Shown here: positions 1 to 64,000 of the stretch, one piece after another
Layout of the letters: every line of letters starts with the position of its first letter
Position numbering within the stretch: position 1 is the first letter of the stretch
From: Streptomyces akebiae
GTDB taxonomy: Bacteria > Actinomycetota > Actinomycetes > Streptomycetales > Streptomycetaceae
Assembly (NCBI RefSeq): GCF_019599145.1
Contig: NZ_CP080647.1
Location: 3,596,001 to 3,660,000 of the forward strand
Length of the DNA stretch: 64,000 bases
Direction: 5' to 3'
Notes under the pieces: generated by a model
What the model saw: only the letters and a program-made list of their open reading frames with translations
Database searches by the model: none
Told to the model about the DNA's origin: nothing
Made by a program: the position numbers and the translations under genes

Positions 1-624
1 CTCCACCTCGTCGACGGCGACCGCGAGGCCACGGCCCGGGTCGCCCGCGCGGCGGCGGACGAGGACGGTGTCTTCTACGCGTCGCACGTCTACAACCCGT
101 ACTTCCTGCACGGCACCAAGACGTACGTCCACGAGTTGTGGGAGGACCTCGGCGGCCGCCTCCCCGACGTGATAGTGGTCCCGGTGGGCAACGGCACGCT
201 GCTGCTGGGCGCGGCCCTCGCCGTCGCGGAACTGCACGCCGCGGGCCTCATCGACCGCCGCCCCGCCCTCTACGCCGTCCAGTCCGCCGCCGTGGCACCG
301 CTCGCCCACGCCTGGACCGAGGGCGCCGACGACCTCGTCGGGACCACGCCCACCGCACCCACCTTCGCCGAGGGCATCGCCATCCCCCGCCCGCCCCGGG
401 CCCGCCAGATCCTCCGCGCCGTCCGCGACTCCGGCGGCGCCTTCCTCACCGTGACGGAGGATCAGATCCGCCACGCCCAACGCGACCTGGCCTCCCGCGG
501 CCTGTACGTCGAGTCCACGGGCGTGGCCTGCTGGGCGGCGGTGCGTGACGGAGCGCTGGGGTCGCGCACGGCGGTGGTGCCGTTGTGCGGCGCGGGCGTG
601 AAGACGGGGCTGGCGGGGAGCTGA
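1..624 (+). CDS. PLP-dependent lyase/synthase-type enzyme (3' part)
   Basis: The reading frame is open from the first base, so the 5' end lies outside the window; 207 residues are visible. They contain the phosphate-binding glycine loop of fold-type II PLP enzymes, G63-N64-G65-T66, inside a VPVGNGTLLLG motif, and a glycine-rich C-terminus (PLCGAGVKTG). This fits the threonine synthase / cysteine synthase / diaminopropionate lyase superfamily. The PLP lysine lies upstream, so substrate cannot be deduced. It may be an amino-acid catabolic or RiPP-unrelated neighbour; nothing ties it to the fxs operon 550 bases downstream. Internal TTG and GTG codons exist but there is no reason to start there because similarity-bearing sequence continues to base 1. 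Confidence 0.8.
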   Translation, partial: LHLVDGDREATARVARAAADEDGVFYASHVYNPYFLHGTKTYVHELWEDLGGRLPDVIVVPVGNGTLLLGAALAVAELHAAGLIDRRPALYAVQSAAVAPLAHAWTEGADDLVGTTPTAPTFAEGIAIPRPPRARQILRAVRDSGGAFLTVTEDQIRHAQRDLASRGLYVESTGVACWAAVRDGALGSRTAVVPLCGAGVKTGLAGS

Positions 625-859
625 GGACCGAACGGCCGGAGGACCCGAACGGCCGCAGGACCGGCAGGGCCCGCGGGCCTCTGGGCCAGTACGCCGCGTA
701 CAGCATCAGCGCCAGGAATCCCGCGCCGACCGCCGTCAGCAGCATGCTGCCGCGCCTGTGTCCGGCCCACAACAGGAGCGCTCCGGCTGCGACCGCCAGC
801 ACACGGAACTCACCGTTGAACACGACGAGCACACCGAGAATCGCCCATGCCACCCACAT
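446..859 (-). CDS. Small putative membrane protein
   Basis: An ATG at 859 is preceded on the minus strand by a good ribosome binding site (GGGGAGGGG, about 6 nt away). The first 60 residues make two to three hydrophobic segments (MWVAWAILGVLVVF, then AVAAGALLLWAG, then AVGAGFLALMLYAAYW). After that the product turns into a Pro/Arg-rich tail that is simply the antisense of the PLP gene, overlapping it by 179 bases. I read the membrane part as real and the tail as doubtful: either a late stop was lost or a frameshift occurred near 680. No family recognised. Confidence 0.4.
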   Translation of the reverse strand: MWVAWAILGVLVVFNGEFRVLAVAAGALLLWAGHRRGSMLLTAVGAGFLALMLYAAYWPRGPRALPVLRPFGSSGRSVLSSPPAPSSRPRRTTAPPPCATPALRHAPPPSRPRPWTRRTGRGRPGRVGRGGSDPPSR

Positions 860-1169
860 GTGGTTCCCCTCCCCAACCTGATGTGCCGACCTGCTGAAGA
901 ACTGCCCACCCCAAGAGATTGACACCCCAAACCCGCATGTTCTCGACAGGACGGCATCAGGACGTGCTACCGACCGAGCGGGAGGTCCCTCGGCCCGCGC
1001 CGACAGGTGCCGTGCCGACATAGGGCACGAATTTCCCTCCGGGGAGCCTCCCGAATGCGTAACAGGGCTGCTCTACGACTAGGCTCTGTCCCGCCGCCCG
1101 GTGCCCCGGCGTGGCACCGGCAACAAGCACGCCCCACGGTCGGCGCATGCGAGGAGAAAGGCACGGCAG
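860..1169. other. Intergenic region upstream of the fxs operon
   Basis: No convincing gene. It must hold the promoter of the fxs operon; a TAGGCT hexamer at 1080-1085 could be a -10 element about 85 bases before the fxsA start, but no clear -35 partner is visible. A purine-rich GAGGAGAAAG at 1151-1160 is the likely fxsA ribosome binding site. Confidence 0.4.
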
Positions 1170-1340
1170 GTGCTGAGAGAAACGAGCGGCCCCGAGTACG
1201 TCTCGGGCCTGGTGGACATCACCGACCTGCCCATGGACGCGCTGGAGGACCTGCCGGACACGGTCCTCGCTTCGGTGCTCCACGATGTGCGATTCCCGTC
1301 GGGCGAGAGCTTCGCCGCGTTCGCGTCGGCGCTTCTCTGA
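1170..1340 (+). CDS. fxsA: FxsA, FxSxx-COOH-type RiPP precursor
   Basis: Ribosomally made peptide substrate of the downstream radical SAM enzyme. From the GTG at 1170 the product is 56 residues: an acidic leader (SGLVDITDLPMDALEDLP, then VLHDVRFPSGES) and a C-terminus ending FAAFASALL. The Phe-Ala-Ser triplet matches the F-x-S site at which FxsB-type enzymes are known to join Phe to the Ser beta carbon as a three-residue cyclophane. The FASALL end leaves three residues after Ser where the family name implies two. The start is chosen because GAGGAG at 1151-1156 sits 13 nt upstream; a longer GTG start at 1101 would add 23 mostly basic residues and has no good ribosome site. Identity rests on the tail plus the linked fxsC, fxsT and fxsB genes. 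Confidence 0.88.
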   Translation: MLRETSGPEYVSGLVDITDLPMDALEDLPDTVLASVLHDVRFPSGESFAAFASALL

Positions 1341-1502
1341 CACGCCGGCATCCCCCTCCTCGCTGCCTTTCGGCCAACTACGATCCGTTCCCCCGTGGTG
1401 AGTTGAGCACCGGCCCAGCGGGGTATCACGTTGCCACGCACGTATCCCGGCTCATAGGCGCGGTGAAACGCCTGCGGCCGGATACGACGGCCGGGGGGTG
1501 CT

Positions 1503-2804
1503 TTGGAGCGAGAGCCGTACTTTTTCCTCAGCTACGCGCGCCGGGACGACCGGGGTAGCGCCTTCGTGCGTCGTTTCTACGACGATCTGTTGGCGGAGCT
1601 GGGCCGCCTGGGTGCGGACTGCAGCGGACAACAGCCGTTCCTCGACATCGAGCGGATCGGCCTGGGCATGGACTGGGAGAGCGCGCTCGGCAGCGAGATC
1701 GGGCACTGTCGGGCCCTGGTGGCCCTCTGCTCGCCCGCTTATGTCAACAGTCCCTACTGCGGCAAGGAATGGGCCGCCTTCGAATCCCGGCTGCTGAGGT
1801 ATCGCGAGCAGACCGACATCGAGGTACCGGCGCTCATACCGGTCCTGTGGGTCCCCCTGCACAACGCGATGCCGCCGGAGATCAGCAAGTACCAGTACTT
1901 CGAACCGCCGATGGGTCAGGAGTACCTGGAGCAGGGGCTGATGGGACTGTTGCGTTCCGCTCCGGGCGGCCGCGCCTACCGCGCCGTCCTGGAACTCGTC
2001 GCGAAGCGGGTGCACCACGTCGCCGATCTCTTCCGGCTGCCCCGCGCGCATGGCCTCGACCTGGGGACCGTGCGCAGCCCCTTCGAAGGGCGGGAACCCA
2101 CGGGCCCGGGGAGACGCACCACGGGTCACGTCCGCGTGTTCATCGCCGCGGGCGTCACCGATCCCCTGCCCACGGGCCGGCAGCGGCACGAGTACTACGG
2201 GCCCTCACCGCTCGACTGGACGCCGTACCATCCGCCGATCCATCCCACCGTGGCCTACCGGGCTCAGCGTGTGATCATCGACGAGGGGTGCACGAGCAGC
2301 CTGGAAGTCGTCGACCGCGGCCTCGGCGAGAAGCTCGACGAGGCCATGCACAACAACCAGACATCCGTGCTGCTGGTCGACGCGTGGGCCGCCCGGGACA
2401 GCCAGTACCGCGCTCCGCTGTCCGACTACGACCGGCAGAACCATCCGGTCACCGGCGTACTCGTCCCGTGTCACGAGACGGACGAGGAATCCGTCGACGA
2501 GAAGCTGTGGACCGATCTCCAGCAGGTCTTCAGACGCAACTGGATGCGGCGCAACGACCCCTACGACCCGCTGTTCCAGGTCCAGGTCGAAAGACAACGG
2601 TTCGAGAGCAGGCTGGCCCGCATGGTGGTGGTCGCCCAGAACCGTCTCATGGAGCAGGCCGTGCCACGCCGACTGCCCGCCGGGCCGTCGGCACCGCCCA
2701 TGCCGGGACTCAACGTCCCGTACACGCCGCCCCCCAGCAGCGACGATCCGACCGAGCCGCCGGGTCGTACGCCCCCGCAGAAGGATCAGGACGATGAGCT
2801 CTGA
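1503..2804 (+). CDS. fxsC: FxsC, TIR-like protein of the FxSxx system
   Basis: A 433-residue protein. Residues 1-150 form a TIR-type fold: FFLSYARRDD at the N-terminus (beta A), FLDIERIG, and ALCSPAYVNSPYCGKEW near residues 78-94, where the Glu after Lys occupies the place of the catalytic/NADase Glu of TIR domains. The remainder (about 190-375) is a second domain specific to FxsC proteins, and the last 45 residues are Pro-rich and disordered-looking. The TTG start at 1503 follows a GGGGGG run by about 5 nt and is the first available start. The stop overlaps fxsT by 11 bases, suggesting translational coupling. Whether it hydrolyses NAD or acts as an adaptor for the TIR region of FxsT is unknown. 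Confidence 0.85.
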   Translation: MEREPYFFLSYARRDDRGSAFVRRFYDDLLAELGRLGADCSGQQPFLDIERIGLGMDWESALGSEIGHCRALVALCSPAYVNSPYCGKEWAAFESRLLRYREQTDIEVPALIPVLWVPLHNAMPPEISKYQYFEPPMGQEYLEQGLMGLLRSAPGGRAYRAVLELVAKRVHHVADLFRLPRAHGLDLGTVRSPFEGREPTGPGRRTTGHVRVFIAAGVTDPLPTGRQRHEYYGPSPLDWTPYHPPIHPTVAYRAQRVIIDEGCTSSLEVVDRGLGEKLDEAMHNNQTSVLLVDAWAARDSQYRAPLSDYDRQNHPVTGVLVPCHETDEESVDEKLWTDLQQVFRRNWMRRNDPYDPLFQVQVERQRFESRLARMVVVAQNRLMEQAVPRRLPAGPSAPPMPGLNVPYTPPPSSDDPTEPPGRTPPQKDQDDEL

Positions 2805-5800
2805 GACCGAGGCTCAGGACACCGGCCGGATAGTCACCTTCTACTCGTACAAGGGTGGCACGGGCCGCACGATGGCCCTCGTCAACGTCGGTTGGATCAT
2901 GGCCAGTAACGGCAAGCGGGTGCTCCTGGTCGACTGGGACCTCGAGGCCCCCGGACTGCACCGGTATCTGCGCCCCTTCCTCCTCGACCCGAAGCTGCGG
3001 GACACCGACGGCCTGATCAACATGGTGAACTCCTTCGTCGGACACGTGATACGGCCCGGGGAACCGCTGGAACCCGGCGCCGGGACCACCGTGATGAGTG
3101 ACGACGAACTGCGTTCCCACGCTCGGCTCGGCCCTCGCACCACCGGCCTGGACCTGCGCTTCCCCGCGGGCGGCCGGCTCGACTTCCTGCCCGCCGGGCG
3201 GATGTCCCCCTCGTACTCCGCAGACGTCACCAGCTTCAACTGGCGCGCGTTCTACGAGCGTCTGGGTGGCGGCTCCTTCCTTCAGGTGCTGCGGGAGGAG
3301 ATGAAGGCCTCGTACGACTACGTCCTCCTCGACAGCCGCACCGGCGTCAGCGACATCTCGGGGATCTGCACCACCGTCATGCCGGACGTCCTCGTCGACG
3401 GGTTCGTGCTGAACCACCAGAGCATCGAAGGCGGCCTGGACATCGCGCAGTCGGTGGCCTCGGAGGTGCGCCACCCCGTACGCATCCTCCCCGTCCCCAT
3501 GCGGGTCGAGGACGGCGAACAGGAGCTGCTCGAATGGGGCCGGGACATGGCGCGTGCCGAGTTCGGACCGTTCCTCTCCTGGCTGGACGAATCGGAGCAG
3601 GACCAGTACTGGGGAGAGGTCGAGGTCCCCTACAAGAAGTACTACGCCTACGCCGAGATCCCGGCCACGGTCCGCGACCGGCCCTCCCAGCCGGGCAACC
3701 TGCTCGCGGCGTTCGAGCGGCTCACCTCGTGGATCACCGACGGCCGGGTACGGTCCCTCGTCCCTCATCCGGAGGAGGAGCGGCAGCGGATGCGTGCCGC
3801 CTACCTCGACCCCAGGACGTCGTGGCCGCGCATCCACGTCAGCTACGCCTCGGCCGACCGGATGTGGGCGGAATGGATCGCGGCCAGGCTGGAGGTCATC
3901 GGATACCAGGTCTCGCTGCACAGCACCGCCGAACCGGGCACGGGGACGTTGCCCGAGGTCGCCCCCGTACTGCAGGGGCGCGGACGGATGCTCGCCCTGC
4001 TCTCCCCCGAGTACATGGTGCAGCGGCGTGCACAGGAGGTCTGGAAGCAGTTGCGAGGTCTTGAGAGCGCCGACAGAGCACTGCTGGCGGTGCGCGTCCA
4101 GGAGTTCGAGACCACTGCCCGGGCCCCCTTCCGGGGACGGTTCGCCGCCGACCTCACCCACTGCACCCCCGAGGAGGCGGAGGCCCAGCTGCTGGCGGTC
4201 GTCGGCCCGGTCCGCCGCGCCCGCGTCCCGGGCAGCGTCGCACCGGCTCCCGACTCACCCGCCCCGCCGTTTCCCGGCACGTCCCCCTCGGTACAGCGCG
4301 TTCCCTCCAGGAACGTGTCCTTCACCGGCCGGGGCTTTCTGCTGGAGCGGCTGCGCAACGGCTTCACCTCCGGCAACACGACACAGGTCCTCTACGGACT
4401 GGGCGGGGTAGGAAAGACGCAAATAGCTCAGGAATACGCACATCGCTTCAAAGCGGCCTATGACGTGGTCTGGTGGGTCACCGCCGCGCAACCCGGTCTG
4501 ATCCGCCCCGCCCTTGCCGATCTCGCGCCGCGTCTCGGCCTGGAGGTCGGCGAGGACGTGGGGAGCACCGCGGAGTCGGTGCTCAGGGCGTTGCGACGGG
4601 GGGAGCCCTTCGACCGCTGGCTCCTGGTCTACGACAACGCCGGACGTCCCGAACAGCTCGCGGCGTTCATCCCGACCGGGCCGCCCGGTGGGCACGTCCT
4701 CCTCACGTCCCGCGACCGGACCTGGGTGAACGACGCGGGACTGGTCGAGGTCGAGGTGTTCCAGCGTCAGGAGAGCACCGACCTGCTGCACCGCCTCAAC
4801 ACCGGGCTCACGGCCTCCGACGCCGAGGAGGTGGCCAGGGAACTGGGCGACCTGCCGCTGGCCGTCGCCCAGGCCGCTGTCTGGCTGAGCGAGAGCAGTA
4901 TGCCGGTGGCCACCTATCTGGCACTGCTCAAGGACCGCCTCACCGAGGTGTTGCAGACGACCCAGTTACCCGAGCGGGACTATCCCCGCTCGGCCGCGGC
5001 GACCTGGAACCTGGCGGTGGACGAACTGCGCCGGGTCAACCAGGCGGCGGCCGAGATGCTGGAGATCTGCTCCTTCTTCGGACCCGACCCCATTCCGTTG
5101 CGACTCCTCTACAGCAAGGCCGTCACCAAGGCGCTGACCCTGCCGTCGGGTGAGCCGCGCGACGAGATGGCGGTCGCCCAACTGGTGCGTACGATCAATC
5201 GGTTCGGCCTGGCCAAGAGCGATCAGAGCAGCGCGACCCTCACGGTCCACCGGCTGGTGCAGGCGGTCATCCGCGACCAGGTCGACGACGCGCGCAAACC
5301 ACAGGCCCGGGGTGTGGTGCACGCCGCGCTGGTGGACGCCGATCCGGGCGACCCCGACGTCCCCGCGGACTGGGATCGTTACGCGGAACTGCTGCCCCAT
5401 CTGCGGCCCAGCCTGGCGGCCGAGAGCCCGGATCCCGAAGTGCGCAAGTGGGTCACCGATTCCGTGCGTTATCTGTGGAAACGCGGCCTGCGCGCAGACG
5501 GCCAGGAGCTCGCGGAACGCACACTGGCCCGCTGGAAGACGTGCGGCATCGGCCACCCCGACGACCCCCAGACCCTGATGCTGCGCATCCAGCTCGGCAA
5601 CGTGCTTCGCTCCAGGGGGCGGCTGGAGAAGGCGTACGAGATCGACCGGGACACCTTCGAGCGGTTCCACCGCACCAAGGGGCCGGACTACGCGCACACG
5701 CTCGCGGCCGCCGGGAACGTCGCCGCCGACCTGCGTGCGCTGGGCCGCTACGTGGAGGCCCGGGAACTCGACCGCCAGACCCTCGACGGAGCCCTGCGGA

Positions 5801-6765
5801 CCCTGGGAGACGACCACCCGCGCACCCTCATGTACACCAGCAACCTGGGTATGTCGGAGTACCTCGCGGGTGATCGCCGGGCGGCCCTCGATCTCCACGA
5901 ACTCGCCTACCGACAGCAGAGCGAGGCGCGCGGCCGGGACAACTTCTACGCCCTGCTGTTCGCCAGCAACTACGCTCGGGACCTGCGCGAGACGGGGAGT
6001 CTGAGGGAGGCCCTGGAGCTGCTGCGCAACACCGTCCAGTTGTACGAACAGACCCTCGGCGACGGTCACATGGAGACGCTGAGGACGCGCCGCAACCTCG
6101 CCGTGGCCCTGCGCCGGGCCGGTGACTACGAACAGGCGAGGAAGATCGACGAGGACATCCACTCCCGTTACGTCGAGGCGCACGGCACGGAGCACACGGA
6201 CACGCTCGCCGCGGCCTGCGGTCTCGCCTGTGACCTGGCCGCGCTCGGGGAGCCGCAGCGGGCACGGCAGCTGGCCGAGCGGGCGATGGACCGCTACAGC
6301 ACCTACCTGGGGCCGGAACACCCCGTCACGCTCGCCTGTGCCACCAACCTATCGGTCTACCGGCGGTTGACCGGCAGTGCGGACTCCGCATGCGAGCTGT
6401 CCCACATGGCTCTGCACCAGATGTCACGGATCGTCGGGGAGAGTCACCCGTACAGCCTCAGCTGCATGATCAATCACGCGAACGACCTCGCTCTGGCCGG
6501 CAACCTGGAACAGGCGGTCGAGTGGGACCGGCGTGCGCGGCGGTACTTCCTCGACATCCTGGGCCCGGACCACTACGACGCCATCAGCATCACCTCCAAC
6601 CTGGGCCTGAGCCTGCGGGCGATCGGCCGTACGGAGGAGGCAGGGCAGTTGGCGGAGGAGGCGGCGCGCAGGGCCCGGGACAAGCTGGGCGAGGCACACC
6701 CCACGACCCGGACGATACTGTCCGGAAAACGACTCGACTCCGACATCGAACCACCGACCACCTGA
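2794..6765 (+). CDS. fxsT: FxsT, ParA-like/TIR/NB-ARC/TPR protein of the FxSxx system
   Basis: A 1323-residue multidomain protein. Residues 12-60: deviant Walker A KGGTGRT (K20) and VLLVDWDLEAPG, as in MinD/ParA-type ATPases. Residues about 347-470: TIR-like domain (IHVSYASADRMWAEW, then LLSPEYMVQRRAQEVW). Residues about 530-800: STAND/NB-ARC ATPase with Walker A YGLGGVGKTQ, Walker B RWLLVYDNAG near 605-615, LLTSRD sensor and LGDLPLA motif. Residues about 915-1310: repeated 42-residue TPR units of the kinesin-light-chain type (repeats of R-x-L-G, H-P-x-T-L). This is the layout of signal-sensing NLR-like proteins: TPR sensing, STAND oligomerisation, TIR output. ATG at 2794 lies inside fxsC. 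The name follows the published FxSxx system; the role is not established experimentally as far as I know. Confidence 0.88.
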   Translation: MSSETEAQDTGRIVTFYSYKGGTGRTMALVNVGWIMASNGKRVLLVDWDLEAPGLHRYLRPFLLDPKLRDTDGLINMVNSFVGHVIRPGEPLEPGAGTTVMSDDELRSHARLGPRTTGLDLRFPAGGRLDFLPAGRMSPSYSADVTSFNWRAFYERLGGGSFLQVLREEMKASYDYVLLDSRTGVSDISGICTTVMPDVLVDGFVLNHQSIEGGLDIAQSVASEVRHPVRILPVPMRVEDGEQELLEWGRDMARAEFGPFLSWLDESEQDQYWGEVEVPYKKYYAYAEIPATVRDRPSQPGNLLAAFERLTSWITDGRVRSLVPHPEEERQRMRAAYLDPRTSWPRIHVSYASADRMWAEWIAARLEVIGYQVSLHSTAEPGTGTLPEVAPVLQGRGRMLALLSPEYMVQRRAQEVWKQLRGLESADRALLAVRVQEFETTARAPFRGRFAADLTHCTPEEAEAQLLAVVGPVRRARVPGSVAPAPDSPAPPFPGTSPSVQRVPSRNVSFTGRGFLLERLRNGFTSGNTTQVLYGLGGVGKTQIAQEYAHRFKAAYDVVWWVTAAQPGLIRPALADLAPRLGLEVGEDVGSTAESVLRALRRGEPFDRWLLVYDNAGRPEQLAAFIPTGPPGGHVLLTSRDRTWVNDAGLVEVEVFQRQESTDLLHRLNTGLTASDAEEVARELGDLPLAVAQAAVWLSESSMPVATYLALLKDRLTEVLQTTQLPERDYPRSAAATWNLAVDELRRVNQAAAEMLEICSFFGPDPIPLRLLYSKAVTKALTLPSGEPRDEMAVAQLVRTINRFGLAKSDQSSATLTVHRLVQAVIRDQVDDARKPQARGVVHAALVDADPGDPDVPADWDRYAELLPHLRPSLAAESPDPEVRKWVTDSVRYLWKRGLRADGQELAERTLARWKTCGIGHPDDPQTLMLRIQLGNVLRSRGRLEKAYEIDRDTFERFHRTKGPDYAHTLAAAGNVAADLRALGRYVEARELDRQTLDGALRTLGDDHPRTLMYTSNLGMSEYLAGDRRAALDLHELAYRQQSEARGRDNFYALLFASNYARDLRETGSLREALELLRNTVQLYEQTLGDGHMETLRTRRNLAVALRRAGDYEQARKIDEDIHSRYVEAHGTEHTDTLAAACGLACDLAALGEPQRARQLAERAMDRYSTYLGPEHPVTLACATNLSVYRRLTGSADSACELSHMALHQMSRIVGESHPYSLSCMINHANDLALAGNLEQAVEWDRRARRYFLDILGPDHYDAISITSNLGLSLRAIGRTEEAGQLAEEAARRARDKLGEAHPTTRTILSGKRLDSDIEPPTT

Positions 6766-6855
6766 TCAGCGGACGTCATCCGCCCCAAGGGCCACAGGGC
6801 GCCCACCGGGTACCTATGATGGCCTCTTTCCTCCGCCGCCGTACCAGAGCGATCG

Positions 6856-8118
6856 ATGCCGATGTCCGCCACCAACGCCCCGCCCGCCGCACCGGACAGC
6901 GGGACGGAGTCCGTGCCCTTCCGGCAGTTCCTGCTGAAGATCCACAGCCGGTGCAACCTGGCCTGTACGTACTGCTACATGTACGAGGCGGCCGACCAGA
7001 GTTGGCGGCAACGTCCCAGGAGCATGGCGCCGGCGACGGTTCGGCGGGCGGCGCGGCTGATGGCCGAACACGCCGCGGAGCACGGACTGTCCGAGGTGCA
7101 CGTGGTGTTGCACGGCGGCGAGCCGCTGCTGGTCGGACCGGAGCACCTGGAAAGGCTCCTCGGGACGGTCGCGGACGCCCTGGACGGGATCGCCGCACCT
7201 CGCTTCACCCTGCAGACCAACGGCATCCGGCTCGCCGAGGACCCGCGGCTGCTCCCCGTTCTCGACGCTCACGGGGTCCGGATCGGGGTGAGCCTGGACG
7301 GCACCCCGGCCGGGCACGACCGGCACCGGAGGCGGGCCGACGGGCGGGGCAGTCACGCCGCCACCACCCGCGCGCTCGAACTGCTGACGGACCCGGCCCA
7401 CCGGCACCTGTTCGCCGGCCTGTTGTGCGTGATCGACCCCACCACCGACCCGCTGGAGACGTACGACGCGCTCCTGCGGTTCGCTCCGCCCCGGCTGGAT
7501 CTCTTACTCCCGCACGGGACCTGGCAGGCTCCGCCCCCCGGGCTCGCCGCACGGACGTCCCCGCCGTCGATGCCACCCGCGCCGGGCGCGACCCCGGGTG
7601 CCACCCCGTACGCCGACTGGCTGCGCCCGGTCTTCGACCGCTGGTACGGCGCCCCGAGCCGGGAGACCGGCATCCGCCTGTTCGAGGAGATCATGGTGCT
7701 GCTGCTCGGCGGTACCGCCCGCAGCGAGGTCGTCGGTCTCACACCCATCGACCTCGTCGTCGTGGAGACCGACGGGGCGATCGAGCAGGCCGACTCGCTC
7801 AAGGTGAGCTATCCCGGGGCGCCCGAGACCGGGCTGCACGTGTTGCGCGACACCTTCGCCGACGCCGCCGCGCATCCCGCCTTCCGCGCCCGGCAGCGCG
7901 GGTTGAATGGGCTCGGGCCGGTCTGCCGCTCCTGCTCCCGCTCCCGCGTGTGCGGCGGCGGCCTGTACGCCCACAGATACTCGCCCGGAGCCACCCCGGT
8001 CTTCTCGGCTCCCTCCGTGTACTGCGACGACCTGGCGGTACTGGTCGACCACATCGGAACCCGGCTGCGCCGGGACGTCGCCGCGCTGACCGCGCCCCGG
8101 CGGAAGGCGTCCCGATGA
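6856..8118 (+). CDS. fxsB: FxsB, radical SAM/SPASM cyclophane-forming maturase
   Basis: A 420-residue radical SAM enzyme. C33-x3-C37-x2-C40 binds the SAM [4Fe-4S] cluster; HGGEPLL (about 90-96), QTNG and VSLDG are the usual radical SAM strand motifs. A SPASM-type region near the C-terminus supplies C357, C360, C366 and C390 for auxiliary clusters. FxsB enzymes crosslink the Phe and Ser of F-x-S in FxsA by a C-C bond. In many genomes, from memory, FxsB carries a C-terminal metallohydrolase-like extension; here that extension is instead the start of the next, separate gene. Start at ATG 6856 (MPMSATN); a second ATG two codons on is possible. Follows fxsT by 90 bases; its stop overlaps the next start (ATGA). 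Confidence 0.92.
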   Translation: MPMSATNAPPAAPDSGTESVPFRQFLLKIHSRCNLACTYCYMYEAADQSWRQRPRSMAPATVRRAARLMAEHAAEHGLSEVHVVLHGGEPLLVGPEHLERLLGTVADALDGIAAPRFTLQTNGIRLAEDPRLLPVLDAHGVRIGVSLDGTPAGHDRHRRRADGRGSHAATTRALELLTDPAHRHLFAGLLCVIDPTTDPLETYDALLRFAPPRLDLLLPHGTWQAPPPGLAARTSPPSMPPAPGATPGATPYADWLRPVFDRWYGAPSRETGIRLFEEIMVLLLGGTARSEVVGLTPIDLVVVETDGAIEQADSLKVSYPGAPETGLHVLRDTFADAAAHPAFRARQRGLNGLGPVCRSCSRSRVCGGGLYAHRYSPGATPVFSAPSVYCDDLAVLVDHIGTRLRRDVAALTAPRRKASR

Positions 8119-9911
8119 GAGCGGCGACGGGGCAGGGGGCCGGTGTCGCACCACGCCCCCGCCAGGATCTCGTCCCGCACACCGTGCCCGCCCTCGTCTT
8201 CAAGGCCCTGGCCCGCGCCCGCGGCGGTGCGACCGCCGTGGACCTGTTGCGGAACGGGCAACTGAGCAAACGCATGCTGATGGTGCGGGCCCTGCGCCGG
8301 GCGGCGGACGGGCATCCGGAGGAGGGCATCGCCGAAGCGGCGTACCGCGCCCTGGTCGAACTGAACCGACGGGACCGCGCGACATGGCACGAGGTCATGC
8401 TGCACCCCTACCTGGACGAGGGACTGACCCGGGCCCTCACCGCGCTGGACCGCGGACTGCCCACTGATCTGCGGTGGTTGGAACAACTGACGGCGGATCC
8501 GGGTCGGCGGGCATGGCATCGCGTCGACGCCCTCTGTGACGGCACGGCACTCGAACTGCGGCTCGCCGACCACGGCCCCTTCCGTGAGGCGCACGGTCAC
8601 GAACTCGCCGACCCGCTCACCGCCGGGCAGGCACAGGAGTGGACACAAGCGCTGCGTGCCGCCTGGACCGTGCTCGTGCGGCGGCACCCCTGGCACGCGC
8701 AGACCATCGCCGCCGGCCTGACCACCGTGGTCCCGCTGCGCCCCAACCCCGATGGCACCGAGGTGAGTTCGGCGGCCCGGCGGGCCTTCGGTGCCGTCGC
8801 CTCCTCCCTCCCCGACGACCCGGTGCTCCTCGCACTGACCCTCGTGCACGAGTTTCTGCACGTCCAACTCGGTGCACTGCTCGACCTGTTGCCGCTGCAC
8901 GGCCCACCGACGGACGCCCGCTACCACGCCCCGTGGCGGCCCGATCCGCGACCGGCCGGAGCGCTGCTGCAGGGGACGTACGCGCATCTGGGCGTGACGG
9001 ACTTCTGGCGCACCGAAGTCGCCTCCGGGACGGGAAACGAGCGTGCCCGACGCGAGTACGACACCTGGCGCGAGCACACCGACACCGCAGCCGGCACGCT
9101 CCTCGAAAGCGGCGAACTCCTGCCCGCGGGCGAGCGGTTCGTGACGGAACTGCGTGAGGCCGTACGTCGCCGGTCCGTGCCCGCGGGGACGCTGCGAGGC
9201 AGAGCGGACCTCGTGCATGACCTTCGCGGACTGGGGCTCCGGGCCGGCGACACCGTCCTCGTGCATTCCGCCCTGAGTACGGTCGGGCCCGTCTCCAACG
9301 GCGCCGAGACCATGGTGAGCGCGCTGTCCGAAGTCCTCGGACCCGGCGGGACGCTCGTGATGTACACCCCGGCACCCGACGACGCCCGCGCCCGGACGCC
9401 CGCGCCCGCCGCGTACACCGCACCGGGTTTCGGCGTCGGTGTCCTGGCCGAGACGGTACGGGCCCGGCCCGCCGCCCTGCGCAGCGCTCATCCGCGGAGT
9501 TCCTTCACGGCGCTGGGCGCCCAGGCGGACTACATCACCTCCGACCACTCCCCCGACTGCTCCCTGGGCGAGGAGTCACCGCTGGGCAGACTGGAGAAGC
9601 TCGGCGCCCGGGTGCTGTTGCTGGGGATCGGTTTCGAGGCGTGCACCGCGTTCCACCTGGCGGAGTACCGCGTCCCGAGCCGTCTCGCGGGCCTGCCCGA
9701 AGGCGCCGACCCACACCTGGACTCCTCCCCGTTCGCAGCGCTGGGGGCCGCCTTCGAGGCGACCGGGGCGGTGCGCTCCGGCCGGGTCGGCCATGCCCAC
9801 TGCCGCCTGTTCGACTTCGCTGACGCCGTCGCGTTCGCCGTGGGGCGGCTGGCGGACAGGGCCGACGGGGCAGACAGGGCCGACGGGGCCGACGGGGCCG
9901 ACAGAGAGTGA
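8115..9911 (+). CDS. HExxH peptide-modification domain fused to AAC(3)-like acyltransferase
   Basis: A 598-residue two-domain protein. Residues 1-350 match the HExxH domain seen beside or fused to FxsB; the metal motif H245-E-F-L-H249 is intact, so it need not be an inactive form. Relatives of this domain have been described as alpha-ketoglutarate-dependent peptide beta-hydroxylases. Residues about 358-585 are an aminoglycoside-3-N-acetyltransferase fold (VLVHSALSTVG, GPGGTLVMYT, AHPRSSFTALG, LLLGIGFEACTAFHLAE), presumably acetyl-CoA dependent and more likely acting on the peptide than on a drug. The tail is a short RADGADRADGADGA repeat. ATG 8115 overlaps the fxsB stop. The open frame extends far upstream but that part is only the shadow of fxsT and fxsB. 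Confidence 0.85.
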   Translation: MRAATGQGAGVAPRPRQDLVPHTVPALVFKALARARGGATAVDLLRNGQLSKRMLMVRALRRAADGHPEEGIAEAAYRALVELNRRDRATWHEVMLHPYLDEGLTRALTALDRGLPTDLRWLEQLTADPGRRAWHRVDALCDGTALELRLADHGPFREAHGHELADPLTAGQAQEWTQALRAAWTVLVRRHPWHAQTIAAGLTTVVPLRPNPDGTEVSSAARRAFGAVASSLPDDPVLLALTLVHEFLHVQLGALLDLLPLHGPPTDARYHAPWRPDPRPAGALLQGTYAHLGVTDFWRTEVASGTGNERARREYDTWREHTDTAAGTLLESGELLPAGERFVTELREAVRRRSVPAGTLRGRADLVHDLRGLGLRAGDTVLVHSALSTVGPVSNGAETMVSALSEVLGPGGTLVMYTPAPDDARARTPAPAAYTAPGFGVGVLAETVRARPAALRSAHPRSSFTALGAQADYITSDHSPDCSLGEESPLGRLEKLGARVLLLGIGFEACTAFHLAEYRVPSRLAGLPEGADPHLDSSPFAALGAAFEATGAVRSGRVGHAHCRLFDFADAVAFAVGRLADRADGADRADGADGADRE

Positions 9912-9930
9912 TCGCCACGAAGAAGTCAGG

Positions 9931-10020
9931 GGCCCCACCCCGAGGAGTCAGGACCCGGCTGACCTGTGCTTCGCAAGGTCAGCGGCGTGGTGGCGCGTCA
10001 CCCGCTGCACGTTGAAGCGG
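9931..10020. repeat. Left copy of imperfect direct repeat (candidate att remnant)
   Basis: About 90 bases that align, with one gap and roughly two-thirds identity, to 28401-28491 in the same orientation. Best-conserved blocks are GAGTCAG, GACCTG and TTGAAGCGG; the last is the antisense of the final ychF codons (R-F-N). The two copies enclose the 18.5 kb accessory island. Confidence 0.5.
9958..9983. terminator. Hairpin after the fxs operon
   Basis: GCTGACCT(G)TGC, loop TTC, then GCAAGGTCAGC form an 11-bp stem with one bulge, 46 bases after the last fxs-operon stop codon. No T tract follows, as is common in Streptomyces. It could serve transcripts from either side. Confidence 0.6.
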
Positions 10021-10231
10021 AGCGCGGAGACAGACTCCTCCGGGTCCTCGACCGCAGGGCGATCCCGTTCCGCATGATGTCCCGACAAACATGGTGTCCA
10101 GGAGCCCCATACCAACCGGGCGAGGCTCCCTGCCGAGCGGGTTGTCGCCGGAGGCCCCGGCCGGCAGGCGGCGGAAGGCCACGCGGATCTCGTTGAAGTG
10201 CCCAAGTGCGTACATGCGTAGGTGCGTGCTC

Positions 10232-10933
10232 CTACTTCGCCAGCTGGGCGTACATGGCTTCCAGGTCGGCGGAGAGCTGCGACTTGACCCAGCGGGTGGT
10301 GTCGTCGGCCAGCACCTCGTGTGCTCCCGCCTCGATGCCGTCGAGTGCGGCCAAGGCGATGTCGCGGGGGTCCGCTTTGGGCGCGTCGACGCCCGAGGTC
10401 ATGTCGGTGTCCACGTAGGCCATGTGGAGCCCGGTCACCGCGATGCCGCGCGGCTGCAGCTCCAGGCGCAGGGAGTTGGTCTGCGACCACAAAGCGGCCT
10501 TGGAGGCGCCGTAGGGCGTGCCGTCGGCCAGCCAGGACAGAGCAGAGTGGGCGTTGAGGATGTGACCCCCGCCGTTGCGCTCGATGACCGGCACGAAGGC
10601 CCGGGTGACCAGCAGCGGCCCGTAGAAGTTGGTCTCCAGATCCCGGCGCACATCCTCCATCGGGGAGTTGAGGTACGAAGCGCGGACGGAGGCCCCGGCG
10701 TTGTTGATCAGGATGGTGACGTCCTGGGCCTGCTCGGCGGCGGCTGCCACGGATGCCGGGTCGGTGACCTCGAGCGCCAGCGGAACGGCATCGGGGTGGG
10801 TCACCGTGCGCGGGTCACGGGCCGTGGCATAGACCTTGCCTGCCCCACGCGCATAGAGCTCCTCGACCAGCATCTTGCCGATGCCACGGCTGCCTCCGGT
10901 GACGAAGACGCCGGCGCCCTTGATTGCTGTCAT
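10232..10933 (-). CDS. Short-chain dehydrogenase/reductase
   Basis: A 233-residue classical SDR: cofactor loop TGGSRGIG near the N-terminus (NADP/NAD binding), INNAG motif, Ser of the HSALSWL segment and the catalytic Y-x3-K in YGASK. Start at ATG 10933 because GGAGGT lies 5 nt upstream; four more in-frame codons upstream lack a better site. Two palindromic operators (10954-10990) sit directly upstream, so the same TetR-type regulator that serves the other SDR genes nearby probably represses it. It is only distantly similar to the SDR pair at 13.4-14.2 and 20.3-21.1 kb. Substrate unknown. Confidence 0.9.
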   Translation of the reverse strand: MTAIKGAGVFVTGGSRGIGKMLVEELYARGAGKVYATARDPRTVTHPDAVPLALEVTDPASVAAAAEQAQDVTILINNAGASVRASYLNSPMEDVRRDLETNFYGPLLVTRAFVPVIERNGGGHILNAHSALSWLADGTPYGASKAALWSQTNSLRLELQPRGIAVTGLHMAYVDTDMTSGVDAPKADPRDIALAALDGIEAGAHEVLADDTTRWVKSQLSADLEAMYAQLAK

Positions 10934-10953
10934 GACTACCTCCACAAAGATGA

Positions 10954-10990
10954 AAACCGATCGGTTTCACCACCGTAAACCGATCGGTTT
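10954..10990. promoter_or_regulatory. Paired TetR-type operators before SDR
   Basis: Two perfect palindromes AAACCGATCGGTTT at 10954-10967 and 10977-10990, centres 23 bp apart, immediately upstream of the SDR start. The same palindrome occurs at four other places in the island, one of them just before a tetR gene. Confidence 0.8.
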
Positions 10991-11652
10991 TGTGATGCAA
11001 GTCGGTCGGAACTCAGGCTGCAGGGGCTGGCTGGCCTCGTGTCCATCGGCGAAGTCCGTACGCGCCGGGCGCAGGCCGGCGAAGCCGCGAGCCCGCCGAC
11101 AGGGATCGACGTGACCTGGCTGGACCTCAGGCGGGGTTCGGCGGAATGACGTGAGGAGTGGCGTGCCGTACGGCTCGGTGTCGCCTACGTGCTCGGCCGC
11201 GCGTTCCGAGCCGGCCTGGGGTCGGCGACCAAGGGCGGCCAACTGCCGGCGGCGCAAGGACAGCCCAGGTACGGCGGGCAGGTCGGCGAGGCGCGCACGA
11301 CAGGGAAGTCAGGCCCGACGGCGCCGACGGCCTTTGTGGCGACGCGACCTCGCGACGAGAGGCCCCGTCCGCGGGGCCCGCGGACGGGGCACGCATTCTG
11401 CGTGAGCTGGAGCCCACGTATAGGAGTCGCGGGATGATCCGGCCCCTGTGACGGCCCACCTTGTGTCGCCTGTCGCCGAGCGCCGCGACGCCGCCTGCAG
11501 GCGCCCCGGTCGCTGGTGCGTTGGGGGGGAAACGAAGACCGGAGGGTGACGATCAATCCCACGACTGTGGCGGCTCAACGGACGTAGCGCTGAGGATCAC
11601 CCTGTGCGAGATGAAATCGCCCGTGTCCGCCCATGTGGATCTCCGGCGCTTC
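10991..11652. other. 660-base region without a recognisable gene
   Basis: Short open frames on both strands show no motif, ribosome site or hydrophobic pattern I can support. The one clear structure is the perfect 14-bp inverted repeat at 11362-11390. The region may be the remains of the TetR partner expected upstream of the SDR, but I see no HTH-like sequence. Confidence 0.5.
11362..11390. repeat. Perfect 14-bp inverted repeat
   Basis: Arms GCCCCGTCCGCGGG and CCCGCGGACGGGGC separated by one base. Lies 263 bases beyond the stop of the CocE-type gene, with no T tract; could be a strong terminator for that operon or a recombination/attachment structure. Confidence 0.55.
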
Positions 11653-13347
11653 TTATGGGACCGGAACCACCGGCAGGACGATGCGGGAGGGTCGGGCGGG
11701 GTCGTGGAAGACCTGCTGCCGGGCCACTCGGGCCGTGGTCGCGATCTCCTCGGGTTCGCCCGTGTTGAGATTGCGGTCCCAGCGGGGGAAGTTGCTGGAG
11801 GTGACCTGGACCCGTATGCGGTGTCCCGCGCGGAAGACGATGCTGGTCGACCACAGGTCCACGACGTGCTCGGCCGCCTCGCCCGGTGTCGCCGCGCGTA
11901 CCCGCACGATGCCGTCGGCCACATTACGGGAGACGCCCATCTCATCGACGTCGCACAGGCGGGCCACCCAGTCGGTCGAGGGTCCGTCCGTGGCCGCGAA
12001 GAGCACCGCCCGGACCCGGCCCGTCACCTCCACGTCATCTTCAAGCGGTTCGGTGGTGAAGACCAGAACGTCCTTGCGCGCCTCCACGGCCGTTTGGTCG
12101 AGCGGCCCGGGACGGAACTCGTCGGTGTTCAGGAGCCCGCCACCCATGAGGAGCGCGCCGCCGGCGGTCGGCACCGGATCCATGGGGTCGTAGGTGAACT
12201 CCTCGGCCTGCTCGGCGGTGGACGGCGGCTCCTGCGTCAGGCGTCCGTCGGCGCGCAGGTGGAAGTCCGTGTCCACGGCGCGCGACAGGGGCCATTCCGT
12301 CTCCTCGCGCCACTGGTTGATCCCCATGACGAACAGCAGCACCTCGCCCGTGTCCGGCTCCGGAGCCTCGCCGTCGCCGATCGTGCGCTGGAACCAGTCG
12401 AACTGCAGGTCGTGCAGGCGTCCGCGCATGCCCATGTAGTCGGAGTTCGCGGCGAACCCGAAGTTGACGTCACCGACCACGTGCCGCCAGTTGGTGTGCG
12501 CCCACGGGCCCATGACCAGCGTGGCGGACCGGCCGGCGCGGCGCATGGCGGTGAAGTTGTCGAGCGTGCCCTGGCCGAAGGTGTCGAACCAGCCGCCGAC
12601 CTGGAAGGTGGGCAGATCGATCTCGCCGTGCCGGCCCGCGACGGTGCAGGACGCCGCCCACTCGGGCTCGCGCCGGGAACGCTCGTGGCCCAGCTCGGGC
12701 AGGTCGTGCCGGGCGAACGCGGGAAACCGCCCGGCGGGCAGCTCCCCGTAACCGCCGCTCGCCAGGCCGTCGAAATCCTGCACGAGCCCGGTGATGCCGT
12801 TCACGAGCCCGTCGAGGTCGGTGGAGTGACGGCGCATCAGGGTGTCGGCACCCTGCAGGAGCGACCAGGGCACGCTGAGGCCGAGCTCGATCGCACCGCC
12901 ACGCGTCCACAGCCCGTCGTCCGGGTCGGACCAGGTGATCATCGGCGCGATGGCCTTCAGCTCCGGCGGCTTCGACAGCGCCGCCATCCACTGGGTGTTG
13001 CCGAAGTAACTGCCGCCGATCATGCCGACGGAGCCGTTGGAGCCGGGGAGGGTGGCGGCCCACCGTACGGTGTCGTAACCGTCGCTCTCCTCATACGTGA
13101 ACGGCTCCCACTCCCCCTCGGAGGCGAACCGGCCACGGGTGTCCTGGAGGACCACCATGAATCCGTGCCTGGCCGCCGCCAGAGGATCGAGTACGACGCC
13201 CATCATGGGCGTCTGCTTGCCGTACGGCAGCCGGCTCAGCAGCACCGGCCACGGTCCCGTACCACCGGGCCGGTAGACATCCGCGCGCAGCACCGTGCCC
13301 TCACGCATCTCGGCCGGAACGTCGAGCTCGATCTGGATCTCCGTCAT
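11653..13347 (-). CDS. CocE/NonD-family hydrolase (X-Pro peptidase/esterase type)
   Basis: A 564-residue serine hydrolase of the CocE/peptidase S15 type. The alpha/beta-hydrolase core occupies about residues 10-330, with the nucleophile elbow G-G-S113-Y inside MIGGSYFGNTQW and an oxyanion-side motif LPYGKQTP. The C-terminal 230 residues form the jelly-roll X-Pro domain (TGRVRAVLFAATDGPSTDW, then RIRVQVTSSNFPRWDRN). It should cleave esters or amides such as acyl esters. Start ATG 13347 follows AAGGGAA at a normal distance. The SDR upstream ends 52 bases before it, so both are probably one transcript from the operator-bearing promoter at 14237-14275. Confidence 0.92.
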   Translation of the reverse strand: MTEIQIELDVPAEMREGTVLRADVYRPGGTGPWPVLLSRLPYGKQTPMMGVVLDPLAAARHGFMVVLQDTRGRFASEGEWEPFTYEESDGYDTVRWAATLPGSNGSVGMIGGSYFGNTQWMAALSKPPELKAIAPMITWSDPDDGLWTRGGAIELGLSVPWSLLQGADTLMRRHSTDLDGLVNGITGLVQDFDGLASGGYGELPAGRFPAFARHDLPELGHERSRREPEWAASCTVAGRHGEIDLPTFQVGGWFDTFGQGTLDNFTAMRRAGRSATLVMGPWAHTNWRHVVGDVNFGFAANSDYMGMRGRLHDLQFDWFQRTIGDGEAPEPDTGEVLLFVMGINQWREETEWPLSRAVDTDFHLRADGRLTQEPPSTAEQAEEFTYDPMDPVPTAGGALLMGGGLLNTDEFRPGPLDQTAVEARKDVLVFTTEPLEDDVEVTGRVRAVLFAATDGPSTDWVARLCDVDEMGVSRNVADGIVRVRAATPGEAAEHVVDLWSTSIVFRAGHRIRVQVTSSNFPRWDRNLNTGEPEEIATTARVARQQVFHDPARPSRIVLPVVPVP

Positions 13348-13399
13348 GCGCTGTTCCCTTGAATCTTCTACTTGCGGGGTGCATGAGTGCGGCCAGGCG

Positions 13400-14218
13400 T
13401 CAGCCGGCCAGCTTGTTCATCTTGCGGATCTGCTTGTCGAAGACCCCGGCGGGAGCGAGGCGGCGCAGTATGCGCGCGCGTCCGGCCAGGGGACCGGCGG
13501 TGTAGCGCAGCTTCGGTTTGGTGTCAGTAGCCGCCGCGACGATCGCCTTGGCGACGATGGCGGGGGCGTCGCCGTTCCTGACCGCCTCCGCCATCACGCG
13601 GTCGACGGTGAGCCGCTGCTTCGCGTAGGCGTGCAGAGGGGTGTCGGGCTTCGCGCTGTTGGCCTCGAATCCGGTCCTGGTGTAGGCGGGTTCGACGATG
13701 AGCGCCCGGATGCCGTGGTCACGGACCTCGTGGTCCAGGGACTCGGTGTAGCCCTCGATCGCGTGCTTGGAGGCGGCGTAGGCGGCCATGTAGGGCTGGG
13801 GCAGGAACCCGAGGACGGACGAGATGTTGATGATGCGCCCGCTTCGTTGGGCGCGCATGTGCGGCAGGACCTCGTTCACCATGCGCATGACCCCGAAGAC
13901 GTTGGTGTCGAAGACGGACTGGGCCTGCTCGACGGAGGTTTCCTCCGCCGCACCCATCGAGCCGACGCCGGCATTGTTGACCAGGACGTCGATCCGCCCG
14001 AACCGCTCGCTCACCTCCTGGACTGCAGAGGCGACCGAGGCATCACCGGCCACGTCGAGGTCCAGGAACGTCACACCGCCGAGCGGGGCGACCCGCGAGG
14101 TGTCGCGGCCTGTGCCAACCACCTCGAAACCCGCCGCGACCAGCGCGAGCGCGGTTTCCTTCCCGATGCCGGATGACGCACCCGTCACGAGTGCCACCGG
14201 CCGGTTCGTCGTCATCAT
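13400..14218 (-). CDS. Short-chain dehydrogenase/reductase (paralog A)
   Basis: A 272-residue SDR: TGASSGIG (12-19), LVNNAGVG, Ser of NISSVLG, and catalytic Y-x3-K in AYAASKHAIEG. A C-terminal basic extension (LAGRARILRRLAPAGVFDKQIRKMN) suggests membrane association or acyl/steroid-like substrates. It is roughly three-quarters identical to the SDR at 20254-21069, including the extension, so the two are recent paralogs. ATG at 14218 begins MMTTNRP; the second ATG is equally possible. First gene of a probable operon with the CocE-type hydrolase, under the operators just upstream. Confidence 0.92.
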   Translation of the reverse strand: MMTTNRPVALVTGASSGIGKETALALVAAGFEVVGTGRDTSRVAPLGGVTFLDLDVAGDASVASAVQEVSERFGRIDVLVNNAGVGSMGAAEETSVEQAQSVFDTNVFGVMRMVNEVLPHMRAQRSGRIINISSVLGFLPQPYMAAYAASKHAIEGYTESLDHEVRDHGIRALIVEPAYTRTGFEANSAKPDTPLHAYAKQRLTVDRVMAEAVRNGDAPAIVAKAIVAAATDTKPKLRYTAGPLAGRARILRRLAPAGVFDKQIRKMNKLAG

Positions 14219-14236
14219 GCATTCCCGACTCGCTAG

Positions 14237-14275
14237 AAACCGATCAGTTTCCGCCCACAGTAAACTGATCGGTTT
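14237..14275. promoter_or_regulatory. Paired TetR-type operators, divergent SDR/tetR-remnant promoter
   Basis: AAACCGATCAGTTT at 14237-14250 and AAACTGATCGGTTT at 14262-14275, each one base off the perfect palindrome AAACCGATCGGTTT and mirror images of one another; centres 25 bp apart. They lie between the SDR (left) and a frameshifted tetR (right). Confidence 0.8.
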
Positions 14276-14518
14276 TCATGCGCAAGCTCAAGCGGCGACC
14301 CGATCCGGGCCGCGCCACCGTCTGCGCACTGAGGCCGATCGGGCTGCGCGGCTGCTGCGGCGCCTCGCCCGAGGTGGGGTGGAGCGCTGTTGGTGACGCG
14401 CGGCGGACAGGAGCCCGACTCATGGCGGTCGGCCTCCACAAGGGCCCTGCGGATCAGCACCCGGTCAGGCGCTTTGCCGGCAGACGCAAAGCCGACCGGC
14501 GCCTGCCACGATGACGGC

Positions 14519-15050
14519 ATGGCCAGGATCAGTGCGCAGGAGAGACGCGAAAGCGTCGTCCGCGCAGCGATCGCCGAGTTCGCACTCAAGGGCTACTACC
14601 GCACCTCCACTGAGGCAATCGCCAAACGCGCCGGTGTCATGCAGCCGTGCCTGGCTCGTCCCGGGCAAAAAGGCGATCTTCGCCGCCGCCTTGGTGCGGA
14701 GCATGGAAGACACCCGCCTGGCTTTCGAGCGGGCGACCGAGGGGATGGAGGGCAGCGAGCAGGCCCTGGGCGCCATGGCGGGCGCATACGCGCGGCTGGT
14801 CTCGGCGCGCCCCGAAACGCTCCCGATGCAGAGGCGGGGCTACGCCGTCGTCGCGGCCGCCGAGGCAGAGGGCGATGACCAGACGGGCGAGCTCGTCCGG
14901 GCCGGCTGGATGAGACTGTGGGAAACCGTGCACCTGTCACTGGGTGCCGATGCCAAAACGACCACAGGATTCTTTGCTTGCGGCATGCTCGGCAACCTCT
15001 TACGGCCATTGGGCTTCCCTCCGCCTGCAGGGAAGCAGGGGCGTGAGGTC
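14519..15050 (+). pseudogene. Frameshifted TetR-family regulator (paralog A)
   Basis: ATG 14519 opens a typical TetR N-terminus: ISAQERRESVVRAAIAEFA, then STEAIAKRAGVMQP (helix-turn-helix). At about 14650 the frame is lost: the ligand-binding half continues in another frame (GKKAIFAAALVRSMEDTR to FFACGMLGNLLRPLGF). Compared with the paralogous remnant at 21.3 kb, which still reads QPYLFRLFPG here, a few bases are missing. It was the divergent regulator of the adjacent SDR. The open frame running past 15050 has no TetR content and is not counted. Confidence 0.8.
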
Positions 15051-15134
15051 ATGGGCGCCGCTTCGGCTGCCGGAGTCGGGCAGCAACCCGAAAGAGCACT
15101 TCGGTCGCCGACCTTGCTCGAAGTCGGGGCGGTA

Positions 15135-15704
15135 TCAGTGCATGTCTGCCGCATCGAGCAGGGTGGTCACAGTGGGCGCGACGAGCCCGGTCAGATTGTC
15201 GGCACCGATCCCCGCGCGGGCGCTGGCGCCGTCGAAGACCAGGATGAGCTGCCGGGCCAGCAGGTCGGGATCGCTCACCCCACCCCGTTCGGCCTCGGAA
15301 CGGAAAAAGGCCGTCAGGTTCGCTTTGATCTGGTGGGCCACCCGGCTCGCGGGGTGGGCCTGGTCCTTGAGTTCGATCTGCACAGCCAGGTACCGGCAGC
15401 CTTGGAAGTCGGGCGCGACCGCCTGCGACTCCACCCGCTCGAAGACGTACAGGATCCGCTCGCGGGGGGAACGGCCATCATCCGCCGGGGGCAGGGCCCT
15501 CGCCACGAAGGCGGCAGCACGCTCCTTCAGGCTCGCCGCCAGCAGTTCGTCCTTGCTCTCGAACAGCTGGTACATGGAGCGCTTCGACACCCCCGCCGCC
15601 TTGCACAGCGCCTCGACGCCGATGTTGACGCCGTCGCGGTAGGTGAGCGTGGCTGCCGCCTCCAGCAGCCGCTCCCGGGGGCTTTGCTTCACTTCGGTGG
15701 TCAT
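15135..15704 (-). CDS. TetR/AcrR-family regulator, likely local repressor
   Basis: A 189-residue TetR protein. HTH in residues about 10-55 (RERLLEAAATLTYRDG, then IGVEALCKAAGVSKRSMYQLFESKDEL), followed by an all-helical ligand domain with a conserved GCRYL segment. It is the only intact TetR on the left half of the island and has a perfect copy of AAACCGATCGGTTT 32 bases upstream of its ATG, so autoregulation and control of the three SDR promoters with the same site is the simplest reading. Start ATG at 15704. Confidence 0.92.
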   Translation of the reverse strand: MTTEVKQSPRERLLEAAATLTYRDGVNIGVEALCKAAGVSKRSMYQLFESKDELLAASLKERAAAFVARALPPADDGRSPRERILYVFERVESQAVAPDFQGCRYLAVQIELKDQAHPASRVAHQIKANLTAFFRSEAERGGVSDPDLLARQLILVFDGASARAGIGADNLTGLVAPTVTTLLDAADMH

Positions 15705-15735
15705 ACCGTGAGGTTAACTCGAATCGGACGAAATA

Positions 15736-15751
15736 GAAACCGATCGGTTTC
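15736..15751. promoter_or_regulatory. TetR-type operator before tetR
   Basis: Perfect 16-bp palindrome GAAACCGATCGGTTTC, 32 bases upstream of the tetR ATG at 15704. Confidence 0.82.
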
Positions 15752-15799
15752 CAGGATGTCGGGGAGGCGCCCGCCGCCCAGCGGACGCCTGAAGGCCCC

Positions 15800-16917
15800 T
15801 CAGAGGCTCGACGACGGCCTTGAGGGAGAGACCGCCGCCGGCCCTGATGGTGCGCGCACCTCTCGTCCCCACGGGGGCGACGCACACCGGGGCCACTCCG
15901 AGCAATGGCCCCGTCTTGGGTGAGCCGCGTTCCGCAACGCCGGGGCAGCGGTCATCTCCGGCTTCGTCTCAGCGGGGATGCGGTGCAGCCCCTTGCGGTC
16001 GTACCAGCTGGTCATGCCGAAGCCGAAGAGGGCGGCCGCCGCGAGGCCGACGGCCATCATGACCCAGCCCCGGGTCAGGCCGGCGGCGTCGGCCTGGGCG
16101 TCGTAGTAGAGGATCGAGCGGATGCCGCCGGTGATCTGCCGCAGCGGCTCGAACTCCGCCAGGAAGCGGTAGAAGCCGGGCAGTGCCTGAAGCGGCATGG
16201 TGGCGTTGGCCGTCGGCACCGCCATTCCGACGAAGACCAGAGTGACCACCAGCATGCCGGGCGTGCCGAACACGACGAGCAGGGTGAGCGCACCGATCCC
16301 GGAGACAGCTATGACGCACACCGAGTACAGCCACAGCAGTGGCAGATGGGCGGCGTGCATCCCCATGAGGCCGACCGCGCCCACCATGACCAGGCTCCCC
16401 ATCAGCAGGGACGAACCGGCCATGAGGGTGCTGCTGATGGCGAGGGTCTGCACCCGGGTCGCCCGGATGAGCGGGCGGTGCAGGCGCAGCGGGCCCATGT
16501 CGTTGTGGGTGTAGCCGAGGGCGTGGTCGACCTGGCCGCTGATGACGTTGGCGGAGAGCATGCCGCAGACCACGAGGACGAGCGCGTACTAGAAGGCCGT
16601 CAGACCCAGGCCGCTTGCGAGTCGAGAGGATGGCCGTCCTCGATCGTGACGGCAGCCGGGTCGGCCGGCAGGACGCGTGCCGCGGCGGGCAGCTTCGCCT
16701 GCCCAATCCCGCCCTGGGACGCGAGTTCCTTGCCCACCTGGAGCGAGGCGCTTTCGGCCGCCTGCGTCGTCGCTGTCCGGGCCAGGCTGGAGCCCACGCT
16801 GCCGGCGGACTGGTTGGTCAGCACCGTCAGCGTCGGGCGGGTCGGGGTCCCGGTGGTCGCGCCGCCAGTGAGTGCGGTGGTGGCGGACGTGAAGTCGGCA
16901 GGGGCGACGAGCGACAA
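15800..16917 (-). pseudogene. Broken ABC-2/DUF3533-type membrane permease
   Basis: Reading leftward, 16917-16600 encodes the extracytoplasmic part of a DUF3533/YhgE-type permease (LVAPADFTSATTALTGGAT, then SAGSVGSSLARTATTQAAES). The frame then shifts near 16615, an in-frame TAG at 16591-16589 interrupts LGLTAF-stop-YALVLVVCGM, and the membrane part continues to about 15900 with five hydrophobic segments (LMAGSSLLMGSLVMVGAVGL, LLVVFGTPGMLVVTLVFVGM, WVMMAVGLAAAALFGFGM). The N-terminal membrane helix is missing, cut off where the IS5-type fragment begins. The last 40 codons look like read-through sequence. Non-functional. Confidence 0.75.
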
Positions 16918-17100
16918 GCTGTGGCAATTGATCGAGCCCTTCCTACCGATGGGCGAGCACGACCCGTACCCTGAGCGGCTGCGTGAGCAGTTCGAGGGGT
17001 GATCCGACGGTTCCGCACCAGCAGCCGATGGCGGGAAATGCCGGGCAGGTTCGGTCTGTGGCCGCCGGTCTACGGGAGGCGGAGACTGGAAACTGAGCTG
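16905..17100 (+). mobile_element. IS5-type transposase N-terminal fragment
   Basis: Fragments of a DUF4096-type transposase start in two frames: SDKLWQLIEPFLP, then YPERLREQFEG up to a stop, and after a one-base shift GVIRRFRTSSRWREMPGRFG and LWPPVYGR. These match the usual N-terminus of IS5-group transposases. No DDE domain follows, so only a remnant is left. It abuts the truncated permease and probably caused that truncation. Confidence 0.75.
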
Positions 17101-17128
17101 CAGCCACCGCGCAAGCGCCCGCCCCGGC

Positions 17129-17797
17129 TCAGGAGACTGCGCGCGTTGGCGCCAGCTCGGCTGTTACGGCCTCGGCTGCAGCATCCCTCACCTGCGCCTC
17201 CGTGGGCGTGGGCCGGTCGAGTTCGGCAGCGAGTTGAGCCAACGAGGTCATCCGGACACCGGGCAGGGCGCAGGCCATGAACGTGGTGTAGACGTCGAGG
17301 TCCGGGTCGACGTTGAGCGCGAATCCGTGGCTGGTGACGCCGCCGCTGATGCGCATGCCGATGGAGGCGATTTTGCGGTGGTCGGGCGTCCACACGCCGA
17401 CCAGGCTCTCAGCGCCTCGGGGTGTGTCCCGGCGTACCGCCTCGAATCCGAGTGACCCCAGCGCGCGGATCAGGGCGTGTTCGATCCGTCGTATCAAGCC
17501 GCGCGGTCCCAGCTCGCGTACGTTCAGCACGAGATACCCGATCAGCTGCCCTGGCCCGTGATAGGTGGCGTGACCTCCCCGGTCGACTTCGACCAGGCTG
17601 ATCGGTGAAGTCGGCTCTGGCAGTTGGTCGGCCGGTGTCCGCGCCGTGTAGGTGATCACGGGAGGGTGAGTGAGCAGAAACAGCCGATCCCCGGTTCGCC
17701 CCTGCTTCCGCTCGGCAACCCAACCGGCCATGTCGGCCTGCGCCACCTCATACGGCACCTCGCCCAGATCGACTCGCTCCATCTTCCCTGGCCGCAT
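17129..17797 (-). CDS. lipB: Lipoyl(octanoyl) transferase
   Basis: Transfers octanoyl groups from acyl carrier protein to the lipoyl domains of 2-oxoacid dehydrogenases in the cytoplasm. 222 residues with the family motifs: RGGHATYHGPGQLIGYLV, KIASIG with the catalytic Lys near 140, TSHGFALNV, and the catalytic Cys near 176 in ACALPGVRMTSL. Start ATG 17797 is preceded by GAGGAGAGG; a second ATG at 17782 is possible. In streptomycetes the housekeeping lipB normally sits next to lipA; here it stands alone in an accessory island among decayed genes, so it may be an extra copy. Confidence 0.9.
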   Translation of the reverse strand: MRPGKMERVDLGEVPYEVAQADMAGWVAERKQGRTGDRLFLLTHPPVITYTARTPADQLPEPTSPISLVEVDRGGHATYHGPGQLIGYLVLNVRELGPRGLIRRIEHALIRALGSLGFEAVRRDTPRGAESLVGVWTPDHRKIASIGMRISGGVTSHGFALNVDPDLDVYTTFMACALPGVRMTSLAQLAAELDRPTPTEAQVRDAAAEAVTAELAPTRAVS

Positions 17798-18231
17798 TAC
17801 CTCTCCTCTGCCTTCGAGGCGACGTCGCCTCGCGCCGCGCCTGCAAACTCCTGGTCCGGTGTTGCCGATGAGCAGACCGTGCATCGCATGGCGCGGGCGG
17901 TCGCGGCGGGGAGGCGGCCCCCTCGCCTCGGTCGAGGTGAGCTGTTCAAGCTCGGCCACGCCCGGCTTCAGCCGCTGCTTGATCCTCCTCGGAGCATGTG
18001 CCGGGCCGACGGAGCAGATGCGCATGGTCGATGCGGTCGAACAGCGCTGCCAGCGCCGCGTCGAGACTCCACCGGCGGTGCGCGGTCTTGCGCCCGCGAC
18101 CGCATCGCCGCGCACTGCACCGGCAAGCCTTGCCCCGACCGGTTCCGCGCCCGGGCCGGGGTCGCCCGCTGCACGGCTGGGGTGCGCTCCGATCCAGCGA
18201 CCATGCGGCCACCTGACGTGAGCCGGAGAGG
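17798..18231. other. 430-base region without a recognisable gene
   Basis: Arg/Ala-rich open frames exist on both strands but none has a ribosome site or motif. Probably decayed sequence between lipB and the secreted protein gene. Confidence 0.45.
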
Positions 18232-19383
18232 TCACACGAGCCTGACCGGCCCAGCACCGATGGGCAGGCGGACCAGGAGATAGGGCTTGCGGCGCAGGTC
18301 CTTGCCCTCGTGGAAGGGCGACAGCCGGTTGAGCTGGTTGGCGATGGCGTACAGGTGCCGGTCCGAGGCGACGGACAAGGTGTCGACCCAGAGCAGGTCG
18401 CGTCCCTGGGCGAGGGTCCGGTAGGTGCCGTTCGGGCTCCTGCGCCAGATCGCGTTGTGTTCCAGGTCGCCGCCGTAGAGCCGCCCCCTGTCGTCGCTCT
18501 CCAGGCCGTCGGCCATCGGCTTGAACCCGAGGTCCTCGACCGTCCCCGCCACCTCGGCGTCCGTGGCGTCCGGGTCGGCGAGGGCGTCGGTGGACACGCT
18601 GTGCAGTCGACGGCTGGAGAGCGGGCAGTAGTAGAGGCGGGTGCCGTCGGCGCTCAGAGCGATGCCGTCGGAGCCGGTCTCGTAGTACGTGGGCTCGCCA
18701 CCCGCGGGGCGGACCATGAAGGGCTCGCCCTCGATGACCGGCAGGAACTGCTTGTCCGGGAGTGCCGAGGGGTGCCCGGTCAATCGCCGCCAGGAGCGGC
18801 CGGTGGCGAGGTCGACCACGATAATGCCGTTGGAGCCGCCCGAGTCGGTGATGAAGGCCATGCCCTCGGCGCCCCGCCGCAGGTCGAAGCGCACGTCGTT
18901 GGGGTAGCTGTTCGCCGGCACCACCTCGGGCGGGAAGAGGATCTTCCTTACGATCCGGTCGGTGCGCAGGTCGACCGCCACGAGCTTGGGACCGCCGTAG
19001 GACGATCCGGCGAACCCCGGGCTTCCGGTGTCGAGAATCCACAGCCGGTCGGCCCCATCAATGACGACGCTCTGCACCGACTGGAAGTGCCCGGCCAGAT
19101 CGGAGGCGTCCTCGCGGTTCACCTCGGCGTCGGGATAGGCCACCGGCTTCCCGCCCCGCAGCTCGGCGACGGTGAACGGCACGTCGTCGCCCCAGCGGGG
19201 AAAGTTGACGAAGGTGCGGCCGCGGCGCGAGACGGTGACACCCGTCGGCATCGCACCCCAGAAGCGGGCAACGACCTCGTAGCGGCCGGCTGTTGAGCCG
19301 GATGGGGAGGCGGAGGCGGGTGCGGCGAGTTGGGTGGCGGCCAGCGACGCGGTGGTTGCCGTAAGGAACGTGCGTCGTTTCAT
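18232..19383 (-). CDS. Secreted major-royal-jelly/yellow-type beta-propeller protein
   Basis: A 383-residue exported protein. MKRRTFLTATTASLAATQLA is a signal sequence with an RRxFL twin-arginine pattern, with likely cleavage after ASA. The mature part reads as a yellow/royal-jelly six-bladed propeller: VSRRGRTFVNFPRW, DRLWILDTG, KLVAVDLRTD, AFITDSGGSNGIIVVDL, GIALSADGTRLYYCPL, LLWVDTLSV. Bacterial members are often annotated as gluconolactonase-like; function unknown. Start ATG 19383 has GGAGA 7 nt upstream. It may be co-transcribed with the NTF2-like gene 288 bases upstream, though the gap leaves room for its own promoter. Confidence 0.85.
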   Translation of the reverse strand: MKRRTFLTATTASLAATQLAAPASASPSGSTAGRYEVVARFWGAMPTGVTVSRRGRTFVNFPRWGDDVPFTVAELRGGKPVAYPDAEVNREDASDLAGHFQSVQSVVIDGADRLWILDTGSPGFAGSSYGGPKLVAVDLRTDRIVRKILFPPEVVPANSYPNDVRFDLRRGAEGMAFITDSGGSNGIIVVDLATGRSWRRLTGHPSALPDKQFLPVIEGEPFMVRPAGGEPTYYETGSDGIALSADGTRLYYCPLSSRRLHSVSTDALADPDATDAEVAGTVEDLGFKPMADGLESDDRGRLYGGDLEHNAIWRRSPNGTYRTLAQGRDLLWVDTLSVASDRHLYAIANQLNRLSPFHEGKDLRRKPYLLVRLPIGAGPVRLV

Positions 19384-19671
19384 GGGAGCGTCTCCTGTTA
19401 GGTCAAGTTGCTGGAAAGCACGTCGAGTTGCCGCAATCACTTCGACGCATGGGGGGCGGACGTTGCCCTGGCCGGTGGAGGGCGGTGCCTCCGGGCAGTC
19501 GCCCCCGGGAAGTCGACTTCGCCCGTGTGGTCAGGGCGAGCCGGAGCCGTCTGGACGGCGGGTACCTCGTGCGTTCCTGCGACCTGGAGCTGTTCGCCGG
19601 GGACATCGCCCGCGGCTCCCGCCGGCTCCTGGAAGGGGATTGGGGCCGAACGGCCGGTGGACCCGGTGCTC
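19384..19671. other. Intergenic, no gene seen
   Basis: Nothing beyond a possible promoter for the secreted propeller gene; small frames here lack support. Confidence 0.4.
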
Positions 19672-20190
19672 TCAGGTCCGCCGGGCTGCTGGGCGGGTCT
19701 TCGCGACCATGCCGCGGTCCCCTGAGGAGACCATCGCGTGAATGGGTACGGTGCTGACGCTCATGAGCGTCGCAAGGCCCCGGCGGCCCTGCTGGCGAGC
19801 GAGCGCCGGACCCATCAGGTGCATCAGGGCGGTGAGGGCCGGCATCGGGCGCCCGAAGAGCGTGATCTCCGTGATGCGTGCTTGGTCATCGAGCCGCAGC
19901 ATCTGCACTTCCTCGAGCGACTGGGAACCCACCCGCGCCCGGTAGACCAGCGCGTACGCGTCGCCCTCGCCGGTCTGGGTGTGGTAGCGGACGTCCTTGA
20001 CCGTCGCGAACGCCACGGTCAGGAAGTCGCGCAGCTGGTCAGATCCCTCGAAGCGGAACTGGTCGGTGAGCGGCGAGCTCAGCACGACGTCCGGGCTCAG
20101 GCACGCGACCGCGGCGTCGACGTCACCGCGTTCCTCGGCGGAGCGCCAGCTGGCGACGGTAGCGGCGGCGGAGTGCAGGGTCTCGGACAT
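19672..20190 (-). CDS. SnoaL/NTF2-like protein
   Basis: A 172-residue protein whose first 120 residues fit the NTF2/SnoaL cone fold: VASWRSAEERGDVDAAVACL, then DVVLSSPLTDQFRFEG, and RYHTQTGEGDAYALVYRA. Such proteins act as small isomerases, hydratases or ligand-binding pockets. The last 45 residues (MGPALARQQGRRGLATLM onward) are an atypical extension. ATG 20190 follows GGGAGAG. Lies 63 bases downstream of the SDR and probably shares its regulated transcript. Confidence 0.8.
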   Translation of the reverse strand: MSETLHSAAATVASWRSAEERGDVDAAVACLSPDVVLSSPLTDQFRFEGSDQLRDFLTVAFATVKDVRYHTQTGEGDAYALVYRARVGSQSLEEVQMLRLDDQARITEITLFGRPMPALTALMHLMGPALARQQGRRGLATLMSVSTVPIHAMVSSGDRGMVAKTRPAARRT

Positions 20191-20253
20191 GGGTCTCTCC
20201 CGGTATCAGCGGCGCGAACGGGTTTGTGGGTGGCGGAGTGCGCGGGTGGGGTG

Positions 20254-21069
20254 TCAGCCGGTGAGCTTGTTCATCGTGCGGATCTGCTTGTCCAGGACCC
20301 AGGCGGGAACGAAGCGGAGCATGCGTGCGCGTCCGGCCATGGGGCCGGCGGCGTAGCGCAGTTTCGGCTTGGTGTCGGTCGCGGCCGTGACGATCGCCTT
20401 GGCGACCACGGCGGGGTCGTCGCCCGCCTTGATCGCCTCCGCCATCAGGCGGTCGAAGACGTGCCGCTGGTCGGCGTAGGTCTGCAGGGGGGTGTCGGGC
20501 TTGGCACTGTTGGTCTCGAATCCGGTGTTGGTGTAGGCGGGTTCGACCAGGAGCGAGCGGACGCCGTACTGCCGGACCTCGTGGTCCAGGGACTGGGAGT
20601 AGCCCTCGATGGCGTGCTTGGACGCGCCGTAGACGGCCATGTAGGGGGCGGGGATGAAGCCCTGTACGGACGAGAGGTTGATGATGCGGCCGCGCCCCCG
20701 GGCGCGCATGTGCGGCAGGACCTCCTTGACCATGCGCATGACCCCGAAGACGTTGATGTCGAAGACGCCCTGGGCCTGCGCGAGGGAGGTTTCCTCGGCC
20801 GCGCCGATCGAGCCGATGCCGGCGTTGTTGACCAGGACGTCGATCCGCCCGAACCGGTCGATCACCTGCTGGACCACGGCGGTGACCGACTTGTCGCTGA
20901 CCACGTCGAGGTCGAAGAACGTCACGCCCTGGAGCGGGGTGACGCGTGAGGTGTCGCGGCCGGTGCCGGCCACCTCGAAACCCGCCGCGACCAGCGCGAG
21001 GGCGGTCTGCCTGCCGATACCGGAGGAGGCGCCCGTCACGAGGGCCACCGGTCGATTTGTCGTCATCAC
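20254..21069 (-). CDS. Short-chain dehydrogenase/reductase (paralog B)
   Basis: A 271-residue SDR nearly colinear with paralog A: TGASSGIG, LVNNAGIG, NLSSVQG, YGASKHAIEG, and the same basic C-terminal extension ending KQIRTMNKLTG. Both paralogs begin MMTTNRPVALVTGASS. Paired operators lie 21 bases upstream, and beyond them a decayed tetR, exactly as for paralog A, so the whole cassette was duplicated. The downstream partners differ (NTF2-like here, CocE-type there). Confidence 0.92.
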   Translation of the reverse strand: MMTTNRPVALVTGASSGIGRQTALALVAAGFEVAGTGRDTSRVTPLQGVTFFDLDVVSDKSVTAVVQQVIDRFGRIDVLVNNAGIGSIGAAEETSLAQAQGVFDINVFGVMRMVKEVLPHMRARGRGRIINLSSVQGFIPAPYMAVYGASKHAIEGYSQSLDHEVRQYGVRSLLVEPAYTNTGFETNSAKPDTPLQTYADQRHVFDRLMAEAIKAGDDPAVVAKAIVTAATDTKPKLRYAAGPMAGRARMLRFVPAWVLDKQIRTMNKLTG

Positions 21070-21089
21070 GCACTCCCGAACCCACCCGG

Positions 21090-21135
21090 GAAACCGATTG
21101 GTTTCCTCTTTGCCTCACTGTAAACCGATCGGTTT
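21090..21135. promoter_or_regulatory. Paired TetR-type operators before SDR paralog B
   Basis: GAAACCGATTGGTTTC at 21090-21105 and AAACCGATCGGTTT at 21122-21135, centres 31 bp apart. After the distal site both cassettes share GCGCAAGCTCA, another trace of duplication. Confidence 0.8.
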
Positions 21136-21218
21136 CCAGTGCGCAAGCTCACGCACAGAACCGATCCCGGGCCGCGTCGCCGGCCGGCTTCAAGTCGAGC
21201 TGACCGACGCCCGCCGAC

Positions 21219-21610
21219 ATGGCGGCACGCGCCGGACGAACAGGCGGGAGAGACGCGACAGCACCATCAACGCGCTGCGATCGCGAGTTCGGGCCCAAGG
21301 GCTGCTATGGCATTTCCGCCGAGGCGATTGCCAAGCAGGCCGGTGCCACGCAGCCGTACCTCTTCCGACTCTTCCCGGGCGAGAAGGCGATCGCCGCCAC
21401 CTTGACGCGGAGCGCGGAAGAACGCCTTCCTGGCGTTCGACAGGTGGCCAAGGACGGGCGGCACGAGCGGGCCTCACCCGCCATGAGCAGCTCAATGGCG
21501 ATCGGACACTGCGGCCGGTCTCGGCACACCCCGAAAACGCTTCAGACACAGATGCGGGGATGCCCGGTCGCGGCAGCCGCCAGGCACACCAAGCAGCAGA
21601 AGCCCTCGGC
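21219..21610 (+). pseudogene. Decayed TetR-family regulator (paralog B)
   Basis: ATG 21219 and the following bases align to the remnant at 14519, but the frame is broken more than once. Readable blocks are FGPKGCYGISAEAIAKQAGA and TQPYLFRLFPGEKAIAATL (helix-turn-helix end and start of the ligand domain); later SRHTPKTLQTQMRGCPVAAA corresponds in another frame to the SARPETLPMQRRGYAVVAAA of paralog A. Not functional. 21611-21856 beyond it holds nothing I can identify. Confidence 0.75.
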
Positions 21611-21856
21611 GGCGTCGGGTGGGACAGGCACGAGCCCGCTGCCGTCGACGATGATCACCAGCTGGGCGCAGTGCTCGATTCCGGCGAATGCGTCCACCGC
21701 GCGAAGGGAAAGTGGCTGCGGTCGAGGATGCGGGCACCTAGCGGGTTCGGGCAGCTGCGGGCGCCCAGCGATAGCGGCAGGGCCTGTCCGGTGAGCAGGG
21801 GGTGTGGGCTGCCGTCCGGTGCAGAAGCTCCTGATGAGGGAATCCGGCCTGCCTGA

Positions 21857-22498
21857 TCAGAGCTGATCGCTGATGGCTCGGTAGGCCGCGATGTACAGGG
21901 TGTGGCACAGGTCGATCAGTTCTTCGACGGTGGCCTTCTGGTGGCCGAGCGTCCAGTCCACGAGCAGTTCGTTGACTCCGCCGACCAGACTCATCGCGGT
22001 CATGGTGAGCCGGCTGGAGGAGGCTTCCGGGTCGGATAGCGGTCCGACGACGGCGGCGACCATCGCGGCGAATTCGTGCAGGACGTCACGGCGCCGCACT
22101 TCGAGGCGGGGGCTTGCGCCCACGACCTCGATGAGCACCAGGCGGGCCTTGCGGGCGTCGCCGGCCAGTGTGCGGATGAAGACCTCGAGTCCGGCGCGCA
22201 GCTGGGCGTCGACATCGGGTGCGGCAGCGGCTGCGGCCTGCGCGGTCTCGGCGATGATCGTAGTGATCAGCTCGTCGTAGACCCCGGCGAGAAGGTCTTC
22301 GCGGTCGCGGAAGGACTCGTAGAAGTAGCGCTCGGTCAGTCCGGCGTGCGAGCACACCTGCTTGACGGACGCTGCGGCAAATCCGGCCGTGCCGAACAGG
22401 TCGAGGCCCGCCTGGATGAGGCGGGTGCGGCGCTCCTGCTGTCGCTGCGCCGCGTCGCGTCCGCCGTAGCGCCGCCCGGCGGTCTGTGTGCCGGTCAT
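21857..22498 (-). CDS. TetR/AcrR-family regulator of the divergent operon
   Basis: A 213-residue TetR protein: HTH in RQQERRTRLIQAGLDLFG, then FAAASVKQVCSHAGLTERYFYESFRDREDL, followed by a helical ligand domain. ATG 22498 is used because AAGGGGAGAA precedes it directly; 16 in-frame codons further upstream lie in the operator region. It is transcribed divergently from a five-gene operon, with two matching inverted repeats between, the standard layout of a local repressor that also controls itself. Confidence 0.92.
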   Translation of the reverse strand: MTGTQTAGRRYGGRDAAQRQQERRTRLIQAGLDLFGTAGFAAASVKQVCSHAGLTERYFYESFRDREDLLAGVYDELITTIIAETAQAAAAAAPDVDAQLRAGLEVFIRTLAGDARKARLVLIEVVGASPRLEVRRRDVLHEFAAMVAAVVGPLSDPEASSSRLTMTAMSLVGGVNELLVDWTLGHQKATVEELIDLCHTLYIAAYRAISDQL

Positions 22499-22537
22499 TT
22501 CTCCCCTTCGCAGAGGTGTTGACACCGGTGTACTCCG

Positions 22538-22585
22538 AACTGACACTCTAGCTTGTCAGTTCATCTGACATGGCATCGTGTCAGA
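22538..22585. promoter_or_regulatory. Tandem operators CTGACA-N8-TGTCAG
   Basis: AACTGACA-N8-TGTCAGTT at 22538-22561 and TCTGACA-N8-TGTCAGA at 22564-22585, centres 25 bp apart, between the divergent tetR and SDR genes. Different in sequence from the AAACCGATCGGTTT operators to the left, so a separate regulator. Confidence 0.8.
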
Positions 22586-22650
22586 CGAGCGTGAGGTCCG
22601 CCGGCCGCTCGGCGCTCCGCTCATGCTCAGGGCAAGAAAGGGGCTCGATC

Positions 22651-23562
22651 GTGGCAGCACCGCCCAAAATCTCGTACACGTCCAGCCGGAGAGACCGCGA
22701 CAGGCTCCCCCACACACAACCCCTGACCGGCCGAGTGATAGCGGTCACCGGAGCGGGCCGTGGAATCGGGCGTGCCGTCGCAGCCCGGCTCGCCGCAGCC
22801 GGAGCCGCCGTGGCGATCGGCGATCTCGACACGGAGCTTGCCAAGGAGACGGCTGGAGCCCTCGGCGCGCATCCCGGTGGCCGACTGCTCGGGCTGCCTC
22901 TCGACGTCACCGACACCCATTCCTTCGAAGACTTCCTGCGCACCGTCGAGACCGAGCTGGGGCCCATCGACGTACTGATCAACAACGCCGGAATCATGTG
23001 GGTGGGCCCCTTCGAGGAGGAACCGGAGGAAGCCGCCCTGCGCCAGTTCGACGTCAACGTCCACGGCGTACTGCGGGGGATGAAACTCGTGATCCCCGGG
23101 ATGCGGAAACGCGGTCGCGGTCACGTGGTGAACATCGCCTCCGCCGCCAGCAAGGTCGCCCCGGCCGGCGAGGCGACCTACGCGGCGACGAAGCACGCAC
23201 TCCACGGCTACAGCACAGCCGTCCGCGCCGAACTGCGCGGCACCGGCGTGCACGTGTCCCTGGTGATGCCCGGCGTCGTGGACACCGAGCTGGCCGTGGG
23301 CACCGCGACCGGCCCCACCCGACGCCTGACGACGGATCAGGTGGCCGACGCGGTGCTCGACGTCGTGCTGCGCCCGCGGTTCGAGGTCTTCGTCCCACGC
23401 CGGGTAGCCGCCCTGACCCGCTTGGCCGCGGTGCTGCCGGGCCGTGCCCGCGACGCCCTGCACCACCTCCTCGTCCCCAACCAACTCGCTGCCCTGTCCG
23501 ACCGGTCGGTCCGCGCGGCGTACGAGCAGCGCACCCGCACCGCCCGCCTGCCCGAAGGATGA
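22651..23562 (+). CDS. Short-chain dehydrogenase/reductase
   Basis: A 303-residue SDR: TGAGRGIG cofactor loop near residue 32, INNAGIMWVGPF, SAASKVAPAGEATYAATK with the catalytic Tyr and Lys, and a C-terminal extension (AALTRLAAVLPGRARD) typical of membrane-near SDRs acting on lipids. GTG 22651 follows AAAGGGG by about 8 nt; earlier in-frame codons overlap the operators. First gene of the operon SDR, MBL hydrolase, alpha/beta hydrolase, diiron-like hydrolase, reductase; only 4 bases separate it from the next gene. Confidence 0.9.
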   Translation: MAAPPKISYTSSRRDRDRLPHTQPLTGRVIAVTGAGRGIGRAVAARLAAAGAAVAIGDLDTELAKETAGALGAHPGGRLLGLPLDVTDTHSFEDFLRTVETELGPIDVLINNAGIMWVGPFEEEPEEAALRQFDVNVHGVLRGMKLVIPGMRKRGRGHVVNIASAASKVAPAGEATYAATKHALHGYSTAVRAELRGTGVHVSLVMPGVVDTELAVGTATGPTRRLTTDQVADAVLDVVLRPRFEVFVPRRVAALTRLAAVLPGRARDALHHLLVPNQLAALSDRSVRAAYEQRTRTARLPEG

Positions 23563-23566
23563 GCCC

Positions 23567-24721
23567 GTGACCACCACGCCCAAGCCGGCGCCCAGCGCGA
23601 AGAAGACCAAGGAGGCCCAGGAGGCCCAGGACGCCGCCGCTCTGCGCCCCATCCCCGAATTCGAAGGTGTCCACGACGTCTGGCCCCGCGGTGACCGGCT
23701 GCGCGCCGTGCGCAGCGCCGCGGCCACCTACCGTGAGCGGTTCGTCCAGCAGGGCCGCATCCGCGCCGTCCGCAGTTTCGACATCGCCGCCGCCCCGTAC
23801 CCGACCCGGTTCGGCTTCCACGGCGCCGCGCTCGCCGTCAACCCGTTCGTGAGCATCGTCAACCGGATGCTCGTCGTGCAGTTCGACGGCTTCGACGGTG
23901 AGCCGAAGACACTGGTGTGGGAGCCGACCGTCGCCGCCGGAACGGCTCAAGCGCCGTTCTACGCCCAGCTCAAGCGGCTGGCGGGGGACTTTCTCACCGA
24001 GCACGTCTTCGCCCGCTACTACCAGGACCCGAACACCGTCCTGCCCTCCTGCGGTCTGCGACCCGAGGACGTGGACTTCGTCAGCTTCGACCATCTGCAC
24101 GTCCAGGACGTGCGCATGATCATGGGAAGTACCAGCACCATTCCCGGCGAACGGGCACCCCGCGAAGCGCTGTTCCCGCGCGCCCGGCTGCTGGTGCACC
24201 GCAGGGAGCTGGGCACCTTCGCATCGACGCATCCGATGCAGTGGGCCTGGTACGTCGACGGAGGCATGGACGGGGTACCGCCCGAGCGCGTCACCGCCTT
24301 CGACGGCGATGTCGAACTCGGTGTCGGCGTCAGCCTGTTGTGGACCCCCGGCCATACGGACGGCAACCACTCCCTGGTGCTGAACACCCCCGACGGAGTG
24401 TGGGTCTCCTCCGAGAACGGCATCTCGGCCGACAACTGGCAGCCCGAGCTCTCCCGCATCCCCGGGGTGCGCCGCCACGCCGCGTTCTACGGCCATGAGG
24501 TGGTGCCCAACGCCAACACCCTGGAGGACTCCCTCGACCAGTACGACTCCATGGTCAAGGAGAAGACGCTCGCCGACCCCAGCCGACGCGATCCGCGCTG
24601 GCTGCAGATCCTGCCCTCCTCGGAGCTGGCTCCCTTCAAGCGGCACTGGCCGGTGGTGCCCAGCTTCGTCCACGGCGGTCTGAACTACGGCGAACTCAGC
24701 CCTGCCGGTGGTGGCCGATGA
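23567..24721 (+). CDS. MBL-fold metallo-hydrolase
   Basis: A 384-residue metallo-beta-lactamase-fold protein. Metal ligands: D-H-L-H-V-Q-D in SFDHLHVQD, the variant of HxHxDH, and GHTDGNHSL (His of motif 3). A charged helical start (SAKKTKEAQEAQDAAALR) precedes it. The sequence between 70 and 140 (NPFVSIVNRMLVVQFDGF) forms the first sheet. Likely a lactonase or ester hydrolase acting on the product of the neighbouring SDR. GTG 23567; overlaps the next gene by 4 bases (ATGA). Confidence 0.85.
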   Translation: MTTTPKPAPSAKKTKEAQEAQDAAALRPIPEFEGVHDVWPRGDRLRAVRSAAATYRERFVQQGRIRAVRSFDIAAAPYPTRFGFHGAALAVNPFVSIVNRMLVVQFDGFDGEPKTLVWEPTVAAGTAQAPFYAQLKRLAGDFLTEHVFARYYQDPNTVLPSCGLRPEDVDFVSFDHLHVQDVRMIMGSTSTIPGERAPREALFPRARLLVHRRELGTFASTHPMQWAWYVDGGMDGVPPERVTAFDGDVELGVGVSLLWTPGHTDGNHSLVLNTPDGVWVSSENGISADNWQPELSRIPGVRRHAAFYGHEVVPNANTLEDSLDQYDSMVKEKTLADPSRRDPRWLQILPSSELAPFKRHWPVVPSFVHGGLNYGELSPAGGGR

Positions 24722-25641
24722 CCGGCCCGGCCGCCCGCCGGATCGCCGCGGACGGCGTGGAGTTGGCCGCCTACCAGTGGGGATTGTCCACGGCTCCTCC
24801 GGTGGTGCTGGTCCACGGCTATCCGGACACCAGCGCCGTGTGGCGCCCGGTCGCCGAGCGCCTGGCCGACTGCTTCCACGTCACCGCCTTCGACGTGCGG
24901 GGAGCCGGTGCCTCCCACCGGCCCAGGGGTCTGCACGCCTACCGGATGTCCCGCCTGGAAGCCGACCTGGAGGCGGTTCTCGACGCCGTCAGCCCCGACC
25001 GCCCGGTGCACCTGGTCGGACACGACTGGGGATCGATCCACTCCTGGGAGTCGGTCACCGGCACCCGCCTGGCCGGGCGGATCGCCTCGTTCACCTCCAT
25101 CTCCGGACCCTGCCTGGACCACGTCGGCCACCTGATCCGGGCCCGCCTTCGGCCACGGCATCCGGACCTGCCGAAGATGCTGAGGCAGGCCGCACGGTCC
25201 TGGTACATCGCCTACTTCCATGTCCCGCTCCTGCCCACCCTGACCTGGAGAGCGCTGGGACACCGCTGGCGCGCCTTCCTCACCGGCTCCCAAGGCGTGC
25301 CCGGGCACGCCCCCTACCCCGCGCCGACGCTGGCCCGCGACGCCGTGTCCGGCATCGCGCTGTACCGCGCCAACATGCTGCCCCGCCTGCTGCGTCCCCG
25401 GGACCGGCCGACCACCGTCCCGGTTCAGCTCATCATCCCCACCCGCGACTTCTGCGTCACCCCGGTGCTGTCGTACGGAGTGGAGCGCTGGACGGGCCGG
25501 ATACGACGGCGTCCGATCGACGCCGGGCACTGGGTACAGCTCAGCCACCCCGAGGAGGTCGCGTCCCGGATCGCGGAATTCGCCCACCACGTCGAAGACG
25601 GCTCCCGCCGCAGTCCGGACCACACCGCGCACCCGATCTGA
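24718..25641 (+). CDS. Alpha/beta hydrolase, epoxide hydrolase/dehalogenase type
   Basis: A 307-residue alpha/beta hydrolase. HGYPD (33-37) supplies the oxyanion region, and the nucleophile elbow reads G101-H-D103-W-G105: an Asp nucleophile as in epoxide hydrolases and haloalkane dehalogenases rather than a Ser esterase. The acid is probably in IPTRDFCVTP and the base is H of AGHWVQLSHPEE. A helical cap lies at about 130-215. Translationally coupled to the MBL gene. Confidence 0.9.
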   Translation: MTGPAARRIAADGVELAAYQWGLSTAPPVVLVHGYPDTSAVWRPVAERLADCFHVTAFDVRGAGASHRPRGLHAYRMSRLEADLEAVLDAVSPDRPVHLVGHDWGSIHSWESVTGTRLAGRIASFTSISGPCLDHVGHLIRARLRPRHPDLPKMLRQAARSWYIAYFHVPLLPTLTWRALGHRWRAFLTGSQGVPGHAPYPAPTLARDAVSGIALYRANMLPRLLRPRDRPTTVPVQLIIPTRDFCVTPVLSYGVERWTGRIRRRPIDAGHWVQLSHPEEVASRIAEFAHHVEDGSRRSPDHTAHPI

Positions 25642-25729
25642 CGGGCCAGCAGCAACAGACCGGCAGTACTGGACGACTGCCTGACCGCCCCTTCACACAC
25701 ACCGATCGCCGACGGAGGAGGAACCCGTC

Positions 25730-26641
25730 ATGTTCCGAGCCGCACGTACCCACCTGGAAGGCCCGTTCGAACCCATCGACCACCACGACCTGGTGCTGCA
25801 ACCCCGGGACGTCACCTTCGACTGGAGCACCACCCCGCTGCACTGGCTGCCGGGTGAGCCCTTCGCGACCCACACCTTCGACGTGCTCCACCTCATGCTC
25901 CCCGAGCTCGAACGCTGGTTCGTGCGCACCTTCGAGCAGGCACTGCCACTGATCACCGACGACCGGCTGCGCGAGGACGTACGCGGCTTCATCGGCCAGG
26001 AAGCGATGCACGCCGAGGCGCACCAGGAGGTCCTGGAGCACCTGCTCGCCAAGGGGCTGGACCCGGCTCCGTACACCCTGCAGTCCGAATGGATCTTCCG
26101 AAGGGTGCTCGGAGACCGGCCGGAGCTGACGCCGGCCGCCGCACACGCGCACCTCCTCCAACGGCTCGCCCTCATCGCGGCCTTCGAGCACTTCACCGCG
26201 TACATGGGTCACTGGATTCTCAGCAACGGGCACCTGGACCGGGCCGGCGCGGACCCCGCGATGCTCGATCTGTTCCGCTGGCACGGCGCGGAGGAGGTCG
26301 AGCACCGTTCGGTCGCGTTCGACCTGCTGGTGCACCTCGATCCCCGCTACCGGCGCCGAGTGGTCGGCATGCTCGTCACCGCTCCGGTGCTGACCCGGCT
26401 GTGGATCCGCGGAGTCCGCTTCCTGATGAGCGCCGACCCCGAACTCGACGACCGGGTCGAGGTCCGCTTCCGCGACTACCTGGCCGCGGCCCGCAAGGAC
26501 CTGTTGCCCCCGCCGGTCTCGTTCGCCCGCTCGGTGCTGCGCTACTTCCGCCCCGGCTACCACCCCACCCAGGAGGGCTCGACCCAGCAGGCGGTCGCCT
26601 ACCTGGCGGCCTCCCCCGCTGCCCGAGCGGCTGCCCAGTGA
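25730..26641 (+). CDS. Metal-dependent (diiron-like) hydrolase family protein
   Basis: A 303-residue, mostly helical protein of the PF10118-type metal-dependent hydrolase family. Acidic/His motifs on helices could bind two metals: GQEAMHAEAHQEVLEHLL (about 86-104), AAFEHFTAYMGHW, and WHGAEEVEHR (about 184-193). ATG 25730 follows AGGAGG. It may be an oxygenase or hydrolase for a hydrophobic substrate; its frequent partner is a ferredoxin-type reductase, as here. Confidence 0.85.
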   Translation: MFRAARTHLEGPFEPIDHHDLVLQPRDVTFDWSTTPLHWLPGEPFATHTFDVLHLMLPELERWFVRTFEQALPLITDDRLREDVRGFIGQEAMHAEAHQEVLEHLLAKGLDPAPYTLQSEWIFRRVLGDRPELTPAAAHAHLLQRLALIAAFEHFTAYMGHWILSNGHLDRAGADPAMLDLFRWHGAEEVEHRSVAFDLLVHLDPRYRRRVVGMLVTAPVLTRLWIRGVRFLMSADPELDDRVEVRFRDYLAAARKDLLPPPVSFARSVLRYFRPGYHPTQEGSTQQAVAYLAASPAARAAAQ

Positions 26642-26664
26642 CCCAGCAACCGGCAAGGCATCCC

Positions 26665-27765
26665 ATGGACATCAGCACACCCGTCACTCGGCCGCCGGAC
26701 CTGTACGGCAGACCGCGCAGCGACTCCTTCATGCAGAAGCTGGCGTCCTTCAGCGACAACGCGGTCACGCGACTCGCACGGCGCAGCAATCCTCCAAGGC
26801 ACCCGGCGACCACCGCGATGCCCGCGATCCGGGAACTGGTGGTCGCCACCAAGCACCAAGAAGCCGAGGATGTCGTCTCCCTGCGGCTGGCAGCACCCGA
26901 CGGGGGAACACTCCCGCCCTGGCAGCCCGGCGCCCACATCGAACTGCACCTGCCCTCCGGCCGCAAGCGCCAGTACTCCCTGTGCGGCGACCCCGCCGAC
27001 CGCCACCGGTACCGCATCGCGGTGCGCCGCATCGCCGACGGCGCAGGCGGTTCGGCCGAGGTACACGACACGCTCGGAGACGGTGTGCGGGTCGCCGTCA
27101 CCGCGCCCCGGAACGCCTTCCCCTTCGCCGCCGAGGCATCCGTCCTGCTCATCGCGGGCGGCATCGGAATCACCCCGATCCTGCCGATGGCCCGGGAGGC
27201 CGCCCGACGCGGCCTGGACTGGAGGCTCGTGCACACCGGCCGCAGCCGCGGCTCGATGCCCTTCGCGGCAGAGCTGGCCGAACTCGCGGCCGCCGCCCCC
27301 GGCCGGGTCTCCATCCGTCCTGACGACGAGTCCGGCGTGCCCGAAGCAGCCGATCTGTTGAGCTCGATCCCGGCGGCGGGTGCGGTGTACTGCTGCGGGC
27401 CCGCGCCCATGATCGACGGCGTTCGGCGCGCGTTCGGTGGCAGCCGCGCGTCAGCCCTGCACTTCGAGCGCTTCGCCCCGCCCCCGATCACGGACGGCCG
27501 TCCCTTCGAACTCCAACTGGGCGACACCGGACGGGTTCTGCCGGTGCCGTACGACCGCTCCGCCCTGGATGTTCTCCACGAGGCCCTGCCGGACCTGCCG
27601 TTCTCCTGCCGCCAGGGGTTCTGCGGCACCTGCCGGGTACGGGTGGCCCAGGGCCAGGTCGATCATCGTGACCGTCGGCTCACGGCCACCGAACGTGCGG
27701 CCGGCGCCATGCTGCCCTGCGTCTCGCGCGCACCGGAAGGAGAGCGGTTGGTGCTGGAGGTGTGA
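26665..27765 (+). CDS. PDR/VanB-family FMN/2Fe-2S oxidoreductase
   Basis: A 366-residue electron-transfer reductase. A basic 45-residue lead precedes the flavin domain (RQYSLCGDP), the NAD(P) domain (IAGGIGITPILPMAREA, then YCCGPAPMI) and a C-terminal plant-type ferredoxin with C315-x4-C320-x2-C323 and C352. It passes electrons from NAD(P)H through flavin and iron-sulfur to an oxygenase, plausibly the diiron-like protein encoded just upstream. ATG 26665 is chosen (AAGG upstream); a GTG at 26638 overlapping the previous stop would add 9 residues. Last gene of the operon. Confidence 0.9.
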   Translation: MDISTPVTRPPDLYGRPRSDSFMQKLASFSDNAVTRLARRSNPPRHPATTAMPAIRELVVATKHQEAEDVVSLRLAAPDGGTLPPWQPGAHIELHLPSGRKRQYSLCGDPADRHRYRIAVRRIADGAGGSAEVHDTLGDGVRVAVTAPRNAFPFAAEASVLLIAGGIGITPILPMAREAARRGLDWRLVHTGRSRGSMPFAAELAELAAAAPGRVSIRPDDESGVPEAADLLSSIPAAGAVYCCGPAPMIDGVRRAFGGSRASALHFERFAPPPITDGRPFELQLGDTGRVLPVPYDRSALDVLHEALPDLPFSCRQGFCGTCRVRVAQGQVDHRDRRLTATERAAGAMLPCVSRAPEGERLVLEV

Positions 27766-27889
27766 GCGATGACCGAGCGCCCGTCGAGGAAGTCCTGCGT
27801 GACGCCCTCGCATGCGTAACCGAGGGTTGTTCCGACCATGAACCCGAGCCCGCGCCCGTCCCTCCTACCAAAGCGTCAGAGACCGATGG

Positions 27890-28238
27890 CCTCATCCGCT
27901 TCTCCGAGAAGCGTGGCCAAGTATGTGGCCACCGCAAGCAAGCGGGGAATACGTCGGCCGCCAACTCCGCCTGATACCAGATGCTGAGGTCATCGGCGAG
28001 ATCACCTACCAGGTCAAGCGCAACTGGTTCCTCAGCGTCGACTGGATCGTCGTCCTCGACGACCTCGTGCTGCTCGTGGAAGTCAAGTCCAGGATGCCGA
28101 CCGAGGGCGCCCGGCTGGGCCTGGAAGACGGAGTGGCAGAGACCGACGGCAAACCTGGACCTGCCCGTCCCCGATATTCCGACCACGGCCGTCGGCGCCC
28201 AGGAGATCGAACGCCTGGTGACGCTGACTGACATCTGA
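27890..28238 (+). pseudogene. Decayed PD-(D/E)xK nuclease-like fragment
   Basis: Pieces of one protein lie in different frames: KYVATASKRG near 27917, then GEYVGRQLRLIPDAEVIGEI and YQVKRNWFLSVDWIVVLDD with LVLLVEVKSRMP from 27945, and LDLPVPDIPTTAVGAQEIER to a stop at 28238 in another frame. The V-D-W-I...E-V-K pattern is the core of PD-(D/E)xK restriction-like nucleases. With no ATG, ribosome site or continuous frame it is a remnant, close to the right island end. Confidence 0.6.
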
Positions 28239-28312
28239 ACCGCTCCGGGTCTGATGGAGGCTCCGGACCGTCCCGAGTTGGGTGGAGTCGAGTTGCTTCC
28301 TTCTCAGCACGG

Positions 28313-28399
28313 ATCCAGCACGGTAGGGATGAGCGGGGGTGATGACAGGCGACGACAGGTCTGAAAATCCAGCACCTATCCAGCACGGTAAAAATCCAG
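28313..28399. repeat. Cluster of ATCCAGCAC repeats at the island end
   Basis: ATCCAGCACGGTA at 28313-28325 and 28378-28390, ATCCAGCAC at 28367-28375 and ATCCAG at 28394-28399. The cluster directly precedes the right-hand direct repeat; it resembles recombinase arm-site arrays but could be chance decay. Confidence 0.45.
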
Positions 28400-28400
28400 G

Positions 28401-28475
28401 GGCCTGCCCCCGAAGAGTCAGACCCCATTTGACCTGCATGTTTGCCAGATCGGCGAAGTGGCGTTAGGTCACCGA

Positions 28476-28491
<16 letters not shown>
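28401..28491. repeat. Right copy of imperfect direct repeat at ychF 3' end
   Basis: Aligns to 9931-10020 in the same orientation; overlaps the last codons and stop of ychF. Includes TGACCT...AGGTCA arms at 28430-28471. Candidate attachment site used by the island. Confidence 0.5.
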
Positions 28492-29564
<1,073 letters not shown>

Positions 29565-29798
29565 GTTTGCGACTTCCCGTACGTAGGAGGGCCAGGCGGC
29601 CGGGGCTGGGCGGCTGGGCCTGGGGCCGGCCCGGAGCCTGTCCGGCGGATCGTGCCCCAGCGGCCGGAAGGCCGGCCGATCCCCCAGTTTACGGCGTACC
29701 GGCACCCGCACCGGCGAGGTATCGAACGCTTGGCCAAGGTCCGCTCGACGGCGTGTCTGTGAACCCATTCGGCACATTAACCGACCTAAGTTGGACGA

Positions 29799-30590
29799 GT
29801 GGAGCAGCAGCAAAGGACGTACCCCCCGCATCCCCCTCGGACCGGGCCGCAGCGCGGCGCCTCGCCCCTGCCGCCGCAGGCGGGCAGAGGGCGCCGGGTT
29901 CCCGGCGCGGGCGGACCGCGTCGTGCTCCGGTCGCGCGCGGGCCCGTACCGCCTCCGGTCCGAGCCGTGCGGAGCATCGCGCGGGCCGTGCGCCGGATGC
30001 CGAATCCACGCCTCACCGGACTGGGCTGCGGGGTGTTCTGCGGAGTGTCGATGGTGGTGCTGGCCGGCCTCGACCGGCTGCTCCTCGGCGCGTCCGCCGC
30101 CGTGTACGGCGTGCTCTTCCTGCTGGTCAGCGCGCTGAGCGCGGGGTGGGTGCGGCGCGGGGACCTGGCGAGCGCGCCCGTCGTCGTACCGATCGCCTTC
30201 GCGGTGGGGCTGCCGTTGCTCGCCGAGGGCGAGGGCGGCCTCGGAGGACATCTGATGGCCCTGGTCACCGCCCTCGCCATGCAGGCCGGCTGGCTCTACG
30301 GCGGCACGCTCGTCGCCGGGGTCATCGTGACCGTACGCAAGCTGCGGCTGATGGCCCGCCGAGCCGCCGAACGGGAGCTGGAGAGGCAAAGGGAGAGGGT
30401 GAAAGAGAGGGCGGGGGAGCGGGACGGCCGGGAGGGACGGGCGCGGGTCGGCGGGCAGGGCAGCCAGGGGCAGGGCCGGGAGCGAGCGCCGGGTGTCCAG
30501 GCGCGGCCTTCGTACGGCCACCGGCCCGTCGGGCCCAGGGCGCCGAGGCCTCCGGCCCAGCCCCGCCGTACCGTGCCCCGGGGGTACTGA
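29799..30590 (+). CDS. DUF6542-type membrane protein
   Basis: A 263-residue protein. The first 60 residues are Pro/Arg-rich and disordered; residues 70-180 contain four hydrophobic helices (LGCGVFCGVSMVVLAGL, VYGVLFLLVSALSAGW, VVVPIAFAVGLPLLAE, HLMALVTALAMQAGWLY); the rest is a charged tail rich in Arg, Glu and Gly. This layout matches streptomycete DUF6542 proteins of unknown function. GTG 29799; convergent with ppgK. Confidence 0.75.
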   Translation: MEQQQRTYPPHPPRTGPQRGASPLPPQAGRGRRVPGAGGPRRAPVARGPVPPPVRAVRSIARAVRRMPNPRLTGLGCGVFCGVSMVVLAGLDRLLLGASAAVYGVLFLLVSALSAGWVRRGDLASAPVVVPIAFAVGLPLLAEGEGGLGGHLMALVTALAMQAGWLYGGTLVAGVIVTVRKLRLMARRAAERELERQRERVKERAGERDGREGRARVGGQGSQGQGRERAPGVQARPSYGHRPVGPRAPRPPAQPRRTVPRGY

Positions 30591-30683
30591 GCGCTCCGCG
30601 CGACGTGCCTCCGCGGTGCCGTGCGTCAGGGTGCCGCGGAAGCCGCAGCAGGCCCCGGCTCTTCTTTCCGGACCGCCCGCCCC

Positions 30684-31430
30684 CTAGCCGGCCTTGGCCG
30701 CACGCATCGCCGCGCCGACGATGCCCGCGTTGTTCTGCAGCTGGGCCGGGACGATCTCCGCCCTGATGCCCTCGATGAGGTGGAGGAACTTCGCGGACTT
30801 GCGGCTGACGCCGCCGCCGACGATGAACAGCTCGGGCGAGAAGAGCATCTCGACGTGGGCGAGGTACTTGGTGACGCGCTTGGCCCAGTGCTCCCAGGTC
30901 AGCTCGTGGTCGTCCTTGGCCTTGGTGGAGGCGCGGGTCTCGGCGTCGTGGCCGTGGAGTTCCAGGTGGCCCAGTTCCGTGTTGGGGACGAGGACGCCGT
31001 CGGAGAAGACGGCGCTGCCGATGCCCGTGCCGAAGGTGAGCAGGATGACCGTGCCCTGCCGGTCGCGCCCCGCGCCGAACTGGACCTCGGCCACCCCCGC
31101 CGCGTCCGCGTCGTTCACCACGGTCACCGGCAGGCCGCCGATCCGCTCGCTCAGCAGGGCGCGCGCGTCGACGTCGATCCAGCTCTTGTCGACGTTGGCC
31201 GCCGTGCGGATCGTGGCACCGCCCGTGACCACGCCGGGGAAGGTGATGCCGACCGGGCCGGTCCAGCCGAAGTGGTCGACGACCTCCTTGACCCCGTCGG
31301 CCACCGCGTCGGGCGTCGCCGGGTGCGGGGTCAGCACCTTGTGCCGCTCGTCCGCCAGGTCCCCCAGGTCCAGGTCCACGGGAGCGCCCTTGATGCCCGA
31401 ACCGCCGATGTCCACGCCGAAGATGTGCAT
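30684..31430 (-). CDS. ppgK: Polyphosphate glucokinase (ROK family)
   Basis: Phosphorylates glucose with polyphosphate or ATP in the cytoplasm. 248 residues: phosphate-1 loop [12 protein letters not shown] (5-16), [20 protein letters not shown] (catalytic Asp of the ND-A pattern), [12 protein letters not shown], and ELGHLELHG, the polyphosphate-glucokinase form of the ROK motif without the zinc Cys cluster. ATG 31430. Downstream of ispH, separated by the terminator at 31519-31554. Confidence 0.95.
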
Positions 31431-31518
31431 GGCCCTACGTTACGTCGTACGACTGACAGTCACGTTCCCGAGGTGGCCGACCGCCGACGGGAGCGGGAAT
31501 CCTCACGTCCCCGAACGG

Positions 31519-31554
31519 GTACGGCCCCGGAACCTTCACGTCCCGGGGCCGTAC
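31519..31554 (-). terminator. Hairpin terminator after ispH
   Basis: GTACGGCCCCGG and CCGGGGCCGTAC form a perfect 12-bp stem with a 12-nt loop, 17 bases beyond the ispH stop and upstream of ppgK. Confidence 0.75.
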
Positions 31555-31570
31555 TCGCGTGTTCGCGGGG

Positions 31571-32572
31571 TCAGGCGCCCTGGCCGGTGCGCTCGGCGAC
31601 CAGGGAGGCCGCCTCCTCGCGCAGGTCGCGGCGGAGCTCCTTGGGCAGGGAGAAGGTGATCGACTCCTCGGCGGCCTTCACCAGTTCGACGTCCTCGTAG
31701 CCGTGCCGGGACAGCCACTCCAGAACCTCTTCGACGAGGACCTCCGGCACGGAGGCGCCCGAGGTGACGCCGACGGTCTCCACGCCCTCCAGCCAGGCCT
31801 CGTCGATCTCGCTCGCGAAGTCCACGAGGTAGGCCTCGCGCGAGCCGGCGAGCTTGGCGACCTCGACGAGCCGGACCGAGTTGGAGGAGTTGCGGGAGCC
31901 GACCACGATGACCAGTTCCGCCTGGGCGCCCATCTGCTTCACGGCGAGCTGACGGTTCTGCGTGGCGTAGCAGATGTCGTCGCTCGGCGGCGAGACGAGC
32001 AGCGGGAACTTCTCCTTGAGCGCACCGACCGTCTCCATCGTCTCGTCGACGGAGAGCGTGGTCTGGGAGAGCCAGACGATCTTGGACGGGTCGCGGACCT
32101 CGACCTTGGCGACGTCCTCGGGGCCGTCGACCAGCTGGATGTGGTCCGGGGCCTCACCCGAGGTGCCGATGACCTCTTCGTGGCCCTCGTGCCCGATCAG
32201 GAGGATGTCGAAGTCGTCCTGCGCGTACCGGATCGCTTCCTTGTGGACCTTGGTGACCAGCGGGCAGGTCGCGTCGATGGTGGCGAGCTTGCCGCGGGCG
32301 GCCTCTTCGTGGACGGTCGGGGCGACGCCGTGCGCCGAGAACATGACGATGTTGCCCTCGGGGACCTCCTCCGTCTGCTCGACGAAGATGGCGCCCTTCT
32401 TCTCCAGTGTCTGCACGACGTACTTGTTGTGGACGATCTCGTGGCGGACGTAGATCGGGGCCCCGTACTGCTCCAGGGCCTTCTCGACGGCGATCACCGC
32501 GCGGTCGACACCCGCGCAGTAGCCGCGCGGGGCGGCGAGGAGGACACGGCGGCGGCCAGGCGAAGCGGTCAT
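31571..32572 (-). CDS. ispH: 4-hydroxy-3-methylbut-2-enyl diphosphate reductase
   Basis: Last step of the MEP pathway: reduces HMBPP to IPP and DMAPP using a [4Fe-4S] cluster. 333 residues with all three cluster cysteines: C19 in [26 protein letters not shown], and [11 protein letters not shown]; also the catalytic Glu region of the family ([18 protein letters not shown]). Start ATG 32572 follows GGAAG closely; ATG 32581 three codons earlier is an alternative. Confidence 0.97.
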
Positions 32573-32680
32573 GTCTTCCATCGTAGGGGGTTCCCCGGCG
32601 GGGTCTTGGCCGACGGGCGGCGCGAGAGGGGGTGGGGGTGCCGGTGCGTCGGCGGCTGCGGGTGCGTGGGGCTTCTCGCT

Positions 32681-32777
32681 CGCGCAGTTCCCCGCGCCCC
32701 TGAAAAGCAGGGGCTGCGCCCCGTGCTTTTCGACCCGATGGGGCCGTAGGCCCTCAAGGGGCGCGGGGAACTCCGCG
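32681..32777. repeat. Streptomyces intergenic inverted-repeat element
   Basis: Arms CGCGCAGTTCCCCGCGCCCC(T) at 32681-32701 and (A)GGGGCGCGGGGAACTCCGCG at 32757-32777 pair over 21 bp with one mismatch; nested hairpins GGGGCTGCGCCCC and GGGCCGTAGGCCC lie in the spacer. The same arm recurs at 44321 and 51406. Fills most of the gap between ispH and xseA, which are divergent. Confidence 0.75.
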
Positions 32778-32877
32778 AGCAACCACGAACCACCCGCACC
32801 CGCCGACGCACAGGCACCCCCACCCCGTCCCGCGCTCGTCGGCGGCTTTGTCCGTACCCCCCGCTACGCTCGGCCGC

Positions 32878-34128
32878 ATGGCTCTGAACACATCCGCCGA
32901 ATCCCCCCTCCCCGTCGGCGAGGTCTCCCGCCTCATCGGTGGCTGGATCGACCGGCTCGGCGCGGTGTGGGTGGAGGGGCAGATCACGCAGTTGTCGCGG
33001 CGGCCGGGTGCGGGCGTCGTGTTCCTCACGCTGCGGGACCCGTCGCACGACATCTCCGTGGGCGTGACCTGCTACCGGCAGGTGTTCGACGCGGTGGCCG
33101 ACGTGGTGAGCGAGGGCGCCCGGGTCGTCGTCCTGGCGAAGCCGGAATGGTACGCCCCGCGCGGGCAGCTGTCGCTGCGGGCCACCGAGATAAAGCCGGT
33201 CGGCGTCGGTGAACTGCTGGCCCGACTGGAACAGTTGAAGAAGTCGCTGGCGAGCGAGGGGCTGTTCGCGCCCGAGCGCAAGAAGCCACTGCCCTTCCTG
33301 CCGCAGCTCATCGGGCTCGTGTGCGGCCGCGCCTCGGCAGCCGAGCGGGACGTGCTGGAGAACGCGCGGCACCGCTGGCCGGCCGTCCGTTTCGAGGTGC
33401 GTAACGTCCCCGTGCAGGGTGTGCACGCGGTGCCGCAGGTCGTGCAGGCGGTGAAGGAGCTGGACGCGCTGGAGGGCGTGGACGTCATCGTGGTGGCGCG
33501 CGGCGGCGGCAGCGTCGAGGATCTCCTGCCGTTCTCCGACGAGCAGCTCGTACGGGCGGTCGCGGCCTGTCGTACGCCGGTGGTGTCGGCGATCGGGCAC
33601 GAGCCGGACACGCCGTTGCTGGACTATGTGGCGGACCTGCGCGCGTCCACGCCGACCGACGCGGCCAAGAAGGTCGTACCGGACGTGGGCGAGGAGTACG
33701 AGCGCGTGCGGTGGCTGCGGGACCGGGCGCGACGGTGCGTGCAGGCGTTCGTGGAGCGGGAGGAGCGGGGGCTGGCCCATGCGTTGGCGCGCCCTTCGAT
33801 AGAGGACCCGCACCGCATGATCGACGAGCGTGCCGACCACGTGGCCTCGTTGCTCGACCGGGGACGCCGCTGCCTCGGGCACCATCTGGACCGCGCCGTC
33901 TCGGAGTTGACGCACACGCACGCGCGCGTGGTGGCCCTCTCCCCCGCGGCGACGCTCCAGCGGGGGTACGCGGTGCTGCAGAAGGCGGACGGGCATGTGA
34001 TCCGCGCGCCCGGCGAGGTCGGGCCGGAGGAGCCGTTGCGGGCGCGGGTGGCGGAGGGCGAGTTCGTCGTACGGGTCGAGGGAGCGGGGACCGGCCACGA
34101 GACCGGGACTGTCGGAGGGGACGCATAA
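32878..34128 (+). CDS. xseA: Exodeoxyribonuclease VII large subunit
   Basis: Single-strand exonuclease in DNA repair. 416 residues: N-terminal OB fold ([21 protein letters not shown]), the catalytic central domain ([65 protein letters not shown]), then a helical region and a C-terminal strand (LQRGYAVL). ATG 32878 has no ribosome site, but TACGCT lies 8 bases before it, suggesting a leaderless mRNA. Followed by xseB after 10 bases. Confidence 0.96.
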
Positions 34129-34138
34129 GGTGGGCCGC

Positions 34139-34429
34139 ATGACCAGCAACGTGAGTGAGGCCGAGGCGACGACCGAGGCCGCCGGGGTCTCCGAGGCCGA
34201 TCGCGCCCTCGGGTACGAGCAGGCGCGGGACGAGCTGATCGAGGTCGTCCGGCGCCTGGAGGCGGGCGGTACGACGCTGGAGGAGTCCCTCGCCCTCTGG
34301 GAGCGCGGCGAGGAGCTGGCCAAGGTCTGCCGGCGCTGGCTGGACGGGGCACGGGCGCGGCTGGACGCGGCGCTGGCGGACGAGTCGGCGGAGCCTGCGG
34401 CCGACGGGAAGGCCCGGGGCTCCGAGTAG
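34139..34429 (+). CDS. xseB: Exodeoxyribonuclease VII small subunit
   Basis: 96 residues; the family core [20 protein letters not shown] with [20 protein letters not shown] is complete. Partner of XseA, which wraps several small subunits. AAGGTGG precedes ATG 34139 at a good distance; GTG 34130 is less likely. Operon with xseA. Confidence 0.95.
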
Positions 34430-34496
34430 CGGCGAGCGGTCCCCGACCGGGGCGAATGCCACCCGACCGAGCCTCACAGCAGCCATGACGTAGGAC

Positions 34497-34516
34497 CCCC
34501 GGCGCACTCGCCGGGG
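34497..34516. terminator. Hairpin between xseB and DUF4245 gene
   Basis: CCCCGGCG, loop CACT, CGCCGGGG; lies between two convergent genes and can serve both. Confidence 0.6.
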
Positions 34517-34567
34517 CCCTCCGCGGGCCTCGTCCCACCGCGCGTGGTCACTCGTCGTGAGCGCCGG

Positions 34568-35086
34568 TCACTCCGTCGTGAGCGCCTCGGCCATCTTCGT
34601 CAGCTGGGCGAAGGACGCGGAGCCGGTGACCACGGTGGTGGAGCCCTGGCCCTGCAGGACGAGGGCGTCGTAGCGGTCGCCCTCGTACCGGGTCCAAGTC
34701 TCGTCGCCGATCTCCTGCGTGGTGCCGGTCTTCTTCGCGTCCTGGGTGGCGTCCGCGATGAACCGGGCTGGCTTCTCGGCGGACTGCTCGATCCCCACGT
34801 ACTGCCCGTCGGGGTCGTGGAACCCGAGGTGCCAGCGGTCGGACTCGTCGCCCCGGAAGCGGACGGAGGTCGCCTTCCAGGTGGCGGGCAGGCCTTCGGG
34901 CGCCGCCACCGGATAGGAGGCCGCGCGACGTGCCGTCAGCAGTTCGACGCGGTAGTCGACGCGCTTGGGCTCCTGCTCGGTCTCGTCATGCGGGATGAAG
35001 AGATAGATCACCCATGCCGCCAGCATGATGAGCCCCAGGGAGAGGACCATGTCGCGAACGGTCTGCTTGCCTTTCATACCTGCCAC
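34568..35086 (-). CDS. DUF4245 membrane-anchored protein
   Basis: A 172-residue protein with one N-terminal membrane segment ([18 protein letters not shown]) and an extracytoplasmic domain ([18 protein letters not shown], then [17 protein letters not shown] and [18 protein letters not shown]) characteristic of actinobacterial DUF4245. Starts are GTG 35086 or ATG 35077; both have weak ribosome sites. Convergent with xseB, divergent from glpX. Confidence 0.88.
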
Positions 35087-35211
35087 GGCCTCATCGTCGC
35101 AGGTGCCCTGGTCTGCTCATCCGTGGGGTCCCCTGCTCATTCTGTCGAACTGACGATAGAGTCGACGGGAACCCTCATCCGGCCGTCGTCGTATCAGAAA
35201 GGTGCGCTCCG

Positions 35212-36246
35212 ATGACCGAGAACCATCATTTGCCGTCCGAGCTCGAAGTCCCCTCCGAGGCCCCCGACCGCAACCTCGCCCTGGAGCTCGTACGGGTGAC
35301 CGAGGCGGCCGCGATGGCCGCGGGCCGCTGGGTCGGCCGCGGGGACAAGAACGGGGCGGACGGAGCGGCCGTGCGCGCCATGCGGACCCTCGTCTCCACC
35401 GTGTCGATGAACGGTGTCGTCGTGATCGGGGAGGGCGAGAAGGACGAAGCCCCGATGCTCTTCAACGGCGAGCGTGTCGGTGACGGCACCGGGCCGGAGT
35501 GCGACATCGCCGTGGACCCGATCGACGGTACGACGCTGACCGCCAAGGGCATGACGAACGCGATCGCCGTGCTGGCCGCGGCCGACCGGGGGACGATGTT
35601 CGACCCGTCGGCCGTCTTCTACATGGACAAGCTGGTCACCGGGCCCGAGGCGGCCGACTTCGTCGACATCGACGCGCCCGTCTCTGTGAACATCCGCCGG
35701 GTCGCCAAGGCCAAGCGGTCCGCCCCGGACGACGTGACCGTGGTCATCCTGGACCGGCCCCGGCACGAGGGGATCATCAAGGAGATCCGGGAGGCCGGGG
35801 CGCGGATCAAGCTGATCTCCGACGGCGATGTCGCGGGCTCGATCCTGGCGCTGCGGGAGGGCACGGGCGTCGATCTGCTGCTCGGGGTGGGCGGTACGCC
35901 CGAGGGCATCATCTCGGCCTGCGCGGTGAAGTGTCTCGGCGGCACGATCCAGGGCAAGTTGTGGCCGAAGGACGACGCGGAGCGGCAGCGGGCGATCGAC
36001 GCGGGGCACGACCTCGACCGGGTACTGACGACCGACGACCTGGTGTCCGGGGAGAACGTGTTCTTCGTCGCCACGGGGATCACCGACGGTGAGCTGCTGC
36101 GCGGGGTGCGGTACCGGTCGGAGACCGCGACCACCGACTCGATCGTGATGCGGTCGAAGTCGGGGACGGTGCGGCGGATCGACTCGACGCACCGCTTGAG
36201 CAAGCTGCGGGCCTACAGCTCCATCGACTTCGAGAAGGCCAAGTAG
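35212..36246 (+). CDS. glpX: Fructose-1,6-bisphosphatase class II
   Basis: Gluconeogenic phosphatase converting fructose-1,6-bisphosphate to fructose-6-phosphate. 344 residues: [23 protein letters not shown] (metal-binding Asp cluster), [11 protein letters not shown] and [20 protein letters not shown] are the class II signatures. ATG 35212 follows GAAAGG. The gene ends before a strong 17-bp terminator. Confidence 0.96.
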
Positions 36247-36289
36247 CTCCGCCGGTCGCGCGGTACCCCGTGCCCTGGCAGTAACCACA

Positions 36290-36330
36290 CCAGGAGGGCG
36301 CCCTCTTGTGCGGAGAGGGCGCCCTCCTGG
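36290..36330. terminator. Strong bidirectional hairpin between glpX and wblI
   Basis: Perfect 17-bp stem CCAGGAGGGCGCCCTCT / AGAGGGCGCCCTCCTGG with a 7-nt loop, 44 bases after glpX and 14 bases from the end of the convergent whiB-like gene. Confidence 0.85.
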
Positions 36331-36343
36331 GTGGGTGCGGGTC

Positions 36344-36721
36344 TCAACCTGCCGCCGCTATCGTCCCGTTCGTCCTCGCGGCCTTCTTCAGTTCGAGGTC
36401 CCGGCGGCGCCTGCGGGCCAGCACCACGCGGCGTTCGGCCGCGGTGAGGCCGCCCCAGACGCCGTAGGGCTCGGGTTGCAGGAGTGCGTGTTCCCGGCAC
36501 TCGACCATGACGGGGCAGCGGGCACAGACACGCTTGGCGGCTTCCTCGCGGGAGAGCCGGGACGCGGTGGGTTCCTTGGAGGGGGCGAAGAACAGCCCGG
36601 CCTCGTCACGCCGGCACACGGCCTCCGTGTGCCACGGGGCGTCCTGATCCCTGTCTCCCACTGGCACCCGCTGGGGCGGAACAGCAGCGACCTGCAGGGA
36701 CGAATGCGGCGGATGCAGCAC
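36344..36721 (-). CDS. wblI: WhiB-family iron-sulfur regulator, probably WblI
   Basis: A 125-residue WhiB-like protein. The [4Fe-4S] ligands are C36, C66, C69 and C75; GVWGGL (87-92) is the sigma-binding turn, and KKAARTN follows a basic DNA-binding segment RRVVLARRRRRDLELKK. The first 30 residues are a variable extension. Naming as wblI rests on position beside glpX, recalled from S. coelicolor, not on phylogeny. Confidence 0.9.
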   Translation of the reverse strand: MLHPPHSSLQVAAVPPQRVPVGDRDQDAPWHTEAVCRRDEAGLFFAPSKEPTASRLSREEAAKRVCARCPVMVECREHALLQPEPYGVWGGLTAAERRVVLARRRRRDLELKKAARTNGTIAAAG

Positions 36722-36894
36722 GGTCTACTCCTGACGACGGCTTCGCGAGCGAGAGACGATGCAGCAAGGCCTACCCGCTGTGCGCGGGCCTATGCACTGA
36801 GTCCCGAACCGCTGGAATTCGTTGTCAACACCGTGTGGTCACAACCGGACCGGATCGCTCGGGGGCTGTCCGGGCGTGGTCGAATTCACAACCG

Positions 36895-37617
36895 TCAACG
36901 ATCCAGATGTTTGCGCAAATGATCGTCCACCTTGCGGGCGACATGGTCGGTGACCCGACCGAGGAGGTCGGAGATCACCTTGCCCCGCTTGGGTTTCGCC
37001 TCGACGCTCCCGAGGACGGCCAGCCCGTCCACATAGACCACGGGGGCGTCGGTCTCGCTCGAATCCAGCGCGTCCACCGTGAAGTCGCCGAGGACGGCGC
37101 CGCCGCTGCCGCGCAGCGAGACGTTCTCCGGGACGCGGATCTCGACGCTGCCGAAGACCGAGATCGCCTTGATCATCACCTGACGGTGCTCGAAGAGCGC
37201 CTCGCTCAGGTCCAGTTCGACACTGCCGAATATCGCCCAGGCGTGGATACGGCGCCCGGGCCGCCAACGGCCCTTGCGCGTCGAGGCGCTGAAGACGGCG
37301 ACCAGACGGTCGTCGGGGTCGATCGGGATGGCGCCGGGCGTGGGCCGGTTGGGCACGGAGGAGACGGGCGGCACATACACCTGGCCCGCCTTGCGGGCCT
37401 GGCCGGCCGGCAGGTCCCGTACGAAGACGTCCAGCTCGCCCACCGTCTTCGCGGCGAGCACGCCCTCGACCCGCTCGGCGTGCTCGTCCGCGGTGAGGCG
37501 GCCCTCGGCGAGAGCGTCGCGCAGGAGGTCGGCGATCCGGTCGCGGTCGGCGTCGGAGGCGCGCAGTTCGGCAGCGGACAACGGCGGTTCCTGGGTGGGG
37601 CGCTTCTGAAGGTCCAC
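36895..37617 (-). CDS. DUF1707 and LiaF-like domain protein
   Basis: A 240-residue protein. Residues about 15-70 are a DUF1707 (SHOCT-like) domain: LRASDADRDRIADLLRDALA, then EGRLTADEHAERVEGVLAAK. Residues 120-215 form a beta-helical LiaF/DUF2154-type region: DRLVAVFSASTRKGRW, AIFGSVELDLSEALF, SVFGSVEIRVPENV, LAVLGSVEAK. No membrane helix. Possibly senses envelope stress. GTG 37617; divergent from the class I fumarase. Confidence 0.85.
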   Translation of the reverse strand: MDLQKRPTQEPPLSAAELRASDADRDRIADLLRDALAEGRLTADEHAERVEGVLAAKTVGELDVFVRDLPAGQARKAGQVYVPPVSSVPNRPTPGAIPIDPDDRLVAVFSASTRKGRWRPGRRIHAWAIFGSVELDLSEALFEHRQVMIKAISVFGSVEIRVPENVSLRGSGGAVLGDFTVDALDSSETDAPVVYVDGLAVLGSVEAKPKRGKVISDLLGRVTDHVARKVDDHLRKHLDR

Positions 37618-37806
37618 GGCAGCAGCGTACCCACTCGCGATAGATCGCGACCAGAGGTGTGGACAACTCGGGGCCGACGAACTGAGCCTTACCTCACAAG
37701 CCCGGCCCCCGAGGCAGGTTCTACGCTGGTGGACGCTGCCGATGGAGGCCAGCCGCGCCGTCTTGTCGAGCGCCGAGCGCCGAGTGCCGAGTGAGGAATG
37801 GGCGAC

Positions 37807-39474
<1,668 letters not shown>

Positions 39475-39503
39475 CGCCCCCTCGGACACCTGAGGAGTCA
39501 TGA

Positions 39504-39537
39504 CGGCGGCGGGCCCCGGGACCGGGGCCCGCCGCCG
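39504..39537. terminator. Terminator between the two fumarase genes
   Basis: CGGCGGCGGGCCCCGG and CCGGGGCCCGCCGCCG pair perfectly over 16 bp with a 2-base loop, 30 bases after the class I gene. Confidence 0.8.
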
Positions 39538-39604
39538 CGCGTCATGGTCACCCTCACGGGGTAAGGCCGGGAACACCACGGGCGGCCGGGACGCTGTACC
39601 GGGC

Positions 39605-40990
39605 ATGAGTGACTACCGCGTCGAACACGACTCCATGGGCGAGGTCCGCGTGCCGGCGGACGCCAAGTGGCGGGCCCAGACCCAGCGGGCGGTCGAGAAC
39701 TTCCCGATCTCCGGGCAGCACATCGAGCGTGCCCACATCGAGGCCCTGGCCCGGATCAAGGGCGCGGCCGCGAAGGTCAACGCCGAACTGGGCGTGCTCG
39801 ACAAGGACATCGCCGAGGCGATCCGGGAGGCGGCCGAGGAGGTCGCGGAGGGCCGCTGGGACGAGCACTTCCCGGTGGACGTGTTCCAGACGGGCTCCGG
39901 GACGTCCTCGAACATGAACACCAACGAGGTCGTCGCCACCCTGGCGAGCGAGCGGCTCGGGCGCGACGTGCATCCGAACGACCACGTCAACGCCTCGCAG
40001 TCGTCCAACGATGTGTTTCCGTCCTCCATCCACATCGCCGCCACCGCCGCCGTGACGCGTGACCTGATCCCGGCCCTGGAGCATCTCGCCGACGCCCTCG
40101 CCCGCAAGTCCGTGGAGTTCGCGGACGTCGTGAAGTCCGGTCGTACACATCTGATGGACGCCACACCGGTGACTCTCGGCCAGGAGTTCGGCGGCTACGC
40201 GGCCCAGGTGCGGTACGGCGTCGAGCGGCTCACGGCCTCGCTCCCCCGGCTCGCCGAACTCCCCCTGGGGGGAACGGCGGTGGGGACGGGCATCAACACG
40301 CCGCCCGGCTTCTCCGCCGCCGTCATCGCGGAGGTCGCGCGGGTCACCGGACTGCCGCTCACCGAGGCGCGGGACCACTTCGAGGCGCAGGGCGCACGGG
40401 ACGGGATCGTCGAGACGTCCGGCCAGCTCCGTACGATCGCCGTCTCCCTCACCAAGATCGCCAACGATCTGCGGTGGATGGCGTCGGGGCCGCGGACCGG
40501 TCTGGCGGAGATCTCCCTGCCCGACCTCCAGCCCGGCTCCTCGATCATGCCCGGCAAGGTCAACCCGGTGATCCCGGAGGCCGTGCTCATGGTCGCCGCG
40601 CAGGTCACGGGCAATGACGTCACGGTCACCACGGCGGGCGCCTCCGGCAACTTCGAGCTCAACGTCATGCTGCCGGTGATCGCCAAGAACGTCCTGGAGT
40701 CCGTCCGGCTCCTCGCGAACGTCTCGCGGCTGCTCGCCGACCGGACCGTGGACGGGATCGTCGCCGACCGGGAGCGGGCCCGTGAGTACGCCGAGTCGTC
40801 CCCGTCCGTGGTCACCCCGCTCAACAAGTACATCGGATACGAGGAGGCCGCGAAGGTCGCCAAGAAGGCGCTCGCGGAACGCAGGACCATCCGCGAGGTC
40901 GTCCTGGACAGCGGCTACGTGGAGCGTGGCGATCTGACACTGGAGCAGCTCGACGAGGCGCTGGATGTACTGCGGATGACGCGGCCGTGA
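39605..40990 (+). CDS. fumC: Fumarate hydratase class II
   Basis: Iron-free, heat-stable fumarase. 461 residues: [47 protein letters not shown] and the lyase signature [11 protein letters not shown] with catalytic Ser are all present. ATG 39605 has no ribosome site; TGTACC 7 bases ahead suggests a leaderless transcript. The open frame upstream to 39500 runs through the terminator and is not coding. Confidence 0.96.
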
Positions 40991-41092
40991 CGGGACGGCG
41001 AGTTCCGGCCTTCGTGGGTGTCCTCCGGGTAACCGATTCCCGCCAAGGCGTGAACCGTGACCGGTGCCGCAGCGTCGTATGCGCATGACACC

Positions 41093-41105
41093 TAATATCT
41101 GCGCA
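41093..41105 (+). promoter_or_regulatory. Probable -10 element of a leaderless gene
   Basis: TAATAT at 41093-41098, an unusually AT-rich hexamer for this DNA, ends 6 bases before the ATG at 41105; transcription would start at or next to the start codon. Confidence 0.55.
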
Positions 41106-41797
41106 TGGGAGACGACGGAGTGGTGAGACGAGTGGAAGCGGGCGGGTCGACGGCGTTCTGGGAGCCCGGCAGTCAGATCCTGTGGCGCTACCGGGAGAAC
41201 GGCGGCGAGAGCTTCCACATCGCGCGTCCGGTCACAGTGGTGCGCGACGACGCGGAACTGCTGGCCGTGTGGATGGCGCCCGGTACCGAGTGTGTACGGC
41301 CCGTGCTGGCGGACGGCACCTCGTTGAACTCGGAACCCCTGACGTCCCGCTACAAGAAGCCGCGCGGGGTGCGGCTCGGCCGCTGGTCCGGCTCGGGGGT
41401 GCTGAAGCTGGCGCGGCCGGGCGAGCCGTGGTCGGTGTGGCTGTTCTGGGAGCAGGGTTGGCGTTTCAAGAACTGGTACGTCAATCTGGAGACGCCACTG
41501 GCCCGTTGGGACGGCGGTGTGGACTCCGAGGACCACTTCCTGGACATCTGCGTGTACCCGGACCGAACGTGGAACTGGCTCGACGAGGACGAGTTCGCGC
41601 AGGCCCAGCAGGACGGTCTGATGGACGCGTCGGCGGCCCGAGGGGTACGGGAGGCGGGGCTGTCGGCGGTCGAGGTGATCCGCGCGTGGGGCCCGCCGTT
41701 CTCGGACGGCTGGCAGCACTGGCGCCCGAATCCGGCGTGGGGGGTACCGTCTCTCCCGGAAGACTGGGACCGTACGCCCGCGCAGTTGTCCTCATGA
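41105..41797 (+). CDS. DUF402 protein
   Basis: A 230-residue cytoplasmic protein with the DUF402/YgaC beta-barrel: ILWRYRENGGESFHIARPVT, ELLAVWMAPGTE, SVWLFWEQGWRFKNWYVNLE, DHFLDICVYPD, WLDEDEFAQAQQDG. Family members include nucleoside-diphosphate or FomD-type phosphohydrolases; the D-x-D/E-x-D/E acids (LDICVYPD, LDEDEF) are kept. ATG 41105 is probably leaderless. Confidence 0.88.
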   Translation: MGDDGVVRRVEAGGSTAFWEPGSQILWRYRENGGESFHIARPVTVVRDDAELLAVWMAPGTECVRPVLADGTSLNSEPLTSRYKKPRGVRLGRWSGSGVLKLARPGEPWSVWLFWEQGWRFKNWYVNLETPLARWDGGVDSEDHFLDICVYPDRTWNWLDEDEFAQAQQDGLMDASAARGVREAGLSAVEVIRAWGPPFSDGWQHWRPNPAWGVPSLPEDWDRTPAQLSS

Positions 41798-42140
41798 GAC
41801 CCTTGATGCGCCCCCGGTCCGCAACCGTAGGATCGTCCTCCGCAATGGTTCACAGGGGCAACTCCCGCAGTTCGGGCAGGGCTTGACCGTACGTCACCGA
41901 GGGGCGGCAAGACGTGATCAAGGGGTACGAGTGTTACACCGGGGCGAGCCGGAGACGGCCCGACGGACGGGCAGTACTGCCCTTCGGCGAGCCCGCCGGT
42001 ACCGTGTGTGCCACAGGAACTGCCTCTGACCACGCGGGAATTCCGTTCCCAGGACACGTAATCCGGGTATCGGCCTTTCTGCGGGACGAAGGATCGGGTT
42101 TGCGGGACGCACTGCGCTCACGACGCGCAGTCCCGGACGG
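41798..42140. other. Leader region before PP2C gene
   Basis: 340 bases without a supported gene. A CTTGACC motif at 41882-41888 could be a -35 element. An open frame from 41914 has no recognisable content. Confidence 0.4.
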
Positions 42141-44255
42141 ATGGATTCGACACGCGTGACGGAGCACCCCACCTCCCACGAGCGCCCTCAGGGCGGCGCC
42201 GGCCCCACGGATCCCCGCGGGGCGCTTCTGCGTACCCAGGAGCCGATGCGCACCGCGCCCGCCACGGCCTTACCCGCTCAGGCACGCAAGGGTGACGCAC
42301 CGGCCGAGCCGGGCACCGCGGCCCCGTGCGCGAAGAGCGGACAGGCGCCCTCGGAGCACGCCCAGCCGGCGCTCTCCGAGCACTCGCAGCCCGCGGCCAC
42401 CGAGCCCGATCCGCACCGCCCGAGGCCCGCGCCGGAGACCATCCCGGCGCAGCCCGGCGGTGAGCCGGACCGGTCCGGCTCGGCGGCGGGCGGCCTGGAG
42501 CGGCGCGGCGGGCAGGGAGTGCCGCCCGGCGCTCCCATGCCCATGCGGCGTGACGGCGACCGGCTGCGCTTCGTGGGCGCCGCGACCCGGCGGATCGCCC
42601 GGGGCATCGACCTGGACGAGATCGTGATGGGTCTGTGCCGGGCCACCGTGCCGACGTTCTCGGACGCGATCCTCGTCTATCTGCGCGAGCCGTTGCCGGT
42701 CGGTGACGAGCGGCCCACCGGGCCCATGGTGCTGCGGTTGCGCCGCACCGACCGGATCCCGGAGGAGCGGGACACCGAGGGCGGCTTCATGCCCTCGTCG
42801 CTCCAGCCCGAGCAGCCCGTCGATCTCGCGGTCGTCACGGCCGAGCAGTGCGAGGTACGGCCCGGAGGGGCGCTCGCCGAGGTGCTGCGGGGTGTGCGCC
42901 CGGTCTTCGCGGACGCGCCCGCCGCGCACGACGCGCTGCCGGAACTGCTGGGCCCGGACGCGGAACTGACCGTGCCGACCGGCCAGCGGGCGATCCTCGC
43001 CCCGCTGCGCGGGCGGCGCCGGGTGATCGGCGCGGCGGTGTTCCTGCGCCGCCCGGAGCGGATGGCGTTCGAGCAGGACGATCTGCTGGTCGCCGCCCAG
43101 CTCGCCACGCACAGCGCGCTCGGCATCGACAAGGCGGTGCTCTACGGCCGCGAGGCGTACATCGCCGACGAGTTGCAGCGCACGATGCTGCCGGAGGCGC
43201 TGCCGAAGTGCACCGGCGTGCGGCTCGCGCACCGGTATCTGCCGGCCGCCGAGACCGCGCGGGTCGGCGGCGACTGGTACGACGCGATTCCCCTGCCGGG
43301 GAGCCGGGTCGCGCTGGTCGTGGGTGATGTGATGGGTCATTCGATGACCTCGGCCGCGATCATGGGTCAGCTGCGGACCACCGCGCAGACGCTGGCGGGG
43401 CTGGATCTGCCGCCGCAGGAAGTGCTGCACCATCTCGACGAGCAGGCCCAGCGGCTCGGTACGGATCGCATGGCGACCTGTCTGTACGCCGTGTACGACC
43501 CGGTATCGCACCGGATCACCATCGCCAACGCCGGGCATCCGCCGCCGGTCCTGCTGCATCTCGGCGGGCGTGCCGAGGTGCTGCGGGTGCCGCCGGGCGC
43601 GCCGATCGGTGTGGGCGGGGTGGACTTCGAGGCGGTCGAGCTGGACGCGCCGGCCGGTGGCACGTTGCTGCTGTACACCGACGGGCTCGTGGAGTCCCGG
43701 CTGCGGGACGTGTGGACCGGGATAGAGCAGTTGCGGGAGAAGCTGGCCGCCACCGCGCAGTTGACCGGGCCGGATCACCCTCCGCCGCTGGAAGCGCTGT
43801 GCGACGAGGTGCTGGACATGCTCGGCCCGGGGGACCGCGACGACGACATCGCGCTTCTTGCCGCGCGCTTCGATGGGATCGCTCCCAGCGACGTCGCCTA
43901 CTGGTTCCTGGAGCCGGAGGAGATGGCCCCGGGGCGGGCGCGTCGGCTGGCCCGGCACGCGTTGTCCCGATGGGGCCTTGAGGAGTTGACCGACTCGGTC
44001 GAGCTGCTCATCAGCGAGGTGGTGACGAACGCGGTGCGGTACGCGACGCGGCCCGTCACCCTGCGGTTGCTGCGGACCGATGTGCTGCGGTGCGAGGTCA
44101 CCGACGACGTGCCTCAGCTGCCCCGGCTTCGGCAGGCTCGGGCGACGGACGAGGGGGGCCGTGGGCTCTACCTGGTCAATCGGCTGGCGAAGCGGTGGGG
44201 GGCCACTCGGTTGAGTGCGGGGAAGGTCGTGTGGTTCGAGCTCAACCAGGCGTGA
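42141..44255 (+). CDS. SpoIIE-type PP2C phosphatase with C-terminal anti-sigma-like ATPase
   Basis: A 704-residue signalling protein. Residues 1-130: disordered, Pro/Glu-rich. Residues about 135-330: GAF-like sensor (FVGAATRRIARGIDLDEIVM to LLVAAQLATHSALGIDKA). Residues about 340-570: SpoIIE phosphatase (LQRTMLPEALP, ARVGGDWYDAIPL, VGDVMGHSMTSAAIM, TIANAGHPPPVLL, LLLYTDGLVESR, DRDDDIALLAARF) with the metal Asp residues. Residues about 580-704: HATPase of the RsbW type (ISEVVTNAVRYATRPVTLRL, DEGGRGLYLVNRLAKRWG). It should control an anti-anti-sigma partner-switch. ATG 42141 lacks a ribosome site; ATG 42246 behind CAGGAG is an alternative. Confidence 0.93.
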   Translation: MDSTRVTEHPTSHERPQGGAGPTDPRGALLRTQEPMRTAPATALPAQARKGDAPAEPGTAAPCAKSGQAPSEHAQPALSEHSQPAATEPDPHRPRPAPETIPAQPGGEPDRSGSAAGGLERRGGQGVPPGAPMPMRRDGDRLRFVGAATRRIARGIDLDEIVMGLCRATVPTFSDAILVYLREPLPVGDERPTGPMVLRLRRTDRIPEERDTEGGFMPSSLQPEQPVDLAVVTAEQCEVRPGGALAEVLRGVRPVFADAPAAHDALPELLGPDAELTVPTGQRAILAPLRGRRRVIGAAVFLRRPERMAFEQDDLLVAAQLATHSALGIDKAVLYGREAYIADELQRTMLPEALPKCTGVRLAHRYLPAAETARVGGDWYDAIPLPGSRVALVVGDVMGHSMTSAAIMGQLRTTAQTLAGLDLPPQEVLHHLDEQAQRLGTDRMATCLYAVYDPVSHRITIANAGHPPPVLLHLGGRAEVLRVPPGAPIGVGGVDFEAVELDAPAGGTLLLYTDGLVESRLRDVWTGIEQLREKLAATAQLTGPDHPPPLEALCDEVLDMLGPGDRDDDIALLAARFDGIAPSDVAYWFLEPEEMAPGRARRLARHALSRWGLEELTDSVELLISEVVTNAVRYATRPVTLRLLRTDVLRCEVTDDVPQLPRLRQARATDEGGRGLYLVNRLAKRWGATRLSAGKVVWFELNQA

Positions 44256-44320
44256 GGGATTTCGCGGGAGCGCCGTAGGGCTTCCGTGAGTTCGGCGGGT
44301 GCGGGTGCGGTGGGACTTCT

Positions 44321-44361
44321 CCCGCAGTTCCCCGCGCCCCTGGGGGGCCTGCGGCCCCCAG
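44321..44361. repeat. Copy of Streptomyces intergenic repeat
   Basis: CCGCAGTTCCCCGCGCCCCT followed by the hairpin CTGGGGGGCC...GGCCCCCAG; same arm as at 32681-32701 and 51406. Confidence 0.65.
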
Positions 44362-44369
44362 ACGCGCAA

Positions 44370-44398
44370 AGGGCGCCCGGTGGTTCACCGGGCGCCCT
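44370..44398. terminator. Bidirectional terminator between PP2C and PBP genes
   Basis: 13-bp stem AGGGCGCCCGGTG / CACCGGGCGCCCT with a GTT loop, followed by CCGCTTTT. Lies between convergent genes. Confidence 0.8.
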
Positions 44399-44414
44399 CC
44401 GCTTTTCTCGATCG

Positions 44415-46844
44415 CTAGTCGTCCACCTGGGGATCGTTCGGGTTCGTCGGGAACTCGATACCCCCGTCGTCGCCCGTCGGGGTCTCCTCCGGGGTGGTCT
44501 CCGGGGTTTCCTCCGGGGTGGTCTCCGGGGTCGTCGGGGGCTCGCTGGTCGGCTCGTCCGTGGTGGGCGTCTCCGACGGGGTCTCGGACGGCGTCTCCGA
44601 AGGAGTCTCGGACGGCGTCGCCGACGGGGTCGGGGACTCCGTCGGCGCGACCGCGGCACCCTGCTTGGTGTCCAGGTCGAACTTGGTGGTCTTGCCCATC
44701 ACGCCGAAGGTGTACGTGGCCCAGATCCGGGCCGGGAAGCCACCACCGTTGATCCGGGGCTCGCCGAGGGCGTTGTACATCGAGACGTGCTTGCCGTTCT
44801 TGCTCATGTCCTCGCCGAACAGGCCGACGGAGGTCACGAGGTTCGGCGTGTAGCCGGTGAACCAGGCGGAGCGGTTCTCGTCGGAGGTACCCGTCTTGCC
44901 GGCGACCTGCTGGCCGTTGCGGGCCGGGTTGTCACGGACGGAGGTCTTGGCCGTACCGTCGTCGACCACGCCGGTGAGGACCGAGGTGACCGTGTCGGCG
45001 GCCTCGACGCTGATGACCTGCTCGCCGATCGGCTCGGGGAACTCGACCTCGCCGTCGCGGTGTTCGGCCGAGGCGATGATGGTCGGGGTGACCTTCTTGC
45101 CGTGGTTGTCGAGGGTGGCGTAGATGCCTGCCATCTCCAGCGGGCTGGCGCCCATGGAGCCCAGGGTCTGGGCGGGCACGGCCTCCATGCCCTCGGTGTC
45201 CATGCCGAGCTTCCCGGCGACCTCCATGACCTTCTCCATGCCCACGTCGACGCCCATCTGGGCGAAGACGGAGTTGATGGACTTGTTCATGGCGGCCTGC
45301 ACGGTGACGTCGCCGTAGTTGACGTTGTCCTCGTTCGGCGGGGCGAAGCCCACCGCGGTGCCGTCGTCCGTGACCTTGTGCCGGCTGTCACCGTCGTAGA
45401 CCGTGCTGGCGGTGATCGGGTCGCCGTCCTGCGTCTCGGCGTCCTCGTCGACGGCCGCGGCGAGGATGACCGGCTTGAAGGTGGAGGCGGGCTGGTAGTC
45501 CCGGCGGGTGGCGTTGTTCGTGAAGTGCTTCACGTAGTCGACACCGCCGTACATGGCGACGACCTTGCCCGTCTTCGGGTCCACGGAGACGGCGCCGGCC
45601 TGGATGTGCTTGTCGACCTTGCGCTTCTTCGGGTCGAGCTTGCTGGTGAGGCGTTGCTTCACGGCCTTCTCCAGCGCGGCCTGCTTCTTCGGGTTGATGT
45701 TCAGCGTGACGGTCCAGCCACCCGCGTCGATCTTGGTCTTGGCCTCTTCGAGGTTGTCCGCCGCGTCGTTGGCCACGAGTTGCCTGGCCAGCTGGTTGTT
45801 GGCGGCCGTGACCAGGTAGCCGTTCTGACCCTCCATGTCGGGGGCGGCCTGGGGCTCCTTCGGCTTGGGGAGCTTCATGCCCTCCCGCTCCGAGGCGGTC
45901 AGCTTGGTCAGATCCTGCATCTCGACCATGTTGTCCAGCACGTAGTTCCAGCGCGCGGTGACCAGCTTCTTGCCGGTCGGTGTGGCGGTGGACAGGTCGT
46001 ACTGGCTGGGAGCCTGGAGCAGGGCGGCGAGGTACGCGCCCTCCCGGACGTTGAGGTCCTTGGCGTCCTTTTGGTAGTACGCCTGGGCGGCGGCCTGGAT
46101 GCCCCAGGCGCCGCGGCCGTAGTAGCTGGTGTTGATGTAGCCCGCGAGGATGTAGTCCTTGGACTCGTTGCGCTCCAGCTTCAGCGAGATGACCAGTTCG
46201 TTGAGCTTGCGGGTCACCGTCTGGTCGGACGTCAGGTAGTAGTTCTTGACGTACTGCTGGGTGATGGTCGAGCCACCCTGCTTGCCCTTGCCGGAGAGGG
46301 TGTTGATCACACCGCGCGCCATGCCCTTGAAGTCGACGCCGGGGTCCGAGTAGAACGTCTTGTTCTCGGCGGCGACGAAGGCGAGCTGGACCGGCTTGGG
46401 GACGTCCTCGAGTTCCACGATCTCGCGGTTGGTGTCGCCGGTGCGGGCGAAGATCTTGCCGTCGGAGGTCTTGTAGACGTTGCTCTCCTGCAGCGCCTCG
46501 GGGTTCCCCTTGGGTATGTCGATCATCAGGTAGAGCACGATGAAGGCGCCCATGCCGAGCAGACAGACACCGAAGAAGGTGCCGAGGATCTTCTTCCAGG
46601 TGAAGAGGCGGCGCAGGAAGCTCTGCTGGCTCTTCTGCTGCTTCTTGCCGCCGGCCTTGGCCGCCGCGCGCGCCGCCGCCCGGCCGCCGCCCTCCGGCGC
46701 GCCTATGACGGTCGTCGTGCCCGCTTCGCCCCCGGACGAGCGCTGGGGCGCCGCGCGGCGACCGCCGCGCTGCCGCGCTCGTCTTTCTTCCGCTCGTCCC
46801 ATGGCTCCGGTCCGCTCCGCATTCTGCTCGGTCTCATACGTCAC
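44415..46844 (-). CDS. Class A penicillin-binding protein
   Basis: A bifunctional peptidoglycan synthase of 809 residues. Basic cytoplasmic tail to about 80, one membrane helix (ILGTFFGVCLLGMGAFIVLY), GT51 glycosyltransferase (FVAAENKTFYSDPGVD, QGGSTITQQYVKN, RKLNELVISLKLE), then transpeptidase with S-T-F-K (near 453), S-I-N and K-T-G-T motifs. The first GT51 motif has Asn and Asp where EDxxFxxH is usual, as in many actinobacterial PBPs. The C-terminus is a Thr/Pro/Glu repeat tail (PSETPSETPSE). GTG 46844 or ATG 46802 may be the start. Confidence 0.94.
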   Translation of the reverse strand: MTYETEQNAERTGAMGRAEERRARQRGGRRAAPQRSSGGEAGTTTVIGAPEGGGRAAARAAAKAGGKKQQKSQQSFLRRLFTWKKILGTFFGVCLLGMGAFIVLYLMIDIPKGNPEALQESNVYKTSDGKIFARTGDTNREIVELEDVPKPVQLAFVAAENKTFYSDPGVDFKGMARGVINTLSGKGKQGGSTITQQYVKNYYLTSDQTVTRKLNELVISLKLERNESKDYILAGYINTSYYGRGAWGIQAAAQAYYQKDAKDLNVREGAYLAALLQAPSQYDLSTATPTGKKLVTARWNYVLDNMVEMQDLTKLTASEREGMKLPKPKEPQAAPDMEGQNGYLVTAANNQLARQLVANDAADNLEEAKTKIDAGGWTVTLNINPKKQAALEKAVKQRLTSKLDPKKRKVDKHIQAGAVSVDPKTGKVVAMYGGVDYVKHFTNNATRRDYQPASTFKPVILAAAVDEDAETQDGDPITASTVYDGDSRHKVTDDGTAVGFAPPNEDNVNYGDVTVQAAMNKSINSVFAQMGVDVGMEKVMEVAGKLGMDTEGMEAVPAQTLGSMGASPLEMAGIYATLDNHGKKVTPTIIASAEHRDGEVEFPEPIGEQVISVEAADTVTSVLTGVVDDGTAKTSVRDNPARNGQQVAGKTGTSDENRSAWFTGYTPNLVTSVGLFGEDMSKNGKHVSMYNALGEPRINGGGFPARIWATYTFGVMGKTTKFDLDTKQGAAVAPTESPTPSATPSETPSETPSETPSETPTTDEPTSEPPTTPETTPEETPETTPEETPTGDDGGIEFPTNPNDPQVDD

Positions 46845-47084
46845 TCGGGTCTTGTCGGCTCAGCAAGCTAACACCGAGGACCATGACAAGAGGGAGTCGG
46901 TCCGCTCTGTGGCGACGTGACAAAGCGCACGCGCGACGCGTGTCCACAGACCTCATCCCACCGGAACGGACGTTCCAGCAGGGGCGATGGTTGCCCCACT
47001 CGACTCACCAGTTCCTGACGGCCTCGGTGACAGAACCGTGACAATCAGCTCTGACCTGCGCCCTCTCACCATCCGACGAGGGGC
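46845..47084. other. Divergent promoter region PBP / padR
   Basis: No gene seen. Carries the promoters of the leftward PBP gene and the rightward PadR operon. Confidence 0.4.
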
Positions 47085-47115
47085 TATACACGGCATGTAT
47101 ACGTGCGGTGTATAC
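47085..47115. promoter_or_regulatory. PadR-type operator
   Basis: TATACA-N5-TGTATA at 47085-47101 overlaps GTATAC-N7-GTATAC at 47097-47115, and a further GTGTGTAC follows to 47126. TATA-rich inverted repeats of this kind are bound by PadR proteins; the padR gene starts 21 bases downstream. Confidence 0.7.
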
Positions 47116-47136
47116 CCCGTGTGTACAGTCGTGCTC

Positions 47137-47661
47137 ATGTCCATCGGTCACACCCTCCTGGGACTCCTGGAGTCCGGGCCCCGACACGGTTACGACCTGA
47201 AGCGGGCCTTCGACGAGAAGTTCGGTCACGACCGGCCGCTGCACTACGGCCAGGTCTACTCGACGATGTCGCGGCTGCTGAAGAACGGCCTCGTCGAGGT
47301 CGACGGCATCGAGCCCGGCGGCGGCCCCGAGCGCAAGCGGTACGCGATCACCGAGGCCGGCATCACGGATGTCCAGCGGTGGCTCGCGACACCCGAGAAG
47401 CCCGAGCCGTATCTGCAGTCGACCCTCTACACGAAGGTCGTCCTCGCCCTGCTCACCGACCGGAACGCGGCCGACATCCTCGACACCCAGCGTTCCGAGC
47501 ACCTGCGCATGATGCGCATCCTCACCGACCGCAAGCGCAAGGGCGACCTGGCCGACCAGTTGATCTGCGACCACGCCCTGTTCCACCTGGAGGCCGATCT
47601 GCGATGGCTGGAGCTGACCGCCGCCCGACTGGGCAAGCTGGCCGAGGCGGTGACCCGGTGA
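47137..47661 (+). CDS. PadR-family regulator
   Basis: A 174-residue PadR protein: winged helix MSIGHTLLGLLESGPRHGYD, LHYGQVYSTMSRLLKNGLVE, then RKRYAITEAGITDVQRWL and a helical dimerisation tail (Vir_act_alpha-like, PYLQSTLYTKVVLALLTD). Represses its own operon in related systems and is released by drugs or envelope stress. ATG 47137; stop overlaps the ATPase start (GTGA). Confidence 0.93.
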   Translation: MSIGHTLLGLLESGPRHGYDLKRAFDEKFGHDRPLHYGQVYSTMSRLLKNGLVEVDGIEPGGGPERKRYAITEAGITDVQRWLATPEKPEPYLQSTLYTKVVLALLTDRNAADILDTQRSEHLRMMRILTDRKRKGDLADQLICDHALFHLEADLRWLELTAARLGKLAEAVTR

Positions 47662-48362
47662 ACCCGACCTCCTCGCCGGCCCCCGCCGGTTCCCTGCTCG
47701 TCGCGACCGATCTGCGCAAGTCCTACGGCCCGACCACCGCGCTGGACGGCGCCGAGTTCTCCATCCACCCCGGCGAGGTCGTCGCGGTGATGGGCCCCTC
47801 CGGCTCCGGCAAGTCGACGCTGCTGCACTGCCTCGCCGGGATCGTGCCGCCCGACTCGGGCTCGATCACGTACAACGGCCGCGAGATGGCCACCATGAAC
47901 GACGCCCAGCGCAGCGCGCTCAGGCGCAGCGAGTTCGGGTTCGTCTTCCAGTTCGGCCAGCTCGTGCCGGAGCTGACGTGCGTGGAGAACGTGGCGCTGC
48001 CGCTGCGGCTGAACGGCGCCTCCCGCAAGGAGGCCGAGAAGACTGCCCTCGGCTGGATGCAGCGCCTGGAGGTCGACGACCTCGCCCGCAAGCGGCCCGG
48101 CGAGATCTCCGGCGGCCAGGGCCAGCGGGTCGCCGTCGCACGGGCGCTGGTCACCAACCCGCGGGTGCTGTTCGCGGACGAGCCCACGGGGGCGCTCGAC
48201 TCCCTCAACGGCGAGCGGGTGATGGAACTGCTCACCGACGCCGCCCGGTCCACCAACGCCGCCGTCGTCCTGGTCACGCACGAGGCGCGGGTGGCCGCGT
48301 ACTCCGACCGCGAGATCGTCGTACGCGACGGCAGGTCCCGGGACATGGAGCGCGTCATATGA
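47658..48362 (+). CDS. ABC transporter ATP-binding protein (LolD/MacB type)
   Basis: A 234-residue ATPase: Walker A GPSGSGKST (K52), Q-loop FVFQFGQLVPELT, signature ISGGQGQR (I for L), Walker B VLFADEPTGALDS and H-loop VTHEAR. The Q-loop and GALDS pattern is that of FtsX-permease partners. GTG 47658 overlaps padR; the stop overlaps the permease (ATGA). Confidence 0.94.
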   Translation: MNPTSSPAPAGSLLVATDLRKSYGPTTALDGAEFSIHPGEVVAVMGPSGSGKSTLLHCLAGIVPPDSGSITYNGREMATMNDAQRSALRRSEFGFVFQFGQLVPELTCVENVALPLRLNGASRKEAEKTALGWMQRLEVDDLARKRPGEISGGQGQRVAVARALVTNPRVLFADEPTGALDSLNGERVMELLTDAARSTNAAVVLVTHEARVAAYSDREIVVRDGRSRDMERVI

Positions 48363-50710
48363 GTTCCGCCGTGTTCCGCCAGTGGTACCGGGACCTGGCG
48401 ATGGGGATGCGGTTCACCTTCACCGGGGGCCGCGAGGGGTGGGTGCGTGCCGTGCTCACCGCCGTCGGGGTGGGACTCGGGGTGGCGCTGCTGCTGCTCA
48501 CCGCGGCGGTGCCGAACCTGTTGTCCGCTCGGGAGGCCCGTGCGGAGGCCCGGGAGGACCGGTCGATCGGCTACCTCGACGACCAGTCGAAGCCGACCGG
48601 CGAGAGCCTGGTCATCGCCGACACCGACACCGAGTACCGGCAGCGGGAGATCCGGGGGCGGCTCCTCCAGCCCGAGGGCGCGAAGGCGCCGCTGCCGCCC
48701 GGGGTCGCCGAGTTCCCCGCGCCGGGCGAGATGGTCGTCTCCCCCGCCCTGTCCGAGCTGCTGGAGTCCGACGCCGGGAAGCTCCTGCGCGAGCGCCTGC
48801 CGTACGAGATGGTGGGCACCATCGGCCAGGCCGGGCTCATCGGCTCGACCGACCTCGTCTACTACGCCGGCAGCAAGGAGATCGCCGACCGGGTCGACGG
48901 CTCGGTGGTGGCGCGGATCGACGCGTTCGGAATGGACACCACCGGCCTGCCCGACGATGAGGTCGACCCGATCCTCCTCCTGCTCACCCTGGTCGTCTTC
49001 GTGGTGCTGCTGATGCCGGTCGCCGTCTTCATCGCCACGGCCGTACGGTTCGGCGGCGAGCGGCGCGACCGCAGGCTGGCGGCGCTGCGGCTGGTCGGCT
49101 CCGACGGACGGATGACCCGTCGGATCGCGGCGGGTGAGGCGCTCGCGGGCTCCCTGCTGGGGCTGCTCTTCGGCGCCGGCTTCTTCCTGCTCGGCAGGGC
49201 GGTCGCCGGCTCCGTCGAGGTGTTCGACATCAGTGTGTTCCCCAGCGACCTCGACCCCTCCCCCGGTCTGGCCCTGCTGGTCGCGGTCGCGGTGCCGACC
49301 GCCGCGATCCTCGTCACCCTGTTCGCGCTGCGCGGTGTGGTCATCGAGCCCCTCGGCGTGGTCCGCAAGGCCAAGCCGCCGCGCCGCAGGCTCTGGTGGC
49401 GACTGCTGCCGCCGCTCGCCGGCCTCGCCCTGCTCTACCCGATGATCGGCCAGGGCTCGGAGAACGGGGAGTTCAACGAGTACATGGTGACCGGCGGTGT
49501 CGTCCTGCTGCTGGTCGGCATCACCGCACTGCTGCCCTGGGTCGTCGAGGCGTTCGTCGCCCGGCTGGGCTCCGGCGCCGTCTCCTGGCAACTGGCCGTA
49601 CGCAGGCTGCAGTTGAGCAGCGGTACGGCGGCCCGCATGGTCAACGGCATCGCGGTGGCGGTGGCCGGCGCGATCGCCCTGCAGATGCTGTTCTCCGGCA
49701 TCGAGGCCCGGTACGAGGTACCGACCGGGCAGGACACCACGCGGGCACAGCTGGAGCTCGTCCTGCCGGAGGACGCCCGGGTGAGTGTCGTCGGCGAGAA
49801 GCTGAAGCGGGCCAGAGGCGCACAGACCACCGCCGCGCTGTCCAGCGCGGCGGTCTCCGCCACGGCCAAGGACCCCGAGCTGCTGACGGACCTGACCGTC
49901 GGCGACTGCGCCGCGCTGCGCGAACTGGCGACGATCCCCTCCTGCCGCGACGGCGACGTCTTCCGGGTGGAGTCCGCGGACGACCCGAGCGTGACGGAGC
50001 CGGCCGTTCCCGGGAAGACGCTCTACTTCGACCCGACGTACACCGGCGACGAGCAGGGCGCCGAGATCGCCTGGAAGCTGCCGGCCGCGGTGCGCGAGGT
50101 GCCGGAGCGCGTCGACGCCTTGCGGAACGGGACGGTGGGGCTGCTGGCCACCCCCGGCGCCCTTCCGGCGAAGACGGAGAGCGAGTTCTACGGCACGATC
50201 TACGTACGCACCGACCCCAAGGTGCCGGACGCGCTCGACGAGGTGCGCAACGCCGCCGTGGCGATCGATCCGCTGATCCGGACCTGGGAGTGGGAGACGA
50301 CGAGGCGGGTGGACCAGTTCGCGGACATCCGCACCGGGCTGCTGGTCGGTGCCGCCGCCGTGCTCACCCTCATCGGCGCGAGCCTGCTCGTCTCCCAGCT
50401 GGAGCAGTTGCGCGAACGCAGGAAGCTGCTGTCGGCGCTGGTCGCCTTCGGCACCCGGCGTCGCACGCTGGGCCTGTCCGTGCTGTGGCAGACGGCGATC
50501 CCGATCACCCTCGGCCTCGTCCTCGCCTCGACGGTCGGGGTGACCCTGGGCGCGGTCCTGCTGCGGATGACGAACGTGAAGGTGTCCGTCGACTGGTCGG
50601 GGGTGCTGGCCATGACCGGCATCGGCGCGGGCGTCGTCGTCCTGGTCACCGCGCTGAGCATGCCACCGCTGATGAGGATGATGCGGCCGGAGGGGCTGCG
50701 TACGGAGTAG
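48359..50710 (+). CDS. FtsX-like ABC permease
   Basis: A 783-residue MacB/FtsX-type permease: one N-terminal helix ([20 protein letters not shown]), a first extracytoplasmic domain, three helices ([19 protein letters not shown] onward), a central helix pair, a second extracytoplasmic region with a likely disulfide ([15 protein letters not shown]), and three C-terminal helices. FtsX core [20 protein letters not shown]. Such pumps export peptides, lipids or drugs or act mechanically; PadR control suggests a resistance role. A short palindrome, CGGTGCCGCGGCACCG at 50713-50728, may end the operon. Confidence 0.92.
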
Positions 50711-50784
50711 GCCGGTGCCGCGGCACCGCCTCGGCACCGTCACACTGGACCCCGTCAACCGCTCGCCCCGGGAGTGAGGACGGC

Positions 50785-51318
50785 ATGTCGCTCGACACCT
50801 TGAGGTCCTTGATTCCGGACTACGCCAAGGACCTGCGTCGCAACCTCGACGCGGTTCTCGGTGACTCCGGGCTGTCGGCGCAGCGGTTGTGGGGCACGGT
50901 GCTGGCCACGGCCATCGCCTCGCGTTCGGCGATCGTGCTGCGCGAGCTGGCGCCGGAGGCGAGGGCGCGGCTGTCGCCTCAGGCGTACACCGCGGCGAAG
51001 TCCGCGGCCGCGGCGATGGCGTTGAGCAACGTCTTCTTCCGTACGCGGCATCTGCTGTCCGACCACGAGTACGGCGCTCTGCGGACGGGGCTGCGGATGA
51101 ATGTCATCGGTGATCCCGGGGTGGACAAGGTCGACTACGAGCTGTGGGCGCTCGCCGTGTCCGCGATCAATGGGTGCGGGGCGTGTCTGGACTCGCACGA
51201 GCGGGTGCTGCGCGGGGCCGGTGTGAGCCGGGAGACCGTGCAGGAGGCGTTCCGGGTGGCTTCGGTGGTGCAGGCGGTGGGGGTCACGTTGGAGGCGGAG
51301 GCGGTTCTCTCCGAGTAG
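50785..51318 (+). CDS. ahpD: Alkyl hydroperoxidase AhpD
   Basis: A 177-residue peroxide reductase of the carboxymuconolactone-decarboxylase fold. The redox pair C131-G-A-C134 followed by L-D-S-H138-E is the AhpD active site; [20 protein letters not shown] is the first helical half. It reduces AhpC using lipoamide electrons. GGAGTGAGGA precedes ATG 50785. In S. coelicolor ahpD follows ahpC, with oxyR divergent; neither is present in this window. Confidence 0.94.
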
Positions 51319-51405
51319 GGCGCCGGGGTGGGACGGGTGGCCTGGAATCGCCTGGGAGCGGGGGGGTGGGGTCGTAGGGCGGTCGCGGCTCGAAGGTGGC
51401 TGATC

Positions 51406-51446
51406 GCGCGGTTCCCCGCGCCCCCGAAGGAGCCGCGGCCCTTCGG
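51406..51446. repeat. Third copy of Streptomyces intergenic repeat
   Basis: GCGCGGTTCCCCGCGCCCCC followed by the hairpin CCGAAGG-AGCCGCGGCC-CTTCGG. Same family as 32681 and 44321. Confidence 0.6.
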
Positions 51447-51490
51447 AAATGCGCTCGCGCGTACCTCGCCTTTCTTGCAAAGCTCACCCC

Positions 51491-52270
51491 ATGGCCTCCC
51501 TCCCCTCCCCCACCTTCGAAGAACTCGTCGCCGAAGGCGATGCCGTGCCCACCGACGGATGGGACTTCTCGTGGTTCGAGGGGCGGGCCACGGAGGCACG
51601 GCCGTCGTGGGGGTACGCGCGGGCCATGGCCGAGCGGCTCGGGCGGGCCTCGGCGGCGTTGGACATCCAGACCGGGGGCGGTGAGGTGCTCGCTTCCGCT
51701 GCACGGCTTCCGGCGCTGACCGTGGCCACGGAGGGGTGGCCGCCGAACGTCGCGAAGGCGACCGCGCTGCTGCACCCCCGGGGCGCGGTGGTGGTGGCCA
51801 GTGCGCAGGACGCGCCGCTGCCGTTCGCCGACGGGGCGTTCGACCTGGTCACCAGCAGGCACCCGGTGCGAGCGCACTGGGCGGAGATCGCCCGGGTGCT
51901 ACGGCCCGGCGGCACGTACTTCGCGCAGCATGTGGGACCGAGCAGCGCCTACGAACTCGTCGAGCACTTCACCGGTCCCCTGCCGGAGGAGAACCGGAGC
52001 GCCCGTCATCCGGACGGGGAACGCGCCGGCGCCGAGGCGGCCGGTCTGGAGATCGTGGATCTGCGGGCCGAGCGGCTGCGGATGGAGTTCTACGACATCG
52101 GCGCGGTCGTGCACTTCCTGAAGAAGGTCGTCTGGATGGTGCCCGGTTTCACCGTCGAGGCGTATCTGCCCCAGCTCCGCTCCCTGCACGAGCGGATCGA
52201 GGCCGAGGGGCCCTTTGTCGCGCACAGCGCCCGCCATCTGTTCGAGGCCCGCAGGCCGCCGACCGCCTGA
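51491..52270 (+). CDS. SAM-dependent methyltransferase
   Basis: A 259-residue class I methyltransferase: ALDIQTGGGEVL (motif I, with Q-T instead of the usual G-C-G), ASAQDAPLPFADGAFDLVTS, EIARVLRPGGTYFAQHVG, then GLEIVDLRAERLRMEF. Substrate unknown. ATG 51491 without a ribosome site, probably leaderless. Convergent to nothing; free-standing. Confidence 0.88.
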   Translation: MASLPSPTFEELVAEGDAVPTDGWDFSWFEGRATEARPSWGYARAMAERLGRASAALDIQTGGGEVLASAARLPALTVATEGWPPNVAKATALLHPRGAVVVASAQDAPLPFADGAFDLVTSRHPVRAHWAEIARVLRPGGTYFAQHVGPSSAYELVEHFTGPLPEENRSARHPDGERAGAEAAGLEIVDLRAERLRMEFYDIGAVVHFLKKVVWMVPGFTVEAYLPQLRSLHERIEAEGPFVAHSARHLFEARRPPTA

Positions 52271-52629
52271 GCCGGTTGTCCACATCGTTATCGCCCGCGG
52301 CTTGGCTTATCCGGGTCTACTCGCGTAGGTTCAGACCAAGGTAATTCGCGCCAGCAAAGCTGCGCGGCACGGCCTCGCGCAGTGGAGGGGGCTGCGCGAC
52401 GCCGGGCACCCCGTCGTCGGCGTCAAGCGCGCGTTCTGCCGACGCTTCACCCGTACGGGGGCGCCGGAGCGCTTCTCCCCGGAAGTCGCACAACGATACG
52501 CAAACCCCACATTCCCGCCGAGATTCCTTCATTCTCCCTTGGAATCCGCTGGCATTCGGCCATGATCACCCTTCGATCACGCCCTGAATGAAGGCTTCCG
52601 CGCTCACCGCCGCGCTGTCGTCCGGCTCC
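52271..52629. other. Intergenic region, no gene recognised
   Basis: 360 bases between the methyltransferase and the candidate RNA. Short frames on both strands have no supported content. A GATCACCCTTCGATCAC direct/inverted motif occurs at 52563-52579. Confidence 0.4.
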
Positions 52630-52740
52630 GGAGAGTAGTTGTGGCACGCCGATGCACGCAGCATCACTCACGAAGGGTTATGGTGGAAACCCCCCCTCGG
52701 GCCGGTCCGTCTCCCCCCCACGGACCGGCCCGTTTTTTCT
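52630..52740 (+). ncRNA. Candidate small RNA or attenuated leader upstream of prenyltransferase
   Basis: A strong intrinsic terminator ends a stretch with no gene for 430 bases upstream, so it must stop some short transcript. GGAGAG at 52630-52635 is followed by GTG 52641 and ATG 52652, either of which could open a leader peptide (ATG frame begins MHAASLTKGYGGNPP) that runs into the terminator. C-rich runs in front of and inside the loop recall, but do not match, the two-hairpin 6C RNA. The prenyltransferase starts 146 bases later. Confidence 0.4.
52698..52738 (+). terminator. Rho-independent terminator
   Basis: CGGGCCGGTCCGT / ACGGACCGGCCCG, 13-bp perfect stem with a C-rich 9-nt loop, followed by TTTTTT. 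The only classical U-tract terminator in the window. Confidence 0.88.
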
Positions 52741-52885
52741 GCCCGGAAGGCGGCCCTCCGAAGAGGCCGCGCCCTGGGCCCCGGGCACCCGCCGACCCCG
52801 CACACCCCTTGGCGCAGTTGGCCTCCAGCCCCGGTAGGCTCTGCCCACCTAGGGGACTGCCACCGCACCGGAGGGGCTGGAAGAC

Positions 52886-53659
52886 GTGAACCTGCGCGAC
52901 AAACTGCGCGGCCTGCTGGTCAAGGTCTACGCACGCAGGGTCGAGGGTCACCTCGACCACGCCCAGGTGCCCAAGCACATCGGCGTGATCGTGGACGGCA
53001 GCCGCCGCTGGGCGAAGGCCGCGGGCTCCACCACGGTGCAGGGCCACCAGGCGGGGGCCAACAAGATCGAGGAGTTCCTCGGCTGGTGCACCGAGACGGA
53101 CGTGAAGGTCGTCACTCTCTGGCTGCTCTCCACGGACAACTTCAACCGCCCGAAGGAAGAGCTCGTCCCGCTGCTCGGGATCATCGAGGACACCGTCCGC
53201 TCCCTCGCCGCCGACGGCCGCTGGCGTGTGCACCACGTCGGGGCGCTGGACCTGCTGTCCCCCGGGATGCAGCGCGCGCTCAAGGAGGCCGAGGAGGCCA
53301 CCGCGGACGTCGACGGGATACTGGTCAACGTGGCCATCGGGTACGGCGGGCGCCAGGAGATCGCCGACGCCGTCCGGTCGATGATCCAGGACGCGCAGGA
53401 GCGGGGCACCTCGATGGAGGAACTCGCCGAGGAGGTCTCCGTGGACCTGATCGGCAGCCACCTCTACACCGTCGACCAGCCCGACCCGGATCTGGTGATC
53501 CGTACGAGCGGCGAGCAGCGGCTGTCCGGATTCATGCTCTGGCAGACCGCCCATTCCGAGTACTACTTCTGTGACGTCTTCTGGCCGGCCTTCCGGAAGG
53601 TGGACTTCCTGCGCGCCCTGCGTGACTACGCCGCGCGACACCGCCGTTACGGAGGCTGA
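52886..53659 (+). CDS. uppS: Isoprenyl transferase (cis-prenyltransferase, UppS family)
   Basis: Builds Z-prenyl diphosphates such as undecaprenyl-PP, the lipid carrier for cell wall synthesis. 257 residues: HIGVIVDGSRRWAKAAG (catalytic Asp; Ser-Arg where DGNGRWA is usual), LWLLSTDNFNRPKEE, VNVAIGYGGRQEIADAV, LVIRTSGEQRLSGFMLWQ, SEYYFCDVFWPAF. The DGSRRWA variant could indicate a short-chain relative. GTG 52886 follows GGAGGGG. Confidence 0.95.
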   Translation: MNLRDKLRGLLVKVYARRVEGHLDHAQVPKHIGVIVDGSRRWAKAAGSTTVQGHQAGANKIEEFLGWCTETDVKVVTLWLLSTDNFNRPKEELVPLLGIIEDTVRSLAADGRWRVHHVGALDLLSPGMQRALKEAEEATADVDGILVNVAIGYGGRQEIADAVRSMIQDAQERGTSMEELAEEVSVDLIGSHLYTVDQPDPDLVIRTSGEQRLSGFMLWQTAHSEYYFCDVFWPAFRKVDFLRALRDYAARHRRYGG

Positions 53660-53985
53660 GACTCCGCCCCACGGGTGAGGTGCGCAGGACCCTCACCGGG
53701 ACAGAAGTAACGAGGAGTTCACCGGGCCGCCGTCGTACCGCTTGGCATGGCAGCGCACGTTCGAGGGCATAAGCCAGTCAGGTCGATGCCCGAACCACGG
53801 GTGTCGGATCTCAGCGGGCGGCTCGGGGCCGTCCGCCCGGGAGGCCCTTTGCACCAGCCCGATCGTGCGGTCACAGCACGGACGAAGCAGCGGAGGGCCG
53901 GTCACCGGCCCGTGCAACGGTGCCGACGACCGGCCCAGTTCGAACCCGTCGCTCCCCGACCTCATCCGAGGGGGTACGTCCTTCC
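53660..53985. other. Intergenic region before phoH-like gene
   Basis: No gene supported. Contains the hairpin GGTGAGG-N10-CCTCACC at 53674-53697, a probable uppS terminator, and the promoter of the next gene. Confidence 0.5.
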
Positions 53986-55311
53986 GTGGTGACCAGCACA
54001 AAGCGCCGTATGCCAGACCGGCGCACCTACGTTCTCGACACCAGCGTCCTGCTGGCCGACCCGAATGCTTTGAGCCGCTTCGACGAGCACGAAGTCGTGC
54101 TGCCGATCGTGGTGGTCACGGAGCTGGAGGCGAAGAGGCACCATCCCGAGCTCGGCTACTTCGCCCGGCAGGCCCTGCGCCTGCTCGACGAGTTCCGGGT
54201 CCGGTACGGCCGTCTCGACGCCCCCATCCCGATCGGGGACCTCGGCGGCACCGTACGGGTCGAGCTCAATCACTCGGATCCCAGCGTGCTGCCGAGCGGC
54301 TACCGCCTGGGGGACAACGACTCCCGGATCCTCGCGGTCGCCCGCAACCTGCAGGCCGAGGGCTTCGACGTCACCGTGGTGTCGAAGGACCTCCCCCTCA
54401 GGATCAAGGCGTCCTCCGTGGGCCTCCTCGCCGAGGAGTACCGCGCGGAGCTGGCCATCACGGACGCCTCCGGGTGGACCGGGATGTCCGAGCTGACCCT
54501 GCCGGGCGAACAGGTCGACATCCTCTTCGAGGAAGGGTCGATCCATGTCCCCGAGGCGAGCACGCTCCCCGTCCACACCGGCCTGACGATCCAGTCGGAG
54601 CGCGGCAAGGCGCTCGGCCGGGTGACGCCCGACGGCAACGTCCGTCTGGTGCGCGGCGACCGGGAGGCGTTCGGCATCAAGGGGCGCAGCGCCGAGCAGC
54701 GCATCGCGCTGGATCTGCTGCTCGACCCGGACGTGGGCATCCTGTCGATGGGCGGTCGGGCCGGCACCGGCAAGTCGGCGCTCGCGCTGTGCGCGGGTCT
54801 GGAGGCGGTGCTCGAACGGCGCCAGCACCAGAAGGTGATGGTCTTCCGGCCGCTGTACGCGGTGGGCGGGCAGGAGCTCGGCTATCTGCCCGGCTCCGAG
54901 TCCGAGAAGATGAGCCCCTGGGCGCAGGCGGTCTTCGACACGCTGTCCGCGGTCACCAGCCGCGAGGTCATCGAGGAGGTCACCGCACGCGGGATGTTGG
55001 AGGTTCTGCCGCTGACGCACATCCGCGGCCGTTCCCTGCACGACGCGTTCGTGATCGTGGACGAGGCACAGTCCCTGGAGCGGAACGTCCTATTGACCGT
55101 TCTGTCCCGGATCGGGGCGAATTCACGGGTCGTTCTGACCCATGACGTCGCCCAGCGCGACAATCTGCGCGTCGGCCGCTACGACGGTGTCGTCGCGGTC
55201 GTCGAGAAGCTGAAGGGTCACCCGCTCTTCGCCCACGTCACGTTGACGAGGTCCGAACGGTCCCAGATCGCGGCCCTTGTGACCGAAATGCTGGAGGACG
55301 GGCAGATTTAG
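53986..55311 (+). CDS. PIN-PhoH fusion (PhoH2/YlaK-type)
   Basis: A 441-residue protein. N-terminal PIN RNase-like domain, residues about 9-140: [55 protein letters not shown], with the acidic residues of PIN nucleases. C-terminal PhoH ATPase, about 230-441: [12 protein letters not shown] (Walker A), [11 protein letters not shown] (Walker B) and [12 protein letters not shown]. Related proteins are RNA helicase-nucleases. Start GTG 53986 or 53989 after GAGGGG; ATG 54010 is possible. Confidence 0.94.
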
Positions 55312-55335
55312 CACGACTTCCGCACCAACCCCGGG

Positions 55336-55377
55336 GCGCCGCCCGGCAAAAGGCTCAGCAGCCTAGCCGGGCGGCGC
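55336..55377 (+). terminator. Terminator after phoH-like gene
   Basis: GCGCCGCCCGGC / GCCGGGCGGCGC, 12-bp stem; an inner AGGCT-CAGC-AGCCT stem sits in the loop. 25 bases after the stop. Confidence 0.8.
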
Positions 55378-55715
55378 TTCGGTGCGTGGGGGTTTCCTGG
55401 AATCTCCAGCGTCAAACGAGGTGTGAGCTTTCACACTCACCACTGAATTGCCTCCCGGTGTCGGGTTACGGCAGAGTCTCATTCCTGTCAGGCCCCGCAT
55501 ACGACACACCTGTACCCCCAGCGGTACGGAACAACAGCACCACCACGTCAACTCCACAGCGTCGTCGTATGCCGCCCGAGCACCACACGGCGCTCCCGCA
55601 AGGGAGTTGCCCGTCGGGCCCGCGCCTCCGTGACCCCGCAGTTGGGAGGCCAGCGTCAGGGGCACGATTGCGTCCGCCAGGGTCACCGAGGCGGGCGATG
55701 CTGGAAGGAAACCGT
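55378..55715. other. Long untranslated leader of the transglycosylase gene
   Basis: 340 bases with no supported gene directly before a secreted cell-wall enzyme. Homologous positions often carry a ydaO (c-di-AMP) riboswitch, but I do not see its conserved core here. Contains GTGTGAGCTTTCACAC at 55422-55437, an inverted repeat (GTGTGA / TCACAC). Confidence 0.4.
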
Positions 55716-56423
55716 GTGAGCCGGATTTCGGTCCGGGGATTCGCAGTGGCCTCGGCCACCGCGGTCACCGCAGTCGGCAGTGTCGTCGGAGTTGCCTCGG
55801 GCAGCACCGCCCAGACGACCACTGACGACGCCGAGGCGGTCGCGAACGACACCACGTTGCTCGCCGACATACCTGTGGGCCAGCAGGCCCAGGTGCAGAC
55901 CGCGTCCCTGACTGCTCAGGCCGACGCCCAGGCCATCGCCGCCGACGCGAGCGCCCGCAAGGACGCCGAGGAGACCGCCCGTAAGAAGGCGGCCCAGGAC
56001 GCGATCGACAAGCAGAAGGCCGCGGAGAAGGCCGAGCAGGAGCGCAAGGCGAAGGAAGCGGCGGAGGCTGAAGCCAAGTCGAAGTCCGCTGCCGCCGGCT
56101 CTCTCGGTGACATCCCCGCGCAGAGCTCGTACACCATCGCCGAGATCCAGGCGATGGCGAAGGCGGTCGTGGCCAGCGACCAGTGGACGTGCTTCAGCAA
56201 CATCGTGAACCACGAGTCCACCTGGAACTACAAGGCCGTCAACCCCTCCTCGGGTGCCTACGGTCTCTTCCAGGCCCTGCCCGGCTCGAAGATGTCGTCC
56301 GCCGGTTCCGACTGGCAGACCAACCCGGCCACACAGATCAAGTGGGGCCTGAACTACATGGAATCGCGCTACGGCAGCCCGTGCGAGGCCTGGTCGTTCT
56401 GGCAGGCCAACCACTGGTACTAG
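55716..56423 (+). CDS. Secreted lytic transglycosylase (SLT) protein
   Basis: A 235-residue exported murein hydrolase. Signal peptide VRGFAVASATAVTAVGSVVG; then a long Ala/Lys/Glu coiled coil (about 75-125, KDAEETARKKAAQDAIDKQK); then the C-terminal SLT domain with catalytic Glu in VNHESTWNYKAVN, GAYGLFQALPGSKM, WGLNYMESRYG and two Cys (WTCFSNI, SPCEAW) that may pair. GTG 55716 has GGAAGG 7 nt upstream; ATG 55698 is less likely. Confidence 0.9.
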   Translation: MSRISVRGFAVASATAVTAVGSVVGVASGSTAQTTTDDAEAVANDTTLLADIPVGQQAQVQTASLTAQADAQAIAADASARKDAEETARKKAAQDAIDKQKAAEKAEQERKAKEAAEAEAKSKSAAAGSLGDIPAQSSYTIAEIQAMAKAVVASDQWTCFSNIVNHESTWNYKAVNPSSGAYGLFQALPGSKMSSAGSDWQTNPATQIKWGLNYMESRYGSPCEAWSFWQANHWY

Positions 56424-56466
56424 GCCGGTCGGCGACGGGGTGACGCCCATCCGCCGCTCAACCCTG

Positions 56467-56501
56467 CGAAGCCCTCCGCCGTCCTTTGGTGGGGGGCTTC
56501 G
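56467..56501 (+). terminator. Terminator after SLT gene
   Basis: CGAAGCCCTCC / GGGGGGCTTCG with one mismatch and a 13-nt loop, 43 bases after the stop. Confidence 0.65.
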
Positions 56502-56585
56502 GGCATGTACGGTCGGAGCCCCCGAGAGGAATCGCAACCTCCGGGAGGAGTGGTGACCCACAGGAGCGGCGGGGGAAGAGGACGG

Positions 56586-57986
56586 ATGATGTCGCGAGTT
56601 CCAGGGTGGCTCGGCCGGCTCGGCGCCGGACTGAGCGGGTGGGGCGAGCGGTTGGAGCGACGCCGGGCGGAGATGGAGGCGGAGGACGCGGAAGGGTCGG
56701 CCGCCTCCGAAGACGGCCGGGGCGCAGCCGGGCCTGGGACTGGGACCGGGGCTGGGACCGGGACCGGGACTGGCGACGACGGTACGGGCGGCTCTGATTC
56801 GACTGCTGAGGCGGGTGGTTCCACCGGCCCCACGGGTGCGGCGGGTTCTGCCGGGTCCGCGGGCTCTCGGAGTCGGCCGACCGCCCCTGTCCTCTCCACG
56901 CGTCCGGATCCCGCGTCGGCGGTGCCCTGGGGGATGCGGGTGGCGGCCGAGGCCGGATGGCGGCTGCTCGTGCTCGCGGGCACCGTCTGGGTGTTGATGC
57001 GGGTCATCAGCTCCGTACGGCTGCTGGTGCTGTCGTTCACCGCCGCTCTGCTCGTCACCGCCGTGCTCCAGCCGACCGTGGCACGGCTGACCCGGCACGG
57101 CGTACCGCGCGGCCTCGCCACCGCGCTGACCGCCGCCCTCGGGTTCATCGTCATGGGACTGATCGGCTGGTTCGTCACCTGGCAGGTCATGGAGAACATC
57201 GACGACCTCTCCGACCAGATCCAGGACGGCATCGACGAGTTGCAGCGCTGGCTGCTCGACAGCCCGTTCCACGTCACCGAGAACCAGATCAACGACATCG
57301 CGAAGAACCTCCGCGAGGCGATCAGCGACAACACGGACACGATCACCTCGGCGGGACTGGAGGGCGTGACCGTCATCGTCGAAGCGCTCACCGGCATCCT
57401 CCTGACGATGTTCTCCACCCTATTCCTGCTCTACGACGGCAAGCGGATCTGGCAGTGGACCCTGAAGCTGGTGCCGGCGGCGGCCCGGCCGGGGGTCTCG
57501 GCGGCCGGGCCGCGCGCCTGGCAGACGTTGACGGCGTATGTGCGCGGCACGGTGGTCGTGGCGCTGATCGACGCGATCTTCATCGGCCTGGGGATCTACT
57601 TCCTGGACGTGCCGATGGCGGTCCCGCTGGCCGTGTTCATCTTCCTGTTCTCCTTCATCCCGCTGGTGGGTGCGGTCGTCTCGGGCGCGCTGGCGGTCGT
57701 CGTGGCACTGGTGACACAGGGTGTCTTCACGGCCGTCATGACGCTGGCCGTCGTGCTCGCCGTGCAGCAGATCGAGGGGCACATCCTCCAGCCGTTCATC
57801 CTCGGCCGGGCCGTCCGGGTGCATCCCCTGGCCGTCGTGCTGGCGGTCGCCGCCGGTGGCATGATCGCGGGGATCGGGGGTGCGGTGGTGGCCGTGCCGC
57901 TGGTCGCCGTCACCAACACGGTGGTGGGGTCGCTGCGCGCGTACGCGGACGAGCAGCAGGCGCGGGAACTGCACGACACCGCCTAG
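56586..57986 (+). CDS. AI-2E-family transporter
   Basis: A 466-residue membrane protein. The first 110 residues are low complexity, with a Gly-Thr repeat made by a GGGACC-type hexamer repeat at 56728-56775. The remainder has the AI-2E exporter layout: LLVLAGTVWVLMRVISSVRLL, LLVTAVLQPTVARLTRHGVP, FIVMGLIGWFVTWQVMEN, an amphipathic region, then VVALIDAIFIGLGIYFLDVP, IFLFSFIPLVGAVVSGALA, GHILQPFILGRAVRVHPL. ATG 56586 behind GGAAGAGG; GTG 56553 is an alternative. Substrate unknown. Confidence 0.9.
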   Translation: MMSRVPGWLGRLGAGLSGWGERLERRRAEMEAEDAEGSAASEDGRGAAGPGTGTGAGTGTGTGDDGTGGSDSTAEAGGSTGPTGAAGSAGSAGSRSRPTAPVLSTRPDPASAVPWGMRVAAEAGWRLLVLAGTVWVLMRVISSVRLLVLSFTAALLVTAVLQPTVARLTRHGVPRGLATALTAALGFIVMGLIGWFVTWQVMENIDDLSDQIQDGIDELQRWLLDSPFHVTENQINDIAKNLREAISDNTDTITSAGLEGVTVIVEALTGILLTMFSTLFLLYDGKRIWQWTLKLVPAAARPGVSAAGPRAWQTLTAYVRGTVVVALIDAIFIGLGIYFLDVPMAVPLAVFIFLFSFIPLVGAVVSGALAVVVALVTQGVFTAVMTLAVVLAVQQIEGHILQPFILGRAVRVHPLAVVLAVAAGGMIAGIGGAVVAVPLVAVTNTVVGSLRAYADEQQARELHDTA

Positions 57987-58013
57987 GGCAGCGGGCGGAG
58001 GCGGGTGGTCGGG

Positions 58014-58625
58014 CTAGGCGGACGGGTCGGCGGACGGGTCGGCGGACGGGCTTTCCTGGTGGCGGTGTTCGTGGCGCAGGAGGACCACGCCGTTGCCGAA
58101 GGTACGGGTCTCGACCAGGCGCAGGCCGGTGGGCGTCGCCGTGTCGGCTGCCGGGAAGAGCCGCTTGCCGGCTCCCAGGAGCACGGGGTGGACGTAGACG
58201 CGGTACTCGTCGACCAGGCCGTGCCGCATGAACTGGGCCGCCAGTTCGGCGCCGCCCACGACCAGGTCACCGCCGTCCTGTGCCTTGAGCGCCTCGATGT
58301 CCTTCACGACGATGTCCCGGACGATAGTGGTGTGCCGGTCCCCGTGCCGCAGGGTCCGGGAGTAGACCAGCTTCGGCTTGTTCCGCCAGATCTCGGCGAA
58401 GTCGGCCACGGGACGTGGGGTGCCGGGGTCCCGGTCGGCCGTGGGCCAGTAGGCGTCCATCAGCTCGTACGTGACGCGGCCTTCGAGGAAGACGCCCATG
58501 CCACGGAGGACGTCGTTGAAGTGCGTGTGCAGTTCGTCGTCGACCAGGTGCCAGTCGATCTCCCGGTTCGGGCCCTCGATGTAGCCGTCGAGGGACACGG
58601 ACATCATCAGGACGAGCTTGCGCAT
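58014..58625 (-). CDS. Dihydrofolate reductase-like (RibD C-terminal) protein
   Basis: A 203-residue NADPH-type reductase fold: MRKLVLMMSVSLDGYIEGPN, REIDWHLVD, GRVTYELMDAYWP, KLVYSRTL, GGDLVVGGAELAAQFMRHGLVDEYRVYVHPVLLG. True DHFR residues are not all present, so it belongs to the YyaP/RibD-C group of unknown substrate. The C-terminus ends in SADPSADPSA, encoded by a 12-base tandem repeat. ATG 58625. Confidence 0.9.
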   Translation of the reverse strand: MRKLVLMMSVSLDGYIEGPNREIDWHLVDDELHTHFNDVLRGMGVFLEGRVTYELMDAYWPTADRDPGTPRPVADFAEIWRNKPKLVYSRTLRHGDRHTTIVRDIVVKDIEALKAQDGGDLVVGGAELAAQFMRHGLVDEYRVYVHPVLLGAGKRLFPAADTATPTGLRLVETRTFGNGVVLLRHEHRHQESPSADPSADPSA

Positions 58626-58876
58626 GGGGCCTCTCGGGTGTCGGGCTGCTTCGAGTGTGTTCGCGTGTGTTCGGGTGTGTGGGCGGTCTCGGGTTCGGGT
58701 GTCTCGGGTTTCTGGGTGCCTGGGGTGTTGCGGCTTGTGAGGGAGAGGATCGCCTGTACGGGGGCCGGTCGCACGGACGTGGGTCGCGGCGGGGAATTTC
58801 GGTCGCCCGTGTCGGCGTACCGGCCCAGGGTTCCCCGGATGGATGTTCGAGGAAGTCGAGGGTTGGTGGATCGGGC

Positions 58877-59992
58877 TTGGAGCCACTGGGACGGGCCGCG
58901 CGGGACGACGACGAGGAGTCGGTCAGGGCCCTTCTCGACGGCGGTGCCGATGTCAACGGGCGGTCGCCCGGCGGGCTGACCGCGTTGATGCTGGCGGCGG
59001 GGGCCGGCGCCCACCACGCGGCGGACGCGCTGCGGGAGAACGGGGCGTACGTGGCACTGCGGGACGAACACGGCCGCAGCGCGCTCGACTTCGCGGAGGA
59101 GGGCGCCGAACGGCACCCGGAAGAGCCCGGGTACCTGATGATCGTCACCGATCTGGAGAAGTACTTCGGCAGACGAGCCGACTTCGCGACGACGATGGAG
59201 CGGGCGATCCGGTTCGGTGATCCCGAGAGCGACATCTGGTTCAGGGCCATCTCGGCCCTGGACGGCTGGGCGGACGACGAGGCCGTGGCAGGGGCGGAGG
59301 TGGCACTGAACAGTCCCCGGGCGTCCGAACGGTACTTCGCGGCCGACCTGCTGAGGTCCTTCCGCCTCTACAACGCCTCCCTGCGCAACGGCGCACACCG
59401 GACGCGGCAGGCGGCGGCGCTGCTGCGGGCGCGACTGGCGGTGGAGGACCATCCAGCCGTCCTCGGACTCGTCATCCAGGGGCTGGTGGAGCAGTCCGGC
59501 TTCGCCGACGACGCCCGGGAGATCCTGCGGCACGCCGGTCATCCGCACCGCGAGGTCCGGGCGGCGGTCGCCTACGCCGTGTACGTCTCCCAGGACGTCT
59601 CGCCGGACGTCTCCCCGGACCTGGGGGGCCGCGAGGCCCGTACGACCCTGGAGGCCCTGCTCGCCCTGGCTCGCGACCCGTGCGCCGAGGTACGCGGCCA
59701 CGCGGTGGCGAGCCTTTCCTGTCTTTTCGACCCCGCCGAGCCGGTTCCCGCCGTGCACACCGCCCTGCGCCGCGCTCTGCACGACCCGGACCCGTCCGTG
59801 GTCCATGACGCGGCCTGCGCGCTGGGCAAGCTCGACAGCGGGCGCCGGCTGCCCTTCCGCGCCGAGCAGATCCTCGTACGGCGGTATCTCGACGAGCCGG
59901 GTGAGAGCCGGTACTACGCGCGCGCGTTCCGGGTCATCGAGCGGTGGCCCCGGGAGCGTCTGTGGGACGTACGGGATTCGCTGCCGGAGTGA
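58877..59992 (+). CDS. Ankyrin/HEAT-repeat protein
   Basis: About 371 residues of helical repeats. Two ankyrin units at the N-terminus (SVRALLDGGADVNGRSPGGL, TALMLAAGAG, GAYVALRDEHGRSALDFAEE), then HEAT-like helical repeats (DIWFRAISALDGWADDE, REVRAAVAYAVYVSQDV, AEVRGHAVASLSCLFDP, SVVHDAACALGKLDSG). Probably a protein-interaction scaffold. The start is uncertain: TTG 58877 is the first start close to the repeat; the frame is open to 58655 but the upstream part looks non-coding. Confidence 0.75.
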   Translation: MEPLGRAARDDDEESVRALLDGGADVNGRSPGGLTALMLAAGAGAHHAADALRENGAYVALRDEHGRSALDFAEEGAERHPEEPGYLMIVTDLEKYFGRRADFATTMERAIRFGDPESDIWFRAISALDGWADDEAVAGAEVALNSPRASERYFAADLLRSFRLYNASLRNGAHRTRQAAALLRARLAVEDHPAVLGLVIQGLVEQSGFADDAREILRHAGHPHREVRAAVAYAVYVSQDVSPDVSPDLGGREARTTLEALLALARDPCAEVRGHAVASLSCLFDPAEPVPAVHTALRRALHDPDPSVVHDAACALGKLDSGRRLPFRAEQILVRRYLDEPGESRYYARAFRVIERWPRERLWDVRDSLPE

Positions 59993-60013
59993 GTGGGTGG
60001 CGGGTCCGTCGGG

Positions 60014-60679
60014 TCAGCTTCCCTCGCTGCCGGTGTCGGTGCCTGTGTCCGCGGCGGTCTCGGGCTCGGCCGTGGTGCGGGGGAAGGAGACCTCGACACG
60101 GCGGTTCTTCTTGCGGCCCTCTTCGGAGGAGTTGTCGGCGATCGGGTAGTCCTCGCTGTAGCCGCGCACCTCGAAGGTGACGTTGCCGCCCAGGTCCGCG
60201 GCGAGGAGGTCGTGGACCGCCTCGGCACGTTTCTTGGAGAGGGTCAGGCCGTGGGCGTAGGAGCCGAGGTTGTCCGTGAAGCCGAAGACGCGGACCGTGC
60301 CCGCGTTCTGCTTCTTGATCTCCTCCGCGATCGTCTGGATGCGGGAGCGGGCCTGCGGGTTGAGCTTCGCGCTGTTCTTCGGGAAGAGGACCTCCGCCTG
60401 GAGCGCGAACGTCACGTTCTCGTTGGTGTCCTCGCGGCGTTCCTCGCCGCCGAGGTCCTCCACGACCGACTTGATGTCCAGGACCTTGGCGGGCGCGAGG
60501 GTGGCCCCCTGGGCGAGCTTCAGGCCAGGGCTGTTCGCGTCCACCTCCGGGGGTGGGGACGTGGTGACGGTGCCTGGAGGTTCGCTGGGGTCGTCCGCGG
60601 CGGCCGGGGAGGGCGTCGCAAGCGTGAGGGCGGCCAGGACGGCGAGGGCCGCGGTGACCCGTGGGGTGAGGACGGTCAT
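60014..60679 (-). CDS. Secreted OmpA-like peptidoglycan-binding protein
   Basis: A 221-residue exported protein. Signal peptide VTAALAVLAALTLATPSPAAA; mature OmpA-C domain: NVTFALQAEVLFPKNSAKLN, RIQTIAEEIKKQ, VRVFGFTDNLGSYAHGLTLS, KKRAEAVHDLL, VRGYSEDYPIADN, RKKNRRVEVSF. Asp/Arg residues that bind diaminopimelate are kept. ATG 60679 is 2 bases after the upstream stop, so translation is coupled to the lipoprotein gene. Confidence 0.9.
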   Translation of the reverse strand: MTVLTPRVTAALAVLAALTLATPSPAAADDPSEPPGTVTTSPPPEVDANSPGLKLAQGATLAPAKVLDIKSVVEDLGGEERREDTNENVTFALQAEVLFPKNSAKLNPQARSRIQTIAEEIKKQNAGTVRVFGFTDNLGSYAHGLTLSKKRAEAVHDLLAADLGGNVTFEVRGYSEDYPIADNSSEEGRKKNRRVEVSFPRTTAEPETAADTGTDTGSEGS

Positions 60680-60681
60680 GG

Positions 60682-61281
60682 TCACTCGCCCTCGGAGAGT
60701 TCGATCGTGGCGGGGGGCATGGAGCCGACCTGGAAGTCGACCGAGGTGGTGCCTTCGGGGGGTGCCGGGAATTGGGCGAACCACTGGGCCGTGGCGCCCT
60801 CGTCGACGCCGCCGGTGAACTTGGTGCACAGGCATCGGCCCGAGGTGTCACGGAGAACGAGGTACCTCTTCCTGCCGGACTGGTCGACGAGGTTGGCACC
60901 CGCGATGGAGGCCCCGTTCTTGGCCAGCTCTTTCTCGTCGCCCAGCCAATTCGCCGGGACCCAGGCCTCTCCTGTGTTGTTCACGACGGTTCCCTCGACG
61001 GTGACGAACCCTCCGTCGTCCCTCTGAGCCGACGTCACCGTGAGCGTCAACCCGTTCTCCCCCTTCACCTCGGCCAGCACCGAGTCGGTGGCGGGCGCCG
61101 ACGCATCCTGCTCACCGCCGCTGCCTTCTTCCTTCGGTGACGGCGTCGAAGACGAGCCCTTGTCGGACGACTTGTCGTCGTCACCTCCCCCGCCGCAACC
61201 GGCCACCGTGAGGAGCAGCCCGGTCGCGATCGCCACCGCGGTCACTGCCCTGCGGCCCTTCATGGTGTGCCGAAGGTTCAT
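60682..61281 (-). CDS. Lipoprotein
   Basis: A 199-residue lipoprotein: basic start, hydrophobic segment and lipobox V-A-G-C29. A Gly/Ser/Asp linker leads to an immunoglobulin-like domain (LTLTVTSAQRDDGGFVTVEG, WFAQFPAPPEGTTSVDFQVG) like those of telomeric-repeat-type or DUF4352 lipoproteins. C-R-C-L-C in GRCLCTKF is an odd cysteine pair. ATG 61281 follows AGAGGAAG. Confidence 0.85.
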   Translation of the reverse strand: MNLRHTMKGRRAVTAVAIATGLLLTVAGCGGGGDDDKSSDKGSSSTPSPKEEGSGGEQDASAPATDSVLAEVKGENGLTLTVTSAQRDDGGFVTVEGTVVNNTGEAWVPANWLGDEKELAKNGASIAGANLVDQSGRKRYLVLRDTSGRCLCTKFTGGVDEGATAQWFAQFPAPPEGTTSVDFQVGSMPPATIELSEGE

Positions 61282-61296
61282 CGGTACGGCTTCCTC

Positions 61297-61914
61297 TCAC
61301 TTGGCCAGATACGCAGAGAACATCACGGACGCGTCGGGAAGGTCGTCCGGATTGAAATTTCCTGGGTCGATGTCCACAGGCACACCGTCGCAGTCGAGAG
61401 AGACGGGATCCGTAGGGTTGGTGTTCGAGGGGAAGTCGCAGCGCGGCTGGATGACGGCCACCGCCCGGGCCTTGGCCGTCATGTTCTCCGTTCCGGGAAT
61501 GATCGAATCACCCACGGTGTAGTCCGTCACGACATCCACCTGGAATCCCGGGGCACCGTTTACCTCGGTGGGCTGGACGCTTCCGTCGAGGGACGAATTG
61601 TTCTGGGCAGCCAGCTCTGCGGCCGCTGCATCGACCTCGTCGACGGGAAGTCCCCCCATGGACAGGTCCAGCCAGTCCAGCCAGTCGCCGTTGCCGGCGT
61701 CGATGGCCTCACTGAGGTCCAACAACAGTTCTTCCCTCGCCTGCTGCGCAGCCGCCAACGCCGCGGCGTCCGCAGCGGACTGCGCTCCGCTGCGGGCGGA
61801 GGCGGCCTGAGCGAACGCGAAGAACGCCAACCCTGCGAAGAGCAGGATCGTCGTCAGCCAGATGTAGAGGGGAAGGGTCGATCCCCGGTCGCAGACCAGC
61901 CGCGCGCCTGTCAG
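61297..61914 (-). CDS. TadG-like pilus-assembly protein
   Basis: A 205-residue protein with one N-terminal membrane helix (LPLYIWLTTILLFAGLAFFA) followed by SARSGAQSAADAAALAAAQQ, the hallmark of TadE/TadG-type minor pilins with a Tad leader. No ATG, GTG or TTG lies at the expected place; a CTG at 61914 overlaps the stop of the pilin gene as CTGA, giving LTGARLVCDRGSTLP. I take that as the start, with an upstream in-frame start inside the pilin gene as alternative. Confidence 0.75.
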   Translation of the reverse strand: MTGARLVCDRGSTLPLYIWLTTILLFAGLAFFAFAQAASARSGAQSAADAAALAAAQQAREELLLDLSEAIDAGNGDWLDWLDLSMGGLPVDEVDAAAAELAAQNNSSLDGSVQPTEVNGAPGFQVDVVTDYTVGDSIIPGTENMTAKARAVAVIQPRCDFPSNTNPTDPVSLDCDGVPVDIDPGNFNPDDLPDASVMFSAYLAK

Positions 61915-62117
61915 CCGATAACGCTCTTTACGGCGTTCAGGATCGCCTGGGAGATCAACCCGTCCAGCCCCAGACCGTCGATCATCACAAAGATCCCCGC
62001 GACGATGATCATGATGCCCGCGTACTCCACGAACCCCGCGCCCGAGTCCCGGTCTTTCCCCCGCATGCGGGCGGAGACCGTGGTCCTCCAGGCTTCGAAA
62101 CGGTGTTTCACCTTCAT
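61911..62117 (-). CDS. Flp-type pilin-like protein
   Basis: A 68-residue small protein: a basic leader (VKHRFEAWRTTVSARMRG) and DRDSGAGFVEYAG followed by a hydrophobic helix IMIIVAGIFVMIDGLG. The G-A-G-F-V-E-Y pattern is that of Flp prepilins, with Glu at +5 after cleavage at Gly. GGAAGG 8 nt before ATG 62117. Genes for the ATPase and prepilin peptidase are not in the window. Confidence 0.85.
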   Translation of the reverse strand: MKVKHRFEAWRTTVSARMRGKDRDSGAGFVEYAGIMIIVAGIFVMIDGLGLDGLISQAILNAVKSVIG

Positions 62118-62222
62118 GGCGGTTGCCTTCCCGCGCGATGCCGACACCAACCGGATCACCGTACGTGAGACGGCACGTACGCGGGGTGGGTCCGGGGGCC
62201 CAACTTTTGTTGGGGGGTGGGG

Positions 62223-62993
62223 TCATCGGGGCCACCCCCCGAGGGTGGTGCCCAGCCAGTGGGCTATGGCTTCGCTTCGGGTCGAGCTGTGCAGTTTCGC
62301 GAAGATGCGGTTGATGTGGTTCTTGACGGTCTTCTCGCTGATGAAGCAGGTGGCGGCGATCTGACGGTTGTTCATGCCGGACGCGATGAGGTCCATCACC
62401 TCCACCTCTCTTGAACTCAGGCCGTAGGAAGGGCGGTTGGCGCGGTCGAGGGTGTGGCGGTACAGAGTTGGCGCGTGCGTGGGGCCGGACTCTGACGACT
62501 GTGTCATAAATGGTTGCAGCTGCGAAGGTCGGTCGTGACTTTCGTGTGAAGGTTCGTAGGAAACGCCGAGTGAAGTTGAGACAGTCGCGGAGATGGTCGG
62601 GCGCCCCTCCCGCAGATCCCGTACCGCTGTCATCAGTTCGGGGGCCGTGAAGTCGCCGTGGACCAGGTAGCCGGAGGCGCCGCGGCGCAGGGCCTCGGTC
62701 ACCACCTCGGGCTCCGTGCTGTAGGTCAGCATCATCACGGGGCAGAGGGCGGCCAGTTCGGGGAGCGCGGTCAGGCCGTCCGTGCCCGGCATACGGACGT
62801 CGAGGAGGGCGACGTCCGGGCGGTGCCGGAGGGCTTCGCGCACCGCCTCCTCGCCGTTCGTGGCCTGGGCCACCACCGTGATGTCGGGGTGTGCGCCCAG
62901 CAGGGCGGTGAGGCCGGCGCGGACCACCGGGTTGTCGTCCGCGACGAGTACGCGAAGGGGTGGGCCGGGGCGTGCCTGCGGCTGGTCAGGCAT
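62223..62993 (-). CDS. LuxR/NarL-type response regulator
   Basis: A 256-residue two-component regulator. Receiver domain residues 14-125: VLVADDNPVVRAGL, phospho-Asp in ALLDVRMPG, TYS and a Val where Lys would be at VHGDF (usually K). Linker of about 50 residues is Ser/Pro-rich. HTH at the C-terminus: LSSREVEVMDLIASGMNNRQ and IAATCFISEKTVKNHINRIF. ATG 62993 lies inside the end of the kinase gene. Confidence 0.94.
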   Translation of the reverse strand: MPDQPQARPGPPLRVLVADDNPVVRAGLTALLGAHPDITVVAQATNGEEAVREALRHRPDVALLDVRMPGTDGLTALPELAALCPVMMLTYSTEPEVVTEALRRGASGYLVHGDFTAPELMTAVRDLREGRPTISATVSTSLGVSYEPSHESHDRPSQLQPFMTQSSESGPTHAPTLYRHTLDRANRPSYGLSSREVEVMDLIASGMNNRQIAATCFISEKTVKNHINRIFAKLHSSTRSEAIAHWLGTTLGGWPR

Positions 62994-64000
62994 GTGCGGC
63001 CTCCTGTCGGGGGGTGGGGGTGACGGGGGGTTCGGGGCGGGGCAGCGCGAGGGTCAGGGCGACTTCCGTGCCGGGGCTGGTCGTGCGCACGCGGAGGGTG
63101 CCGTCCGCGCGGGCCGCTCGCTCCGCCATGCCCAGGAGACCGAAGTGGCCGGATCTTTGCGCTTCTTCGAGGGTGAGGGCGCCCGGCAGTCCCACGCCGT
63201 CGTCCTTGATCACGAGGTGGAGCGTGTCCGGCGTGGTCGTCAGGGAGAGCTCCGCCGTGGTCGCGTGGGCGTGGCGGTGGATGTTCTCCAGGGCCTCCGA
63301 GGTGATCGCGAGGAGGTGGCGGGTCGTTTCGGGCGGGAGGGGCGGGGGTGGCGCGCCGGTGTGGGTGACGTGGGTGGGGATCGATGTGCGGGACGCGAAG
63401 TCCCTGGCCCTCTCCAGCAGTTCGGCCGTGAGGTCGGTGGGTGGGGCGGGCGTCGTCAGGTCCGTGTGGTGGCGTAGGTCCGTGAGGAGTTCACGGGATT
63501 CGGCGGCGGCTCGGCGGGCCGCCGACGCGACGAGGCCGGCTTGTTGTCTGAGGTGGGCCGGGTCGGGGGCGGGGCGGTCCGCCGAGGTCGCCAGGGCGTC
63601 GGCGGCGAGGGCGAGGCCGTGGAGGGTCTTGGCCACCGAGTCGTGGAGGTCGCGGGCCAGGCGAGCGCGCTCGGACTCCACGGCCTCCGCGACGGCCAGG
63701 CGGGAGGTGGCTTCGGAGAGGGCCTGGGTGGCCGTACCGAAGCGGAACATCAGGTTGCGGAGGGTGACTCCGATGATGCCGGCGGCGACGCAGAAGCCGG
63801 CGATGAGGAGGGTGTTGGCGCCTGCACCGGGACGGTGTTCCCAGGCGCGGTGGACGGTGAGGAGGACGGCGAGCTGGAGGCCGGTGAGGACGCCTGCGCC
63901 GCGCCAGCCGTAGAGGAGGCCGGAGAGGAGGGGGGTGCAGACGGTGGCGTAGGCGAGGGGGGAGACCGGGGAGGCGGTGAGGAGGAGGACCGCGCCGAAG
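62986..64000 (-). CDS. Sensor histidine kinase (NarX/DegS type), 5' end outside window
   Basis: The frame is open to the right edge; 338 residues are visible. Hydrophobic segments at the start (GAVLLLTASPVSPLAYATVC, LLYGWRGAGVLTGLQLAVLL, TLLIAGFCVAAGIIGVTL) form a membrane sensor. HisKA_3 phospho-His in LARDLHDSVAKTLHGLALA; HATPase with LLAITSEALENIHRHAHATT, DDGVGLPGA and GHFGLLGMAERA. The gene overlaps the response regulator by 8 bases and must phosphorylate it. Internal ATG 63750 is not the start. Confidence 0.94.
   Translation of the reverse strand, partial: FGAVLLLTASPVSPLAYATVCTPLLSGLLYGWRGAGVLTGLQLAVLLTVHRAWEHRPGAGANTLLIAGFCVAAGIIGVTLRNLMFRFGTATQALSEATSRLAVAEAVESERARLARDLHDSVAKTLHGLALAADALATSADRPAPDPAHLRQQAGLVASAARRAAAESRELLTDLRHHTDLTTPAPPTDLTAELLERARDFASRTSIPTHVTHTGAPPPPLPPETTRHLLAITSEALENIHRHAHATTAELSLTTTPDTLHLVIKDDGVGLPGALTLEEAQRSGHFGLLGMAERAARADGTLRVRTTSPGTEVALTLALPRPEPPVTPTPRQEAAHA

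Follow-up and report, generated by a model that had tools for sequence, protein, structure and literature searches.

A five-gene FxSxx locus of Streptomyces akebiae, located in the 64,000-nucleotide stretch of contig NZ_CP080647.1 analysed here (positions 3,596,001–3,660,000; hereafter the window), sets the genes for a modified peptide beside those for two TIR-domain proteins, FxsC and FxsT, whose make-up resembles switches of immunity and cell death. Clusters of this type were known before, and comparison across genomes gives an indication of how the roles of active enzyme and sensor are divided between the two switch proteins. In what we consider the best reading, with a probability of about 0.45, FxsT acts as an NLR-like switch whose own TIR domain is dead, FxsC supplies its enzyme activity, and FxsA is a regulatory peptide. 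If true, this would bring together NLR-like signalling and the peptide chemistry of radical SAM enzymes, two fields that rarely meet, and it sharpens a general idea from the literature to the level of residues, predicting that Glu89 of FxsC is needed and that the FxsT TIR is non-catalytic; contact between FxsC and FxsT and retention of FxsA in the cell are further predictions.

Organization of the locus

The genes for FxsA, FxsC, FxsT, FxsB and an HExxH-AAC(3) protein occupy window positions 1170–9911 (Table 1), and the five-gene FxSxx locus predicted there is confirmed in full, each gene matching named models with scores far beyond chance. The FxsB, FxsC, FxSxx_TPR and HExxH models of the NCBIfam FxSxx-COOH RiPP system all score above their curated cut-offs in the window. 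The genes had been described as co-directional with overlaps; all are on one strand, but overlaps are limited to two junctions of four (FxsC/FxsT, 11 bases; FxsB/HExxH, 4 bases, ATGA), with gaps of 162 bases between FxsA and FxsC and 90 bases between FxsT and FxsB. Five such loci are present in the S. akebiae genome.

Table 1. Features of the FxSxx locus in window coordinates.
Feature	Position	Strand	Description
fxsA precursor peptide	1170..1340	+	GTG start, 56 aa, C-terminus ESFAAFASALL
fxsC	1503..2804	+	TTG start, 433 aa; TIR ~4-176, C-terminal alpha/beta domain ~208-385
FxsC Glu89 codon	1767..1769	+	alpha-C TIR glutamate, motif YCGKEW
fxsT	2794..6765	+	1323 aa; ParA-like (KGGTGRT) - TIR - NB-ARC - TPR
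FxsT TIR domain	3832..4191	+	Val416 (4039-4041) at column of FxsC Glu89, matched by hhalign
FxsT NB-ARC	4387..4875	+	Walker A Lys541, Walker B Asp614; PF00931 E 1.6e-8
fxsB radical SAM/SPASM cyclophane-type maturase	6856..8118	+	420 aa; TIGR04269
aKG-HExxH peptide beta-hydroxylase domain and AAC(3)-type N-acetyltransferase domain, one protein	8115..9911	+	598 aa; TIGR04267, PF02522
HEFLH motif, hydroxylase domain	8847..8861	+	Sequence; numbering via alignment to solved relative

The TIR proteins FxsC and FxsT

FxsC (NF040588, 190.9 bits; TIGR04276, 178.6 bits) has a TIR fold in which the alpha-C glutamate is present, an assignment made with Pfam, NCBIfam and a fold aligned by VIA. Its profile matches no solved structure at E 0.01, its TIR part alone recovers only four lipase sequences among solved structures up to E 10, no solved TIR with sequence similarity to it was found, and Foldseek gives no match at E 0.001. 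The glutamate is kept in 84 of 89 aligned FxsC proteins, and one of the five lacking it is a paralogue in the same genome (L024, CGRQW). We infer that FxsC is a catalytic TIR, predicted to consume NAD by hydrolysis. Its C-terminal alpha/beta domain may be either a second TIR, which would make FxsC a tandem-TIR protein, or another flavodoxin-like fold.

FxsT matches NF040586 (974 bits, cut-off 300), NF047398 (127 bits) and the Pfam families TIR_2, NB-ARC and TPR_12, with a KGGVGR-type ATPase at residues 12–220, TIR_2 at 347–466, NB-ARC at 532–694, and TPRs thereafter. A match of residues 5–63 to PDC-M28B (E 2.4e-20) was rejected as a shared fold only. In all 71 aligned sequences the P-loop of the ParA-like domain carries Arg at the position where Lys is usual. 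The NB-ARC domain carries the Walker A and B, GLPL-like and MHD-like motifs of a STAND/NLR-like NTPase, and conservation of the STAND Walker A, as originally predicted, is complete: among 81 aligned sequences longer than 1150 aa (shorter ones being dropped), Lys541 (Walker A), Asp614 (Walker B), Pro688 and His819 are each invariant. The TIR domain of FxsT lacks Glu at the alpha-C column in every one of the same 81 sequences, with eleven other residues found there. The proposal that the TIR domains act as output holds at most for FxsC.

The glutamate reappears in the TIR domains of FxsB-linked Streptomyces TIR-STAND-TPR proteins with no FxsC nearby, 22 of 25 having it; these 25 were checked by hand for a near FxsB and no near FxsC, 20 FxsC-less proteins were chosen by frame length near 1000 aa among the matches listed, and the sample for this contrast includes close relatives. 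The column pairing comes from hhalign, with probabilities of 90.5 for FxsC against FxsT and 99.3 for FxsT against the FxsC-less type; compared directly, FxsC and the FxsC-less TIR give a probability of 0.2. One or a few ancestral changes may lie behind the Glu contrast.

FxsT lies directly 3' of FxsC on the same strand in 82/83 loci, and 74 of 87 FxsC/FxsT pairs overlap or are at most 50 bases apart. Three loci of Kitasatospora carry a single protein of 1180–1191 aa in which the FxsC TIR is joined to the TIR-STAND-TPR of FxsT. We predict that FxsT is the sensor and switch, built of an NB-ARC ATPase and a TPR array, and that its TIR, having no catalytic glutamate, would serve as a docking surface; assembly of FxsT would then recruit FxsC, the separate and putatively NAD-consuming TIR, through TIR-TIR contact.

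Elsewhere the FxsC TIR and its C-terminal module terminate a large protein (L179–L184), and L180, the only one of these loci whose neighbours were scanned, has a VMAP-M2 protein and an AAA protein beside it. Effectors are placed at such a terminal position by Kaur et al. 2020 in the portion of PMC7159879 that deals with them, but this "effector position" is assigned to FxsC by analogy only, because scanning three fusion proteins revealed no vWA domain. PADLOC makes no defence-system call on the locus.

Co-occurrence of the peptide, its maturases and the TIR proteins

Window FxsA scores 42 bits against TIGR04268 (cut-off 28, E 7.5e-11), as scored on the longer ORF 1101–1340, where profile positions 1–44 of 44 align to residues 38–78 of 79; a TIGR04268 search of the genome also recovers it. 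Its tail, FASALL, extends one residue beyond FxSxx-COOH, likewise in 9/61 FxsA peptides with the window counted. The motif aromatic is exactly five from the C-terminus in 46 of these 61 and otherwise six (nine peptides), seven (one), eight (four) or 13 (one). FxS-type tails are enriched near such locus cores, with 73/3506 ORF tails near them and 20/5755 far from them. The FxsA profile was built from 52 seeds taken by tail motif from the same loci, nearly all with FxsB; as the window tail was probably one of these seeds, finding it again with the profile does not test it independently.

The predicted co-occurrence with FxsB largely holds for two of the partners. FxsA is found in 80 of 96 loci with FxsB and 4 of 21 without, a count over 117 loci that excludes L159–L178 (20 loci) and that probably includes one locus twice, L072 and L127 having equal contig and gene lengths and probably being one record; where FxsA occurs without FxsB, two cases lie on cut contigs and two are marginal. 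An FxSxx_TPR gene lies within ~10 kb of at least 30 of 37 FxsB genes in a class sample read by hand, in which six candidates were scored per genome and 6/30 belong to the S. akebiae genome. FxsC does not follow this pattern: of 146 Streptomyces FxsB genes, 83 have no FxsC within 12 kb, although the two are associated (Fisher odds 14.8, ignoring kinship and counting pieces of one FxsC gene once). The 13 cases of FxsC without FxsB in the Streptomyces survey are seven module fusions, four FxsC-FxsT pairs and two on short contigs of G278. For a few FxsC-FxsT pairs or fusions, the visible surroundings contain no FxsA and no FxsB (L075, L078, L098, L186–L189), and therefore the peptide is not required everywhere. 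In a set of 86 loci, comprising 80 of 94 confirmed loci from an FxsC pattern scan, five loci from the same genome (four with FxsC) and the window, FxsC is present by design and many loci are close relatives; FxsB is absent from eight, three of them at contig ends (L042, L056, L084). These data support the original prediction that genes for peptide maturation and for TIR/STAND proteins belong to a single conserved unit.

That the peptide and its maturation genes come and go together would also suit a mature peptide that is a cell-killing toxin, with FxsT and FxsC controlling it or protecting against it, so that the TIR/STAND proteins would be regulators or immunity proteins and not a response; a "peptide toxin or signal" is offered by Kaur et al. 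in the relevant part of PMC7159879. This appears unlikely: no exporter recurs among the flank families listed, and FxsC modules that form the ends of large proteins, at loci where FxsA and FxsB are both out of view, suit an effector over an immunity protein.

Peptide maturation and the proposed switch

FxsB matches TIGR04269 with 450 bits (cut-off 370), and its nearest solved relative is ChlB (9gm3, E 1.3e-65 over residues 24–406). Matches to viperin models (E 2.9e-9) were set aside as a shared fold only. The HExxH part of the neighbouring protein scores 150 bits against TIGR04267 (cut-off 40), matches 22nu_A (5.6e-49) and, weakly, ChlH (1.9e-4), and the AAC(3) part scores 191 bits against PF02522 (cut-off 25), with NCBIfam AAC(3) models matched under their cut-offs and YokD (2nyg) as a solved relative. 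The window architecture, with FxsB and HExxH separate and HExxH fused to AAC(3), is found in 10 of the 86 loci. The HExxH domain as a leader protease was set aside as less likely, the family now being named aKG beta-hydroxylase; in the part of PMC12636437 on HExxH enzymes, hydroxylation is described for a radical-SAM-fused relative and backbone cleavage for two others. We predict that FxsB cross-links FxsA near its C-terminus, putatively between Phe and Ser; hydroxylation by the HExxH domain would probably follow, and the AAC(3) domain may add an acetyl group. Recurring among the loci, the AAC(3) domain likely provides an additional tailoring step, unnamed in the main text of Kaur et al. (PMC7159879) by word searches, in which FxsC, AAC and acetyl are absent as whole words and the acetyltransferase is GCN5-like.

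The flank scan covered 53 loci, for which 113 genes were listed and 91 scanned; the window contributed the nearest gene on each side of its locus. Of the 132 families matched in these 91 genes, the 25 commonest include no recurrent exporter. Alpha/beta hydrolases also matching Hydrolase_4 (serine aminopeptidase S33) account for 13 of the 91, and a protease could be among them. Since neither a dedicated protease nor a dedicated exporter showed up repeatedly at these loci, FxsA is probably intracellular. That the closest maturases with structures, ChlB and ChlH, are RiPP enzymes, and that bacterial STAND NTPases have mostly been studied as transcriptional regulators (Kaur et al., in the part of PMC7159879 on these proteins), would accord with a secreted signal or antibiotic whose production the TIR/STAND proteins regulate, as STAND regulators do. 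This is decidedly unlikely given that neither FxsC nor FxsT contains a DNA-binding domain (Pfam, E 0.01) and that ABC_tran occurs in only 2/91 flanking genes.

Exploratory Mantel comparisons bear on how the peptide might be held; they drew on 39 unambiguous loci thinned to 22, with a second run of 15–30, and give raw p-values that tend to run low. Across 15–30 loci the FxsA core covaries with FxsB (partial r 0.44–0.62) and not with the FxsT TPR region (r -0.21 to 0.00), and the leader covaries with the TPR region (r 0.20–0.43). Thinning weakens both the leader-FxsB and the leader-TPR signals, and leader against FxsC TIR gives p 0.048 at n=15. TPR grooves read C-terminal peptides. The original prediction that the TPR/STAND part might sense the modified peptide can be put as a reading in which the array binds the C-terminal core directly and its release or modification is the trigger; the fixed spacing of the aromatic in most FxsA peptides speaks for it, yet we hold it to be quite improbable, as the exploratory covariation links the TPR region to the leader and the core to FxsB, and the distance to the C-terminus varies from 5 to 13.

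From gene composition, synteny, residue conservation and fusions, we infer an intracellular NLR-like switch with its own modified peptide and a possible role in cell death or defence. FxsA, probably retained in the cell, would set the state of FxsT and might be bound by it more through its leader than its core. A more specific version seems doubtful to us: FxsT as a bacterial NLR under the control of a RiPP that is never secreted, with the TPR array gripping full-length FxsA by its leader, the cross-link state of the tail reporting cell integrity, and an altered state causing the dead FxsT TIR to gather the catalytic TIR of FxsC. Each of the five pairs in the cell would then be a sensor of its own.

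Comparison with known systems

The original prediction took the role of the peptide to be undescribed, but a link between FxSxx and TIR/STAND proteins is discussed in one paper of the open-access literature searched, Kaur et al. 2020 (PMC7159879), whose section on standalone FxSxx systems already describes an AP-ATPase with an inactive ParA-like domain and proposes the peptide as a "toxin or signal". The window shares with these systems the FxSxx peptide, the radical SAM/SPASM enzyme and the HExxH protein, together with an AP-ATPase/TPR protein whose MinD/ParA-like domain is predicted to be inactive. In the same account TIR is stated for the VMAP-linked FxSxx type, and the HExxH protein is read as a peptide-cleaving metallopeptidase; FxsC with its Glu-bearing TIR and the AAC(3) domain go beyond what it describes. 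All five window genes exceed the curated cut-offs of the NCBIfam FxsA/FxsB/FxsC/FxSxx_TPR/mod_HExxH set.

The window enzymes are related to ChlB and ChlH (9gm3, 8s5f; Morishita et al. 2024, via PMC12636437), a cyclophane synthase and an aKG-HExxH beta-hydroxylase, but the passages of PMC12636437 on these enzymes mention no TIR/STAND partner, and the window substrate is FxsA. In contrast to SPARTA TIR-APAZ, SARM1 and the plant TIR-NLRs RUN1 and RPP1, the NB-ARC protein and the TIR that bears the Glu are here encoded separately, the NB-ARC protein has a TIR of its own that lacks the glutamate, and the unit includes a peptide made by a maturase.

Organization of the fxs locus

All five genes of the original prediction of a complete fxs locus are present at 1170..9911, each scoring over its NCBIfam or Pfam cut-off, and they follow a PLP-dependent enzyme gene (PF00291) that is cut by the window start. 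The genes were also described as co-directional with overlaps; all five do lie on the + strand, but only two of the four junctions overlap (11 bases at FxsC/FxsT, 4 at FxsB/HExxH), with gaps of 162 bases between fxsA and fxsC and 90 bases between fxsT and fxsB. The closest relative of the window FxsC among the matches listed, at 94% identity, is from Streptomyces europaeiscabiei.

Coordinates and supporting matches of the fxs genes in the window
Gene	Position	Strand	Support
fxsA	1170-1340	+	over curated NCBIfam cut-off
fxsC	1503-2804	+	over curated NCBIfam cut-off
fxsT	2794-6765	+	over curated NCBIfam cut-off
fxsB	6856-8118	+	over curated NCBIfam cut-off
HExxH-AAC(3)	8115-9911	+	NCBIfam cut-off passed; AAC(3) part by Pfam cut-off

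For comparison, genes were called in 86 loci (80 FxsC loci from named genomes, five from the S. akebiae genome, plus the window) and searched with profiles made for this analysis. Where FxsC is whole, FxsT directly follows it in 82 of 83 loci, the lone exception (L042) stopping at a contig edge; 53 of 87 FxsC-FxsT pairs overlap. At the thresholds used, FxsB is found in 78/86 loci, HExxH in 60/86, and AAC(3) in 37/86, of which 10 have it joined to HExxH and 27 as a separate gene; this component thus recurs and is no oddity of the window. Locus L124 (4179-16419) contains FxsC, FxsT and an HExxH gene, as does L125, with no FxsB over cut-off found at either; these genes adjoin a TIR-domain protein of 1036-1046 aa, which in L124 has two TIR_2 matches and EAD2.

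Linkage across genomes

Among 148 genomes sampled from the Actinomycetes, FxsB is over cut-off in 25 (37 genes), FxsC in 10 (16 genes), and the FxSxx_TPR model of FxsT in at least 35, a lower bound as are its other counts here, six candidates being scored per genome. Coordinates read by hand place an over-cut-off FxSxx_TPR gene within ~10 kb of at least 30 of the 37 FxsB genes and adjacent to at least 15 of the 16 FxsC genes, with FxsB no more than 10 kb from 13 of the latter. Across 150 Streptomyces genomes the models exceed cut-off in 139 (FxSxx_TPR), 94 (FxsB) and 54 (FxsC); FxsB lies within 12 kb of 62/75 FxsC genes, whereas 83 of 146 FxsB genes lack FxsC within that distance. The predicted co-occurrence with FxsB holds in most places for FxSxx_TPR and less so for FxsC; from these counts FxsB and a STAND-TPR protein are the more constant pair, with FxsC one of several partners.

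The 10.5 Mb S. akebiae genome itself has, by model search, five FxSxx_TPR and seven FxsB genes over cut-off, and five FxsC genes. Of four further fxs loci in this genome, one (L023) has two FxsB genes and no detected HExxH, two (L024 and L026) have an FxsB-HExxH fusion, and L027 has FxsB plus AAC(3) as a separate gene. The FxsA tails at these four loci are FESAL, FQSSL, FQSSV and FNSSI; that of the window is FASALL. At a sixth locus (L025:6272-10554) an over-cut-off FxsB (9385-10554) adjoins a protein of 922 aa that matches STAND weakly; neither FxsC nor FxsA was detected there.

Two TIR domains and the FxsC module

FxsC Glu89 (motif CGKEW) corresponds to the catalytic residue of NAD-cleaving TIR domains, and the fold matches of FxsC include RUN1 E100A and SARM1 structures. 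Glu is present in 84/89 aligned FxsC proteins; the matching FxsT column, Val416 preceding a Trp, has Glu in 0/81 and eleven other residues. The expected conservation of TIR Glu and STAND residues is accordingly seen in FxsC and in the FxsT NB-ARC, where the four named residues (Lys541, Asp614, Pro688, His819) are invariant among aligned proteins, but not in the FxsT TIR. Arg replaces Lys in the ParA-like P-loop of FxsT in 71/71 aligned. In Streptomyces TIR-STAND-TPR proteins with FxsB and without FxsC, Glu occupies the matching column in 22/25. Profile alignment of TIR columns gives a probability of 90.5 for FxsC versus FxsT and 99.3 for FxsT versus this FxsC-less type; FxsC and the FxsC-less type aligned directly give just 0.2, yet the same Glu and Trp are paired. 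The simplest reading is that FxsC took catalysis over and the FxsT TIR turned into a docking domain. One loss of the FxsT Glu in an ancestor would yield identical counts. A paralogous FxsC (10652-11989 in L024:10652-12530) has Gln at the Glu site (CGRQW), and next to it lies another TIR-like ORF, 178 aa long (11994-12530).

In three Kitasatospora loci (L076-L078) a single protein combines the FxsC TIR with the TIR, STAND and TPR parts of FxsT. Six Streptomyces loci (L179-L184) encode a 945-1514 aa protein that ends in a TIR and the FxsC C-terminal module, with neither FxsA nor FxsB in view. L180 has a neighbouring VMAP-M2 protein (227 bits) and an AAA protein (AAA_5, 33.7 bits; bpMoxR under its cut-off), and the neighbours in the other five are alike in length, the one property compared. 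A scan of three of the fusion proteins found no vWA domain. Because the consulted passages of Kaur et al. (2020; PMC7159879) put effectors at the terminus of the vWA component, FxsC looks, by analogy, like an effector module. At L185:3818-8702 an FxsC module terminates a 1289 aa protein, and a separate gene for a ParA-like protein of 341 aa comes next.

The FxsA peptide and described FxSxx systems

An FxsA-tail profile, its seeds taken from the same loci, found FxsA in 80/96 loci with FxsB versus 4/21 without. Of 61 FxsA peptides, 46 have a span of 5 residues between the motif aromatic (F or W) and the C-terminus, nine a span of 6, one of 7, four of 8 and one of 13. Two Frankia FxsA-like tails have two FxS motifs each, GFTSSAGFNSSLSAP (L104:9246-9476) and GFNSSLAFTSALSAL (L108:9316-9585), and possibly carry two cross-links; a Micromonospora tail, AGWNSAM, has Trp replacing Phe (tail ends L082:18453, L083:18749 and L094:9120). 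Exploratory distance tests on 15-30 loci gave partial r of 0.44-0.62 for core-FxsB, -0.21 to 0.00 for core-TPR, 0.20-0.43 (p 0.001-0.036) for leader-TPR and 0.16-0.30 (p 0.001-0.106) for leader-FxsB; at face value, the TPR region would track the FxsA leader rather than its core. The 25 most frequent families among 91 flanking genes include no recurrent exporter (ABC_tran in 2); the commonest are alpha/beta hydrolases (13/91).

The window locus belongs to an already described type. The proposal that FxsT senses the peptide with TIR domains as output had been put forward as undescribed, which does not stand, since it is close to the account in the passages of PMC7159879 consulted. What is added here is the proposed FxsC/FxsT role split, the large proteins that end in FxsC modules, AAC(3) as a component, and the occurrence of five loci in parallel, none of which was found in section 24 or the searched passages of that paper. 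The HExxH protein is taken in those passages for a peptidase, whereas the present NCBIfam name of the family is hydroxylase.
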